Shown here piece by piece: positions 1 through 54,082 of a stretch of 54,082 bases of DNA. The stretch is from Syntrophomonas sp. (lineage in GTDB: Bacteria > Bacillota > Syntrophomonadia > Syntrophomonadales > Syntrophomonadaceae), in contig JAENYG010000001.1 of assembly GCA_016841875.1 (NCBI GenBank), positions 203,247-257,328 of the forward strand, given 5' to 3'. The notes below the pieces were generated by a model. It did not search any database. It had not been told where the DNA came from and saw only the letters and a list, made by a program, of their open reading frames with translations. Positions within the stretch are counted from its first letter, which is position 1, and each line of letters begins with the position of its first letter. Made by a program: the position numbers and the translations under genes.

Positions 1-1
1 A

Positions 2-1189
2 GATAGTGATTTTTTGATATCTACATCCGGGGCCGCCTCTAAAATGCCGCTCAATGTGAGGATAAGGGCCTTTTTAAGGGGTCATCAGGATAATTTCGAA
101 CAGATCCTGGAACAGATGATCAACCTCAATACTTATGTGCGAAACAAACAGGGAGTAAATGAGCTTTCCAATATTATCAGGAAATCCTTGATACAACTAG
201 GATTCACCGCGGAAGTCATCCCCCAGATCGAAGTTGGCAATATAATGAGGTTGAGCAATACTGTAAAAGGTGAATATGATGTACTTCTGCTTGGCAATCT
301 AGATAATTCTACTCCTCTGGCAAAACACGAGTATTTCCGCAGGAGTGAACAAAAATTAACCGGAACAGGAATATGGGAACACAAGGGGGGCCTGGTAACC
401 ATGATCGCAGCGCTGCAAGCCCTTCGTTTCGCACGCGTCCTGCGCAAACTCAAAATCGGGATCCTGCTGACCACCGACGATACTCTCCAGGGGCGTTTTG
501 CCAAATCGGTAGTCCAGGAGACCAGCCGCCGTGCTAAATATATTATCGGTCTCCAGGGAGGTTCTCTCGATGGAGCCATCGTCACCTCCAGATCAGGAGC
601 TGCAGTTTATAACTGTCAGATGAACCTGCGCAACCCTAAAAAGGCTGAAGATGTTGCCCTGGCCATGAGTGTTTTCTCTGAGGTCATTACTCAGTGGTCA
701 GAATTGACCGATACCGCCAGTGGACTGGTAGTCGCTCCCAGGGAAGCTGTGATGAATACCAACATCATGCAACTGTATGCCCATGGTGATGCTTCTCTTA
801 GTATCCGGTTTAATGACTCTAACCAGATGAAAACCGTCGACCAGAAGATTAATAAGATTATCCCCAGTAAAAAATACCGCCATCTTCTAGATTTCCAAAT
901 AGAAGGGGGCATAAGACGTCCACCTATGGAATCAACAGAACAATCTGCATCTCTTATTAGGACCATATTTAATATTGCTAAAAAACTCGATATCCGATTA
1001 GTTGAAGAACATCGCTGGAGTTCCGCTGATATATGTTTTGTAGATGACCACCTTCCGTCTGTTGACGGGATGGGACCACTGGGAAGCAGGCAGCATAATG
1101 AACAGGAATTCATCCTGCATTACAGTTTATTGGAAAGGGCCGCACTTCTTGCTATGGTCCTATACGAACTTGGCCGGGGAGAAATATGA
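2..1189 (+). CDS. M20-family peptidase-like protein, 5' end cut by window
   Basis: The C-terminal ~390 residues resemble M20 zinc aminoacylases and carboxypeptidases (GTGI..KGGL block, TTDD block, C-terminal His). Numbering from the TTG at 14, the expected ligands are altered: the usual HxD is N95-L96-D97, the bridging Asp of the DMKGG motif is E122 (WEHKGG), and the EE pair is D156-T157. The C-terminal His (H361, HNEQEF) remains. The frame is open to base 2 and no ribosome site is visible before the TTG, so the true start probably lies outside the window and an N-terminal domain may be missing here. The fold assignment is fairly safe. Catalytic activity is doubtful because several ligands are replaced, so a binding or regulatory role is possible. 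Confidence 0.7.
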   Translation, partial: DSDFLISTSGAASKMPLNVRIRAFLRGHQDNFEQILEQMINLNTYVRNKQGVNELSNIIRKSLIQLGFTAEVIPQIEVGNIMRLSNTVKGEYDVLLLGNLDNSTPLAKHEYFRRSEQKLTGTGIWEHKGGLVTMIAALQALRFARVLRKLKIGILLTTDDTLQGRFAKSVVQETSRRAKYIIGLQGGSLDGAIVTSRSGAAVYNCQMNLRNPKKAEDVALAMSVFSEVITQWSELTDTASGLVVAPREAVMNTNIMQLYAHGDASLSIRFNDSNQMKTVDQKINKIIPSKKYRHLLDFQIEGGIRRPPMESTEQSASLIRTIFNIAKKLDIRLVEEHRWSSADICFVDDHLPSVDGMGPLGSRQHNEQEFILHYSLLERAALLAMVLYELGRGEI

Positions 1190-1457
1190 GCATAGTGAGC
1201 AAGCCTCGAAATTTTATATAATCTGATTTTCAATCATGAGCAGCGGTACCTTATGATTAGCAAATGGGTGGATATCCACTGCTTTCCCTGAAGTGCACAC
1301 ACTGGAGCAGAAATGTGAAGTTGGGCAGGAACGCAGTTGTGAACATACATTCGTTGGTACTATAGCTTATTAAATATGGCCAAAAAGTGGTAAAATATAG
1401 GAAAGCAGATATTGCATCAACTGGTTGTCTTGAGCTTCATATAAGGAGGTTAGCCAT

Positions 1458-1886
1458 ATGGGAAATGACAAAAGAGAAAATCTGATTATAAAGCTGGCTA
1501 TGAACTTCGATAATGACCTGGAAGCTAAAAACCTGGAAAAACTCCCCTCATATTTTTCTGATGATTGTCAGATAGAACTCTTAGGCGTTACATTGAAGGG
1601 CCGGGAAGGGGTAAGTGAATGGCTGGCCTGGTTGTTTGAGAATGTCAAGGAATTAAGATTTATAATAAGTACTGTAATTGTGAAGGATAATATACTATTT
1701 GAGGAATATGCTTTGAATGCAGTGACTGCAGAGGGCTTGAAAATTCAATCCAGGCAGGCCGAGGTCTTAGAATTTGATCAATGTAACAAAATCCTCAATC
1801 TCAGGCTTTATTTTGATAGAATTGATTTTGCCAGCAATCTGCTGCATCACTCCGTAAGGAAACAAAATACCCCAGCCTTAAAGTAA
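1458..1886 (+). CDS. SnoaL/NTF2-fold small protein
   Basis: A 142-residue protein with the pattern of a SnoaL-like (NTF2-fold) domain: an N-terminal helix, an 'xxLPSYFSDDCQIELLG' strand, 'LKGREGVSEWL', and a late beta-sheet ending 'LRLYFDRIDF'. Such proteins are small cone-shaped barrels used as isomerases, cyclases or ligand-binding modules, and the sequence does not say which. A strong AAGGAGG lies 10 bases before the ATG. The gene is convergent with the kinase that follows, with only 9 bases between the stop codons. No partner gene suggests a substrate. The 268 bases before it (1190-1457) hold no gene or clear hairpin. Confidence 0.7.
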   Translation: MGNDKRENLIIKLAMNFDNDLEAKNLEKLPSYFSDDCQIELLGVTLKGREGVSEWLAWLFENVKELRFIISTVIVKDNILFEEYALNAVTAEGLKIQSRQAEVLEFDQCNKILNLRLYFDRIDFASNLLHHSVRKQNTPALK

Positions 1887-1895
1887 TCTAAACAG

Positions 1896-4670
1896 CTAAA
1901 TACCGGCAGGTGTCTTAAATCTCACAAAGAAAGTAGTTCCTCCAGCACCTGATTCAACTTCTATAGCAGCATCATGGCGGGCAGCAATACTGTAACATAC
2001 CGGTAACCCCAGTCCGGTCCCTTCTTCTTTAGTGGTGATAAATGGCGTCCCAATTTCTCCCAGAATATCAGGATGGATTCCGCTCCCCTGATCCTCTACT
2101 AACAAAATAACTTCTGCACCGTCTCGGAAGGTTTTTACCATGAGCCCTTTCTCTGGAGGCATTGCCTCCAGAGCATTACGAGCTAGATTCAATATCAGCT
2201 GTCGGATTTCGCTCTCATCAAGTAGTAATTTCGGAATTTCTTCTAAATGAACCTGAGCAAATTTATCCTGGACCAGAGCTTCTGCATTTATTAAGGGAAA
2301 AATGCTTTTTACTATGCTATTAAGATCATTCAGCTTAAGCTCTATAGCCTTATTCTTGGCCAGGGAAAGGAATTCGGTAATTATGGAATTGGCCCGGTCC
2401 AATTCCTCAATCATCAATTCAAAGTGTTCTTTATCCTGCTTATATATTTCTTCTCCCGCCAATATCTGTAGGAAACCCCGTACGGAAGTCATTGGATTCC
2501 TTATCTCATGGCCTATACAAGCGGCTATTTGTCCAACCAGGTTTAACCTATCCAGCCGGGCCATCTGCATTTCCAGTTTTTTCCTTTCGGTAACATCGCT
2601 TATCATAGCCAGTGAACCTACATATTTCTTATCAGTACTATAAATTGGAGTCATTGAGACTACTGCCCATATGCTGCTGCCATCCCGGCAGCGAAATTTG
2701 AAATCATGTTCTACTCTTATACCTTTTCGATTTCTTTCCATCATAATGCAGGCCATCTGCCGATGATCTTTAGCAATAAATTTAAATAGAGAACAACCGA
2801 TTATACTCTCAACCGTGTATCCCAGCAGTTTAGCCATCTTCTCGTTAACAAAGGTTATCTTGTTGTCCCGATCATTAAGCCATATTCCTTCGTTGGCTGT
2901 TTCTACAATACGCCGGTACTGTTCTTCGCTGGCCTTCAAGTCATCTTCAGCCCGTCTCCGGTCAGTTATATCTCGTATGGATTCAATTGCTCCCGTAATA
3001 TTCCCCTGTATGTCATATAATGGGGTAGCTATAGCCCACAGGTAAGCCTCGGGGTTATCTATGGTTCGACAAAGGTTCTCCCCAATTAAAGCCTTACCTT
3101 TGATCTCAATACGAGAATAATTTGGTTCCCAATCCTGTTCATAATTCAAAACATGATCAACCAAAATCGGTCTTCGGTATCTATAAAAGGGTATAGAATG
3201 TTCATAGTCACCCTTACCCAGGATATCTTCAGATTTAATTCCGGTCATCTCTTCTGCCGCCTTATTCCAGGCTATTACCCGTCCCTGGCAGTCAATAACC
3301 AGAGTAGAATCCGGCAAGAAATTCAAAATATCAGCTACCCGGCGGTTGGATTCTCTTAATGCCTTTTCAGCCTCCTTGCGGTGGGTAATATCTGCAATCA
3401 TCCCCAATGAACCGGCCCAGCTCCCATCCGGGGCAAAAAACGGTGATACGGAAGAAAGAGTCCATACTTCCTCTCCATCCTTCTTGTGGTATTTGAATTC
3501 ATATTGCTCAGCTGTACCCTGCTTGCGCAGCTTCCCGTGTTCTTTGGCGATAGCCCGCCATTCCTCATCCATAAAAGCGTATAACAGTTCCCCGGTCATT
3601 TCTTCTACCGTATAACCTAACATTTCGGCCATCTTCTCATTTACGAAGGTGGTCCGATAATCAGTATCCACCAGCCAAATCCCTTCCTGAGCTGTTTCCA
3701 CAATTCTCCGGTACATTTCCTCCTTGACTTCAAGAGCCTCTTTAATAACCTTAAAGTCAGTTATATCTACCATAACACCAAGGTAGCATTCTTCCCCATC
3801 AATGGTGACATTTTCTTTGTAGGCCAAGCCATATCGTTTTTCACCTGATTTATTTCTGTAACTCACTTCCAGGCTTTGCACCGACTTCTCATGCAGTACC
3901 TTTTTTACAATTCTTCTGTCCTCGGGTTCCTTCCAGAGCCTGAGTTTCTTAATACTGTATCCCACCAGTTCCTCACGACTGTAACCTGTATTAATAAGAA
4001 AGCTTCTATTAGCATCTAAACATACATCATCACTCACCTTAATAATTGCCATCATACTGGGATTAGCATGAAAGGCCTTATTAAAGCGTTCTCCGGATAG
4101 TCGCAGTAAATCGTCAGATATTTTACGCTCTGATATATCACGCATGATAGTTAGAACGTTAACTACTTCATTTCCTTCAACCACAGGTATTTTTCTGGTC
4201 TCAGTGTATATAACTCTATTATCAATAACATTTTTATCCTCTGTAATTACCTCTTTACCAGTTCTTAAGACCTGCTGATATTCTTCCTCTACATATTCTG
4301 AAAGAAACGGAAATGATTTCATAATATTATGACCAATAATTGAAGGCCTGGTATGGATCTTATCACATATTTTCAGCATAGCATCGTTAATAAAAATTAT
4401 GTTCAGGTCCTCATCGATTACATGTACCCAGTCATCCATAGCATTTAAAACCAGGCCGTATCGTATGCCTTTTTCCGATACGGATCCAATATTTTCTTTT
4501 TGCAACCCGTCATTTATGTTTTGAGGCTGCATGATCTTAACCATCGATTTTTGCTTTTCATTATCCAGTTTCTCGCGCAGTGCATATAGTTCATCAATCA
4601 ACTGTTGTTTTGATTTTAAATTATCAGCGTGAACAGAGAGCTCGTTTTGATCTTCGTTATAAGTATCCAA
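1896..4670 (-). CDS. Soluble multi-PAS sensor histidine kinase
   Basis: A cytoplasmic kinase with no membrane segment. After a short charged coiled N-terminus come about five PAS domains (roughly residues 65-180, 195-310, 320-435, 440-575, 585-695), then a HisKA H-box (GHEIRNPMTSVRGF) and an HATPase with N-box (NLARNALEAMP), DQGSGI and GTGLGL. PAS3 and PAS5 both carry 'YRRIVETA.EGIWL' and 'FVNEKMA..LGYTVE', so they look like an internal duplication. The core resembles sporulation and NtrB-type kinases of Firmicutes, but no response regulator is adjacent. I prefer the TTG at 4670, which has AAGGAG 10 bases upstream, over a GTG at 4703 with no ribosome site. The ligands are unknown. A related kinase lies at 42255-45329. 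Confidence 0.9.
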   Translation of the reverse strand: MDTYNEDQNELSVHADNLKSKQQLIDELYALREKLDNEKQKSMVKIMQPQNINDGLQKENIGSVSEKGIRYGLVLNAMDDWVHVIDEDLNIIFINDAMLKICDKIHTRPSIIGHNIMKSFPFLSEYVEEEYQQVLRTGKEVITEDKNVIDNRVIYTETRKIPVVEGNEVVNVLTIMRDISERKISDDLLRLSGERFNKAFHANPSMMAIIKVSDDVCLDANRSFLINTGYSREELVGYSIKKLRLWKEPEDRRIVKKVLHEKSVQSLEVSYRNKSGEKRYGLAYKENVTIDGEECYLGVMVDITDFKVIKEALEVKEEMYRRIVETAQEGIWLVDTDYRTTFVNEKMAEMLGYTVEEMTGELLYAFMDEEWRAIAKEHGKLRKQGTAEQYEFKYHKKDGEEVWTLSSVSPFFAPDGSWAGSLGMIADITHRKEAEKALRESNRRVADILNFLPDSTLVIDCQGRVIAWNKAAEEMTGIKSEDILGKGDYEHSIPFYRYRRPILVDHVLNYEQDWEPNYSRIEIKGKALIGENLCRTIDNPEAYLWAIATPLYDIQGNITGAIESIRDITDRRRAEDDLKASEEQYRRIVETANEGIWLNDRDNKITFVNEKMAKLLGYTVESIIGCSLFKFIAKDHRQMACIMMERNRKGIRVEHDFKFRCRDGSSIWAVVSMTPIYSTDKKYVGSLAMISDVTERKKLEMQMARLDRLNLVGQIAACIGHEIRNPMTSVRGFLQILAGEEIYKQDKEHFELMIEELDRANSIITEFLSLAKNKAIELKLNDLNSIVKSIFPLINAEALVQDKFAQVHLEEIPKLLLDESEIRQLILNLARNALEAMPPEKGLMVKTFRDGAEVILLVEDQGSGIHPDILGEIGTPFITTKEEGTGLGLPVCYSIAARHDAAIEVESGAGGTTFFVRFKTPAGI

Positions 4671-4820
4671 TGGTTGTTCTCTCCTTGACGTAAAATTTTT
4701 CACCGCTGATGCTCTGGCAGATGCAACTGCTAAAATCAGCCAAAAAGCACCTTATGTTCCTTATTCTACACTTGTTTTACTTTATTCTCCACCCAATTGA
4801 TATTTTGCCGCAGTGCATTA

Positions 4821-4849
4821 TTGACATATGCCCATAATGATTTTATAAT
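4821..4849 (+). promoter_or_regulatory. Consensus sigma-A promoter of the DUF5320 gene
   Basis: TTGACA at 4821-4826 and TATAAT at 4844-4849 are separated by exactly 17 bases, a perfect housekeeping promoter. The ten-base direct repeat CATATGCCCA occurs at 4825-4834, overlapping the -35, and again at 4859-4868 near the predicted start of transcription, 34 bases apart. This is about three helical turns, so the pair could be a regulator site. The gene begins at 4896 with AAGGAGG before it. Confidence 0.75.
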
Positions 4850-4895
4850 AATAGTGTGCATATGCCCAAATTAAAATCTATAAGGAGGTGTAACG

Positions 4896-5165
4896 ATGCC
4901 AGGAAGAGATGGTAGTGGACCTTTGGGAGCAGGCCCCCGTACAGGCAGAGGTCTGGGAGTTTGCCAGGGGTATCCCGGAAGGGGTGGACGCAGAGGCTGT
5001 GGTTTGGGCCGTGGATTTGGCTTTGGTCGCGGAATCAGCTTTGGTGCCGGCAGAGGTGTTCAGCCTGCTGGAAGAACTTTTGAGGAAGCAAACTTGAAAG
5101 AATACAGGAATTATTTGGAAGAAGAATTGAAACAGGTGCAGCTGGAACTGGGAGAAAATGAATAG
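4896..5165 (+). CDS. Glycine/arginine-rich DUF5320 family protein
   Basis: An 89-residue protein starting MPGRDGSGPLGAGPRTGRG, the signature of DUF5320, followed by Gly/Arg/Phe-rich low-complexity sequence (about residues 18-60) and a C-terminal amphipathic helix (NLKEYRNYLEEELKQVQLEL) that may self-associate. In other anaerobes such proteins often accompany dinitrogenase-cofactor-like (NifX/NafY-type) small metal-binding proteins, but none is present here. Function is unknown. It stands alone behind a perfect promoter and is closed by a hairpin terminator, so it is probably well expressed. The ATG is preceded by AAGGAGGTG. Confidence 0.8.
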   Translation: MPGRDGSGPLGAGPRTGRGLGVCQGYPGRGGRRGCGLGRGFGFGRGISFGAGRGVQPAGRTFEEANLKEYRNYLEEELKQVQLELGENE

Positions 5166-5189
5166 AGATCCGATACAGGCATCCTCTTC

Positions 5190-5213
5190 TTAAGCAAAAA
5201 AGGGTTTGCTTAA
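5190..5213 (+). other. Hairpin after DUF5320 gene
   Basis: The 9-bp stem TTAAGCAAA/TTTGCTTAA with a six-base loop lies 25 bases after the stop codon. No T-run follows, so it may protect the 3' end or act as a processing signal ahead of the true terminator at 5291. Confidence 0.45.
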
Positions 5214-5290
5214 TCACTTGGGAAAATGACTTATGATGAAAAGAGATAGAACATATTATTTCTCTTTACTTTTCCTCCTTTTTAAAGACA

Positions 5291-5320
5291 AAACCGAGTA
5301 CACAATGACTCGGTTTTGTT
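5291..5320 (+). terminator. Intrinsic terminator of the DUF5320 transcript
   Basis: The stem AAACCGAGT/ACTCGGTTT (5291-5299 with 5308-5316) with an 8-base loop is followed by a T-rich stretch (TGTTTATATATTT). The upstream A-run makes it usable on both strands, so it may also stop the minus-strand gene that ends at 5380. Confidence 0.75.
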
Positions 5321-5379
5321 TATATATTTCCCGGTTAACTTACGGATAATTTAGAATTTTGCCCGGTGAATGGGTTGGC

Positions 5380-6273
5380 TCAAGAGGGAAAATAGGCCCC
5401 AAAGATGTTATTCCAGCCAGCATCAGCCCGTACATAATCCCCGTCTTCTTCATATTTCAGTACTTCTACCGTCTCCTTAAAAGCAGTATTGGCCATATCT
5501 CCAAATAAGCCGGTTCTAGGCAATTCTCGGTTGCTGCCCCTGGCGTACCAATGTTCCTGGTCATCCCTTTTTCCAGCCAGATATTCAAAGAAAGCCAGAA
5601 TCATGCTACCGTAAAACAGGTAAGATCTGTCCTTCCCTTCCCAATCCTCCATGAAATTCATCGCCATGTTATCCAGCAGCATACCCGGCAGCGCAACATC
5701 ATTGGCATGCTTCCAGGCTCTCATCATCCTGGCCAGGTGCTTAATTTTACCGGCATATTTATAATTCAAAGAATTAATGGCTTCGATTTCCTTAATGGGA
5801 TTAAATTCATTCCAACTGCCTCCATCAGCTATATTGGGATAAAAATAATTTCCGCGAGAATTTGTGAAAGCTGGTATTACTTCAAATATCATCCCATCCT
5901 GGAAAGGGATTACTACTTCCCCTTTTTCCCCTTCCTTGATAATGGTTTCTGGGTAAATCTCCACTATTTTTTCTCTCAATTCCCTTAACAAATATAATTG
6001 GCCATTGCCATCATATGTATCAATTCGCTTGAAATGCTGAGGCGAGAGCACCACCATTACATTAAATATTCCTGTTCCTTTTATAGCGGTACCTCTGCCA
6101 TAAGAACCAATAAAATAGGCATTCCCGAAATCATAACGTATATTCCGATAATCCAGGTTAACCTTCTGAGCAATCGCTTTAAATCTTCGGTTTATAACAC
6201 TTTCATTATCGATCTGCAGGTTCTCCACAAATTTTTTAAATTTCTCTGGTACACTTAATATCCTTTTAGCCAT
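5380..6273 (-). CDS. Orphan CD-NTase-like (SMODS) protein, degenerate active site
   Basis: A 297-residue protein matching the CBASS-type CD-NTase fold: the GSYGRGT loop (residues 56-62), 'GQLYLLRELR', 'GGSWNEFNP', 'LARMMRAWKHANDV' and 'LLDNMAMNFM' occur in family order. The catalytic DxD expected about seven residues after GSYGRGT reads I69-F70-N71 (GIFNVMVV), so both metal-binding Asp residues are missing. The third acidic position is E131 (FEVIPAF), which may be normal for this subfamily. No effector, E1/E2-like or HORMA gene lies nearby. GGGGGATTTAG precedes the ATG. It is probably a non-catalytic descendant of a cyclic-nucleotide synthase. The frame is intact over the full length, so it is not obviously decaying. 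Confidence 0.8.
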   Translation of the reverse strand: MAKRILSVPEKFKKFVENLQIDNESVINRRFKAIAQKVNLDYRNIRYDFGNAYFIGSYGRGTAIKGTGIFNVMVVLSPQHFKRIDTYDGNGQLYLLRELREKIVEIYPETIIKEGEKGEVVIPFQDGMIFEVIPAFTNSRGNYFYPNIADGGSWNEFNPIKEIEAINSLNYKYAGKIKHLARMMRAWKHANDVALPGMLLDNMAMNFMEDWEGKDRSYLFYGSMILAFFEYLAGKRDDQEHWYARGSNRELPRTGLFGDMANTAFKETVEVLKYEEDGDYVRADAGWNNIFGAYFPS

Positions 6274-6409
6274 CTAAATCCCCCCTGCCTTTAATATTAT
6301 TGTTTTAGTACTATTTATTCAAGCAGATACCTGTGGGTTCATCATATCGAAATCAGATAAAATCAGTCTTTTTTCCCAAATTTCTAGTGTGATTGCTTCA
6401 TGCATTTTT

Positions 6410-6709
6410 TTGAGCCGGGTAGGTTTTGGGCGAATCTCTACAACTTTCCTCCCATATACCCGCCACATTTACCTAGCAAGCTTCGGACGGCATTGGGCTT
6501 CGTTTTGTATGGCAAACTCACCCGACTTGCTTCGGCCTCAAATGTGATTCGTATAACTCGGACCGGGATTTTGCCTCCGGCTTCCTTCAGCCTGTACCCG
6601 CAGGGTGATTCCATCTCACGATGGACACCCTTGCCTTTGGCTAGCGGTTGGGGCCGTCACCCCCCACAGCGGACTTTCACCGCCTAGCTGTTGACCATGT
6701 CGGGCACAC
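6410..6709 (-). mobile_element. Group IIC intron 5' remnant (domain I), no ORF
   Basis: On the minus strand the element begins GTGTGCCCGACATGG at 6709 and continues through blocks I recall from bacterial class C introns: 'GGTGAAAGTCC', 'GCAAGGGTGTCCATCGTGA', 'GGAATCACC', 'GAAGGAAGC', 'GCAAAATCCCGGTCCGAG', and a later 'GTAAATG..GGAGGAAAG'. No reverse transcriptase and no domain V hairpin are visible before the CD-NTase start at 6273, so only about 300 bases of the 5' part survive. It sits two bases after the accA terminator T-run, which is where class C introns insert. The right boundary is approximate. Short ORFs over this stretch are not genes. Confidence 0.75.
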
Positions 6710-6710
6710 C

Positions 6711-6741
6711 ATAAAAAAGGCTCTGGAATCTCCAGAGCCTT
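6711..6741 (-). terminator. Intrinsic terminator of the fab-acc operon
   Basis: The perfect 11-bp stem AAGGCTCTGGA/TCCAGAGCCTT with a three-base loop is followed on the minus strand by TTTTTTAT. It lies 24 bases after the accA stop and immediately before the intron remnant. Confidence 0.9.
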
Positions 6742-6764
6742 CAGCTATTGAATTTTATAACGGG

Positions 6765-7724
6765 CTAGTTTTCTTGAAACCGGCCTATCTGTCTAAGGCG
6801 GGTATATCTCTGTTGAATCAGTTCCTGGCTTTCTAAAGCCAGCAATTCCTTCAGATTCCTGCATAACCTATCCTGCAGGTTTTTAGCGGTAGCTTCAAAG
6901 TCTTTATGTGCTCCTCCCATAGGTTCCTCGATAATCTCATCAGCAACCCCCAACTCTTTGATATCCCGGGCTGTCAGTTTTAAAGCTGCAGCCATTTCCT
7001 CAGCTCTCCCAGCATCCTTCCATATTATGGATGCGCAGGCCTCGGCCGAAGCCACCGAAAATACGCTATTAGAGAGCATCAACAGCCGGTCGCATACTGC
7101 CAGAGCCAGTGCTCCGCCGCTCCCTCCTTCACCAGTTACGGTAGAAATTATCGGTACCTTTAAACTGGAAAGGGTCATTAATACCCGTGCAATAGCACCC
7201 GCTTGGCCCCTCTCCTCAGCGCCCACACCCGGGTAAGCCCCCGGAGTATCGATGAAGGTTAGTACCGGCCGCTTAAACTTTTCAGCCTGCAGTATCAACC
7301 GCTCTACTTTCCGGTATCCTTCTGGATGGGGCATACCAAAATTGTTCTCCAGGTTCTCATTGGTTCCCCTACCTTTTTGATGCCCCAGAACAGTTACTGG
7401 AATTCCTCTAAAATTCGCAATACCGCCAATCACTGCTCTATCATCACCATAGGTGCGGTCACCATGCAGTTCTATCCAATCATCAAAGATGAATTGTATA
7501 TAATCCCTGACCGTAGGTCTTTCCAGATGACGACTCAATAATATTTTTTCCCAGGGAGTCAGGTTCTGGTACTTATTATCTCTGATGTCTTTCATCTTTT
7601 CTTCCATGAGTTTAAACTCGTCGGTTAAATCAAACTGCAGGTTCCTGCTTAGCTCCTGAAGTTCTTCAAATTTCCCCTGTAAGTTTTTATACTTTTCCTC
7701 ATAATCGAAATGTCTTTTAACCAT
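6765..7724 (-). CDS. accA: Acetyl-CoA carboxylase carboxyltransferase alpha subunit
   Basis: A 319-residue AccA with the family's N-terminal coiled region and crotonase-like core: 'HLERPTVRDYIQFIFDDW', 'GDRTYGDDRAVIGGIA', 'HQKGRGTNENLENNFGMPHPEGYRK', 'DTPGAYPGVGAEERGQ' and 'GEGGSGGALALAV'. With AccD it forms the alpha2beta2 carboxyltransferase that moves CO2 from carboxybiotin to acetyl-CoA, giving malonyl-CoA in the cytoplasm. Length is normal. It overlaps accD by 8 bases and is the last gene of the operon, followed by a strong terminator. The biotin carrier (accB) and carboxylase (accC) are not in this window. Confidence 0.97.
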   Translation of the reverse strand: MVKRHFDYEEKYKNLQGKFEELQELSRNLQFDLTDEFKLMEEKMKDIRDNKYQNLTPWEKILLSRHLERPTVRDYIQFIFDDWIELHGDRTYGDDRAVIGGIANFRGIPVTVLGHQKGRGTNENLENNFGMPHPEGYRKVERLILQAEKFKRPVLTFIDTPGAYPGVGAEERGQAGAIARVLMTLSSLKVPIISTVTGEGGSGGALALAVCDRLLMLSNSVFSVASAEACASIIWKDAGRAEEMAAALKLTARDIKELGVADEIIEEPMGGAHKDFEATAKNLQDRLCRNLKELLALESQELIQQRYTRLRQIGRFQEN

Positions 7725-8577
7725 TATTTCCTCCCAGATGCAGCCTGAGCAGGGACTCCACTGTGTCTTTTAATACCAGGCGGTTTACAATCTTGTCTAC
7801 CATACCATGTTTAAGCATAAATTCTGCCTTTTGAAAATCAGCCGGCAGGATTTCGCTGATAGTCTGTTTAATAACCCTGGGTCCGGCAAAACCAATCAAT
7901 GCACCTGGTTCAGCGAGAATTATATCCGCCAGGGATGCAAAGCTTGCTGATACTCCACCGGTGGTCGGATTAGTGAGCAGGGCCATATACAGTAAACCCT
8001 GCCGATGAAATTTATCCAGAACTGCACTTGTTTTTGCCATCTGCATTAAGGAGAGCATGCCTTCCTGCATACGTGCTCCGCCAGATGCAGCACATAAAAT
8101 CAGCGGTATTTTCAAATCACCTGCCATCTCCACGGCGCGGCATACTTTTTCCCCTACTACTGAGCCCATGCTGGCCATCATAAAGCGGGAATCCATAGTT
8201 CCCAATATAACTGGGTAACCACTGATGGTGCACTGCCCGGTTACTAGAGCTTCCTTTAAACCAGTCTGATTCACAGCTGCATCTAGTTTTTCATCATATC
8301 CTGGGAAATCAAGAATATTTAGGGATCTCAGATCAGAATTAAATTCCTGAAAAGTTCCAGGATCAGCCATAAGCTGGATCCGTTCCCAGGCAGTCATGGA
8401 GAAGTGATATTGACAGTCAGGGCAGACCTTGTGGTTTTCTTTTAATTCCAATTCCGATACCCTTCGGGAACAGGAGGGACACTTTCCCAGCCCCAGGTCT
8501 TTTTCTGTCCTCTCCATATATTCTCGGCTGCCCGGAATAGGAATTAATTTCTGTTTACCAAAGGCACTCTTTAACAT
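7717..8577 (-). CDS. accD: Acetyl-CoA carboxylase carboxyltransferase beta subunit
   Basis: A 286-residue AccD with its N-terminal four-Cys zinc ribbon (CPSC..CPDC, about residues 34-57) and the carboxyltransferase core ('GTMDSRFMMASMGSVVGEK', 'ASGGARMQEGMLSLMQMAKTS', 'TNPTTGGVSASFA', 'GPRVIKQT'). It partners AccA in malonyl-CoA formation. Its ATG lies two bases after the fabZ stop, and its 3' end overlaps accA, which indicates translational coupling and matched subunit synthesis. Confidence 0.97.
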   Translation of the reverse strand: MLKSAFGKQKLIPIPGSREYMERTEKDLGLGKCPSCSRRVSELELKENHKVCPDCQYHFSMTAWERIQLMADPGTFQEFNSDLRSLNILDFPGYDEKLDAAVNQTGLKEALVTGQCTISGYPVILGTMDSRFMMASMGSVVGEKVCRAVEMAGDLKIPLILCAASGGARMQEGMLSLMQMAKTSAVLDKFHRQGLLYMALLTNPTTGGVSASFASLADIILAEPGALIGFAGPRVIKQTISEILPADFQKAEFMLKHGMVDKIVNRLVLKDTVESLLRLHLGGNNG

Positions 8578-8579
8578 AG

Positions 8580-9026
8580 TTACGAATTACTCCCCTCTCT
8601 TTGAGTCAGGGCAAATAAGAATTCACCACCACAGACCAATTCCCCATCTACGGTTACTCGGCCTTTCCCTTTACCAATAGTCCCTTTGATGCTGCTTAGT
8701 TCTGTAGTTATAAGTAGTGTTTCTCCAGGTCCCACCATACGCTTAAAACGTATTCTATCCACACCGGCCAGATAAGCCAACTGTCCCCGAAATTTTTCAT
8801 CGGACAGGAGGGCGCAGGCACCGACCTGGGCCATGGCTTCAATCATCAGTACCCCTGGCATCACCGGCTGCCCGGGAAAATGGCCGGCAAAGTAAGGTTC
8901 GTTTATACTTATGTTCTTAATTCCGGTGGCCTTTTCTCCCGGTACTAACTCGATAATCCGGTCTACCAGAAGAAAGGGATAACGATGAGGAAGGATATTC
9001 ATTATTTCCTCTATTTTCATTGTCAA
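8580..9026 (-). CDS. fabZ: 3-hydroxyacyl-ACP dehydratase
   Basis: A 148-residue hot-dog-fold dehydratase that removes water from 3-hydroxyacyl-ACP to give trans-2-enoyl-ACP. The catalytic His and Glu are visible in '[22 protein letters not shown]' split across the central helix, after the typical start '[17 protein letters not shown]'. There is no FabA in the window. It lies four bases after fabF in the operon. Confidence 0.96.
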
Positions 9027-9030
9027 ACTC

Positions 9031-10296
9031 CTAACTGATCTTTCGCACTACTAATGCTGCGTTATGGCCTCCAAAACCAAGGGAATCGGAAAGCGCTACT
9101 CGGAGTTCCTGCTGTCTGGGTTGCCCTGGCACGTATTCCAGATCACACAGAGGATCAGGATTTTCCAGATTGATAGTAGGCGGTACCGTATTATGAATAA
9201 GAGCCATGACCGCAGCAATAAGCTCTACCGCTCCGGCTGCTCCAAGCATATGCCCATGAGCTGCTTTAGTAGAACTGATCAATATTTTTTGGCTGTGTAG
9301 GCCAAACACTTCTTTAACCACTGCTGTTTCTATCTGGTCATTCAAATTGGTTCCCGTTCCATGAGCATTAATATAATCGATCTCTTCTGGTTTTATACCT
9401 GCCTCGGCAATAGCGCCCCTGAATGCCAGCGCGGCGCCTCTTCCTTCACTATCTGGCTGAACCATATGAATCGCATCTCCACTGCTGCCATATCCTATCA
9501 GCTCAGCATAAATATGTGCTCCCCGATTCATAGCATGCTGCATTTCCTCCAGAACCAGTATTCCTGCCCCTTCACCCATGACAAATCCATCCCGGTTAAT
9601 ATCAAACGGTTTACAGGCCCGGGCAGGATCATCGTTAGCAGTGGAAAGTGCTTTCATGGCACAAAATCCTCCCACGGCCAGCGGGGTAATGGAGGCTTCT
9701 GCGCCACCGGCAATCATTACTTCAGCCTTATTATTGCGTATAATCTCGAAAGCTTCTCCGATTGAATTGCTGCCCGACGCACAGGCGGTAACAGTACATC
9801 CGTTGGGGCCATTGGCACCCAGCATAATGGAGACCTGTCCGGCTGCCATATTAGGAATCATCATGGGAATAAAGAATGGACTTATTCCCCCCACGCCTTT
9901 CTTGATAAAAGCATGGTGCTGGGTTTCAAAAGTATCCATTCCGCCTATGCCTGATCCCACCCATACTCCAGTACGCTGTTTGTCGGCAGCACTGATTTCC
10001 AGGGCGGCATCTTCTACTGCGATGCGGGCCGCGGCACAAGCATACTGGACAAACAGGTCCATACGCCTGGCATCTTTGCGGGAGATATAATCCACAACAT
10101 TAAATCCTTGAACCTGGGCGGCAATCTTGGTTGGAAAATTATCGGTGTCAAAACGATCGATCTCCACTACGCCGCTGCGGCCAGCCATAAGACTGGCCCA
10201 GAATTCTTCTTTATTCAAGCCGATAGAGGAAATTACTCCCATACCGGTTATAACAACCCTGCGTTCCGGCAACTTTATCACCTCTACCTTATCCAT
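9031..10296 (-). CDS. fabF: 3-oxoacyl-ACP synthase II
   Basis: A ketoacyl synthase that elongates acyl-ACP with malonyl-ACP. The catalytic Cys is in '[13 protein letters not shown]' and the two His residues are in 'NAHGTGT' and '[12 protein letters not shown]'. It opens with '[15 protein letters not shown]'. Length (421) is about eight residues longer than usual. A TTG at 10272 preceded by AAGGTAGAGG could be the real start (413 residues). The ATG at 10296 lies five bases after acpP with only a weak ribosome site. Confidence 0.96.
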
Positions 10297-10301
10297 TCTT
10301 A

Positions 10302-10532
10302 TTACATCCTTGCTTCAACGTACTTAACTACATCCTCAACCTTCTTCATTTTTTCTGATTCTTCTTCTGGTATCTGCATATCAAACTTCTCTTCCAGCAG
10401 CATGAGCATTTCCACGATATCCAGTGAATCAGCTTCTAAATCCTCAGCAAAGCTGGATTCCAATTTGATGTCTTCCTCCGGAATATCCTTGATCTCAGCA
10501 ATTATCTTTTTCAGTTCCTCAAATACTAACAT
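10302..10532 (-). CDS. acpP: Acyl carrier protein
   Basis: A 76-residue acidic four-helix carrier. The phosphopantetheine attachment site is Ser36 in EADSLDIVEM. It shuttles acyl intermediates among the Fab enzymes encoded on either side of it. AAGGAGG lies 7 bases before the ATG, stronger than the sites of its neighbours and fitting the large amount of ACP needed. The 65-base gap from fabG is the longest inside the operon and might hold an extra promoter or processing site, although none is obvious. Confidence 0.97.
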   Translation of the reverse strand: MLVFEELKKIIAEIKDIPEEDIKLESSFAEDLEADSLDIVEMLMLLEEKFDMQIPEEESEKMKKVEDVVKYVEARM

Positions 10533-10597
10533 AGTTAATTCCTCCTTAAAATTTGCTATTTCTTAAAGGGGCACCTAAGTATTTGCCCCGGGGGTTA

Positions 10598-11350
10598 TTA
10601 CATAGAGGCTAAGCCTCCATCAACTCTTATAACCTGGGCATTAATATATTCTGCTCGATCGGAAGCCAGAAAAACTGCTGCTCCAGCCACATCTTGGGGA
10701 GTCCCCAGTCTTCCTACAGCAATTCCATCAGCTATCCTGGCAGTTTGTTCTTCATTCAAGGCAGCGGTCATATCGGTTTGTATATATCCAGGAGCAATAA
10801 CATTGGCGGTAATGCCCCGTCGGCCATATTCCCGGGCTATGGAATAGGTAAAACCCAGGAGTCCTGATTTGGCTGCGGCATAATGTGCCTGACCGGCATT
10901 TCCGCTAATACCTACTACTGATGAAATATTAATGATCCGTCCATAGCGTTTTCTGACCATGGTTTTTAAAGCAGCTCGGCTGCAGTAAAAAGCAGAGCTG
11001 AGATTGGTATCGATTACCTGCTGCCACTCCTCATCGCTTATTCTAAGCATTAACTGATCTTTATTTACCCCAACATTATTTACCAGCACATCCACCTGCC
11101 CGAAGGCGGCCAGGGTTTCATCCACCAACTGCTGTGCTCCTTCAGAAGTAGATACATCAGCTCCGACAGTTATTCCAGTACCTCCAGCGGATTCAATTTG
11201 AGCAAGTACCTCCCGAGCCTCCTCCAGGGCTCCCTCCCGGCTGATGTGATAGTTAACTGCCACCCGGTAATCCTCGCGGGCCAGCTCAATGGCTATGGCC
11301 CTGCCAATACCCCTGGAACTGCCGGTTACTATAGCTACCCTTTCCTTCAT
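10598..11350 (-). CDS. fabG: 3-oxoacyl-ACP reductase
   Basis: A 250-residue short-chain dehydrogenase that reduces 3-oxoacyl-ACP with NADPH. It shows the cofactor loop 'GSSRGIGRAIA', 'NNVGVNKDQL', the catalytic Ser in 'INISSVVG' and Tyr/Lys in 'YAAAKSG', and ends 'VIRVDGGLASM'. FabG proteins typically end GGM or close to it. Its ATG overlaps the fabD stop (ATGA), so it is translationally coupled. Confidence 0.96.
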   Translation of the reverse strand: MKERVAIVTGSSRGIGRAIAIELAREDYRVAVNYHISREGALEEAREVLAQIESAGGTGITVGADVSTSEGAQQLVDETLAAFGQVDVLVNNVGVNKDQLMLRISDEEWQQVIDTNLSSAFYCSRAALKTMVRKRYGRIINISSVVGISGNAGQAHYAAAKSGLLGFTYSIAREYGRRGITANVIAPGYIQTDMTAALNEEQTARIADGIAVGRLGTPQDVAGAAVFLASDRAEYINAQVIRVDGGLASM

Positions 11351-12267
11351 AACGACTTCACCTTCTCCAAAGTTTTTTCTAGAGTTTTCACATCATTGAC
11401 CTGTCCTAGAACTCGATTCCGATCTATTTTTCTGATCAAACCCGATAAAGTTGAGCCAGGGCCTACTTCGATGAAATAATCCACTTTGCCCATCATGTAC
11501 CTCACACTTTGTTCCCACATCACAGGGTAATAAATCTGCTTCACAAGCAGATCCGGAAACTCTGAAGCCTTATTCTCCCTGGCATTCACATTACTAACCA
11601 CTCCATACTCAGGTTCCTTCCAAGTGATTCCTTCCAGCTGTGGTTTAAGATGTATAGCCGCATCAAGTAAAAGCGGGCTATGGGCAGGCACGCTCACTGC
11701 CAGTGGGATCACACGAGCTCCGGCTTCCTTCAGAACAGCGGAAACATTATCCACTGCTTCTTTAGCACCAGTTATCGCTACCTGTCCGGGACAATTATAA
11801 TTCCCTATATCTACTATACCTTGCTCTTTATCACAGGCGGCCTGGATCTCCTCGGTATCTAGGCCAAAGATGGCAGCCATAGCTCCTTTTCCCAGAGGTA
11901 CAGCCTCCTGCATCAAGCGGGCCCGGTTTTGCACCAGAGGAAAAGCGTCTTCCAATGAAATGGCTCCTGAAGCAACCAGCGCTGTATATTCTCCCAGGCT
12001 CAACCCGGCCATCATAACCGGAACTATACCCCGGCTTTTTATCACTTCATATGCTGCCAGTCCTGCAACCAGTAAGGCTGGCTGTGCGTATACAGTCTGG
12101 TTCAGCGTATCTTCTGGTCCTTCAAAACATACCGAACTAAATTGGTATCCAGCTAATCTATCTGCTGTATTAAAAACATTCGCTGCTTCCTCGTAATTAT
12201 CAAATAATTCTTTGCCCATTCCCAGGTGCTGAGCTCCTTGACCAGGAAATATAAATGCTAGTCGCAC
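11347..12267 (-). CDS. fabD: Malonyl-CoA:ACP transacylase
   Basis: A 306-residue acyltransferase that loads malonate from malonyl-CoA onto ACP. The nucleophile Ser is in 'GLSLGEYTALV', the substrate-binding Arg follows in 'VQNRARLMQEA', and the catalytic His is in 'VPAHSPLL'. It starts 'LAFIFPGQGAQHLGMGKEL', typical of the family. It overlaps fabK by 10 bases and fabG by 4. Confidence 0.96.
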   Translation of the reverse strand: MRLAFIFPGQGAQHLGMGKELFDNYEEAANVFNTADRLAGYQFSSVCFEGPEDTLNQTVYAQPALLVAGLAAYEVIKSRGIVPVMMAGLSLGEYTALVASGAISLEDAFPLVQNRARLMQEAVPLGKGAMAAIFGLDTEEIQAACDKEQGIVDIGNYNCPGQVAITGAKEAVDNVSAVLKEAGARVIPLAVSVPAHSPLLLDAAIHLKPQLEGITWKEPEYGVVSNVNARENKASEFPDLLVKQIYYPVMWEQSVRYMMGKVDYFIEVGPGSTLSGLIRKIDRNRVLGQVNDVKTLEKTLEKVKSL

Positions 12268-13205
12268 CTGAATCCCTCCAATCTCCGTTTTATATTCACA
12301 GCACCATTAATGATGTCCATCACTATTTCTCCTGCCGGCTGTATTTCCGATACTAATCCTGAAATCTGTCCTGCCAGAACAGAGCCATACTCTACATCGC
12401 CTTCCACGGCTGCAGCAGGATACTTACCCTGACCCATTTTTTCTAAGTCGTCCCTACTGGTTCCCTGTGCCTCGGCTTGCAGATACTGGCGGGTAAATTT
12501 ATTATGTATGGCTCGTACGGGATGACCAGTAGTAATTCCACATACTACCGTAGCCCGGTCTCTAGCCTTGATGATTTTTTCCTGATAAGCAAGGTGAATA
12601 TTACATTCCCGGGCACACACAAATCTAGTGCCCACCTGTACCCCTTCCGCTCCCAATGCCAGAGCAGCCATCAAACCTCTTCCGTCTGCAATGCCACCGG
12701 CAGCAATAACTGGTATATCAATTGCATCTGCTACCATTGGTACCAGACACATAGTTGTCATCTCCCCGACATGCCCTCCCGATTCCATTCCTTCTACGAT
12801 CATGGCATCTGCGCCCAGGCGAGCCAGACGTTTAGCCAATGCCAGAGAAGCTACTACCGGAATCACTTTTATTTTCTCATTTTTAAATCGCTCCATATAA
12901 ATCCCGGGATTTCCACCTCCAGTAGTTACTACCGGAATTTTTTCTTGTATGGTTAAATCTACTACTTCTTCGATATGAGGAGAGGCCAGCATCAGATTCA
13001 CTGCAAAGGCCCGGTCAGTAATGCTCCTGGCGATGTCTATCTGCTCCTTAAGCCAGCTGGGGTCCGCATTTCCAGTACCTATAACACCTAGCCCACCAGC
13101 CTTTGATACCGCTGCTGCCAGTTTCCCTCCAGCAATCCAGGCCATAGCACCCTGTAGAAGGGGGTATTCTATATCTAATAAATCACATATTCTAGTCTCA
13201 AACAT
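12258..13205 (-). CDS. fabK: Enoyl-ACP reductase II (FMN-dependent)
   Basis: A 315-residue TIM-barrel flavoenzyme of the FabK/2-nitropropane dioxygenase superfamily, placed in the fab operon between fabH and fabD where Clostridia and Streptococci keep fabK. Visible signatures are 'YPLLQGAMAWIAGGKLAAAV', 'GGLGVIGTG', 'ESGGHVGEMTT' with the active-site His, and 'AAGGIADGRGLMAALALGA' for the FMN phosphate. It carries out the last reduction of each elongation cycle. No FabI or FabL is present. A paralogue is encoded divergently at 14420. Confidence 0.95.
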   Translation of the reverse strand: MFETRICDLLDIEYPLLQGAMAWIAGGKLAAAVSKAGGLGVIGTGNADPSWLKEQIDIARSITDRAFAVNLMLASPHIEEVVDLTIQEKIPVVTTGGGNPGIYMERFKNEKIKVIPVVASLALAKRLARLGADAMIVEGMESGGHVGEMTTMCLVPMVADAIDIPVIAAGGIADGRGLMAALALGAEGVQVGTRFVCARECNIHLAYQEKIIKARDRATVVCGITTGHPVRAIHNKFTRQYLQAEAQGTSRDDLEKMGQGKYPAAAVEGDVEYGSVLAGQISGLVSEIQPAGEIVMDIINGAVNIKRRLEGFRCD

Positions 13206-13207
13206 TT

Positions 13208-14194
13208 TTAATCACTCCCCCAGCGGAGCAATACTCCACCGTAAGTTAATCCTGCCCCAAAAGCGACCATTAATACCAGATCACCTGCTTTTAATCGTCC
13301 TTCTTGCACCGCCAATGATAATCCTACCGGCAGACAAGCCGCGGACATATTACCGTACTGATCAACAGTAACAATGGTTTTTTCTTCTGGTATCTTCATC
13401 CACTTCATGGCCGTCTTAATAATTCGCATGTTGGACTGGTGCGGTATAAAGAGATCAATATCTTCCGCCTTTATTCCTGTCATGGCAAATATCTTCTCAC
13501 TGACTTCTACCGTAATTTTGGTTGCAAACCTGAATATCTCATTACCATTCATTTTAAGGTAATGCAGGCCCTTTTCTATCGTTTCCAGACTGGTCGGCTG
13601 GGCTGAACAACCTGCGGGCAGGTAAAGGTGCTGGGTTCCCCTCCCATCGGCTCCAAGATAACTGGCTATTATACCTGGTTCAGAATCACCCCGGCCAATA
13701 ACTGCAGCACCGGCCCCATCACCAAATAGAACGCAGGTAGTCGGATCATTGTAGTCTATGATTCGGGATACAGCTTCCGCGCCAATGACCAGAACGTAAT
13801 TATATTCCGGGGACAATAGGAATTTTTCAGCAACTGTAATTCCATATACGAATCCAGTACATCCGGCTGATAAATCAAAAGCAGCCGCATTCCAGGCTCC
13901 TAACTTTTCCTGTACGAAGCAGGCTGTAGCCGGAAAAAGCATATCTGGCGTTGCTGTAGCAACGATGATCAAATCCAGTTCATCTACGCTAATTCCAGCA
14001 TTCTCAATAGCCATAAGCGAAGCTCGATAAGCCAGATCCGAGGTTGTTTCAGATTCATCGATGATTCTTCTTTCTCGTATACCAGTCCTTTCAATTATCC
14101 ACTTTTCACTGGTATCCACCATCTGCTCTAGTTCTTTATTGTCAAGTATCCGTTCGGGTAGAGCATGCCCCATACCCTTTACCTGAGCTTTCAT
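13208..14194 (-). CDS. fabH: 3-oxoacyl-ACP synthase III
   Basis: The initiating condensing enzyme joining acyl-CoA to malonyl-ACP. The Cys is in 'LSAGCTGFVYG', the His in 'IPHQSNMRI' and the Asn in 'GNMSAACLP'. I chose the ATG at 14194 (328 residues) because AAGGTGGTG is well spaced from it; the TTG just upstream would be too close. It is the first gene of the nine-gene operon. The 225 bases before it separate it from the divergent flavoprotein gene. I saw no FapR-type palindrome there. Confidence 0.96.
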   Translation of the reverse strand: MKAQVKGMGHALPERILDNKELEQMVDTSEKWIIERTGIRERRIIDESETTSDLAYRASLMAIENAGISVDELDLIIVATATPDMLFPATACFVQEKLGAWNAAAFDLSAGCTGFVYGITVAEKFLLSPEYNYVLVIGAEAVSRIIDYNDPTTCVLFGDGAGAAVIGRGDSEPGIIASYLGADGRGTQHLYLPAGCSAQPTSLETIEKGLHYLKMNGNEIFRFATKITVEVSEKIFAMTGIKAEDIDLFIPHQSNMRIIKTAMKWMKIPEEKTIVTVDQYGNMSAACLPVGLSLAVQEGRLKAGDLVLMVAFGAGLTYGGVLLRWGSD

Positions 14195-14347
14195 CAAAGC
14201 ACCACCTTATTGGGATTAATCTAATAAATCCTTTTGCGCATACTTTGTGCACAATTATTTTTCATAGGTTATTAAAGCAGGATTATTTACATATGTCAAT
14301 AGTTGTTCCAATAATTAGTAAATTGCGACATTTATTTTTATTATGTT

Positions 14348-14394
14348 TTAATATTCTGGATATATTCAGCAGAATAAGTTAATATTCTTGATAT
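14348..14394. repeat. 16-bp direct repeat before the flavoprotein gene
   Basis: TTAATATTCTGGATAT (14348-14363) and TTAATATTCTTGATAT (14379-14394) match at 15 of 16 positions and are 31 bases apart, about three helical turns. The pair lies between fabH and the divergent gene at 14420, close to the start of the latter, and could be an operator for either. Confidence 0.5.
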
Positions 14395-14419
14395 GAAAAT
14401 GAAGTGGAGGTAAATTATT

Positions 14420-15367
14420 TTGAAATTACCTGAATTAAAAATAGGGAAGCTGCTTCCCCGCTTTCCGATTATCCAGGGTGGTATGTCTATCAGTGTTTCA
14501 ACTGCCTGTTTGGCGGCTGCTGTAGCCAGGGCAGGGGGTATCGGAGTTATAGGGGCTACTGCCATTTCCCTGGATGAATTAAAAGCCGAGATCCGTAAAG
14601 CCCGAAAGCTGGCGGGTTCGGGGATTATCGGAGTGAATATCATGTATGCAGCTCGCCAATTTACCGAACTGGTTGAAACTGCAATCAATGAGGGCATAGA
14701 CGTAATTTTTACCGGAGCCGGGTTTTCCCGAGATATTTTCCTGCGGGGTCGGGCAAGCGATACCCCCATAGTACCCATTGTATCATCAGCCCGAGCCGCC
14801 ATTCTGGCTGAAAAGTCAGGCGCAGCAGCTGTGGTAGCAGAAGGTGCAGAGGCCGGGGGGCACCTCGGAACAGACCGCTCCATCAAAGAGATCCTGCCTG
14901 AGATCAAAAGAGCGGTTAAAATACCGGTTGTCGCAGCAGGAGGGATAGTAGACGGCAGGGATATGGCAGAGATGGTCAAATTAGGTGCGGATGGAGTGCA
15001 GATGGCAACTCGTTTCGTACTCAGTGAAGAATGTAAAGTAGCTTACGAATACAAGCAGATGTACCTGCAAGCCAGGGAAGAAGACGTCATAATCATAAAA
15101 AGTCCGGTAGGATTACCAGGGCGGGCCCTTAAAAATGCCTTTACCGAATTGATCCAATCGGGAGAAGTTCCTGAACCCGAGGAATGCAATGCCTGTTTAA
15201 AAAACTGTTCCAGGGATTACTGCATATATAAAGCACTGGTTAATGCTCGTAATGGGAAGGTAGATGAGGGAGTAGTCTTCACCGGTCAGAACGTCTTTAA
15301 GATCAAAGAGATACTTCCTGTTGCAGTCATATTTGATAGATTGCTGGCAGAATTTGCCGCCTGTTAA
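14420..15367 (+). CDS. FabK/nitronate monooxygenase-family flavoprotein
   Basis: A 315-residue FMN TIM-barrel paralogous to the FabK at 12258 ('FPIIQGGMSISVSTACLAAAV', 'GGIGVIGA', 'GAEAGGHLG', 'AAGGIVDGRDMAEMVKLGADGVQ'). Unlike FabK it ends with a Cys cluster, CNACLKNCSRDYC, which could bind metal or be redox-active. It starts at TTG with GTGGAGG nine bases upstream. Nitronate oxidation, or reduction of another enoyl or unsaturated acid, is possible. Divergence from fabH suggests a lipid link, but this is inference. A strong terminator follows. Confidence 0.85.
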   Translation: MKLPELKIGKLLPRFPIIQGGMSISVSTACLAAAVARAGGIGVIGATAISLDELKAEIRKARKLAGSGIIGVNIMYAARQFTELVETAINEGIDVIFTGAGFSRDIFLRGRASDTPIVPIVSSARAAILAEKSGAAAVVAEGAEAGGHLGTDRSIKEILPEIKRAVKIPVVAAGGIVDGRDMAEMVKLGADGVQMATRFVLSEECKVAYEYKQMYLQAREEDVIIIKSPVGLPGRALKNAFTELIQSGEVPEPEECNACLKNCSRDYCIYKALVNARNGKVDEGVVFTGQNVFKIKEILPVAVIFDRLLAEFAAC

Positions 15368-15427
15368 TAAACAATAATCAACAATTGTCAAAATGATAGT
15401 TTTGGTAGAAATATATGAAATTAGGGT

Positions 15428-15467
15428 TCATGTGCAGGGAGCAAAGCCCTCTGCACATGATTTTTTT
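15428..15467 (+). terminator. Intrinsic terminator of the flavoprotein gene
   Basis: The stem TCATGTGCAG (15428-15437) pairs with CTGCACATGA (15451-15460), with additional pairing inside the loop (GGG/CCC), followed by seven T residues at 15461-15467. Confidence 0.9.
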
Positions 15468-15646
15468 GCGTTTAGCTGATAAATATTTAAAGAAATCATA
15501 TACAGCAAAACTTCATCTGGATTTTTACTTATAATAACCGGTAATTCTTTAATATCAGATTCATATTGGTGCACTCCATAAGAATCAGATAATTTATTGC
15601 ACACCAAAGCAGCCTGCTCTTTTAAATCACTTCTTTTAGAATCTTT
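15428..15646 (-). pseudogene. In-frame continuation after the small membrane gene
   Basis: Reading on past the TAA at 15647-15649 gives 72 codons without interruption, in the same frame as the preceding gene, ending at a TGA inside the downstream terminator. The composition is protein-like apart from the last ten codons, which run through the terminator stem. It could be a severed C-terminal domain, a separate tiny gene starting at the TTG/GTG near 15607, or chance. I favour a severed end, with low confidence. Confidence 0.35.
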
Positions 15647-16048
15647 TTAAGAACGACTTTGTTTGGCTTCAAAGATGCGGATGATAACATAAGCAATCAG
15701 GGCAATAACAAAAAACACCAGCAGCATCCAGGCTATGCCGCTCAGGGTATCAATGATCGTTTTATATATCTCCAGTGCCCAGCGCTCACTGCTCAGAACT
15801 AACAATGGCTGACTCACATCCTGGTTGTAATCAGGAGTCAGATAATTCTCGATACTCCAGACATTTACCCCACTGGATATCCCAACCACATAAATAGCAA
15901 ACTGCAGATATTTAAGCCAGGCCTGGCCGATATCTTCCGGGATCAGACGATGGAGGATACTTTCCAGCGGCGCTTTAAATATCCGGGCGATAATAAAGCA
16001 AACTACTCCCGAAATACAAAATATAATGGCTAACAGCATAATAATCAC
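15647..16048 (-). CDS. Small membrane protein of unknown function
   Basis: A 133-residue protein with a hydrophobic N-terminal helix (about residues 2-22), a weaker hydrophobic stretch near residues 48-62, and a C-terminal helix (about 105-125) followed by a basic tail (EAKQSRS). It follows degV by 17 bases and probably shares its transcript. The reading frame stays open after the TAA for 72 more codons, to a TGA at 15428, and that stretch looks coding-like (for example 'KELPVIISKNPDEVLLYMIS'). The gene may therefore be truncated by a nonsense mutation. I do not recognise the family. Confidence 0.65.
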   Translation of the reverse strand: MIIMLLAIIFCISGVVCFIIARIFKAPLESILHRLIPEDIGQAWLKYLQFAIYVVGISSGVNVWSIENYLTPDYNQDVSQPLLVLSSERWALEIYKTIIDTLSGIAWMLLVFFVIALIAYVIIRIFEAKQSRS

Positions 16049-16065
16049 AACCCTTTACCCCCCAA

Positions 16066-16923
16066 TCATTTTTCTGTACAGTAAACGATACCAAAACTTC
16101 CAGGCCCTACATGGAGTCCTATAACAGGTCCTATGGAAAGCACCGGGATATCCTTAATGCCCAGGTTGTCACCGATTTCCCTTGCTACTTCCTGTCCTCG
16201 ATCAGGATCATGAACCTCGTGTACTACTAGTTTTCTTAAGCCATGAAGGTCAATATCTTTCTTAAGTATTTTATAAAGATGCTTTACCGCAGCCTGCAAA
16301 CCTCTAACTTTTTCATATACATCTATCTTTCCATCACTGGTTATATACAAAATAGGTTTAATACTCAAAACTGAACCAATCAGAGCTGCTGCGCCCCCTA
16401 TCCGTCCGCCTTTTTGCAGGTAATCCAGGGTCAAGGGGACAAAATAAAAATGAACCCTATCTCGAACCGAATGGGCAGATTCAATAACTTGCTCCATAGT
16501 CTTCCCCTCCCGAGCGGCCTCGGCTGCCGCTAGAACCTGCAGTCCCAGACCCATGCAGACATTCAGGGAATCTACAATCTCTATGCGAGCTTCTGGATAT
16601 TTTTCCAGTATCATTTCCCTGGCAGTTGCCGCTGAACTGCAGGTACCGCTTATTCCAGTAGAGATAAAAATACCCAGTGCCTCATCTCCGTTAGATACTA
16701 TTTGCTCAAAAATTTTATAAAACAAGCCGGGAGCCGGTTGAGAAGAAGTGGGGACAATCCCTCCCTGGTCAATTTTATCGTAAAAATAATCATAGTCTAC
16801 TTTGGTTTCTAGAAAAAATTCGTCTGGAAAACATACTCCCAGAGATGCAACCTTTATATCAAACTCATCACATAAGCTATCAGCTATATATGAAGTGCTG
16901 TCTGTAACCAGTTTAACCGTCAT
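16066..16923 (-). CDS. DegV-family fatty-acid-binding protein
   Basis: A 285-residue DegV protein ('MTVKLVTDSTSYI', 'PTSSQPAPGLFYKIFE', 'ISTGISGTCSSA', 'IVDSLNVCMGLGLQVL', 'LDYLQKGGRIGGAAALIGS'). DegV proteins bind a single fatty acid in a pocket between two domains. Firmicute homologues (FakB) present it to the kinase FakA, which is not in the window. I moved the start to the ATG at 16923, where AGGAGG is correctly spaced; ten further upstream codons have no such site. It follows the TetR gene and probably shares its operon, which suggests lipid-responsive control. Confidence 0.92.
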   Translation of the reverse strand: MTVKLVTDSTSYIADSLCDEFDIKVASLGVCFPDEFFLETKVDYDYFYDKIDQGGIVPTSSQPAPGLFYKIFEQIVSNGDEALGIFISTGISGTCSSAATAREMILEKYPEARIEIVDSLNVCMGLGLQVLAAAEAAREGKTMEQVIESAHSVRDRVHFYFVPLTLDYLQKGGRIGGAAALIGSVLSIKPILYITSDGKIDVYEKVRGLQAAVKHLYKILKKDIDLHGLRKLVVHEVHDPDRGQEVAREIGDNLGIKDIPVLSIGPVIGLHVGPGSFGIVYCTEK

Positions 16924-16957
16924 AACTTCATCCTCCTGCAGCGTTACCATCATAATT

Positions 16958-17566
16958 TTATGATTTCAACATAATCCCTTTTGAATTAATTAGTGCTTCC
17001 AGGGCGTTGGTTATATATTTTACGTTTTCCTCGACTTCCTGTGGGAAGCGCTCGTTCAAGGTGAAGAATGATCCCAGGGTAGAAATAATAAGCCGATCAA
17101 TAAGATTTTCTTCAATTTGCCTATCCTTTGGCATCATATCTTTCAATATCGTACCAATGTCAATTACCAGCTGGTTTTTAATTTTTTCAAAAAGCGTGCT
17201 CATCTGCTTGTATTTACTGTCAGCAGGAGCGGTGAATATTCCCTCCAAAAACAATATCTTAACTGCTTCTTTCCTGTAACTAGTAACCTGGTATAAAAAA
17301 GTCAAATATTGGTTCAGCCTTTGTGCGGGATGAATACCCGAAGTTTTAATCCGTTCCAAAGTTTCAAATATTTTATCCAGGCTTTTCTCAAAAGCAGAAC
17401 TAAATATACCTGGTTTATCAGAAAAATGATAGTATATAGTACCCACGGACACCCCGGCATCCCTGGCTATCAACCTCATATCCACCTCCTCGTAGGAATA
17501 ATGATTGAACAATTTTTCGGCGCTTTTTAAGATTTTTTCTCTCACATCAGGTATTTTTTTAGGCAT
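16958..17566 (-). CDS. TetR-family transcriptional regulator
   Basis: A 202-residue regulator with an N-terminal TetR helix-turn-helix ('LIARDAGVSVGTIYYHFSDKPGIF', the usual DNA-reading motif, split here by family helices) and a variable ligand-binding C-terminal domain. AGGAGA lies 8 bases before the ATG. It is first in an operon with degV and the small membrane gene. A 15-bp palindrome at 17608-17622 upstream is its likely operator, implying autoregulation. The ligand is not evident; an acyl-CoA or fatty acid would fit the DegV partner. Confidence 0.92.
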   Translation of the reverse strand: MPKKIPDVREKILKSAEKLFNHYSYEEVDMRLIARDAGVSVGTIYYHFSDKPGIFSSAFEKSLDKIFETLERIKTSGIHPAQRLNQYLTFLYQVTSYRKEAVKILFLEGIFTAPADSKYKQMSTLFEKIKNQLVIDIGTILKDMMPKDRQIEENLIDRLIISTLGSFFTLNERFPQEVEENVKYITNALEALINSKGIMLKS

Positions 17567-17607
17567 CCATTTTTCTCCTGGCTTTTTAAATATTAACAGG
17601 AATTATA

Positions 17608-17622
17608 TTGAACATTGTTCAA
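17608..17622. promoter_or_regulatory. Palindromic operator before tetR-degV
   Basis: TTGAAC-ATT-GTTCAA is a perfect 6-bp inverted repeat with a three-base centre, 42 bases upstream of the TetR start codon. It lies in an AT-rich stretch where a promoter would sit. Size and position fit a TetR dimer site. Confidence 0.6.
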
Positions 17623-17757
17623 ATAGTCAATCGTTTTTTTCCTGGAGCAGATAGATAGTTCCGTCTGCCCTGGTAGGCTAGCCTGCCTGCATAGTGGTTT
17701 AAGACACAAAATGCAAACACCCTGAACAGCAAGTAATTAGACAGATATATAATCCAA

Positions 17758-17805
17758 GAAGCCCGCTCAATCAACGTACTCAGGTACGCCTCAATCGCGG
17801 GCTTC
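17758..17805. terminator. Long two-part hairpin in the tetR upstream gap
   Basis: GAAGCCCGC (17758-17766) pairs with GCGGGCTTC (17797-17805), enclosing an internal hairpin CGTAC/GTACG (17775-17779 with 17784-17788), then TTT on the plus strand. Two other hairpins follow nearby: TTGTTGAC/GTCAACAA (17847-17865) and the one at 17869. The 336 bases from 17567 to 17902 hold no gene, only the operator and these structures. Confidence 0.5.
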
Positions 17806-17868
17806 TTTCATGCCTTGACCTTCACCTCTGTCATCGGTCTGGCATCTTGTTGACTTTGTCAACAACCT

Positions 17869-17895
17869 GGCACCCCGGTAAAAAACCGGGGTGCC
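17869..17895 (-). terminator. Hairpin after the acidic hypothetical gene
   Basis: A perfect 11-bp stem GGCACCCCGGT/ACCGGGGTGCC around AAAAA sits just downstream of the stop codon at 17903. The minus strand lacks a proper T-run after it, so it may be a weak terminator or a 3' stabiliser. Confidence 0.55.
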
Positions 17896-17902
17896 TATCA
17901 TT

Positions 17903-18214
17903 CTATAATTTTTCCGGATCATCTCCATAATCTTTATTATGATCCCCAGGTTTATACATCATTTCCGGCTTAACTCTAACAGAACGGGATATTTTTATCG
18001 AAGGTGCCCCTTCTTTTTCTTCACTCGGCTCATCCTCTGCTTTCTGTTCAATAGACTCACCTGGCCACTGAGTTTGCTCTTCCTGATCATTTTTTATATT
18101 TTTATCACCGTTTATGGATTCCAGAACCAGCTCTTCTTCCCTTTCCTTCTCAATAATAGTATCTTTATCAAACTCATCGCTGAATATGGAGTCTTCTTGC
18201 CTATTATCCTCCAC
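17903..18214 (-). CDS. Acidic, low-complexity hypothetical protein
   Basis: A 103-residue, highly charged protein rich in Glu, Asp and Lys with no membrane segment or Cys, probably mostly disordered. The C-terminus (SVRVKPEMMYKPGDHNKDYG) is the least repetitive part. GGGAGG lies 8 bases before a GTG start. Codon quality and the ribosome site support expression. No family was recognised and neighbours offer no hint. Confidence 0.6.
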   Translation of the reverse strand: MEDNRQEDSIFSDEFDKDTIIEKEREEELVLESINGDKNIKNDQEEQTQWPGESIEQKAEDEPSEEKEGAPSIKISRSVRVKPEMMYKPGDHNKDYGDDPEKL

Positions 18215-18446
18215 TTCTATTACCTCCCCGCATTATTGTCTGCTTCGTTATACTTAAATGTTATGCTGGAAATAAAAAAATATTTCAACCTGATAGGTGC
18301 TATGCAGGTTGATCTAATAAATTATAACCGTTTCATGGCCGACTTTTATTTCGCATGAGTGAAAAATTTAAAGCGAGAGCCCTAACCGCTTAAGACCAAA
18401 AGCTGGAAGTATTCTCTTGATCAATAAACTCGCTGAGTATCTAACT

Positions 18447-20297
18447 CTATACCAGTACGTTTACCCCATATTGAGTAAGCCAGCGATTAGTCTGCAGAAG
18501 GTAAGCCATATACTGTACATTACCCATTAATTGGCTGAACCAGGGTTTGTCAAAGAAAGGCCGGCCGCTTACAATATAATACCGAACCAGGTCCTTGTTT
18601 ATCAGGGCTTGAATAGGAGCAGATGGATTATCCAGAACATCTAACAGCTCTTTTTGCACCTCGTCCCCGTATTGTGGGTTATGGGTTTTTGGATAAGGAC
18701 TCTTCCTTCTTTCCAGGACCGGGGCTGGCAGTATACCGGTTAATGCCTTTCTCAGGATGCCCTTGGCCATACCTCCATGATTTTTCATCTTCCAGGGAAT
18801 ATTCCAAACATATTGAACCAGGTCATGGTCAGCAAACGGTACTCTAACCTCTAATCCATTAGCCATGCTCATCCGATCTTTCCGGTCCAGAAGCGTCTGC
18901 ATAAAGCGGGTGATATTAAGGTAAGATATCTCCCTCATTCTTGCATCCCATTCAGGCTCACCCTCCAGGGCAGGTACTTCTTTTATAGCCTGGGCGTACT
19001 TTTCCCGTACGTATTCCTCCCCGGCTAAATTTTGGAGCAATCCTGGCGATAAGAAACGGCTGCGTTCTTCCAGCATCCTTATCCAGGGAAAAGCAGGGGT
19101 TTTAATGACATCTGCATCATGAAACCAGGGGTAGCCTCCCAGTATTTCATCTGCACATTCTCCTGATAAGGCAACTGCAGCATGCTTTTTGACTTCCCGG
19201 CAAAACAAATACAAGGATGAATTGATATCTGTCATATCAGGCATATCGTTGGCCAGCAGCGCCGGTTCAAGGGCTGCTGCCAGCTCTCGATTATCAATCA
19301 CGATAAATTTATGCCGGGTGTGCAGATAATCAGATACCTGATGAATCCAGGGGTTATCTGAACTGGTCTCGAACTGGTTGGGCGTATAGAATCTCATATT
19401 ATCAGCATAATCTACTGAGAAGGTATCCAATGCTCCCTTATTACCATCTTTATAGACTCGGGCAGCAACAGCAGTAATAGCACTGGAATCCAATCCCCCG
19501 GAAAGCAGGGTACATAACGGTCGATCGGATATTAACTGTTTCTCCACACTGCTGGAGAATATTTTTTTTAGCCGTTCAGCGGTATCATCCAGGTCATCGT
19601 TATGGATGTTGCTCACTAAACGCCAGTATTTCTTGACTACTATCCCGTCTGGTTTTAATAACATCCAGCATCCGGGCTCAAGCTCCTTTATGCCTTTAAA
19701 GATTCCATGACCCGGAGTCCGAGATGGTCCCATAAAGAGTATTTCTGATAGTCCTTCCCGATCTACCTCCGCTTGGACCGATGGGTGTACCAGTATAGCT
19801 TTGGGTTCAGAAGCAAAAAACAGCCTGTTTTCATCTGATCGGTAAAACAGCGGCTTTACTCCCATTCGGTCGCGAGCCAAAAAGAGGGATTGCTCATCTT
19901 CATTCCATATGCCAAAAGCATAAATACCGTTAAACCTGTTTACACAATCTCTGCCCCACTCCATGTAAGCAGTCAAAACCACCTCGGTATCCGAGTTGCG
20001 GCTGTAAAAAATATATCCCTTGCCTTCCAACTCACGCCTTAATTCCAGGGTATTGTAAAGTTCCCCATTATAAGTAATGACAAAAGTCCGCCCCTTATTA
20101 ACTCTGATCATGGGCTGCTTTCCCCCTTCAGGGTCAACTACTATCAATCGGCGATGACCCAGGGCTGCATGCAGTGAGAGCCAGGTCCCCTTGGCATCCG
20201 GCCCCCGGTGCTGCAGGGTATCTGACATCCTTTCGATTATACTGCCTGCCTCTCTAAGGTCCTCATGCCAACTTATCCAGCCAGCTATTCCACACAT
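18447..20297 (-). CDS. asnB: Asparagine synthase (glutamine-hydrolysing)
   Basis: A 616-residue two-domain enzyme. The class II glutaminase domain begins MCGIAGW with Cys2 as nucleophile, followed by 'HRGPDAKGTW', 'ITYNGELYN' and 'NSDTEVVLTAYMEWG'. The synthetase domain carries the ATP-binding 'LLSGGLDSSAITAVA' and 'ALSGECADEILGGYPWF'. It makes Asn from Asp, Gln and ATP. I set the start at the ATG at 20297 so that Cys2 follows it; GGGAGG is correctly placed. A terminator-like hairpin lies directly upstream in the leader. Confidence 0.93.
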   Translation of the reverse strand: MCGIAGWISWHEDLREAGSIIERMSDTLQHRGPDAKGTWLSLHAALGHRRLIVVDPEGGKQPMIRVNKGRTFVITYNGELYNTLELRRELEGKGYIFYSRNSDTEVVLTAYMEWGRDCVNRFNGIYAFGIWNEDEQSLFLARDRMGVKPLFYRSDENRLFFASEPKAILVHPSVQAEVDREGLSEILFMGPSRTPGHGIFKGIKELEPGCWMLLKPDGIVVKKYWRLVSNIHNDDLDDTAERLKKIFSSSVEKQLISDRPLCTLLSGGLDSSAITAVAARVYKDGNKGALDTFSVDYADNMRFYTPNQFETSSDNPWIHQVSDYLHTRHKFIVIDNRELAAALEPALLANDMPDMTDINSSLYLFCREVKKHAAVALSGECADEILGGYPWFHDADVIKTPAFPWIRMLEERSRFLSPGLLQNLAGEEYVREKYAQAIKEVPALEGEPEWDARMREISYLNITRFMQTLLDRKDRMSMANGLEVRVPFADHDLVQYVWNIPWKMKNHGGMAKGILRKALTGILPAPVLERRKSPYPKTHNPQYGDEVQKELLDVLDNPSAPIQALINKDLVRYYIVSGRPFFDKPWFSQLMGNVQYMAYLLQTNRWLTQYGVNVLV

Positions 20298-20313
20298 ATA
20301 TTTGTCCTCCCAT

Positions 20314-20346
20314 AAAAAAGGGCCTGGAATATAAATCCCAGCCCCC
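20314..20346 (-). promoter_or_regulatory. Terminator-like hairpin in the asnB leader
   Basis: On the minus strand GGGCTGG (with one bulge) pairs with CCAGGCCC around a short AT loop and is followed by TTTTTT, then at once by the GGGAGG ribosome site of asnB. No T-box signature is visible in the preceding 130 bases. It could attenuate asnB or end read-through from upstream. Confidence 0.5.
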
Positions 20347-20475
20347 ATTGCCTGTATATTAATATATGTCTCTGGTATTAGAATAGTTCCTGCTATGCCT
20401 GCATTTTTCTCAATTAAATCAATACTATCTGCTCTTCAGCAGTATTAACCCGGTGGAGTTCGAAAGCCATACCCA

Positions 20476-22344
20476 CTACCAGCTCGAGCCGCCGCCGCCA
20501 CCGCCGCCGCCGCCACTGAAACCGCCTCCTATCGAACTGCCTTTAGATGACGGAGCAGAAGTCATAGAACGATTAGCTTGACTGAAACAATTGTCCATCG
20601 CCCTGCCAAAACTAACCGTATTGAAAGCTCCATAATGAGCTGGCCCATAATACCAGTCGGGCGGCCGAGTTACAATAGTACTAAATTTATCGGCCCACTT
20701 CTCAGTTACTCCTAATACAACCGCATAGGGCAGTATATTGTAGAAGTAAGCAGGATTTTGCTCCACCAATTCTTCAATCTTTTCTTTTTCGGCTTGACTC
20801 AGAAATTCCCTGAACCCCAGCAGATACTCATACATATTATGCCCGTATTCGCTCTTCTGAGTTACCAGACCTGCGATAAGCGCAATAAAAGTTCCGGTTA
20901 TAGTCGCCTTGATAGCTTCTAATACCGGTATTCCTATACTGTATATTATATATGCCGGTGCTCCCAACATCACTATAAAGATCAGCAGAGCGACTATTAG
21001 CCTTCCCACCTTCTGCCGTTGACTATAACCGTCCCATTTGCTGGTAACCGCCATCAAGCCTCCGTTGATAATCATCACAATAATACCGGCGGTTATTAAT
21101 AATATCCACCCATTGCTAACGGTTCCGTCATATACTATAGCCTGCTGAATAAGGTAAACATAGGGGAGAGATGAGAGCAACAAAGCTATCGAAGCCATTG
21201 TTTTACTGGTATTAGACCAGATAGCTGTTTCCCCGCTGAACTGCCCCTCTACCATACTTTTGACCCGGCTTATAGTTTTATAGAATTGGTCCTTTAAATC
21301 CTCGGTGGTCACCTGCTGACCATCACCGAAGGAAAATAAATCCTCGAATGCCACCCGCTCATATTCTTTAGCGGTCTCATCCAATTCCTTTCTCCTAATA
21401 AACCTGAATATTTCCTTACCCAAAAACCAGGTCTTTTCTTCTTCCTGTATGGCCAGGTGTCCTTTATCAGCCCAGTAAAATAACAGCGAAGTAACATCTT
21501 TACCATCTACCGTTCCATCCATTATATATCCGATATCACAGGAGTTGATCCCTACCGGTTGATAGAACTGCACACTGGGATACAGCGGTTTGTCTCTTCC
21601 AAACCGGTACCAGATAAGCAGAACCAGAGCCATCAGCAGCGGGAATAGAAACCAGTTCCATCTGGACATATTACCAAGCATATCTTCTACTTCCCTTACA
21701 CCCACATAGTACCCTTCTGGAAGGGGCAATGCTATGGTAACTCCTTCGTTATTATCCAGGGCAGCGGTAATCCTGCCGGTTATGGTATTTCCATTGACTT
21801 CAAAATCAACCCCGCCAGTATTAGTACTGCCGTAGTAACCTCTGGTAATATTCACCTTGCTGGCATCGAAGGCTTTGGGCATAGTTACTGTAAAACTAGC
21901 ATTGTTAATATCAGTATCCCATTCAGTGCCGATAAGGTTAAAGTAAAATTCATCATAATCTTTTAGGCCGTCCTCACCCACATCAAAATCATAATGAATC
22001 TTATAGACCTGCCGGCCTTCTACAGTATAATCGGGACTGCCGATTTGAATATTGAGATATCCTGATTCCCTGTTTACTGTATAGTCGTATCCTTCCACAT
22101 CTATATTCTCGATTAACACCGGGCGGTTGTTGTATCGCTCGGGTATAGATCTAATGATCCCATGTCGGGGGGCAGTAAATTCTACTTCCACTGTTTCCAG
22201 GATTTGATAACGGTTAGATTCGAGTACATTAGCATTGACGTCATACTGCTGAATAAGAAAATATTCCGCCAGGGAAACGTCCGGGGCGGAAAATATCCCT
22301 GCCAGCAGCAGAAACATAAATAAAAAATATTTTTTATGACCCAT
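20476..22344 (-). CDS. DUF2207 membrane protein
   Basis: A ~622-residue protein with a signal peptide (to about residue 28, 'PDVSLAEYF'), an extracytoplasmic DUF2207 beta-domain ('QYDVNANVLESNRYQILETVEVEFTAPRHGIIRS' region), a membrane helix near residue 235, a cytoplasmic domain, two or more further helices (about residues 385-490), and a Gly/Ser-rich tail (long glycine run, then SSW). This is the standard architecture of YciQ-like proteins, function unknown. I prefer the ATG at 22344, spaced correctly from AAGGAAG. It follows lemA by 12 bases, a pairing common in bacteria. Confidence 0.88.
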   Translation of the reverse strand: MGHKKYFLFMFLLLAGIFSAPDVSLAEYFLIQQYDVNANVLESNRYQILETVEVEFTAPRHGIIRSIPERYNNRPVLIENIDVEGYDYTVNRESGYLNIQIGSPDYTVEGRQVYKIHYDFDVGEDGLKDYDEFYFNLIGTEWDTDINNASFTVTMPKAFDASKVNITRGYYGSTNTGGVDFEVNGNTITGRITAALDNNEGVTIALPLPEGYYVGVREVEDMLGNMSRWNWFLFPLLMALVLLIWYRFGRDKPLYPSVQFYQPVGINSCDIGYIMDGTVDGKDVTSLLFYWADKGHLAIQEEEKTWFLGKEIFRFIRRKELDETAKEYERVAFEDLFSFGDGQQVTTEDLKDQFYKTISRVKSMVEGQFSGETAIWSNTSKTMASIALLLSSLPYVYLIQQAIVYDGTVSNGWILLITAGIIVMIINGGLMAVTSKWDGYSQRQKVGRLIVALLIFIVMLGAPAYIIYSIGIPVLEAIKATITGTFIALIAGLVTQKSEYGHNMYEYLLGFREFLSQAEKEKIEELVEQNPAYFYNILPYAVVLGVTEKWADKFSTIVTRPPDWYYGPAHYGAFNTVSFGRAMDNCFSQANRSMTSAPSSKGSSIGGGFSGGGGGGGGGSSW

Positions 22345-22356
22345 ATTCACTCTTCC

Positions 22357-22902
22357 TTAAAATTTAACCTGCACGACATCGTGAGCAGCAGCCTCAACTT
22401 CCCAATAATCACGTTTTCTGAATCCAAACAGAGCCGCTATAATTGATTGTGGTATTACTTCAACTTTTATATTGTAATTCTTTACTATCGCATTATAATA
22501 TTTTCTGGACTGCAGGATATCGTCTTCGATCCTCTGCAGCTGATTCTGAAGGTCTAAAAAATTGACGTTTGCTTTCAATTCAGGATAGCTTTCAGATAAA
22601 GCAAACAAAGATTTTAGAGTCCGCTGCAGTTCACCTTCACTCTGCTGCACCTGCTGAATCCCCTGGGCAGACATGGCACGGCTTCTTGCCTCCACTACCT
22701 GGGCCAGGGTTTCTTTTTCATGGCCAGCATAACCTTTAACTGTTTCCACCAGATTGGGTATTAGATCATACCTCTTTTTCATATATGCTTCAACTGTTGC
22801 GTAAGCTTCTTCAATCCGGTTTCTAAGTTTTACAAACCCATTGTACATTCCGATCACTGCAATACCCAGCAATAGCACAATACCTACCACGAAAAAAATC
22901 AC
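22357..22902 (-). CDS. lemA: LemA family protein
   Basis: A 181-residue LemA protein: one N-terminal membrane helix, then the conserved 'YNGFVKLRNRIEEAYATVEAYMKKRYDLIPNLVETVKGYA' region and a helical bundle ('ARSRAMSA', 'YPELKANVNFLDLQNQLQRIEDDI', 'RKYYNAIVKNYN'). The N-terminus is predicted outside and the bundle inside. It starts at GTG with AAGGGGGAG upstream and forms a two-gene unit with the DUF2207 gene. Cellular role unknown. Confidence 0.92.
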   Translation of the reverse strand: MIFFVVGIVLLLGIAVIGMYNGFVKLRNRIEEAYATVEAYMKKRYDLIPNLVETVKGYAGHEKETLAQVVEARSRAMSAQGIQQVQQSEGELQRTLKSLFALSESYPELKANVNFLDLQNQLQRIEDDILQSRKYYNAIVKNYNIKVEVIPQSIIAALFGFRKRDYWEVEAAAHDVVQVKF

Positions 22903-23132
22903 GCCTACTCCCCCTTAATATTGTTGATCGAAGGATAACTCCAAAATTGATAACCCCCTGCTGTTAACCAATGCCTTCCGATCCTCTCTCTCCCCATAGA
23001 GCAGCAAAAGCAATAGCAGGAGGTTTTCACTAACAACTCGAACCTTTTATCTATTATTCTATTATTATAACTTTGAATCCTTCTCACCGGTGATTTTTTT
23101 GATAATTGGGAGGGCTTGAAGCAACATATAAA

Positions 23133-23224
23133 TTCCCGGGATTATTCAGTCAGTCTACATACTTTAATTGTTTTTATTGTATTATTTCAAATAAAAATCC
23201 TGAATAATTAAATGTACCCGGGAA
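23133..23224. repeat. Nested inverted repeat in intergenic DNA
   Basis: TTCCCGGG (23133-23140) pairs with CCCGGGAA (23217-23224), and inside it ATTATTCAG (23141-23149) pairs with CTGAATAAT (23200-23208). The arms are offset by an 8-base insertion and enclose about 50 AT-rich bases. It could be a remnant of a small palindromic element or a paired regulator site. Confidence 0.4.
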
Positions 23225-23260
23225 TAAAAGTGCATAAATGGAAGCTATGAACATCAACCC

Positions 23261-23995
23261 ATGACATATAATAATTCCATAGAGATGGAGGGTTATATTA
23301 TGATCAAAAATTGGTCTTTATCCGATAAGATTTTCGCAGGATTAATTATTTTAATGCTGTCCGGCAAAATTATTTGGACCTGGTTTGAATTGAATCACCC
23401 GCTAGTACTGCAGTGGACGGCCTCCTGGACTGCCATTGGGGTCATATCCCTGTTGAGTATCGCAGTATATCGCCTATCCACCCAAACAGGATTTCCATCC
23501 CTCTGGGATGATCGTCTGTCGATCCGGCAGCGCTTCCTGATACCTATAGGGTTTGGAATGGCAGTAGCTTCTATATAGATTATCCTGGGTATAGTAATGC
23601 AAATACCTTCTGCTATTCATGTCCCCTTACCGCTTGCCATACCAGTATATATTACTGGCGGTATATTCCTGGAACTGATGTACCGCTTTATCCCACTGGT
23701 GTTTCTAGTATGGTTAGTATCCTCAGTAATTCTTTGAGGTCGCAGGCAGGAGTATGTCTTTTGGGTTTTCGCAGTATTGCTGTCTCTTTGGGAACCAGTC
23801 ATGCAGCTTCTGGGTATGACCCAGATGGGTTTGCTGACAAATTTTTTCTTTGGGATCGGTATGTTTAGCTTTATATTTGCTGCTAACCTCATACCAGCCT
23901 TTATCTTCAGAAATTACGGGTTTCTAGCGGTTGTTGTCTGGCGCCTGACTGACTATGCGATCTGGCATATGATATGGCCATTATTCTGGCATTAA
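23261..23995 (+). pseudogene. CPBP-like membrane protein gene with two in-frame stops
   Basis: One reading frame of about 244 codons runs from 23261 to 23995 and is broken only by a TAG at 23576-23578 and a TGA at 23735-23737; there is no frameshift. The product has six or seven hydrophobic segments. 'GGIFLELMYRFIPLVFLVWL' resembles the first motif of CPBP intramembrane proteases (EExxxR, first Glu here Leu) and the end 'DYAIWHMIWPLF' resembles their last His motif. Both stops could come from single transitions (TGG or CGA). It is probably recent decay. The family call is tentative; the broken frame is directly visible. Confidence 0.65.
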
Positions 23996-24024
23996 AACCT
24001 CCCCTATATGCATTGTTTTGTGCA

Positions 24025-24150
24025 CAGCTAGAGAGGTGATATACTGATTAGTGGTAACAGTATTCTACGGGAATCAAAACACAGTTCCGGTTGGTAGTCC
24101 GGACTCACCTATTATGTAATAGGTGACAGTAACCTTCCCTCCTGGGTCGT
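24025..24150 (+). ncRNA. yjdF-type riboswitch candidate
   Basis: The 190-base leader of the yjdF gene is highly structured: GGGAA (24069-24073) can close with TTCCC (24135-24139) around TCCGG/CCGGA (24086-24090 with 24099-24103) and a 9-bp hairpin TCACCTATT/AATAGGTGA (24105-24126). Preceding it is 'GAGGTGATA...GTGGTAACAG'. The elements and position match what I know of the yjdF motif, a riboswitch for azaaromatic compounds found upstream of DUF2992 genes. It has not been compared with the family covariance model. Confidence 0.65.
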
Positions 24151-24187
24151 CCATTTCCCGTTTGGTATTTTCTCAAGGAGGGATTTT

Positions 24188-24613
24188 ATGAGTTGTAACA
24201 ACACAAGTATTAAGCTGACGGTGTATTTTGAAGATCCGTTCTGGGTAGGATTATTCGAGAGAAGCCAGGGACACAGATACCAGGTGGCACGGGTGGTTTT
24301 CGGATCAGAACCAAAAAGTTATGACATTATGCATATTTTAAGTGACTATCACCAAATTAATTTCGGTGATTCCATTCCTCTTGTTTAAAAAAAGCCTTTA
24401 TACAGAATAAACCCCAAAAGAATGCAGCGCTTGGTTAACCGCACTATGGATAAAAGAGGCATTGGAACGGCAGCCCAGGAAGCTGTGAGATTGCAGCGAG
24501 AAGTAGATAAAAAGGCCCGGCAGGAGACCCGTCAGTCACAAAAAGAAGCATTGCTACGGAAAAAGTTTGAACAAAAGCAGCAGAAGAAAAAAGAGAAAAA
24601 AAGAGGGCACTAA
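24188..24613 (+). pseudogene. yjdF: yjdF (DUF2992) gene interrupted by one in-frame stop
   Basis: The N-terminal half (SIKLTVYFEDPFWVGLFER, 'YQVARVVFGSEPKSYDIMHIL') and the C-terminal Lys/Arg/Gln-rich half ('INPKRMQRLVNR...KGIG', ending 'KKEKKRGH') are the two ends of a DUF2992 protein. They lie in one frame separated only by a TAA at 24386-24388, after which the frame resumes KKPLYRINPKR without loss. The usual residue here is Glu in relatives as I recall them, and GAA to TAA would explain it. AAGGAGG precedes the ATG. Function is unknown beyond its riboswitch control. Confidence 0.8.
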
Positions 24614-24624
24614 CCTCATCCCCG

Positions 24625-24662
24625 AAGGATAGTCGGCCGATATCGGCCGACTATCCTTATTT
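24625..24662 (+). terminator. Perfect palindromic terminator after yjdF
   Basis: A 34-base perfect palindrome centred at 24641/24642 (half AAGGATAGTCGGCCGAT) is followed by ATTT. It lies 12 bases after the end of the yjdF frame. Being symmetrical with flanking A and T, it could act on both strands. Confidence 0.75.
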
Positions 24663-24894
24663 ACTGTTATTAATAGCTTATATTCGTTCTTGGTCCTGAA
24701 TCTCTTCTTTCCTAAAATCAAGAGCCAGGGAATTCATATTTTTTATATATTTTTATTTTAACCTCAGAAACATTATCAATCCATGTTTGTGATAAGTCAC
24801 AAATCTTTCATCTGTATAAACTAATGTTCATAGACACAACTTAATTTCAGCAGAATTAATATTACTCATATTAATAAAAGAAGGAGATAATTAT

Positions 24895-25845
24895 ATGCTG
24901 AATACACTTGAACAAAACACAAAAGTTGAATCCTATGGATGTGAATATTTTGGAAGATTAAAAAGCGTGTTAGTCCATAATCCATATGAATCTTTAAAGT
25001 TGATAAATGATCTTAATTATATAGACTGGTTATTTGATGCAGTTCCTGATATAGATAAATTTCACCAGGAACACTATAATTGGGTTCAACTATTAAAATC
25101 CTATAATGTAGAGATTTTTGAAGTGAGGGATTATGTCCAGGAAAACAGAGACCTCATAGACCAGCTCCCCAACCTGGTTTACATGCACGACAGCTCGGTT
25201 ATAACCCGGCAGGGAGCTATTCTATCAAAAATGTCATCTGACTTTGCCCGTCGTGGTGAAGATATGGTAGTAAAAGAAGCCCTTCTCAATCTCGGCATAC
25301 CGATATTCTGGGAATTTCCCAGCCAGGGACAATTTGAAGGCTGTCTGCTGCTATCCCCTGAAACCGTTTTGGTGGCTGATACCGAACGACACCATCCCCG
25401 GGCTATCGAGAAGTTAATCCCGCATATACTAACGTTATTTAAAGAGATAATATACTTGAAGATTCCCCAAAGACGCCGTTTCATGCATCCCGATACAGTT
25501 TATAACCGAATATCCGAAGACCTGGCTCTGGTATACCTTCCAGCTATTCTTGAAGCACAGTATATTACTAATGAAAAACGTATTGTCATTGAGGATTTCG
25601 ATGATTTTATGTATATGCGTGGTATTGAATTATTAAACATATCTTCGGAAGAACAATTAAGGTTTGGATGTACTTTCGTGCCTTTGCAGCCAGGTATAAT
25701 ATTCCATTACGATACTGCCCTGAAACCTGAGACCAAAAAGAAATTGCATCGCAGAGGCGTAGAAATAATTGAATTTCACCCAGAAGCTCTGCTATCGGGC
25801 GGAGGAAGTCTGCGCTGCATAACACTTCGCTTGCGGCGTGAATAA
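24895..25845 (+). CDS. Arginine deiminase-superfamily protein, variant active site
   Basis: A 316-residue member of the guanidino-modifying superfamily: 'LPNLVYMHDSSVI', 'MHPDTVYNRISEDLALVY' with H198 and D200, and the nucleophile C308 in GGGSLRCITLRLRRE all align with arginine deiminase. The usual EGGD, whose Asp grips the guanidinium group, reads E-G-C-L (C150), and the LPN(x)nRD element has His for Arg. Substrate may therefore differ from arginine. No arcB, arcC or antiporter gene is nearby. AAGGAG lies 9 bases before the ATG, and a 280-base gap with the yjdF terminator isolates it. Confidence 0.85.
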   Translation: MLNTLEQNTKVESYGCEYFGRLKSVLVHNPYESLKLINDLNYIDWLFDAVPDIDKFHQEHYNWVQLLKSYNVEIFEVRDYVQENRDLIDQLPNLVYMHDSSVITRQGAILSKMSSDFARRGEDMVVKEALLNLGIPIFWEFPSQGQFEGCLLLSPETVLVADTERHHPRAIEKLIPHILTLFKEIIYLKIPQRRRFMHPDTVYNRISEDLALVYLPAILEAQYITNEKRIVIEDFDDFMYMRGIELLNISSEEQLRFGCTFVPLQPGIIFHYDTALKPETKKKLHRRGVEIIEFHPEALLSGGGSLRCITLRLRRE

Positions 25846-25963
25846 ACTCTACACCATTCCGTTTTATTTTAGAGTAGTCTTATTCAATTACTGTTTCTTC
25901 TCTGGTAAAATATTATTTGTTGCTTTTGGTAATAAATACTATTTTTTCTGAGGAGAAGTTTTA

Positions 25964-26161
25964 ATGAAAGATAAAAACTGTAAAGAAGTAATAATAAACG
26001 GGCATAAACTACTGTGTCCGATATGCGGGGGCAATACCTTCTGGGAAAACAAGGATATGGTTAATAGTAAATGGGCAATCCTTTTTGGTTTTTTTAACAA
26101 GAAAATGGAAAATTTTATTTGCCAACAGTGCGGATATATAAACTGGTTTTGGAACGACTAA
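25964..26161 (+). CDS. Small zinc-ribbon protein
   Basis: A 65-residue protein with two Cys pairs, CPICGG near residues 18-23 and CQQCGY near 53-58, spaced as in a zinc ribbon, and aromatic residues between them (WAILFGFF). Proteins of this type are common single-domain unknowns in bacteria. GAGGAGAAG lies upstream of the ATG. No partner is evident. Confidence 0.7.
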   Translation: MKDKNCKEVIINGHKLLCPICGGNTFWENKDMVNSKWAILFGFFNKKMENFICQQCGYINWFWND

Positions 26162-26282
26162 GACCAATGCTAATTGTTTTTCATGCCTGGATATCATAAT
26201 TTTATCTATATTATTAACACTTTATGTCTATCAGGAATAAAGTAAATCAGCATCGCTTTATCCAGAGGAGAATAATAGCTTA

Positions 26283-27263
26283 ATGCCGATAATTCCCGAA
26301 TATCGACTGGAGTATTTTGATAAAACGGCACTGCAGAAATTTGGTGACATAATAGAAGCTTCGGAAGTTTTTGTCTCTGAATTGAACCATATGGAACAAG
26401 AACCGCCCCCCGCACTAGTTTTTTATGGCCTCGATGATGAAGCACAGCACATTATAAGCGGAGAGCAGCAATCGCTCCTTCAATCATTAAGTCAAAAAAC
26501 AATAAATATCGTCCTTGAACTGAGAACACAAACATGCTGGGATTCAGGCCAGGAAATGCTTCGCCTTCACGAGGCTTTATGTCAGTACGATGATTTCACT
26601 TTTCCCGCCTTCGATATCGCGTACGGTATATATTGGATAAAGAGCAATCCCGGACTGCTGCTAAATAGTGAGAATTTAGCATTTTATAATATTGGCTGCA
26701 GTTTTCTCTCTCGCTTAGCCGTCGGTTTAGACAAAGAAAATAGTATAAACTGGGGCCGGATCATCAGCCAGACCCTGGCGGAACTGCCTGAAGGCAGGGA
26801 TAAACAGCCTATAAAATCATTGTACGGCCTAACCGGTATGACCGCCACACAAGTTCTCAAATGGCTGCCTGCTTTTCTAGCAGATGATATTAAAGCATAT
26901 TTAAATTCAAAAAAAATGTACTGCCTATCAATTACCATAAAGGGCTATGAAAAACTATTTACTGAAAATGTTCATATGACTTGTTTACTAGAAAAAGATT
27001 ACTGGCTGAGGGAGTTAATAGCGCACCTCCCTGAAATTATGTGGATAATACTGAGTTCCATAAGGGTACCCTGGGATGAGTACTATCCGCAATGGAAGAG
27101 CAGGCTAAAACAATATCTGGCTGGAAGTTTAAATGAATATGATATTCTCCGCCACCTGATATCACAGGGTATTACAGAAAACAAAGACCAGGAAGGAATA
27201 CTCCATTTCTCTCAAGGAATTCCTTTTTGCCTGGACCTGGCCACTAAAAATTACCGATTGTGA
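26283..27263 (+). CDS. Hypothetical protein, family not recognised
   Basis: A 326-residue, mostly helical, soluble protein without signal peptide, membrane segment or obvious catalytic motif. Composition is even, with several Trp and Leu-rich stretches ('MTATQVLKWLPAFLADDIKAYL', an amphipathic region, and 'HLPEIMWIILSSIRVPWDEYY'). The start ATG is preceded by AGAGGAG at a suitable distance. The long open frame with normal codon use supports a real gene. It stands between unrelated small genes, and neither neighbours nor motifs suggest a role. Confidence 0.65.
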   Translation: MPIIPEYRLEYFDKTALQKFGDIIEASEVFVSELNHMEQEPPPALVFYGLDDEAQHIISGEQQSLLQSLSQKTINIVLELRTQTCWDSGQEMLRLHEALCQYDDFTFPAFDIAYGIYWIKSNPGLLLNSENLAFYNIGCSFLSRLAVGLDKENSINWGRIISQTLAELPEGRDKQPIKSLYGLTGMTATQVLKWLPAFLADDIKAYLNSKKMYCLSITIKGYEKLFTENVHMTCLLEKDYWLRELIAHLPEIMWIILSSIRVPWDEYYPQWKSRLKQYLAGSLNEYDILRHLISQGITENKDQEGILHFSQGIPFCLDLATKNYRL

Positions 27264-27343
27264 GAGCTGGCATTTAGACGAGTCAAGGTCACAGTTCCCT
27301 GACTTATTACCCTCGACCTGACTTAACCAAGCTTCCCCTTAAC

Positions 27344-27754
27344 TCATCCGCGACTTTTGCTATTTATAATTATTCCCATTATAGTCATCAGGCACCCTGC
27401 TTCCATATACAGCAGCCCTCCGCCGGTTTGGGGAAGCGATGGTTTGGTTTCAGCGGGAACATCAACCGGGGCTCCCATAAATGGTTCAGGTGGAATTATT
27501 ATAGATTCCAGGGGAAGCGGTTCCTCCTGAATAGCGTTTTCACCATCCGACCCGACAATATCATCTTCGATGTTTTCTGGTTCTTGACCGACTTCATTGT
27601 CCAATACCTGCTGTTCTTGCGGTGCAAGCTCGCTTTTATTTATTTCGTCCGATAAATAATGAGGGGCTCCCATGGCCAGGCTGCTGGTCAAGACAACTGA
27701 TAACACCAGTGTTATTGATAATACTGTTAATTTTATCCCTCTGTTTATAATCAT
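27344..27754 (-). CDS. LPXTG-anchored surface protein
   Basis: A 136-residue secreted protein: signal peptide (basic start, hydrophobic core, 'SSLAMGAP' cleavage region), an acidic Pro/Glu-rich linker, then LPQTGG at about residue 107, a hydrophobic stretch and a basic tail (NSKSRG). This is a complete sortase sorting signal, so the product is expected to be bound to peptidoglycan. The mature part is only about 80 residues and has no recognised domain. AGGAGG lies 8 bases before the ATG at 27754. No sortase gene is in the window. Confidence 0.8.
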   Translation of the reverse strand: MIINRGIKLTVLSITLVLSVVLTSSLAMGAPHYLSDEINKSELAPQEQQVLDNEVGQEPENIEDDIVGSDGENAIQEEPLPLESIIIPPEPFMGAPVDVPAETKPSLPQTGGGLLYMEAGCLMTIMGIIINSKSRG

Positions 27755-27886
27755 CAACTATACCTCCTGTATTTCCGGTAGGGTTTATACCTCTCTATCT
27801 TTAGCGGCTTCTTACATAAAGCCCCTCACCTGTCTGGGTCTCTATCCTTACCGGCCTATCGTTTGCTTTAACTGAAAACTAGTAAC

Positions 27887-28120
27887 TCATTGATCAGTTT
27901 TCCAGGAACGAGTCACGCTTGTATTTTGCGGGAAATTGTTTTCATCAAGTTTTTGCTGTATCAATGAAGTCATTTCCAAAAAGCTCCTGAAATGCTGAAC
28001 CTGCCCAGACTGAATATTTTCTATATATCCCTGAAAGGTAGCATTCTCCACCGATTCCAATTTCACTATGAAATCTGCTGAACGATTTTTCCCTGAAAAT
28101 CGTTTGTTTTCTAAATCCAC
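27887..28120 (-). CDS. Small conserved hypothetical protein
   Basis: A 77-residue soluble protein with 'DFIVKLESVENATFQGYIENIQSGQVQHFRSFLEMTSLIQ' spread over its centre, a pattern I have seen in short Firmicute proteins (beta hairpin followed by a helix ending in 'LI..KLDE'). Function unknown. A GGAGG is present before the ATG. It lies between the LPXTG gene and the palindromic repeat; the three minus-strand genes here could be co-transcribed. Confidence 0.6.
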   Translation of the reverse strand: MDLENKRFSGKNRSADFIVKLESVENATFQGYIENIQSGQVQHFRSFLEMTSLIQQKLDENNFPQNTSVTRSWKTDQ

Positions 28121-28217
28121 AGCATTACCCTCCTTAAGTATCGCTTAAAAATATATCTATCCTGAGTAGTATAATAACACCCTTGAATCACAAACCGGTC
28201 ACAAATTAGACTCAATA

Positions 28218-28278
28218 GAAGCAGGGGGACGTTCTTTTTGCTTCCCTGGAGGAAGCAAAAAGAACGTCCCCCTGCTTC
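28218..28278. repeat. 28-bp perfect inverted repeat
   Basis: Arms 28218-28245 and 28251-28278 are perfect reverse complements around the five-base loop CTGGA. Each arm includes AGGGGGACGTTCTTTTT. It sits three bases after the stop of the MBL gene. A second palindrome at 54039-54082 shares the AGGGGGAC(A)GTTCTT core, so this looks like a dispersed palindromic element. It could also work as a terminator or mRNA stabiliser. Confidence 0.8.
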
Positions 28279-28280
28279 CT

Positions 28281-29075
28281 CTAAATGGTGCAAACTATTG
28301 AATACGATGAAAAATCGCCATTGGTGAGGGTACTAGCTATATCCTCCTCAGGAAATAACCTCTGGTCTATATCCCCATCCTCCAGACCTTTATTTCTCAA
28401 CTCTTGAACTTTCTCCCGCAGGTCAAGAAGATAGTTCAACTTCTGCTGGCAGATTTCTTTACCGTTTTTCAGAATACCGGTATGGGAACAAAAAACTACC
28501 TCAAAGCCTAGTGCACATATTTTTTCCAATGAGTTGATCATTTCACTCATATTTTCCTCCCAATATACGCTTTTAGGTTTAATGTTTACCAGCAGGTCAC
28601 CTGCGAATAGCCAACCCTGATCCGGTTCCAGAAAGGCTTTATGATACCGGCAATGTCCAGGAGTATCTATAACTTCGAAACGATATTTATCAGTTATGAT
28701 CTGTTCGGGAATAGATTGCGCTTTAAACGCGGGTCGTCTCCCCCATATTTCCATGCGATATTTTTCAAGTTCGGGCTCTATAGCAGCTTCTGCAATAGAC
28801 CCAGCATGCAGATAAACTGGAAGGTTTGATTTCTCCTGCAGCCAGGCCGCCATCCCTGAATGATCTTCATGTAAATGAGTTAAAGCCACCTGTTGAATAG
28901 TATTTTCATTAAAAAATCTTATTGATTCACTGCCCAGCGAGTATGGCCCGGTATCGATAAGCAGTCCATCTATAATATACAGGCAGACACTCATTTTAAA
29001 GGGGCGGTTCCAAGGCATTTCCCTGATTCCCTGCCAACCTGCTATCCCTTGCAAAAAAGTCTTATATTTCATCAT
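28281..29075 (-). CDS. MBL-fold metallo-hydrolase
   Basis: A 264-residue metallo-beta-lactamase-fold protein. The metal site appears as HLHEDHSGM (HxHxDH, about residues 82-88), 'TPGHCRYHKAFLE' and 'FAGDLL', with a later His in 'VVFCSHTG'. The family hydrolyses thioesters, lactones or phosphodiesters; no feature here chooses among them. It starts ATG-ATG with GGGAG upstream. Its stop codon is followed almost directly by the palindromic repeat. Confidence 0.88.
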   Translation of the reverse strand: MMKYKTFLQGIAGWQGIREMPWNRPFKMSVCLYIIDGLLIDTGPYSLGSESIRFFNENTIQQVALTHLHEDHSGMAAWLQEKSNLPVYLHAGSIAEAAIEPELEKYRMEIWGRRPAFKAQSIPEQIITDKYRFEVIDTPGHCRYHKAFLEPDQGWLFAGDLLVNIKPKSVYWEENMSEMINSLEKICALGFEVVFCSHTGILKNGKEICQQKLNYLLDLREKVQELRNKGLEDGDIDQRLFPEEDIASTLTNGDFSSYSIVCTI

Positions 29076-29297
29076 TACTTAACTCCCTCAGCATAATAGT
29101 ATAAATATACCATATCATGTCAGGTCTGCGAAAAAAGACCGGTAGTTCTTTAGTTTGGTTAAAGCTGTTTTATTTTCAAGATCAGTGCAGCCAGAGGTGC
29201 TTATAAACGAATAATTATATGATGACAGAAAAATTGACATAAGGTAAACTGATAAAAAGGATTTTTGATTAGGAAGATACGGTATGAACTAATCACG

Positions 29298-29442
29298 CTG
29301 CTGTAAAAAGAGTCAGGAAGTCTCACAATCAGCAGTTTTTACTTACTCACTAATTGGGGAAATCAGTTTAAGTAATATGTAATTTAGACCACGAAGGTTT
29401 AAGGCAGCTTGAAAGCGCTTATATTTGTTCGTGGTTTTTTTC
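29298..29442 (+). terminator. Two hairpin-T-run structures with no gene before them
   Basis: CTGCTG (29298-29303) can pair with CAGCAG (29330-29335), followed by TTTTT. Then ACCACGAA (29388-29395) pairs with TTCGTGGT (29428-29435), with an inner GCTT/AAGC hairpin and seven T residues. The second is a convincing plus-strand terminator, yet no plus-strand coding gene precedes it for three kilobases. It may end a small RNA or a leader transcript starting near 29200. The gap 29076-29665 otherwise holds the structured leader at 29459. Confidence 0.6.
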
Positions 29443-29458
29443 TGCTCATAATCAAGAG

Positions 29459-29580
29459 TACCAAGCATGGATCGACCATCTGAGGTTATGGCTTTAACCA
29501 AGACCGTACCTGGACCTTGGTAAAATCGCGGCTGATGGGAAATCGGGAACCCTGGAAGTGCCTCATTCCTGGTGGACTCA
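29459..29580 (+). ncRNA. Structured leader RNA before DUF3842-fmdE-cooT
   Basis: TACCAAG (29459-29465) pairs perfectly with CTTGGTA (29516-29522), enclosing two hairpins, ATGG/CCAT (29467-29479) and GGTTA/TAACC (29484-29499), a three-way junction. A further hairpin CTGAT-GGGAA-ATCGG follows at 29531-29545. I do not recognise a named riboswitch. Position, about 85 bases before the operon start, suggests a cis-regulatory RNA. However, the -10 at 29628 could also start a shorter transcript without it. Confidence 0.45.
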
Positions 29581-29624
29581 TTAACATACTATTTTTCATG
29601 GGCTTATTATTTTTAAAACTGCTG

Positions 29625-29633
29625 TGTTATACT
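29625..29633 (+). promoter_or_regulatory. Extended -10 before DUF3842
   Basis: TGT-TATACT at 29625-29633 is an extended -10 element 33 bases upstream of the GTG start. No good -35 is visible, which is tolerable for extended -10 promoters. If used, the transcript would exclude the structured region upstream. Confidence 0.4.
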
Positions 29634-29665
29634 AATGTCCAAATAGAAGTGGGGGGTTTAATGTT

Positions 29666-30094
29666 GTGATAATTGTTGTAATAGACGGTCAGGGAGGAGG
29701 AATAGGGCGGGTCATTGTGGAAAAGCTGCGTCATGAACTGGGGCAGGAATGCAGTATAATAGGACTGGGTACCAACGCGGTAGCTACCTCCATAATGTTA
29801 AAAGCAGGCGCCAACGAAGGAGCCAGTGGAGAAAATGCAGTTGTAAGAACGGTTACCCGAGCTAATATGATAGTTGGCTCAGTAGCTATTCTGGCGGCTA
29901 ACTCCTATTCTGGAGAACTTACGCCTGCCATGGCAGAAGCAGTTGCATCTTCATCGGCACTCAAAGTACTGATTCCCCTTAACCGTTGTGGTATAGAGCT
30001 AACCGGCGCTGTGGACGAACCCCTGCCGATGCAGGTAGATCGTTTGGTAAGCAGAGTAAGAGAAATATTTGATAAGCAGAAGTACTTAAAATAA
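29666..30094 (+). CDS. DUF3842 family protein
   Basis: A 142-residue protein with a Rossmann-like glycine start 'VVIDGQGGGIGRVIVEKL', then 'LGTNAVATSIMLKAGANEGASGENAVVR', and 'DEPLPMQVDRLV' near the end, matching DUF3842. The function is not known; the GQGGGIG loop suggests a nucleotide. It starts at GTG with GGGGGG upstream. It is the first gene of a three-gene unit with FmdE and the CooT fusion, spaced by 22 and 2 bases, hinting at a shared task in metal or cofactor handling. Confidence 0.85.
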   Translation: MIIVVIDGQGGGIGRVIVEKLRHELGQECSIIGLGTNAVATSIMLKAGANEGASGENAVVRTVTRANMIVGSVAILAANSYSGELTPAMAEAVASSSALKVLIPLNRCGIELTGAVDEPLPMQVDRLVSRVREIFDKQKYLK

Positions 30095-30116
30095 ACAGAA
30101 AGGTGGCTGATCTGAT

Positions 30117-30719
30117 ATGTGCAGGGATATGCCTCCCCTGGAACTAGCCATACAATTTCACGGTCATATATGTCCTGGACTCTTAATGGGAGTTAGGGCA
30201 TCCGAATTTGCTATCCAACACCTGCAATTAGAAAGGGATAGGGATGAGGAACTGCTGGCGGTAGTGGAGACTAATTCGTGCGGAGTTGATGCTATCCAAT
30301 CAATACTGGGCTGCACCTTTGGAAAAGGTAATCTTATTTTTAAAGACTATGGTAAAGCAGTATATACTATTGCCAGCAGAGATAAAGGTAAAGCCATACG
30401 CATAGCACAGAAATTTAATGCCAACCGCAATCCTTTATTTAATCGTTATCGGGAGCTTAATATCAAGGATCACTTAACTCCTGAAGAGAAGACCGAACAG
30501 GAGAATTTATTGGGACAGGTTTTTGAGAGCATTATGACCGCTCCCTTTGAAGATATTTTTGAATGGCATGAGATAGAATTTGATTTTCCTGAAAAAGCTG
30601 AAATCCGCAAAACCCTGCAGTGTTCAGTTTGTGGTGAAGGAGTCATGGATGCACGCGCAGTTACAACCGAACCTGGGGTTGTCTGCCCAACCTGCTATAT
30701 TGATCAAGGAGGCGAATAA
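30117..30719 (+). CDS. FmdE family protein with zinc ribbon
   Basis: A 200-residue FmdE-domain protein ('FHGHICPGLLMGVRASEFA', with conserved His and Cys, then 'VETNSCGVDAIQSILGCTFGKGNL') and a C-terminal zinc ribbon (CSVC..CPTC, about residues 171-193). FmdE proteins are named from formylmethanofuran dehydrogenase gene clusters (Mo/W enzymes) but occur widely in non-methanogens, where the role is unclear; metal or cofactor handling is often suggested. It precedes the CooT fusion by two bases, so the two are probably coupled. Confidence 0.9.
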   Translation: MCRDMPPLELAIQFHGHICPGLLMGVRASEFAIQHLQLERDRDEELLAVVETNSCGVDAIQSILGCTFGKGNLIFKDYGKAVYTIASRDKGKAIRIAQKFNANRNPLFNRYRELNIKDHLTPEEKTEQENLLGQVFESIMTAPFEDIFEWHEIEFDFPEKAEIRKTLQCSVCGEGVMDARAVTTEPGVVCPTCYIDQGGE

Positions 30720-30721
30720 AC

Positions 30722-31522
30722 ATGTGTGAAGCTAATGTTTATATTAATCGCAATGGCAAAGAGGAACTGCTGATGGAAAAAGTTGACCGTATGATTCCCG
30801 GAGATGAGAATAATATTTTTATGGAGAGCATATTTGGCGAGCGCAGAGTTATCCAGGCTAGAATCAAGGAAATGCAGCTCGTGCATCATCGTATCATACT
30901 AGAAGAGATTAAAACCGCAGCAGAGTTCCAAGAACAGGAAATATGGCTGACCCTGGATACCGAACACGGACACTTTCATGACGGCGAAGAAATTAGGTTA
31001 AATCTCTTTAACGGATATAACATGAAAGTCAACCAGGACCATGTCTTCTCCCATCCCCAGGTATCCATGCTGCAGCACGGCCAAACGAGAGAATGTCCAG
31101 TGCAGATAAACGAAGGTATAGTTGAAGTCAACCTCGGTGAAGAAGCAGATGGTTTGATGCAAGTGTATGCCCACGAAAGCGGAGATAAAGAACTCTACGC
31201 CAAAATATTCTTAGAAGTAGGCCACCATCATCATCATGGGGTAGAACCAGTAGGGCTGCCGCTTGAAATTATACCCAGTAATTATCAACATGCCCGGATG
31301 GGGGAAAACTATGAAATTCAGGTATTGAAAAATGGTCTCCCACTTGCAGGAGCAAAAGTCAAGTCTACTTATGCCGGAACCAGCAATCATGATTATCCTC
31401 ATCACCTGGTAACTGATGAAGACGGCAAGACCAGTTTATTCCTGACCGCTCGTGGTAATTACCTGTTTTCAGTGGCTGATGGAGAAATAATCAGCACGTT
31501 TACTCTCACCAAGAGTTTTTAG
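30722..31522 (+). CDS. CooT-DUF4198 fusion, His-rich nickel-handling candidate
   Basis: A 266-residue fusion. Residues 1-62 are a CooT domain (starts MCEANVYI with the nickel-ligand Cys2; 'SIFGERRVIQARIKEM'). About residues 75-266 resemble DUF4198/NikM-type proteins ('VGLPLEIIPSN', 'LPLAGAKVKSTYAG', 'VTDEDGKTSLFLT'). Histidines cluster at 82-86 (HGHFH), 107-119 and 168-172 (five in a row). DUF4198 proteins are usually exported; this one has no signal peptide and Cys2 must be near the N-terminus, so it is probably cytoplasmic. Next operon is the [NiFe] hydrogenase set. A nickel buffer or donor for HypA/HypB is the likely role, by inference. Confidence 0.85.
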   Translation: MCEANVYINRNGKEELLMEKVDRMIPGDENNIFMESIFGERRVIQARIKEMQLVHHRIILEEIKTAAEFQEQEIWLTLDTEHGHFHDGEEIRLNLFNGYNMKVNQDHVFSHPQVSMLQHGQTRECPVQINEGIVEVNLGEEADGLMQVYAHESGDKELYAKIFLEVGHHHHHGVEPVGLPLEIIPSNYQHARMGENYEIQVLKNGLPLAGAKVKSTYAGTSNHDYPHHLVTDEDGKTSLFLTARGNYLFSVADGEIISTFTLTKSF

Positions 31523-31749
31523 TAGTTAATTTAACTATTTCAATGTTTTTACTGTATTTTATGTCTATATATGTCTATATATGTCTACATAGAGGAGTAT
31601 TGATTTATATGTAGAATATAAGCGTATCTGATAATGCTATATTTGCCTATTGATAAGACTATCAAAAATGCGAGTGGTAGTATATAATTACTGTAGTTTA
31701 TTCAGATAAAGGAGTTTATTTGTAATCGGATTGGAAAATAGAATATTTT

Positions 31750-31910
31750 TCTCCGAGTTCCATGACCTACGGCTAATGGCTATGGTTTTAGGAACCTGGG
31801 TATGACTGGAAACGGTCTTGCCTTCCCCTATTGTGAAAAGGAGATGCTCAGGTCAAGCAGATCATAAAAGCGTGCTCATGAAGGGTACAGCTGCTATGTT
31901 TTGGTGCGTC
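31750..31910 (+). ncRNA. Moco-riboswitch-like leader RNA before hypA
   Basis: The 473-base gap before hypA holds a compact fold: GTTCC/GGAAC (31757-31761 with 31791-31795), a closing stem ACCTGGG/CTCAGGT (31794-31800 with 31847-31853), GACT-GGAAAC-GGTC (31804-31817), and a TTGCCTTCCCC...AAAAGGAGATGCTC block. The last two blocks resemble the conserved GGAAAC and TGCCTYCC...GGRGATGC core I associate with the Moco/Tuco motif. An intrinsic terminator follows, as in a riboswitch. I am not certain of the class. 31523-31740 holds only AT-rich DNA and a TATATGTCTA triple repeat. Confidence 0.5.
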
Positions 31911-31915
31911 TTAAT

Positions 31916-31943
31916 CCGGCATCTTTCAGTGTCGGGTTTTTTT
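31916..31943 (+). terminator. Terminator in the hypA leader
   Basis: CCGGCA (31916-31921) pairs with TGTCGG (31930-31935), followed by G and seven T residues, 52 bases before the hypA start. Its place between a structured RNA and the operon start suggests regulated termination rather than the end of a gene. Confidence 0.7.
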
Positions 31944-31995
31944 ATTTTTTATGTAGCAATATGTCGAATTTTGTATTACGAGGTATGTTCTTATT

Positions 31996-32340
31996 ATGCA
32001 CGAAATATCTTTGATGTCAAGTATTTTGGACACCTTGCGGGAGAGTGCCATCCAAAATGGAATAAATAATATAAAACAGATCAAATTGGTAGTGGGTAAA
32101 TTCTCCATGGCTCTGCCTGACAGTTTGCTATTTGCATTCGAAGCACTTGGACGGGAAGAACTGTTTAAGGGGGCTGTACTGGAAATCGAAGAAAGAGATA
32201 TCAAGTGTATCTGCCAGGACTGCCAACATCCTTTTTCACTAGATAATTATTATAATTTCGTATGTCCCAACTGTACAGGCCGTAAAACTGAAATAGTATC
32301 CGGACGGGAGCTGTATATAGACTATTACGAGGGAGACTGA
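31996..32340 (+). CDS. hypA: Hydrogenase nickel-insertion protein
   Basis: A 114-residue HypA: begins MHEISLM with the nickel-ligand His2, and carries the zinc site as two Cys pairs (CICQDC and CPNC, about residues 73-96). It delivers Ni2+ to the hydrogenase large-subunit precursor together with HypB. Length is normal. A GAGG site lies before the ATG. The stop is five bases from hypB. Confidence 0.95.
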   Translation: MHEISLMSSILDTLRESAIQNGINNIKQIKLVVGKFSMALPDSLLFAFEALGREELFKGAVLEIEERDIKCICQDCQHPFSLDNYYNFVCPNCTGRKTEIVSGRELYIDYYEGD

Positions 32341-32345
32341 AACAG

Positions 32346-33014
32346 ATGGTACATATTAAACTGGAAAGCAACATCCTGGGATCTAATGAACTCCTGGCCA
32401 GAAAAAACCGAAATGAATTTCAGAACCAGGGAATCCTGGTTCTGAATATGATGAGTTCTCCGGGAGCCGGCAAAACCACTCTTTTAGAGAGAACCATCGA
32501 GCTATTGAATGGCCAGCTCAGACTGGGAGTAATCGAAGGAGATCTGTATACCGATCAAGATGCTCAGCGCATCGAAAAAAAAGGAGTGCAAGTAATACAG
32601 ATCAATACTGAAGGAACCTGCCACCTGGATGCAGGCATGGTAGGTAAAGCCTTTAAAAATCTCCCGGAAAATGATAATCTCGATATTATTTTTATAGAAA
32701 ATGTTGGGAATCTGGTATGCCCGGCTGAATTTGACCTGGGAGAGGATTGTAAAGTAGTGGTGCTGAGTACTGCTGAAGGAAATGATAAACCTTTAAAATA
32801 TCCGTTAATATTTCATGAATCCCGGGCAGTGATACTCAACAAGATTGATCTATTACCATATACCGATTTTAGTTTGGAAAGGTTTCACAAAGACCTTGAA
32901 AATATTAACCCAAACGCTAAAACATTTTTGGTATCGGGTCGTACAAGCCAGGGAATACAAGACTGGACTGACTGGCTGCTGGAGGAGGTGCATAAAAAGA
33001 AAGGAAAGATTTAG
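32346..33014 (+). CDS. hypB: Hydrogenase nickel-incorporation GTPase
   Basis: A 222-residue SIMIBI GTPase: P-loop 'SSPGAGKTTLLE', 'EGDLYTDQDAQRI', metal-site Cys-His in 'EGTCHLDAGM', 'IFIENVGNLVCPAEFDLGE', and 'ILNKIDLLPY'. It powers nickel insertion with HypA. It lacks both the N-terminal CCxxxxC motif and the His-rich stretch found in many HypB proteins, so it should not store nickel itself; the His-rich CooT fusion upstream may do so. Confidence 0.95.
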   Translation: MVHIKLESNILGSNELLARKNRNEFQNQGILVLNMMSSPGAGKTTLLERTIELLNGQLRLGVIEGDLYTDQDAQRIEKKGVQVIQINTEGTCHLDAGMVGKAFKNLPENDNLDIIFIENVGNLVCPAEFDLGEDCKVVVLSTAEGNDKPLKYPLIFHESRAVILNKIDLLPYTDFSLERFHKDLENINPNAKTFLVSGRTSQGIQDWTDWLLEEVHKKKGKI

Positions 33015-33118
33015 GGAATGGTAGAGAGATATAGATGGATAAGGAATCGGAATTTTATTTTCTAATATATAGAAGATTAGGGATTGTAAAAAAATTTGTG
33101 AGTTGGGGGGAAGTGTAA

Positions 33119-34177
33119 ATGCCTACCAAACTTAGTCGTCGTAATTTTGTTAAATTATGCGCAGGTGGAGCCGCGGCGATATCCCTGTCAGGATACCTGG
33201 CACCTTTCATGAAGGAAGCAGTAGCTGCAGGTGCTCCTCCGGTTATTTGGATACAGGGCGGAAGTTGTTCAGGATGTTCTGTATCTATTTTGAACTCTGT
33301 ACATCCTGATATTGAAAAAGTTTTACTCGAAGTAATAAGTCTGCGTTACCACCAGACGGTTATGGCTGCCTCAGGTGATTTAGCCACTGATGTAATATTC
33401 AAAACTGCTGAAGAAAATCCAGGTGGCTTTGTCCTGGTTGTTGAAGGTGCTATCCCCGTTGCAGCAGATGGTAAATACTGCTTAATCGGGAAAAGAAACG
33501 GTGAGGATCTTACCTTTTTGGATGCAGTAAAAGAAGTTGGAAGTCAGGCTATGGCAATATTAAGTGTTGGTACCTGTTCGTCATTCGGAGGGATTCCAGC
33601 TACTCCGCCTAATCCAACTGATTGCAAACCGGTAAGTGACATAGTCAAGAATGTACCGATTATTAATATCCCCGGCTGTCCTCCACATCCAGACTGGATC
33701 GTTGGAACAATAGCCCATATATTACTTTATGGAATGCCTGAAGTGGATACATTTGGTCGTCCTACTATGTTCTTTGACGGGATAATTCACGATAACTGCC
33801 AGAGAAGACAGTATTTTGATAATGCAATTTTTGCCAAAAAATTTGGTGATCCCGGTTGCTTGCTGGAATTAGGATGTAAAGGACCTATAGCCCACTGCGA
33901 TACAACATATCGCCTGTGGAATAATGGAGTGAATACCTGCATAAAGGCAGGCGGACCATGTATAGCTTGTACGGAACCCGAATTCCCTGGCTGGCCTATA
34001 TTTGAAAGGATCCCTGAAATGCCGATAGCACCTGGCATTACCGCAACCGTCGATCAGATAGGCGGCGTTCTCGGTGCAGCAGCGGTAGTAGGTATTGCCG
34101 GACATTTAGCCGGTAATGTGCTGACCGGTCGTATCGGCCCTAAGAAAAACCACGATGAGAAAGAGGGTGACGATTAA
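33119..34177 (+). CDS. [NiFe] hydrogenase small subunit, Tat-exported
   Basis: A 352-residue small subunit. It starts with a twin-arginine signal (SRRNFVKLCAGG, hydrophobic core to about residue 37). Iron-sulfur ligands follow in order: GGSCSGCSVS, GTCSSFGG, PGCPPHPDW for the proximal cluster, then 'CLLELGCKGP' and 'GGPCIACTEPEFPG' for the other two. A C-terminal hydrophobic helix ('GVLGAAAVVGIAGHLAG') anchors it to the membrane with a charged tail inside. It carries electrons from the active site to the cytochrome b encoded downstream. This architecture is that of group 1 membrane-bound hydrogenases. GGGGGGAAG precedes the ATG; the stop overlaps the next ATG by one base. Confidence 0.96.
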   Translation: MPTKLSRRNFVKLCAGGAAAISLSGYLAPFMKEAVAAGAPPVIWIQGGSCSGCSVSILNSVHPDIEKVLLEVISLRYHQTVMAASGDLATDVIFKTAEENPGGFVLVVEGAIPVAADGKYCLIGKRNGEDLTFLDAVKEVGSQAMAILSVGTCSSFGGIPATPPNPTDCKPVSDIVKNVPIINIPGCPPHPDWIVGTIAHILLYGMPEVDTFGRPTMFFDGIIHDNCQRRQYFDNAIFAKKFGDPGCLLELGCKGPIAHCDTTYRLWNNGVNTCIKAGGPCIACTEPEFPGWPIFERIPEMPIAPGITATVDQIGGVLGAAAVVGIAGHLAGNVLTGRIGPKKNHDEKEGDD

Positions 34178-35619
34178 TGGCAGAAAAGATAATAATAGAT
34201 CCAATCACTCGACTTGAAGGCCATCTGGCGGTTGAGGTAGAAGTAGAAGGCGGCGTAGTAACTGATGCCAAGTCTATGGGGATGATGTTCAGAGGACTGG
34301 AACTTATTATGAAGGATCGTGACCCCAGAGACGCCGTACAGATCACTCAGAGAATCTGTGGTGTATGCCCGGTAGCACACGGTACTGCTGCAACCCTATC
34401 CTTAGACAATGCTTTTGGAATTGAACCACCACCCAATGGAAGGATAATCAGAAACCTGATATTGGGAGCCAACTATGTACAATCTCATATTCTGCACTTT
34501 TTTCACCTGGCAGCTCTGGATTTTGTAAAGGGTCCGGATGTGCCGCCTTTTATTCCGCGCTATGAAGGAGATTATCGTCTTCCGGAGGCGGTTAATAAAG
34601 CTGCTGTGGATGCATATTTACAAGCACTTAAAGTTCGTGCTAAGGCTCATGAAATGACAGCCTTATGGGGAGGAAAAATGCCTCACCAACAGGCTATAGT
34701 GCCTGGCGGAACTACTGAAGTACCTGATGCTCAGAAAATAATAGACTTTAAGTATCGGCTTAAAGAGTGTATCGATTTTATAGACAATGTTTATATTCCC
34801 ATAGTATATGCAGTAGCAGATGCTTATCCAGATTACTGGGAAATTGGAGCCGGATGTATGAATATGCTTTCTTATGGTGCTCTGCCTTTGGAAGAGGGTA
34901 TGGATCATGTTAAGAAAGAAAAATTCTTCCCCTCCGGTATTTACCTGCAGGGTCAGTATAAAGATTTCGATCCGGCAATGATTGCTGAAGAAGTCAAATA
35001 TTCCTGGTATGCTGATGATACCGGCGGCAATAAACCTACTGAAGCTGTAGTTACGCCGGATGTGGAAAAGAAGGAAGCATACTCCTTTGTTAAAGCTCCC
35101 AGATACAATGGTCAGCCTATGGAAGTTGGTCCTCTGGCCAGATTATGGGTAATGAAACAAAAGGACGTAGTCGGACTGGGCAATAAGGCCTTCTCAACTC
35201 TGGGACGTCATTTTGCAAGGGCAGTTGAATGTTCAATGGTTGCCCATGCCATGGATGAATGGGTTGGTCAATTAGTACCCGGTCAGCCAGTAACTACTCC
35301 TCATGAAATACCCGCATCCGCACAGGGTATGGGACTTACCGAAGCACCTCGTGGAGCACTGGGACACTGGAACAAGATCGAACACCAGCGGACAGCCGTA
35401 TACAATGCAATCGTTCCTACTACCTGGAATGCTTCGCCAAGAGATGGTAAGGGTACTCCAGGTCCCTTTGAACAGTCCCTGATTGGTACTTCGATAAAAG
35501 ATCCTGCCAACCCATATGAAATAGTAAGGATAATCAGGGCTTATGATCCCTGCCTGGCATGTGCAATACATCTCATGACCCCTGATAAAAAGCTGATTAG
35601 CAAGTATGCCGTCTGTTAG
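34177..35619 (+). CDS. [NiFe] hydrogenase large subunit
   Basis: The 480-residue catalytic subunit. Nickel-iron ligands are in RICGVCPVAHG (about residues 59-69) and DPCLACAIH near the C-terminus. The 15 residues after that His (LMTPDKKLISKYAVC) are the extension removed by the maturation protease once nickel is in. There is no signal peptide, so it is expected to be co-exported with the small subunit by Tat. Length is on the short side of group 1 enzymes but the core motifs are complete. Direction in the cell (uptake or H2 release by reverse electron flow) cannot be read from sequence. Confidence 0.96.
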   Translation: MAEKIIIDPITRLEGHLAVEVEVEGGVVTDAKSMGMMFRGLELIMKDRDPRDAVQITQRICGVCPVAHGTAATLSLDNAFGIEPPPNGRIIRNLILGANYVQSHILHFFHLAALDFVKGPDVPPFIPRYEGDYRLPEAVNKAAVDAYLQALKVRAKAHEMTALWGGKMPHQQAIVPGGTTEVPDAQKIIDFKYRLKECIDFIDNVYIPIVYAVADAYPDYWEIGAGCMNMLSYGALPLEEGMDHVKKEKFFPSGIYLQGQYKDFDPAMIAEEVKYSWYADDTGGNKPTEAVVTPDVEKKEAYSFVKAPRYNGQPMEVGPLARLWVMKQKDVVGLGNKAFSTLGRHFARAVECSMVAHAMDEWVGQLVPGQPVTTPHEIPASAQGMGLTEAPRGALGHWNKIEHQRTAVYNAIVPTTWNASPRDGKGTPGPFEQSLIGTSIKDPANPYEIVRIIRAYDPCLACAIHLMTPDKKLISKYAVC

Positions 35620-35630
35620 GGGGGATTTTG

Positions 35631-36263
35631 ATGGTTAAACAGATGGAACAAAGACATTCAATTTGGCTCAGGATATTTCACTGGACGAATATGATTGCGA
35701 TCACCCTTCTGGCGCTGACCGGGTTTTATATTCATGCTCCAGAGTCTTTCAGACTCTTCAGCAATATGGATACACCCCGGATGATTCACTTTGCTATGGC
35801 ATATGTGCTGGTAGTTGGAGTTTTCGGTCGTGTTTACTATGCAATTGTGGCTAAAGACGCCAAAAACGTTCTTTTCAATCCTATACCAGACATCAAGAAT
35901 CTTCCCAGCATGATGAAGTACTATCTATTTTTGAGCGACAGCCATCCTGATTATGGCAAGTACAATCCCGGTCAAAAGATGATGTACACTGGCTGGTTAG
36001 TTTTAGCAATCTGTATGATGATCACCGGATTCACCCTCTACAACCCCAATGCATTCATGGCCCTGGGGGGCAGTATGGGTGGATTGATCGCAGTAAGAGT
36101 AATTCATTATGTAATTACCTGGCTTTTTGTGCTGTCAGTTCTAGCTCATGTATATCTGGACCTTTCCGAAGGAATTCCTGTATTGGTATCTATGTTTACA
36201 GGTAAAATTCCCAAGGGTTTCCATGATAGTGCTCATGCTGATGACAAAAGTATAGGAGCCTAA
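35631..36263 (+). CDS. Hydrogenase b-type cytochrome subunit
   Basis: A 210-residue integral membrane cytochrome with four hydrophobic helices. Likely haem ligands are His in 'LRIFHWTNMIAITLL', in 'HFAMAYVLVVGVFGRVY', and a pair in the last helices ('VIHYVITWLFVLSVLAHVYLD' region). It couples the small subunit to the quinone pool. I chose the ATG at 35631, seven bases after GGGGGG, over the TTG before it. It follows the large subunit by 11 bases. Confidence 0.93.
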   Translation: MVKQMEQRHSIWLRIFHWTNMIAITLLALTGFYIHAPESFRLFSNMDTPRMIHFAMAYVLVVGVFGRVYYAIVAKDAKNVLFNPIPDIKNLPSMMKYYLFLSDSHPDYGKYNPGQKMMYTGWLVLAICMMITGFTLYNPNAFMALGGSMGGLIAVRVIHYVITWLFVLSVLAHVYLDLSEGIPVLVSMFTGKIPKGFHDSAHADDKSIGA

Positions 36264-36275
36264 GGAGGCTGTTGA

Positions 36276-36743
36276 TTGAGCAAAATTGCTATAGTAGGAA
36301 TCGGCAATTTATTAATGCAGGATGAAGGAGTCGGTATTCACATTATTAACCGTCTGGCAGAAATGAAATGCCTTCCAGAAGAAGTTGATTTGATTGATGC
36401 AGGTGTAAACAGTTATGACATGTTAGATATTTTTAGCAATTACGAAATTCTAATACTGATAGATGCTATGCAGGCTGGGGGAGACCCCGGTACGATATAT
36501 CGAGCACCTCTGGAAGAACTAGGTTTACAACCTGACAGCAACATCACTTCGCTTCATGAGATGCACTTTGTTGAGGCAGTTAGTATGGCCAAGTTAATGG
36601 GTTACGAACCTGAAATTCTGGTATTTGGTATTGAACCGGAAGTTATGAAAATGGGCATGGAACTTACTCCTGGGATTCAATCTAAATTGCCCCGGGTAAT
36701 TGAACTTATTCAACAGGATATAGAAAACATTATGACCAGGTAA
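36276..36743 (+). CDS. Hydrogenase maturation endopeptidase
   Basis: A 155-residue HyaD/HycI-type protease: 'GIGNLLMQDEGVGIHIINRL' (nickel-sensing Asp/Glu), 'DLIDAGVNSYDML', 'LIDAMQAGGDPGTIYR', 'LHEMHFVEAVSMAKLMG' with His, and 'FGIEPEVMKMGMELTP'. It checks for nickel and clips the C-terminal extension of the large subunit. It starts at TTG with AAGGAGG upstream, 12 bases after the cytochrome gene. A terminator follows. Confidence 0.93.
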   Translation: MSKIAIVGIGNLLMQDEGVGIHIINRLAEMKCLPEEVDLIDAGVNSYDMLDIFSNYEILILIDAMQAGGDPGTIYRAPLEELGLQPDSNITSLHEMHFVEAVSMAKLMGYEPEILVFGIEPEVMKMGMELTPGIQSKLPRVIELIQQDIENIMTR

Positions 36744-36816
36744 TTGGTCTAAATACAAAATGATGCATTAGCCTTGTTTAGATGCAGCATATTTTACCGG
36801 TCAATAGATGTCCATT

Positions 36817-36867
36817 ACGGGTGGATTGGGAAGTACCCCGATCTGCCCGTTTGGATAGTTTTTTTTT
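36817..36867 (+). terminator. Terminator between hydrogenase and hypF units
   Basis: An imperfect stem ACGGGTGGATTGGG / CCCCGATCTGCCCGT (36817-36850) is followed, after eight bases, by nine T residues (36859-36867). It divides the structural genes from hypF-C-D-E, which probably have their own promoter in the remaining 80 bases. Confidence 0.6.
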
Positions 36868-36949
36868 GTAATGAATTACATTAAGTAGATCCTGCTCAGG
36901 GCAGGGTAATTAATGTAACAACGTAAGAGATTAAAAAGCAGGTATTTTT

Positions 36950-39217
36950 ATGCAATTGAACAATGCGTGCTACAAAATGCAGATTAATGGTATAGTTCAG
37001 GGGGTTGGATTTAGACCTCACGTTTTTCGCCTGGCATCCGAGCTGGGCTTGAGCGGGTGGGTATTAAATTCATCTTACGGGGTTTTCATCGAGATTGAGG
37101 GTACACCTGACAATTTAGATGAATTCGTGCATAGAATCATTGAATCCCCCCCTCCCCTGGCACTTATCCGAGAATATACCGTGGAGGAAATCGATCCTCC
37201 TGGTTATGAATGTTTTAGCATCAAGGAAAGCGAAAACGACGATAACAGAAATGTTATGATATCGCCGGATATTGCCACTTGCTATGAATGCCGACGTGAT
37301 ATATCTGCCCCGGCTGATCGACGCTATTTATATCCTTTTACCAACTGCACCAACTGCGGTCCTCGTTTTACTATAATCAAAGATGTGCCCTATGACCGCG
37401 CCAAAACTACTATGGCTTCCTTTCCTATGTGTCCCACCTGCCAGAAAGAATATGAAGATCCTTTGAACCGGCGGTTTCATGCTCAACCCAATGCCTGTCC
37501 GGTGTGTGGACCGCACATCACGCTGATCAATAGCAGACAGGAAAGAGCCGCTGAAAGTGTTAGTGATTTATTGAAAAAGGGCTTTATTGTTGCAGTTAAA
37601 GGGCTGGGGGGATTTCATCTGGCTGCCGATGCCCGGAATCGGGAAGCAGTAGCTCAGCTCAGACAGCGTAAAAAGCGTGATGCCAAACCATTTGCAGTTA
37701 TGCCCAGAGACCTGGAAACAGCCCGTATCTATTGTAAGATAAGCCCTGATGAGGAGCAGTTTTTAATCTCCCGCCAGGCACCAATAGTAGTTATGCAGAC
37801 TCGTGATAAAAATGGGCTTCCCGGAGATATAATTCATCCCGGTCTTAACACCCTGGGGGTAATGCTGCCTTACACTCCTCTGCATTTTCTTTTATTTGAT
37901 GATGATCTGGATATACTTATCATGACCAGTGCTAATATAAGCGATGAACCCTTAATAATAAATAACGAAGACGCAATCGAAAAACTAAACGATGTCGCTG
38001 ATTATTTTCTTATACATGATCGTGATATTTATAACCCCTGTGATGATTCGGTTATAAGTGTTACTCCTCAGGGAACTGCACATTTTTTCAGGAGAGCCAG
38101 AGGTTATGTACCAGGTGCGATTCGAATTCCCACTTCCTCCCGGCCGATACTGGCAGTGGGAAGTGAATTAAAAAACACTTTTTGTATGACCAGAGGTAAC
38201 GAAGCTTATTTGAGTCAGCACTGGGGAGACCTGAACCATTATAACAACTACTTGAATTTCCTTAATGGCATAGAAAAATTTAAAAATATGCTGGCAGTGC
38301 AGCCTGAAATAATAGTTCATGACCTTCATCCAGAATACCAGGCTACCCGCTGGGCCAAAGCCCAAAAAGAGGTAGAACTGATCGGAGTACAGCATCACCA
38401 TGCTCACCTGGCTTCGGTCATGGCTGAACACGGCTTAGCAGGTGAAGTATTAGGACTTGTCTGCGACGGCAGCGGTTGGGGATGTGATGGGGCAGTCTGG
38501 GGATGTGAAGTTTTAAGAGGTGATTATCAAAGCTTTTCTCGTCTGGGGCATTTAAAATATCTGCCCCTGGTAGGGGGGGATCTGAGCAGCAGACGACCGT
38601 ACCGTATGGCCTTCATATATCTGGTATCAGCCCTTGGTGATAAAGGAATTGAAGAAGCTGGAAAATTATTACCTGATCTGCAGCCTGTAGAAAGAGATTT
38701 AATCCTGCAGCGCTTTGATAGTCAGAGCGAAATATTTACTTCTTCCTGCGGCAGGCTTTTTGATGCAGCAGGTGCAATACTGGGAATAAGTCCAATAAAT
38801 CACTATGAAGGACAGGCCGCCATTGAAATGGAAGCCTGTGCAGACAGAAATATCCGTGGCATATATGAATATTCTATTGAGACGAATGCTGATATGATAA
38901 TAATGAACAGCCTGCCCATGTGGTCAGAAATGATCATGGATATTAATAAAAACCTGCCGAGAGGTACCATAGCCGGAAAATTTCACACAACTATAAGTGA
39001 TATGTTTCTTAAAGCACTTATTAAAGCCAGAGAAAATACCGGATTGAATAGAGTCGTATTAAGCGGTGGTGTTTTTCATAACCAGATAATATTGTTAGGA
39101 TTAATTCAAAGCTTAACCGGCAGTGGATTTGAAGTATACCAGCACCAGCAGGTTCCGCCTGGAGATGGTGGTATTTCGCTGGGGCAGACAGTAATAGCAA
39201 ACGAGAGGGGAATGTAA
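36950..39217 (+). CDS. hypF: Carbamoyltransferase for hydrogenase maturation
   Basis: A 755-residue HypF with all domains in order: acylphosphatase ('GIVQGVGFRPHVFRLA', residues 1-95), two four-Cys zinc fingers ('CYEC...CTNC' and 'CPTC...CPVC', about 108-185), a YrdC-like domain (about 200-380, 'KGLGGFHLAADARN', 'KRDAKPFAVM'), and a Kae1-like domain ('HDLHPEYQATRWA', 'QHHHAHLASVMAEHG', 'VVLSGGVFHNQ'). It makes the thiocarboxamide on HypE from carbamoyl phosphate, the source of the cyanide ligands. First gene of the hypFCDE unit, ending one base before hypC. Confidence 0.97.
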   Translation: MQLNNACYKMQINGIVQGVGFRPHVFRLASELGLSGWVLNSSYGVFIEIEGTPDNLDEFVHRIIESPPPLALIREYTVEEIDPPGYECFSIKESENDDNRNVMISPDIATCYECRRDISAPADRRYLYPFTNCTNCGPRFTIIKDVPYDRAKTTMASFPMCPTCQKEYEDPLNRRFHAQPNACPVCGPHITLINSRQERAAESVSDLLKKGFIVAVKGLGGFHLAADARNREAVAQLRQRKKRDAKPFAVMPRDLETARIYCKISPDEEQFLISRQAPIVVMQTRDKNGLPGDIIHPGLNTLGVMLPYTPLHFLLFDDDLDILIMTSANISDEPLIINNEDAIEKLNDVADYFLIHDRDIYNPCDDSVISVTPQGTAHFFRRARGYVPGAIRIPTSSRPILAVGSELKNTFCMTRGNEAYLSQHWGDLNHYNNYLNFLNGIEKFKNMLAVQPEIIVHDLHPEYQATRWAKAQKEVELIGVQHHHAHLASVMAEHGLAGEVLGLVCDGSGWGCDGAVWGCEVLRGDYQSFSRLGHLKYLPLVGGDLSSRRPYRMAFIYLVSALGDKGIEEAGKLLPDLQPVERDLILQRFDSQSEIFTSSCGRLFDAAGAILGISPINHYEGQAAIEMEACADRNIRGIYEYSIETNADMIIMNSLPMWSEMIMDINKNLPRGTIAGKFHTTISDMFLKALIKARENTGLNRVVLSGGVFHNQIILLGLIQSLTGSGFEVYQHQQVPPGDGGISLGQTVIANERGM

Positions 39218-39218
39218 T

Positions 39219-39461
39219 ATGTGTCTTGGTGTACCCGGTAAAATAATATCCATATCAGAAAATAATGTTGCGGTAGTCGATGTAAATGCCAATCAGGTAG
39301 AAATAAGTATAGTATTGACTCCTGATGCCCAAATCGGACAGTGGGTACTGGTCCATGCCGGTTTTGCCATGCAGATTATGGACGAAAGTGAAGCCGAAGA
39401 GTCACTAGCCTTGATGCTGGAGTTACAGAAGATCAGGGAGACCTTTTCATATGAACAATAA
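39219..39461 (+). CDS. hypC: Hydrogenase assembly chaperone
   Basis: An 80-residue HypC/HybG-family protein: starts MCLGVPGKI with the essential Cys2, then 'VDVNANQVEISIVL', 'GQWVLVHAGFAMQIMDESEAEE'. With HypD it carries the Fe(CN)2CO unit to the large subunit. It overlaps hypD by 11 bases. Confidence 0.96.
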   Translation: MCLGVPGKIISISENNVAVVDVNANQVEISIVLTPDAQIGQWVLVHAGFAMQIMDESEAEESLALMLELQKIRETFSYEQ

Positions 39462-40533
39462 TAAAGCTATCATGCAGGACATGATAAGAGAGATCCAGGC
39501 CGAGACTCAGAGTATTTCCATGATGGAAGTATGTGGAACTCATACTATGGCTATCGCTAAAAGTGGCATCCGAGATCTGCTGCCAGACAACATTAAACTT
39601 ATTTCTGGACCTGGATGTCCGGTGTGTGTAACTGCTCAGGGGGATATTGATGCAGTAATTGAGCTGGTAAATCAGCAGGATCTTATTCTGGCTACCTTCG
39701 GGGATATGATGAGAGTACCTGGTACCAGCTCTTCACTGCAGGAAGCCAGAGGAAAAGGTGCGGACATCCGAGTTGTATATTCCCCTATGGACGCTGTAGA
39801 AATGGCCAGAAATTACCCCACCCGGGAAGTGGTTTTTCTAGGCATAGGTTTTGAGACTACTGCTCCACCGGTTGGAGCCAGCATCGAGGCAGCCCGGGCT
39901 ATGCAGACAAAAAATTATTCCGTTCTTTCCCTGCACAAACTGGTCCCCCCGGCTCTGGAAGTCATATTTTCCGATCCTGATATTAAGGTGGATGCCCTTA
40001 TTTGCCCGGGGCATGTTTCACTGGTCATAGGTTTGGACCCCTATCGAGAACTGGCTGAAAAATATCACAAGCCCTGTGTTATAACCGGCTTTGATAACGC
40101 AGATATACTACAGGGTATACTGATGATACTGCTGCAATTCAAACAGAAGCAGGCCCGGGCTGAAATACAATATCGCCGGGCAGTAAAAGAAAAAGGGAAT
40201 CCAGTGGCACAAAATGTATTAAAACGTGTTTTCAAAGAAGTGGATACTCGCTGGCGCGGTCTGGGTGAAATACCCGGCAGCGGCCTGGAGATAAGCGATG
40301 AGTACAGCGCCTATAATGCCCGTCATAGATTTGATATACCAGATATCGAGGATATCCCTATTAAAGGCTGTTCCTGCGGCGAAATATTGACCGGCAAAAT
40401 ATCTCCTCACGACTGCCCTCTATTTGGCAGCGCATGCAATCCATTAAATCCTATCGGCCCCTGCATGGTTTCTCATGAGGGTGCCTGTGCCGCTTATTAT
40501 AGATACACTCCATTGAGAGGAGAAATTAGATGA
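39451..40533 (+). CDS. hypD: Fe(CN)2CO scaffold protein
   Basis: A 360-residue HypD with its conserved blocks: 'MEVCGTHTMAIAKSGIRDLLP', 'GPGCPVCVT', 'TFGDMMRVPGTSSSL', 'GIGFETTAPP', 'CPGHVSLVIG', and a C-terminal Cys-rich region for its [4Fe-4S] cluster ('GCSCGEIL', 'CPLFGSACNPLNPIGPCMVS'). It is the platform where iron receives its CO and cyanide ligands. It overlaps hypC and hypE. Confidence 0.97.
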   Translation: MNNNKAIMQDMIREIQAETQSISMMEVCGTHTMAIAKSGIRDLLPDNIKLISGPGCPVCVTAQGDIDAVIELVNQQDLILATFGDMMRVPGTSSSLQEARGKGADIRVVYSPMDAVEMARNYPTREVVFLGIGFETTAPPVGASIEAARAMQTKNYSVLSLHKLVPPALEVIFSDPDIKVDALICPGHVSLVIGLDPYRELAEKYHKPCVITGFDNADILQGILMILLQFKQKQARAEIQYRRAVKEKGNPVAQNVLKRVFKEVDTRWRGLGEIPGSGLEISDEYSAYNARHRFDIPDIEDIPIKGCSCGEILTGKISPHDCPLFGSACNPLNPIGPCMVSHEGACAAYYRYTPLRGEIR

Positions 40534-41540
40534 AAACAGACAGAATATTAATGGCTCATGGAAGCGGGGGCTTAATGAGCCAGCAGCTGATAGATGAAGT
40601 ATTTAAAAAAGCCTGGCGTAATCCTTATCTAGATCCCATGATGGATGGTGCTCTGCTGGAACTCCCTCCAGGGAAAGTTGTAATGTCGACGGATTCTTTC
40701 GTGATCACACCTATCTTTTTCCCGGGTGGTGATATAGGTAAGCTTTCCGTTTGCGGTACGGTCAATGATCTCCTGGCCTGCGGTGCCAGACCTTTATATT
40801 TATCTGCTGCTTTCATAATTGAGGAAGGTCTTCTTTTAGCAGATTTGAAAAAAATCGTGTCATCTATGGCCGATACTGCAAATGAAGCAGGTGTGAAACT
40901 GGTTACGGGCGATACCAAAGTAGTAGAAAAAGGAAGTGCCGACGGTATATTCATTAATACTACCGGGGTGGGCATAATAAGTTCTGGCATCGAATACCGC
41001 CCGGATAGGATTACCAGAAGCAGCCATATTATTGTTACAGGGTATATGGGAGACCATGGACTTTCAATATTAGCTCAGAGAGAGGGTTTGAGTTTTGGCA
41101 CCCCTGCGGTAAGCGACTGCGCACCGCTTATAAAAATCGGGGCAGCTCTAGCCCAATATGGGGATAAGATCAAATGTATGCGCGACCCTACCCGGGGAGG
41201 ATTGGCTACAGTTCTAAATGAACTAGCCCAGCAATCCGGACTGGGAATGCTGGTTCAGGAAGAAAAAATACCTGTTTCTCCAGTGGTGCAGGGAGCCTGC
41301 GATATGCTGGGTCTAGATCCCCTCTACATGGCCAACGAGGGCAAGATGGTGATAGTAGTGGAAGCTGACATCTCATCCCAGGTATTGAACGACCTCAGAT
41401 TATTGGATGAAGCCAGAGAGACAGCTATTATAGGAGAAGTAACAAAAGAGCCGGCTGGAATGGTATTAATTGAAACCAGATTAGGTGCTAAACGCATTCT
41501 GGGCATGTTAGAGGGAGAACACGTCCCCCGTATATGTTAG
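40530..41540 (+). CDS. hypE: Hydrogenase maturation dehydratase
   Basis: A 336-residue HypE of the PurM/SelD fold ('AHGSGGLMSQQLI', 'STDSFVITPIFFPGGDIGKLSVCGTVND' region, 'GDTKVV', 'MRDPTRGGLATVLNELA') ending in PRIC, whose terminal Cys carries the thiocarboxamide dehydrated to thiocyanate. It overlaps hypD by 4 bases. All of HypA-F are thus encoded in this window. Confidence 0.97.
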   Translation: MKTDRILMAHGSGGLMSQQLIDEVFKKAWRNPYLDPMMDGALLELPPGKVVMSTDSFVITPIFFPGGDIGKLSVCGTVNDLLACGARPLYLSAAFIIEEGLLLADLKKIVSSMADTANEAGVKLVTGDTKVVEKGSADGIFINTTGVGIISSGIEYRPDRITRSSHIIVTGYMGDHGLSILAQREGLSFGTPAVSDCAPLIKIGAALAQYGDKIKCMRDPTRGGLATVLNELAQQSGLGMLVQEEKIPVSPVVQGACDMLGLDPLYMANEGKMVIVVEADISSQVLNDLRLLDEARETAIIGEVTKEPAGMVLIETRLGAKRILGMLEGEHVPRIC

Positions 41541-41627
41541 AATCAACATTGCTGTTCGGAGCAGGCCCATGATAGAATAAATATATTCCGTAAGCACTTT
41601 TGGCAGGATTAAGGAGGTATAGGACAT

Positions 41628-41975
41628 ATGGCGGAAAAAGTCGATAAACTGGTAGTGCTATGGACCAGTGGTGACCGCAGTGTAGCTGAACATATGGTTT
41701 TCATGTATACCTTGAACTCCAAACTGCACAGCTGGTGGGATGAAGTTACCCTTCTGATATGGGGTGCATCCACCAGTTTGATTGCTGTTGATGAAGAACT
41801 GCAGGAACAATTACCCTTGATGAAAGAGGCCGGAGTTAATCTGCTGGCATGCAAGAGATGCGCAGATATCCTGGGAGTAAGCAGTAAACTCGAGGATTTG
41901 GGAATAGAAGTCAAATACATGGGGCAACCGTTTACTGAAATATTAAAAGGTGATTATAAACTGATCACCATTTAG
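41628..41975 (+). CDS. DsrE-like small protein
   Basis: A 115-residue DsrE/DsrF-fold protein ('KLVVLWTSGDRSVAEHMVFMYT', 'VTLLIWGASTSLIA', 'EAGVNLLACKRCADILGVSSKLEDLGIEVKYMG'). Cys in 'LACKRCAD' matches the position of the sulfur-relay or redox Cys in relatives. AAGGAGG precedes the ATG. It follows hypE by 87 bases with no terminator between and ends at a strong one, so it may ride on the hyp transcript. Its task there is not known. Confidence 0.85.
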   Translation: MAEKVDKLVVLWTSGDRSVAEHMVFMYTLNSKLHSWWDEVTLLIWGASTSLIAVDEELQEQLPLMKEAGVNLLACKRCADILGVSSKLEDLGIEVKYMGQPFTEILKGDYKLITI

Positions 41976-42015
41976 TCCAGCCATCTTAATTGGCTCCAGC
42001 AAAAAGTATAATTAT

Positions 42016-42041
42016 AACCGCCGCCCAGGCGGTTTTTTTTT
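42016..42041 (+). terminator. Terminator of the hyp-dsrE transcript
   Basis: AACCGCC (42016-42022) pairs with GGCGGTT (42028-42034) around a five-base loop, followed by an unbroken T-run to 42041. The rest of the 279-base gap to 42255 is AT-rich with no clear structure. Confidence 0.92.
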
Positions 42042-42254
42042 GATCTATAAATTTTTCTGCTGCCGATTCGGAATAATTATTTATAAGGTCCTTTATCATG
42101 GATTAAACAATAACATTGCAAAAACTATTACTTCTCGTAAATATATTTGTCTTTTTTTGTAATTGAGAGTAAGATAATATTGATAGGTGTCGAATGTCGG
42201 GAGCAGTATCGTCTAGATTGTTAAATAATAGTCTGATTTCTAGGGGGGTTAACA

Positions 42255-45200
42255 GTGGGAAAACCTGCTGGAAATAACCATAATGAACCAGAGGCAGCAT
42301 TTGCTGATAAATTTAATATAAGCAGCTGCCAACCTGTAATTCAAAATGCGTATCGCCAGGTCATGGATATGCAAAGGGATTTAATCTGCTGTTTTGAAGC
42401 TGATTTGAGCCTCATCTATGCCAATCCAGCCTTCTGTAGTTTCTATGACAATGATGAGAACAATATCCTAAATGTTTCATTTACAGATTACCTTCCTTTC
42501 CAAACCCGAGAATTAGCTAGAACTAAACTCGAAAGGCTTCAAAATGCACATGCCGAAATCAGTTTCAAAACGTCTGCAATAAATAGTATGGGTGAACCTC
42601 GATTTCTATTGTGGATATGCCATTTTATCAGTCCGGATGTGATACAGGCTTCAGCTCGTGATATTACTCAGTTAACCAGTTTGGATGAGATTGGCGATTT
42701 AGACTGCATGCAAAATTCGGATATCGATAAGCACAGGGTGAACGGTGAAAATATCTTGACCAATCTTCCCTTCATGGTTTGGGCTTTGGATGAAAATTGT
42801 AATATAGTCTTTTGGAACCGGGTGTGCCAGAAATTAACGGGATATACCAGCGAAGAAGCGGTAGTTAATGACAGGATATTCAAGCAACTGTTCCCGGATG
42901 AGGAGGACCAGGAAAAATATCGGCAAAAGATAAAAAATACCCGGTCCATGATCGAATGGACCGCCGGCATCAGATGTAAAAATGGAAGTCCAAAATGGAT
43001 TTCCTGTTTGGATATCGGCAATCTTTTTAATATCAAACACTGGAAGTACGTTTTAGTAGGCATAGATAGAACCGATAAAATAAAAACTGAGCTGGCTCTA
43101 AGAGAAAGCGAGCGTCATTACCATTCATTGTTTTCAAGTATCCAGGCCGGTCTTATCCTTTGTCGGGAGACAGAAGGACCAAAGGAGAATATCGATTATA
43201 TACTTATCGACCATAATACTGCAGTTGAACAGATGCTCTCTAAAACCAAACTAGATTTACAGAATAAATCAGTGTATGAATTATTCCCTAATATTATTGA
43301 CAATTGGGACAAAACCTGCGAACGTATTAAAACCCATGGTATTCAAGAACGTTTTCAATATTACTATCATCCTCGACAGCAAATACTGGAATTTACCCTC
43401 TTTTCACCTGCACCAGGTGAATTTGCAGCCTTTTTTAATGATATCACCGATATTTTAAATACCCGGGAAGAATTATGTAATCAACTGGAATTTATGCAGA
43501 CTCTCATCGATACTATACCCAATCCTATATTCTTTAAAGATAAGGCAGGACGCTTCATCAACTGCAATAAAGCATTTGAGATGTATGTAGGCAGGGGCAA
43601 AGAACAAATACTTAACCAGGATATTAGTATACTGGAATCCTATCTGGAACCAAGCGATATTGATGAGATACTGACCATAGAGCAGGACTTGATGAAATTC
43701 CCACACCACGTGCATCATGAATATAGCTTCAAACATGCTGATGGTAATACTCTGGATTTAATAATAAACCGGGCCGCTTTCTTTGATAATGCAGGTAAGT
43801 TCGCTGGCATTGTGGGGGTATTGACCAATATCTCCGACAAAAGAAAAATGGAGCGTAAACTTGAAAAACAGCTTCACTTTCAGCAGTTCCTTACCGATAT
43901 AATACCTGCTCCTATTTTCTTCTTAAATCCAAGAGGACACTACTTCAAATGCAACCAGGCTTTTGAGGAATATACTGGTAAAACTCGTGAGGAAATAATT
44001 GGTCAGGCTGCGGCAGAACTGCCAGAATGTGTTGATCTCTGGGAGTATTATCTGTCCGGGCATATAGATGAAGATGTTTTGACTCGAACCTCAGGGGGTA
44101 AGTATTTTACCAAGTTTTATCATGTCGATGGCAGTACTCGGGATGTAATAATAAACCGGGCTGTATACCGCAATACGGAAGGAGTACCGGCGGGACTAGC
44201 TGGTATAATTCTCGATATAACCGCACAGCGCAGTGCCGAAAGAAAGCTTAAAGAACAAGTTAATTTTCTGGGAACTTTAATTGAGACTATCCCCAACCCG
44301 GTATATTATAGAGATCTGGATGGCAGACTTATCGAATGCAACCGGGCTTATGCCGAACTCCTGGGCCAACCGAAAGATAACCTTATCGGCACCCAGCATT
44401 TTGACATGTACAGCAGGGAACAGGCGGAAGAATTTTATATATCCGATCTCGCGCTCCTCGAAAGCGGGACCAGCAAACTCAGCTATGATAGTGTAATAGA
44501 ATTTGCCGATGGTCGAAAAGTTGACTTACTCATTCATAAGACTATTTTATTTGATAATGAAGGTAATCCCAGCGGTTTGCTCGGAGCCCTGACTGATCTG
44601 ACCGAACACCGGGAAATGCAGCAAACCATGGCGCGGCTGGACCAGTATCGTATTATTGGTGAAATGGCTGCTGCTATAGGCCATGAGGTAAGAAATCCCA
44701 TGACTACTGTGCGAGGATTTCTTCAGCTTTTAAACGAAAGTGATGACTTTTTAGGAAACAAAGAATACTTTGACCTTATGATCGAAGAGATCGATCGGGC
44801 TAACTCCATAATAACTGACTTTCTATCACTCGGGAAAGACCTGCATATTGAATTGAAACCCGAGAATCTTAACCGGATAATCGAAAATTCATTTTTAATT
44901 TTCTCGACCGAGGCCAGAAAACATGATCATCTTATGAAAATGATCCTGGAAGAAGTCCCCTTGATACCGCTTGATTGCAAACAAATCCGGCAGCTAATTT
45001 TTAATCTGGTGCGAAATGGTCTGGAAGCGATGGCTTCTCCTGGAACCCTAACCATTAGCACTTGTAAGACTAATGATGAAATTGTCTTATCCATTCAGGA
45101 TCAGGGCAGTGGTATTGATAAAACCATACTTGGGAAACTGGGCAAACCATTTGTAACTACGAAAGAAAAAGGTACTGGTCTGGGCCTGGCGGTTTGTTAT

Positions 45201-45329
45201 AGTATAGTAGAACGGCATGGTGCTCAGCTGGAAGTGGAAACTACTGATAATGGAACTATCTTTTATATAAAATTCCCTATCCCCGGGGATAAAGTCCAAT
45301 ACGATAAGAATCAGCCCCTTCATAGCTGA
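42255..45329 (+). CDS. Soluble multi-PAS sensor histidine kinase
   Basis: A 1024-residue cytoplasmic kinase. About six PAS domains (roughly 30-140, 165-285, 290-400, 410-530, 535-655, 660-780); the last three share 'TLI.TIPNP' and 'CN.A' elements and look like tandem duplicates. HisKA follows with 'GHEVRNPMTTVRGFLQLL' (phosphoacceptor His), then HATPase 'NLVRNGLEAM', 'DQGSGI' and 'GTGLGLAVCYSI'. The H-box and ATPase resemble those of the kinase at 1896-4670 far more than generic kinases do, so the two are paralogues. GTG start with GGGGGG upstream. No response regulator nearby; the hydrogenase genes before it are on the same strand but behind a terminator. Confidence 0.92.
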   Translation: MGKPAGNNHNEPEAAFADKFNISSCQPVIQNAYRQVMDMQRDLICCFEADLSLIYANPAFCSFYDNDENNILNVSFTDYLPFQTRELARTKLERLQNAHAEISFKTSAINSMGEPRFLLWICHFISPDVIQASARDITQLTSLDEIGDLDCMQNSDIDKHRVNGENILTNLPFMVWALDENCNIVFWNRVCQKLTGYTSEEAVVNDRIFKQLFPDEEDQEKYRQKIKNTRSMIEWTAGIRCKNGSPKWISCLDIGNLFNIKHWKYVLVGIDRTDKIKTELALRESERHYHSLFSSIQAGLILCRETEGPKENIDYILIDHNTAVEQMLSKTKLDLQNKSVYELFPNIIDNWDKTCERIKTHGIQERFQYYYHPRQQILEFTLFSPAPGEFAAFFNDITDILNTREELCNQLEFMQTLIDTIPNPIFFKDKAGRFINCNKAFEMYVGRGKEQILNQDISILESYLEPSDIDEILTIEQDLMKFPHHVHHEYSFKHADGNTLDLIINRAAFFDNAGKFAGIVGVLTNISDKRKMERKLEKQLHFQQFLTDIIPAPIFFLNPRGHYFKCNQAFEEYTGKTREEIIGQAAAELPECVDLWEYYLSGHIDEDVLTRTSGGKYFTKFYHVDGSTRDVIINRAVYRNTEGVPAGLAGIILDITAQRSAERKLKEQVNFLGTLIETIPNPVYYRDLDGRLIECNRAYAELLGQPKDNLIGTQHFDMYSREQAEEFYISDLALLESGTSKLSYDSVIEFADGRKVDLLIHKTILFDNEGNPSGLLGALTDLTEHREMQQTMARLDQYRIIGEMAAAIGHEVRNPMTTVRGFLQLLNESDDFLGNKEYFDLMIEEIDRANSIITDFLSLGKDLHIELKPENLNRIIENSFLIFSTEARKHDHLMKMILEEVPLIPLDCKQIRQLIFNLVRNGLEAMASPGTLTISTCKTNDEIVLSIQDQGSGIDKTILGKLGKPFVTTKEKGTGLGLAVCYSIVERHGAQLEVETTDNGTIFYIKFPIPGDKVQYDKNQPLHS

Positions 45330-45351
45330 TTGAGATTGTTCAATGATCAGA

Positions 45352-45702
45352 TTACTCGGGTGGGATCATTATGAAATTTTCATTTATTTCATATTCACAA
45401 ATGGTATGGCCCCGGCTGTCATCCCAATCTTGCCAATCTTCATCTAAATCTTCCTTATACTGCAGGGAAAACATACAATCATCATCACCCATCTGTCTGA
45501 ATTCTGATAGGATGATATCGATTAAAATCAATGCGGTTTTGGGGTCAGGTACGGGGTAGCGGCTTATTCTGGCTTCATTACTGAACACGCCAGCAAATAT
45601 CATTAATTGATAATATTTCTTTACCGGCCTTAGCTCCTTGCATATTTCACCTTCCAGCTGGCTGGCCAGTACTTTAAGTTTTGAATCGTCCTTTGAATCC
45701 AT
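45352..45702 (-). CDS. Acidic hypothetical protein
   Basis: A 116-residue, soluble, acidic protein with no Cys pair or membrane segment beyond one Cys in 'DDDCMFSLQY'. It has a helical N-terminus ('LKVLASQLEGEICKELRP') and an acidic C-terminal half ('KEDLDEDWQDWDD'). GGGGGGATGAG lies before the ATG. It converges with the kinase, with 22 bases between stops. No family recognised. Confidence 0.6.
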   Translation of the reverse strand: MDSKDDSKLKVLASQLEGEICKELRPVKKYYQLMIFAGVFSNEARISRYPVPDPKTALILIDIILSEFRQMGDDDCMFSLQYKEDLDEDWQDWDDSRGHTICEYEINENFIMIPPE

Positions 45703-45939
45703 ACCTCATCCCCCCTGTTGTTAATGAAGCAATTTCTTATTGAATTATATGCACCCAGCAGAATATATATTTATTCATACTCTTTTCTATATCAAAATTT
45801 GATTCTCAACTAGCACCTATTAATTGCAAATCACCCATTTTTTTGTATATGATTTTGATTCAAATCTCTTGTATGTGTCCAAGTTTAGAATTATCATTAG
45901 CATGTAGAACTATCGTCGGCAGGTTATTTCATATAGAAC

Positions 45940-46638
45940 ATGGAGGTCAATGATCTTTTGGAAACTTTGGAAACATTGGAAACTCTGGAAGCACTGCTGT
46001 TAATTGCTTTGATTTATCTTATTAAAGTAGCTGTAGTATTCGTTATCTTAATCTTCATCAGACCTGTATATCAAAACTGGGGGGCTACACCAGAAGAAAT
46101 ATCTCAATCATTACCCGGAGATAATCTAGTTCCATCGCCCAAGCTTATGTCTACCCGGGCTATTGATATTAACGCCCCTGCACAACAGGTTTGGCCCTGG
46201 ATTGTACAGATGGGTTACGATAGAGCAGGCTGGTATAATTATGACCTTATTAGCCGCTGCCTGGGTATGGCAGATTATGTAGACGGTTGGCGTTCATCCC
46301 AGCGGATAGTACCGGAATTGCAGAATCTAAAGGTTCGAGACCGCTTGAGACTCTCTAAGCGGAAGGGTTATGTCGTTACTGATATAAAAGCTCATAAACT
46401 GCTGATATTATTCGGAAAAGGAGTCGGCGATTTGCACAGCTGGGTTTATGTGTGTGTGCCCAGCGACAATGGCCTCAAAACCAGACTAATTGTTCGCCAC
46501 CGCAATAAGTATTCGGGGTGGTTGAATAAACTCCTGTTCGAATGTCTAGATATCGGTTTTTTCATAATGGAACGAGGGCACCTGCTGGGTTTAAAGAGAC
46601 TTGCTGAAGAATCTTCTTCCTGCGCGGCCCAGCTATAG
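45940..46638 (+). CDS. Membrane-anchored SRPBCC-like protein
   Basis: A ~232-residue protein with one membrane helix (about residues 18-42) and a soluble SRPBCC/START-like domain ('SPKLMSTRAIDINAPAQQVW', 'WIVQMGYDRAGWYNYD', 'LKVRDRLRLSKRKGYVVT'). Such domains bind hydrophobic ligands. The N-terminus is encoded by four nearly identical 9-base repeats (45958-45993) giving LETLETLETLEAL. The ATG at 45940 has no clear ribosome site; the TTG at 45958 lies nine bases after GGAGG and may be the true start. The 237 bases upstream hold no other gene. Confidence 0.7.
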   Translation: MEVNDLLETLETLETLEALLLIALIYLIKVAVVFVILIFIRPVYQNWGATPEEISQSLPGDNLVPSPKLMSTRAIDINAPAQQVWPWIVQMGYDRAGWYNYDLISRCLGMADYVDGWRSSQRIVPELQNLKVRDRLRLSKRKGYVVTDIKAHKLLILFGKGVGDLHSWVYVCVPSDNGLKTRLIVRHRNKYSGWLNKLLFECLDIGFFIMERGHLLGLKRLAEESSSCAAQL

Positions 46639-46692
46639 AATGAAAGTTGAGCGGAGGATGGTATGCTAAAGATCCTCCGCTCCGACATATTT

Positions 46693-48339
46693 TTACACCT
46701 TTTCTTCGTCTGTTGTTCCTTGATTCTCCCCATCCAGTGACGGTTTTAATAACTCGACTTCATACCAGTCTATCATCTCCATACTATTCACCTGCAGTGA
46801 AGCTACGTTTTTGCTTATCATCTTAGCCGCGGTACTCTGGAACAGCCACAGGCACGGAGCATCATCTACAATAATCTCTTCCGCTCTATTCATAAGTTTT
46901 ATCCTTTCCTGCTGACTTTTCACCTCTTCCCTGGAAGCATCGAGTATTTTATCTACCTGGGAATTATGATAATTAAAATAGTTGCTGATACCCACTTTAC
47001 TGCTGTGAAACATGCTGTATAAAAAACTGTCCGGGTCAGGATAATCAGCCATCCACTCAAGTCTAAAAAGACTTAGATTCATCTGATTAAGCTGTTTCTT
47101 ATAATAATCCCATTCCATCGGCTGCAGCTGCACCTTTATTCCCAGTTCTGCCAGCTGCGCCGCTATGGATTCCCCTACCATACGATGTCCTTCATCCTCA
47201 TTATAAGTCAATACCAGCTGGGGCAGACCTTCCCCCAGAGGAAAACCTGCTTCCTCCAATAGTTCTTGCGCTTTTTGCGGATCATAAGAATACCCTCTCA
47301 TATCATGCTGATATCCAGCCATCCCCAGAGGGACAATACTGTTGGCAGTACGGTATGAGCCTCCCAGGACCTCATCGATGATCAGATTCCTATCTACAGC
47401 ATAGTTCAAGGCTCTGCGCAGCAGGTAATTACCGGCAAAGGGTTCTTTATTAACATTGAAACCCAGCACATAAACGTTAAAAATAGGTTTATCTATCAAC
47501 AATTTTTTGTACTGTTCGTTTTCTTTGATGTTCTTTAATTCATTTAATGGAAGGGAATCCAGATAGTCAACCTTGCCAGCCTGGTATGCTTCAAAAGCTT
47601 CAGCGCCTCCCGCAAATACCTGAGCCTGTATGCCTCCCAGCTTTGGTATACCCCGATGATATTTATCATTTCTTTCCAGGAGGAATTCTACGTTATCCTT
47701 ATTTTCTTTAAATTTGTAGGGTCCGCTGCCCGGGGCTGGCTGCACAGTATCTTCTGTATCATACACCCAGAATATAGGATTGGTAAGCATATATATAAAA
47801 GCTGCATTGGGAGTGGTAAATTCTATCTTCATAGCACTGTCATTCACTACCTGAATACCCGAAATATCGGCTGTTTTTCCATCCAACCGTTCCTGACTCC
47901 CCTGAATAGATAAAAACAGACTAATATTGGACCATTCCCTGGTAGTGGAAAAGCTATTTTCCCATGATGCTTTGACATCCGATGCCCTGATTGATTTACC
48001 GTTATGAAATTTCAAATTACGCTTAATATTAATAGTAAGCGTCTTACCATCCACTGAATATTTCCAATCACTGGCTATCATAGGTTTAATACTTTTGCTT
48101 TCTTCATCATAGTAAACCAGACCTTCATATATGGCAGAAGCCAGGATCCTCTCTTCGTGACTGTCTATCATAGCAGGTTCAAGTGAGTCTATGCTGCCAA
48201 CCAGAGCTATGTTCAAATATCTGCTGTCCAGATTAGCAGTATAATCAGCCCGGTTATTTATGTAAATAATCCCGCCTATTAATAAAAAGAGTGCCAGGAT
48301 TGCCAGTGGAAATCCGACCCTCCGCACCTCAATACTCAA
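46693..48339 (-). CDS. Peptide/nickel-type ABC substrate-binding protein
   Basis: A ~548-residue family 5 extracytoplasmic binding protein ('NIALVGSIDSLEPAMID', 'YEGLVYYDEESKSIKPMIASDW', 'NIKRNLKFHNGKSIRASDVKASWE', 'RRALNYAVDRNLI'). Instead of a lipobox it has an uncleaved-looking N-terminal hydrophobic helix after 'EVRR', so it is probably membrane-anchored on the outer face. I chose the TTG at 48339, preceded by AGAGGGGAAG, over an upstream start without a site. No permease or ATPase genes are adjacent. Ligand (peptide, nickel chelate or other) cannot be told from sequence; nickel would be of interest given the hydrogenase. Confidence 0.85.
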   Translation of the reverse strand: MSIEVRRVGFPLAILALFLLIGGIIYINNRADYTANLDSRYLNIALVGSIDSLEPAMIDSHEERILASAIYEGLVYYDEESKSIKPMIASDWKYSVDGKTLTINIKRNLKFHNGKSIRASDVKASWENSFSTTREWSNISLFLSIQGSQERLDGKTADISGIQVVNDSAMKIEFTTPNAAFIYMLTNPIFWVYDTEDTVQPAPGSGPYKFKENKDNVEFLLERNDKYHRGIPKLGGIQAQVFAGGAEAFEAYQAGKVDYLDSLPLNELKNIKENEQYKKLLIDKPIFNVYVLGFNVNKEPFAGNYLLRRALNYAVDRNLIIDEVLGGSYRTANSIVPLGMAGYQHDMRGYSYDPQKAQELLEEAGFPLGEGLPQLVLTYNEDEGHRMVGESIAAQLAELGIKVQLQPMEWDYYKKQLNQMNLSLFRLEWMADYPDPDSFLYSMFHSSKVGISNYFNYHNSQVDKILDASREEVKSQQERIKLMNRAEEIIVDDAPCLWLFQSTAAKMISKNVASLQVNSMEMIDWYEVELLKPSLDGENQGTTDEEKV

Positions 48340-48437
48340 ATGAACTTCCCCTCTCTTTTGCATAACTCGTCTTGAGGAAATTATATTAGACAAGCACCCT
48401 CTTTATTCCTTTTTTAACTTTATTTTGCTTTTAGGGC

Positions 48438-48458
48438 AAAAAAAAACCCCTGGGGGTT
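48438..48458 (-). terminator. Terminator of the lytic transglycosylase gene
   Basis: AACCCC/GGGGTT with a two-base loop is followed on the minus strand by a run of nine T residues. It begins ten bases after the stop at 48468. Confidence 0.8.
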
Positions 48459-48467
48459 CAGGTAATT

Positions 48468-49040
48468 CTATTGGTTTCTGGTATAAATAGCCTGATAAGC
48501 CTCATAATTTTGCAGGACATTTTCCACATACTGTCTAGTTTCTGCAAAGGGAATATCTTCTGTGCTCTCTAAACTTCCATCCCACTCACCGCTCTGAATC
48601 CATTCCCCCACTTTACCCCGTCCTGCATTATAGGCAGCAATAACCAGTGGTAGATTGTCATCAAATTCCTGGCTAAGATTGGCAAGGTACCAGCAGCCAA
48701 ATTGGATATTCACCTCTGGCTGATGCAGCTCTGCTGTATCAAAGTTTTCTATTCCCTGTTGGACTGCGATCCATTGAGCAGTCTCAGGCATAATCTGCAT
48801 AAGCCCCTTAGCACCTACAGGTGATTCGGCATTTGACTGAAATTTGCTTTCCGCTCTTATGATAGCAAAGACCAGGTAGGGGTCCACATGGTTGTCATAA
48901 GCAGAACTAAAAACAATATCACGGTGAGGTTCAGGATAAAATATACTAATCCATTTAGGAAAGGAAATGACTAAAGTCAAAAAAATTAGTATAATCGCCC
49001 ACAATATTTTGGAAAATCGGCTTTTTGATTTTCTTTTCAA
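48468..49040 (-). CDS. Lytic murein transglycosylase (SLT domain)
   Basis: A 190-residue protein with an N-terminal membrane helix (about residues 11-30) and a single SLT/goose-lysozyme-like domain. Catalytic Glu is in 'AIIRAESKFQSNAESPVGAKGLMQIMPETA'-type sequence (AESxF, then GLMQIMP), followed by 'NIQFGCWYL' and 'AAYNAGRGKV'. It cleaves peptidoglycan at the cell surface, producing 1,6-anhydro ends. Firmicutes carry this short form near coaE-polA, sometimes linked to cell-wall turnover or sporulation. About 110 unassigned bases separate it from coaE. Confidence 0.92.
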   Translation of the reverse strand: MKRKSKSRFSKILWAIILIFLTLVISFPKWISIFYPEPHRDIVFSSAYDNHVDPYLVFAIIRAESKFQSNAESPVGAKGLMQIMPETAQWIAVQQGIENFDTAELHQPEVNIQFGCWYLANLSQEFDDNLPLVIAAYNAGRGKVGEWIQSGEWDGSLESTEDIPFAETRQYVENVLQNYEAYQAIYTRNQ

Positions 49041-49153
49041 GTAATAATCTCCTGACTCTAAAAAATAACAGAAACATGGGGACCGCTGCCTGGTTTACCT
49101 CCCAAAGCCATATTGGATGTAAACTGTGAAAGTTGAATCCTACTATATATTAC

Positions 49154-49756
49154 TCAAATACTCTTTACAATACGATAATAATTATCGTTAATAAACTGCC
49201 TTATTTTATCAAGACTTCCAGTATTGTCTATAGTCAGGTCAGCACGTTGAGCCTTTTCATCCAGCGGCATCTGCGATTGGATTCTTCGCATCGCATCTTC
49301 CCGGCTAATGCCATCTCTCTGCATAAGCCGATTAATTTGGGTATCTAAATCTACCCATACCACCCACACCATATCACACAACACTTCCATATGCGTTTCA
49401 TAGAGCAGGGGTACTTCCAACACCAAAACCCCCTCTGGATGTTCTTGAGCTGCCAATTTTAACCGTCTCTTTATCTCTTCCATGATCCGGGGATGAGTCA
49501 TTTCGTTTAGTTTTTTCAAATAATCGGGATGGGCAAAAACACGTAATCCCAGCTTCTCACGATTTATAGAATTATCGGGGTTTAAAATATCACGACTAAA
49601 GAATTCAACTATATCATGCCAGGCAGGTGAACCCGTTTCAACTGTGCATCTAGCTACCTCATCAGCGTCAATAATTATGGTCCCTAATTTTCTCAAGGTG
49701 CGGGAAGCTGTACTTTTACCACTGGCAATTCCACCCGTAAGGCCAATAATTTTCAT
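49154..49756 (-). CDS. coaE: Dephospho-CoA kinase
   Basis: A 200-residue P-loop kinase ('MKIIGLTGGIASGKSTASRTL', 'IIDADEVAR', 'LEVPLLYET', 'DRMMQRDGISREDAMRRI'-type lid as QIN.LMQRDGISREDA). It performs the final step of CoA synthesis. I use the ATG at 49756, giving the usual length; a TTG five codons upstream has less support. Order polA-mutM-ytaF-coaE is the same as in Bacillus subtilis. Confidence 0.94.
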   Translation of the reverse strand: MKIIGLTGGIASGKSTASRTLRKLGTIIIDADEVARCTVETGSPAWHDIVEFFSRDILNPDNSINREKLGLRVFAHPDYLKKLNEMTHPRIMEEIKRRLKLAAQEHPEGVLVLEVPLLYETHMEVLCDMVWVVWVDLDTQINRLMQRDGISREDAMRRIQSQMPLDEKAQRADLTIDNTGSLDKIRQFINDNYYRIVKSI

Positions 49757-49774
49757 CCGGTCACTCACCAACTT

Positions 49775-50419
49775 CTACATAAACTCACTTATACCTATTA
49801 TTATAAAAATTAGACCCGGTATAACAGCAGACAGGCTTTTAACCAGGCCATGATCAAAAAGAGCTCCGGTTAATAATCCCAAATTCACCAGTATAAATTT
49901 TAACACACCAACCGCCAGTACTGCATAAAAAATATTCAAGCCAGTCATAGCCATACCAATACCGGCTCCCATAGCATCCAGAGCCAGGGCCAGGCCTAGA
50001 AAAAAAGCCTCTCCAGTACTAATCACCCCGGACTTATCGAAATCAGCCCGCGCAGGTTCTTTAAGTATTTGTATGATTATTCCCAGAGGCTTTATAGAAA
50101 GAATGAGTATCGGTTGGTCTTCCTCGCCTTCAATCTCATCAATTTTTTCACCAAAAGCCTGGAGCAGGAAATAGCATCCTATTGATGCAATGGCTACCGC
50201 TCCTATCCGGTTGGCCAGTCCCGGGGTCAAAATAGCAGCCAGACCTTGCCCGCAAAGCATAGATAAAGTAACTGCCAGGGCAGAGGCCAGTGAAATTACT
50301 AGTAAAGAGGATATGGGAATCTTGATTTTTTTAACCCCATAAGCAATACCGGCTGCAAATCCATCTGCACTTACTGCCAGACCAAATAGAATTGCTGTTA
50401 ATAACTCCAAAGGAGCCAC
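49775..50419 (-). CDS. ytaF: Sporulation membrane protein YtaF
   Basis: A 214-residue membrane protein with six hydrophobic segments and two pseudo-repeats ('LFGLAVSADGFAAGIAYGV' and 'FLGLALALDAMGAGIGMAM'), the MntP/YtaF fold of small cation exporters. The position between mutM and coaE and the length match YtaF of sporulating Firmicutes, where it is expressed in development. The central loop (residues 95-125) is acidic then basic. Substrate unknown, perhaps a divalent cation. Confidence 0.93.
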   Translation of the reverse strand: MAPLELLTAILFGLAVSADGFAAGIAYGVKKIKIPISSLLVISLASALAVTLSMLCGQGLAAILTPGLANRIGAVAIASIGCYFLLQAFGEKIDEIEGEEDQPILILSIKPLGIIIQILKEPARADFDKSGVISTGEAFFLGLALALDAMGAGIGMAMTGLNIFYAVLAVGVLKFILVNLGLLTGALFDHGLVKSLSAVIPGLIFIIIGISEFM

Positions 50420-50490
50420 TCCTATCCATTTAGTAGTATAGTTTATCTCTACTATATGGATAAAAGTATTAAAGTGTTACCACAGCATCA

Positions 50491-51300
50491 TTACTTCTGG
50501 CATGATTCACAGTAGTGACTGCTTCGTCCTCCTATTCGTTCTCGGATAATCAGGCTGCCGCACACCGGGCACTTTTCACCTTCCCGACCATAGACCTGCA
50601 GATGGTCCTGAAATCCTCCTCGATCATTATTCCCATCACGATAGTCCCTGAAAGTGGTGCCCCTTTTTTCTATGCCCTTTCGGAGTACCTTCTTTATTGC
50701 CCGGCTCAGGCGTATTGCTTCTTCATCAGATAAAGAGCCAGCTGCTCGGTCTGGTCTTATACGGGCTAAGAAGAGTGCCTCATCAGCATAGATATTGCCT
50801 ATACCTGCTATCAGATTTTGATCCAGAATCAAGGTTTTAATAGCTATGCGCCGATTTTTAATGATAGACCTTAAATATGCTGTACAAAAATCCCGGTTAA
50901 GCGGCTCTTTGCCTAATTTACAAACAATAGTATCCGGATTCCTCAGAAGCCATACTCCTCCAAACCGGCGGGGATCCTGAAAAATCATTTTTTTACCATT
51001 ATTAAGATGTAAAATAAAGTGCACATGTTTTTCAGATGCTTCTTCCTGACCTTCCAGCATATAAAAGCGGCCGCTCATACCCATGTGTACCAATATGTGA
51101 TAATCACCCCCAGCCAGGGTTATTATCAGGTATTTGCCCCGGCGTCGGAAACTGTTAATAGTCAGTCCATGAACTGCTTCCGGTTCAAAATCCCTGGTCC
51201 TTATGATATCTGATCTAATTATTTCTATTTTGCTTATACTGGCTCCTTCATTAACTGCCAGCGATCTTTTTATGGTTTCTACTTCTGGTAATTCAGGCAT
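50491..51300 (-). CDS. mutM: Formamidopyrimidine-DNA glycosylase
   Basis: A 269-residue Fpg: N-terminal MPELPEVETI with the catalytic Pro and Glu, 'HVHFILHLNNGKKMIFQDPRRFG', 'IAGIGNIYADEALF' (H2TH), and a C-terminal zinc finger (CPVC..CESC) with its Arg in 'RIGGRSSHYC'. It removes 8-oxoguanine and formamidopyrimidines. It follows polA by 21 bases, a repair operon typical of Firmicutes. Confidence 0.96.
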   Translation of the reverse strand: MPELPEVETIKRSLAVNEGASISKIEIIRSDIIRTRDFEPEAVHGLTINSFRRRGKYLIITLAGGDYHILVHMGMSGRFYMLEGQEEASEKHVHFILHLNNGKKMIFQDPRRFGGVWLLRNPDTIVCKLGKEPLNRDFCTAYLRSIIKNRRIAIKTLILDQNLIAGIGNIYADEALFLARIRPDRAAGSLSDEEAIRLSRAIKKVLRKGIEKRGTTFRDYRDGNNDRGGFQDHLQVYGREGEKCPVCGSLIIRERIGGRSSHYCESCQK

Positions 51301-51321
51301 AATACCCTCCCATTATCAGTT

Positions 51322-53952
51322 TTACTGTGCTCCCTGTGAAAACTCCTGCATATCATACCAATTGGTTCCCATCTTTAACGACACTATCAGCGGAACTTTT
51401 AGTTCACAGGCATTTTCCATACACCTGGTTAAAAGGACGGCTACCTCTTCTATTTCCTTTTCCGGCACTTCCAGAATTAAATCGTCATGTACCTGTAACA
51501 GCAGCTGGCTTGCCAGCCCTCTGGACTTTATCTCCCAGGCTACATCGATCATAGCCAGTTTTATTATATCAGCTGAAGTTCCCTGGATGGGGGTATTCAA
51601 AGCCATTCTCCGGGCAAAAGACTGCAGCATTTTGTTGCTGGCATTCAGGTCAGGCAAATATCGGCGCCGTTTAAGAATAGTCTCAACATAACCGTGCTCT
51701 TTGCCAAACTGCACAATGTCATCCATATAGCGGCGTACTCCTGGATAGCTGTCCAGATAATTATCTATGTACATCCTGGCCTCTTTGCGGCTTACCCCGG
51801 TGTCCCGGGCCAGTCCAAAATCACTTATTCCATAAATGATACCAAAATTAACGGCTTTAGCCCGATACCTCAATTCGCCCGTTACCTCTTCCAGCGGCAC
51901 GTGAAATATCTCGGCCGCGGTTCGGCTGTGAATATCGATCCCTTCTCTAAAGGTTTTTATCAGGTTCTCATCTCCACTGATATGGGCCAGCGAGCGAAGA
52001 TCTATCTGGGAATAATCCGCCGATAGAATAACATGCTGATCATCCCGGGCGGTAAAAGCTCTGCGTATCCGCCGCCCTTCTTCCATACGGATAGGTATAT
52101 TCTGCAGGTTCGGTTCTATGCTGGATAAGCGCCCGGTGGCGGTCTGAGCCTGCTTGAATATGGTATGTATCCGGCCGCTTTCGGGATGAATATATCCCTG
52201 CAGGGCATCAGCATAGGTAGATTTTAATTTGGCCAGCTGTCTATATTCTAATATCAAGGGTATGATATCATGATCTTCATAAAGCTCTTCTAAAATCTCG
52301 GCCCCAGTAGAATAGCCAGTCTTAGTCTTTTTTATTACTCTTAAACCCAAATCCTCAAAGAGAATTTTTCCCATTTGTTTGGGGGAATTAATATTGAATT
52401 CGCTGCCGGCCAGTTCATATATTTTGCTTTCATCCCGGGTTATTCGTTCGGATAGTTCTCTGGATATATCCAGCAAAATTTTACGTTCTACTCTTATTCC
52501 CGTGTATTCCATATCAGCCAGTACACTGGAGAGAGGAAGTTCTACTTGATAATACAGTGATTTTAATTCGTCATCCGCCAACTGCTCCAGGGTCATGAAA
52601 AGTTCCTTGATCCAGCTGACCAGCAGTACATAATCGGTACGATCTGCATTAAGGTTTAAATATCTGAATATGGTCAAGGATAATTCTCCTCCATCAAATG
52701 CAGGATCGATCACATAAGCCATAAGCATAGTATCTCCCGCTATCCCCTGAAGGTTAACTCCGTGCCTCATCAACAAAACCTGAGCAAATTTAGCATTGTG
52801 GATATATTTTTTAATGCTGCTGCTTTCGAGCAAAGGCTTTAGCCATGCGATCTTCTCATAACGTCCTTCATTAAAATTGATATTAAAAACCTGCCCGGCA
52901 CTCTCTATATATAAAGCGTTCAGGCTGCCCCACATAGGATGATGGCTGTCACTCTGCACAATAAGAGACATTCCTGCCTGCTCTGCTGTTTTAAGCAAAT
53001 CGGCCATTTCTATTGAGGAAGCTATTTCGATAACTGACAGATGTTTTCCCGAAAGCTGCTCCGGATTATTTGCAGTCTGGCTGTCTTCCAGTTCCCTTAG
53101 AAAGTTCTTAAATTCCAATTCCTTATAAATCTTTTTCAGGCTTTCATAATCTGCTTCTCTAAGCAGGTAATCATCCATATTTTCTTGGAGCTCGATATCT
53201 GTCGCAATGGTTCCCAGCTCTCGGCTTAAAAAAGCCAGATCACGGTGCTCCGATAATTTTTCTACCAGCTTTTTGCCTTTTACCTGATCAAGGTGTTCAT
53301 ATAGATTTTCCAATCCTCCGAATTCTTTGATTAACTTGATAGCAGTTTTTGCCCCTACTCCCGGCACTCCCGGGATATTATCAGAGGCATCGCCCATCAA
53401 GCCTTTAATGTCCTTCATCTGCTCCGGATCCACTTCCCATTTCGCCTTTACCTGGGCGGGATCATATTTATCTATCTCACTGATACCTTTGCGGGTCATA
53501 ATTACATTGACCTGCTCCGAGACCAATTGCAGGGTATCACCGTCACCGGTAACAACCACTGTATCCATACCTTTTTCTACTGCCTTCCGGCACAGGGTAC
53601 CGATAATATCATCTGCCTCGTATCCGTCCATTTCCAGGTATACTATATTACGTGCTTTCAATACGTCCCTCAGCAAATTAAACTGCCCTCTTAACTCATC
53701 CGGCGGAGCAGATCGGTTAGCTTTATAATCCTGATACAATTCCCGCCGAAAAGTATCCCGGCTTTTATCAAAAGCTACTACTATATGAGATGGTTTCTCT
53801 TCAGCTACTACCCGGTTAAACATAGTAAGAAAACCATACACACCATTGGTAAAGATCCCCCGGCTGGTTTGTAATAGCGGCAGAGCGTAGAACGCTCGGT
53901 ATAAAAGGCTATTTCCATCTATAAGCATAATCTTCTGATCCATCCTGCCCAT
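51322..53952 (-). CDS. polA: DNA polymerase I
   Basis: An 876-residue PolA. The 5' nuclease domain (about 1-290, 'LIDGNSLLYRAFYALP', 'GYEADDIIGTL', 'GDASDNIPGVPGVGAKTA') is intact. The middle 3'-5' exonuclease-like domain (about 310-480) lacks the DxE and other catalytic acids, as in Bacillus PolI, so no proofreading is expected. The polymerase domain has motif A 'ADYSQIDLRSLAHIS', motif B 'RAKAVNFGIIYG' and motif C 'VHDDLILEVP'. It fills gaps and removes Okazaki primers. Start is ATG 53952 or ATG 53943; the ribosome site fits either. Confidence 0.95.
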   Translation of the reverse strand: MGRMDQKIMLIDGNSLLYRAFYALPLLQTSRGIFTNGVYGFLTMFNRVVAEEKPSHIVVAFDKSRDTFRRELYQDYKANRSAPPDELRGQFNLLRDVLKARNIVYLEMDGYEADDIIGTLCRKAVEKGMDTVVVTGDGDTLQLVSEQVNVIMTRKGISEIDKYDPAQVKAKWEVDPEQMKDIKGLMGDASDNIPGVPGVGAKTAIKLIKEFGGLENLYEHLDQVKGKKLVEKLSEHRDLAFLSRELGTIATDIELQENMDDYLLREADYESLKKIYKELEFKNFLRELEDSQTANNPEQLSGKHLSVIEIASSIEMADLLKTAEQAGMSLIVQSDSHHPMWGSLNALYIESAGQVFNINFNEGRYEKIAWLKPLLESSSIKKYIHNAKFAQVLLMRHGVNLQGIAGDTMLMAYVIDPAFDGGELSLTIFRYLNLNADRTDYVLLVSWIKELFMTLEQLADDELKSLYYQVELPLSSVLADMEYTGIRVERKILLDISRELSERITRDESKIYELAGSEFNINSPKQMGKILFEDLGLRVIKKTKTGYSTGAEILEELYEDHDIIPLILEYRQLAKLKSTYADALQGYIHPESGRIHTIFKQAQTATGRLSSIEPNLQNIPIRMEEGRRIRRAFTARDDQHVILSADYSQIDLRSLAHISGDENLIKTFREGIDIHSRTAAEIFHVPLEEVTGELRYRAKAVNFGIIYGISDFGLARDTGVSRKEARMYIDNYLDSYPGVRRYMDDIVQFGKEHGYVETILKRRRYLPDLNASNKMLQSFARRMALNTPIQGTSADIIKLAMIDVAWEIKSRGLASQLLLQVHDDLILEVPEKEIEEVAVLLTRCMENACELKVPLIVSLKMGTNWYDMQEFSQGAQ

Positions 53953-54034
53953 CCTTTTCCTAATTTACTTGCCTATCCCCCATTATAACAATTCCTGCTC
54001 GACAATAAACAGACTTAGCTCTTTTAATGTGCAA

Positions 54035-54082
54035 GGGGGACAGTTCTTGTGACACACTCTAGAGTGTGTCACAAGAACTGTC
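54035..54082. repeat. Long perfect palindrome cut by the window end
   Basis: Arms 54039-54060 and 54061-54082 are exact reverse complements (22 bases each, no loop), and the left arm continues as GGGGG before 54039, so the full element is longer. The left arm reads AAGGGGGACAGTTCTTGTGA, sharing AGGGGGAC(A)GTTCTT with the inverted repeat at 28218. It lies about 80 bases upstream of polA. Confidence 0.8.

Follow-up and report, generated by a model that had tools for sequence, protein, structure and literature searches.

The stretch of DNA analysed here (the window, 54,082 nucleotides) carries a [NiFe] hydrogenase locus preceded by three closely spaced genes, which encode a DUF3842 protein, an FmdE-family protein and a protein in which a CooT domain is joined to a DUF4198 domain (Table 1). 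The gaps between the three are 22 and 2 bp, the start codon of the fusion lying 2 bp past the FmdE stop codon. The hydrogenase gene set is complete, with structural genes, cytochrome b, protease and hypABCDEF. Elsewhere in the window we found an azaaromatic (yjdF) riboswitch at 24063-24170 (+), upstream of an arginine-deiminase-family ORF at 24895, and a group II intron RNA segment (RF02001) at 6436-6625 (-).

Table 1 Genes, domains and RNA elements at the fusion locus, in window coordinates
Feature	Position	Strand	Basis or remark
DUF3842 protein, at the head of the conserved gene trio	29666..30094	+	Pfam 1.4e-51
FmdE-family protein, C-terminal zinc-ribbon-like Cys pairs	30117..30719	+	Pfam 1.1e-41
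CooT-DUF4198 fusion	30722..31522	+	266 aa, ATG start; Pfam, predicted model and conservation
CooT domain, residues 1-61, Cys2 invariant	30722..30904	+	Pfam; 50% identity to 6FAN, Z 12.2
DUF4198/Zcp-like beta-sandwich domain, residues 71-266	30932..31519	+	Pfam, structure superposition
Codons for H82-G-H-F-H86	30965..30979	+	H84 and H86 align with Zcp H29 and H31
Codons for H168-H172 (five His)	31223..31237	+	H168 aligns with Zcp H142
Moco (Mo/W) riboswitch between fusion and hypA	31739..31859	+	Rfam RF01055, 62.9 bits, cut-off 36
Terminator-like hairpin with T-run, between riboswitch and hypA	31913..31945	+	Hairpin scan
hypA	31996..32340	+	TIGR00100, 91.9 bits
hypB, without His-rich or CxxC N-terminus	32346..33014	+	TIGR00073, 6e-82
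[NiFe] hydrogenase small and large subunits, cytochrome b, maturation protease	33119..36743	+	HMM matches
hypF, hypC, hypD, hypE	36950..41540	+	hypC 39219-39461 assigned from its MCLGVPGK start, no HMM

A preliminary description of this DNA had recognised a CooT domain with Cys2 fused to a DUF4198-type C-terminus, and both parts of that assignment were borne out. CooT (PF10133) matched residues 1-61 with an E-value of 2.4e-22 and 79.4 bits against a cut-off of 27, covering the complete profile (positions 1-60). The C-terminal half, for which an HMM search had been proposed as the check, matched DUF4198 (PF10670) with an E-value of 5.9e-18 and 66.2 bits against a cut-off of 34; this match covers only positions 83-205 of the 209 in the profile, and in the predicted model the fold extends beyond it to residues 71-266. 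No NCBIfam model matched the fusion. The possibility of a chance open reading frame or an assembly artefact was ruled out by the two-domain architecture, which full-length relatives as distant as 46% identity still share, and the CooT-DUF4198 fusion is genuine. The two His clusters noted earlier at residues 82-86 and 168-172 are read as HGHFH and HHHHH. The N-terminus is hydrophilic (MCEANVYINRNGKEELLMEK, opening MCEANVYIN), so the 266-aa sequence has no signal peptide on inspection; this supports the cytoplasmic location that had been proposed.

An AlphaFold model built with 36 homologues (mean pLDDT 87, pTM 0.74) contains both folds. C. hydrogenoformans CooT (6fan_C) fits residues 2-64 with Z 12.2 and rmsd 1.3 over 62 residues. 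Residues 71-266 fit Zcp, a metal-binding protein of DUF4198 type (Z 22.4 over 191 residues, 22% identity), and nickel-loaded IsDUF4198 (9GCB; Z 16.6, 168 residues). Unrelated chains came next in the ranking, with Z below 7. In the alignment of fusions, C2, H56, H82, H84, H86, H168, H171 and H190 are invariant in 36/36. HMMER alignments place Zcp H29, H31 and H142, the residues replaced by alanine in the Zcp triple mutant 9mhk (H29A, H31A, H142A; the construct numbering is offset by 6), on H84, H86 and H168 of the fusion, and the putative three-histidine metal site of the Zcp type is thus kept, all three residues being invariant. Crystal structures of Zcp with Zn, Cu and Co are available (PDB 9mhi-9mho).

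The resemblance to the characterised members of each family goes only so far. The first 61 residues share fold, Cys2 and Pfam match with the CooT of R. rubrum and C. hydrogenoformans (6FAN), but the fusion bears a second domain of metal-binding type. Its C-terminal 196 residues have the fold of Zcp, which is a stand-alone protein, but they lack the His three residues before a conserved Trp and have an added HHHH loop and H190. This His is present in 0/36 fusions, in contrast to 14/14 signal-less and 10/10 secreted stand-alone DUF4198 proteins. In 9GCB the nickel ligands are the N-terminal His created by cleavage and His18 (PMC12537917), and the His before Trp corresponds to that N-terminal ligand as matched by alignment, not by superposed coordinates. 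The internal DUF4198 domain therefore appears to have lost a ligand that depends on a free N-terminus and to have additional histidines elsewhere. IsDUF4198 itself, which is secreted and labelled NikK, shares domain family, fold and nickel context with the fusion; the signal peptide and the post-cleavage N-terminal His of the secreted NikK type are both absent from the fusion.

Histidine clusters are familiar from other nickel proteins. His-rich HypB is a cytoplasmic nickel accessory protein with such clusters. CooJ is another cytoplasmic nickel accessory protein with a His cluster (PMC6006190). The fusion resembles both in this respect and in general type, but it is not homologous to either, and its histidines are in short internal loops of a folded domain instead of a His-rich tail.

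We then determined how widely the fusion occurs. It was found in 39/63 Syntrophomonadales genomes, a class-wide search having returned the identical 63. Every intact CooT in these genomes is fused, in frames of 248-442 aa (the copy in G031 is broken), and all clear DUF4198 matches are in CooT fusion frames. Elsewhere in Bacillota, CooT occurs as short stand-alone frames in about 108 genomes of a 398-genome phylum sample, and no further CooT-DUF4198 fusion was detected in that sample. Other phyla were covered by a pattern-based genome scan only, which favours close relatives. Since CooT is always fused in the order and stands alone in other Bacillota, the fusion is a trait of Syntrophomonadales within the phylum sample.

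In a tree, the DUF4198 domains of the fusions form one group (support 0.945), whose sister is a set of stand-alone DUF4198 proteins from other Bacillota that have no signal peptide (support 0.999). DUF4198 had been described as normally acting outside the membrane; secreted forms do exist, but the closest relatives of the fused domain are signal-less, suggesting that the domain was probably cytoplasmic already before the fusion event. Most members of the sister group (e.g., L171, L172, L176) share equivalents of H82, H86 and H168 but have no CooT domain and retain the His three before Trp. The signal-less stand-alone proteins, of which we found no description in the literature, are at loci L168-L172, L175, L176, L178-L180 and L182-L185. 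Several of their genes adjoin SBP_bac_5 solute-binding genes, and some are near a gene for a Gate-domain membrane protein.

The gene neighbourhood of the fusion is conserved. The order DUF3842–FmdE–fusion, with the fusion last, recurs: DUF3842 is upstream of the fusion at every related locus with enough sequence, and FmdE lies between the two at 33/36 distinct loci. A CbiM/NikM importer gene is within 5 kb of the fusion at 24/40 loci; within 15 kb, HynL occurs at 22/40 and HypB likewise at 22/40. At least one of the three is near the fusion at 32/40 loci, contig ends restricting the view at many of the rest. The importer genes come in two arrangements: nikM-PDGLE-nikQ-nikO, placed between the fusion and hypA, and nikM-Q-O, placed ahead of DUF3842. 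The typical order is DUF3842-FmdE-fusion-nikM-PDGLE-nikQ-nikO-(Moco riboswitch)-hypAB-hynSL. In the genus of the window the importer genes precede DUF3842; the window genome itself has them on a separate contig. The ECF ATPase beside the fusion has a His-rich tail at some loci, e.g. VHGEGQHVHRYVHN (L006 7298-8236, L011 11133-11909, L018 6499-7314), and this NikO tail is a possible candidate for a metal site on the cytoplasmic face. Like the fusion, stand-alone CooT of other Bacillota is encoded after DUF3842 (18/30 loci) and beside NikM/NikQ of an ECF Ni/Co importer (at least 12/30), the loci being the 30 top-scoring ones (L050-L079) and not a random draw. This suggests that CooT in Bacillota is linked generally to nickel uptake.

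Between the fusion and hypA, the Moco riboswitch and the terminator-like hairpin indicate that the fusion operon is probably transcribed separately from the hypAB–hydrogenase genes; the hairpin comes from a scan that also yields sites in shuffled sequence (3 found versus 2.3 expected). The fusion is beside a complete hydrogenase locus, as the preliminary description had it, but probably not cotranscribed with it. Of 16 related loci scanned, 12 have a Moco riboswitch ahead of hypA. Across Syntrophomonadales, RF01055 copies are found before hypAB-[NiFe] hydrogenase, in tandem at some loci (L002 9047-9167; two each at L004 6556-6985 and L011 12123-12477; further copies at L003, L006, L015, L018, L111, L113, L117, L120 and L123), and the element could let the cell alternate between hydrogenase and Mo/W formate dehydrogenase. 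Neither a NiCo nor a cobalamin riboswitch was found in the window and the sixteen related loci scanned.

The hydrogenase genes themselves showed a further feature. At several loci an in-frame TGA stands in the large-subunit gene where the N-terminal motif would have its second Cys, so that CGVC would be read as CGVU (L003 11655-11657, L004 9477-9479, L005 13602-13604, L011 14957-14959, L132 3017-3019), and further split large-subunit frames are present at L120, L134 and L139-L141. A near-identical hairpin-forming sequence follows the TGA. The codon possibly specifies selenocysteine at a bridging Ni-Fe ligand, as opposed to the usual C-terminal site; the large subunit in the window has Cys, not TGA.

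Whether the fusion goes together with nickel enzymes was assessed in the 63 genomes. Fusion and hydrogenase large subunit were both present in 33, the fusion only in 6, hydrogenase only in 3 and neither in 21 (Fisher p 2e-8, relatedness ignored). Once hypB and hypD markers were counted, 35/39 fusion genomes had a hydrogenase system, and LarA, of a nickel-enzyme family, was found in 3 of the remaining 4; the fusion is thus not mostly a protein of genomes without a nickel enzyme, the distribution that had been named beforehand as contradicting a nickel role. Three or four genomes with hydrogenase or Hyp genes have no fusion, and the exceptions in both directions are mostly incomplete MAGs. Fusion and hydrogenase are jointly absent within several genera (e.g., G014, G018, G042, G043, G051, G052), which favours joint loss over a single ancestral correlation.

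These distributions bear on what the protein might do. A protein that stores or detoxifies nickel without serving a particular client would fit the poly-His loop and the occurrence of the fusion in a few hydrogenase-less genomes (G024, G025, G034), but the joint absences just described and the linkage to uptake genes rather than efflux genes make it a very improbable reading. A role as an accessory protein of CO dehydrogenase (CODH), as for R. rubrum CooT, is scarcely credible. The CooT domain with its Cys2 would suit it, and CODH was also present in 85/111 CooT-containing proteomes in an earlier survey (PMC6006190), but here CooS was found in only 2/63 genomes and is missing from 37/39 fusion genomes, including that of the window, and the linkage of the locus is to hydrogenase genes; on this co-occurrence the role is rejected for most members. 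Handling of cobalt or zinc in the cytoplasm in place of nickel is quite unlikely: Zcp crystals contain Zn, Cu and Co and CbiM-type importers are able to carry cobalt, but the scanned loci lack a cobalamin riboswitch, the presence of the fusion tracks [NiFe] hydrogenase, and nickel affinity has been measured for members of both domain families. R. rubrum CooT binds nickel via Cys2 with a Kd of 9 nM (PMC6006190), and secreted IsDUF4198 binds it with a Kd of 18 nM (PMC12537917).

Because homologues of both domains have nanomolar nickel affinity and the locus is linked to import and hydrogenase, the best reading, to which we give a probability of about 0.6, is that the fusion handles nickel in the cytoplasm by means of two metal-binding domains, acting as a buffer or relay between import and hydrogenase maturation. 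The nickel link drawn in the preliminary description is likewise strengthened by the neighbouring ECF Ni/Co importer, the hydrogenase linkage, the conserved ligand residues and the near-absence of CODH. The CooT domain would probably dimerise and bind nickel through Cys2 as CooT does, and the Zcp-like domain would probably bind it by H84, H86 and H168, aided by the flanking HHHH loop. The fusion would receive nickel brought in by the ECF NikM(N)QO importer, whose genes are usually its neighbours, hold the metal and pass it to HypA/HypB for insertion into [NiFe] hydrogenase; in a few genomes nickel might be passed to LarA-type enzymes. For this relay we infer the metal bound, the affinity, the direction of transfer and the partners. 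Against it stand the 6 fusion genomes in which no hydrogenase large subunit was detected, the three or four hydrogenase or Hyp genomes lacking the fusion, the importer on another contig in the window genome, the fact that Co or Zn could equally be ions for the ECF system and the Zcp-type site, and the probably separate transcription units.

It had also been proposed that the fusion replaces the nickel store of HypB, and the HypB of this locus indeed has no such store. A His store is missing from HypB in every Syntrophomonadales genome examined, among them two fusion-less hydrogenase genomes, G032 and G060. Replacement by the fusion is compatible with this, but because all the HypB proteins examined lack a store, compensation is inseparable from ancestry.

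The fusion might instead be a component of the importer, a NikK-like DUF4198 protein at the inner face of the membrane that docks on NikM/NikQ and catches the emerging ion, rather than a free buffer. The adjoining nikM-PDGLE-nikQ-nikO without a secreted DUF4198, the essential lack of any other DUF4198 in Syntrophomonadales, the His-rich C-terminal tail of NikO and the stand-alone CooT genes beside NikM/NikQ would all agree with such a role, but the fusion has no membrane anchor and CbiM/NikM was not detected in several fusion genomes; we consider it rather unlikely. A more specific form of the buffer or relay can be put forward tentatively, as a possibility that we hold less likely than not: an import-coupled relay that defines the lineage, in which a CooT dimer carrying two inward-facing DUF4198 modules, their N-terminal His ligand lost and their site rebuilt, would accept nickel leaving the ECF importer and supply the store-less HypB, so that CooT would serve hydrogenase and not CODH.

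Both domains were known; as far as the open-access literature shows, there is no account of their being fused, of the fusion being fixed in one order or of its occurrence apart from CODH. The preliminary description likewise knew of no such fusion. We found no open-access paper describing a CooT-DUF4198 fusion, and the co-mention of the two names in PMC12537917 probably refers to the crystallography program Coot. With a putative Cys site and His site in one soluble protein, the fusion lends itself to tests of nickel transfer from one to the other. Views of what CooT does have so far centred on CO dehydrogenase; its constant fusion to a second nickel-type domain in one order, nearly always in genomes without CODH and in association with nickel import and [NiFe] hydrogenase, suggests that it is a general nickel donor.
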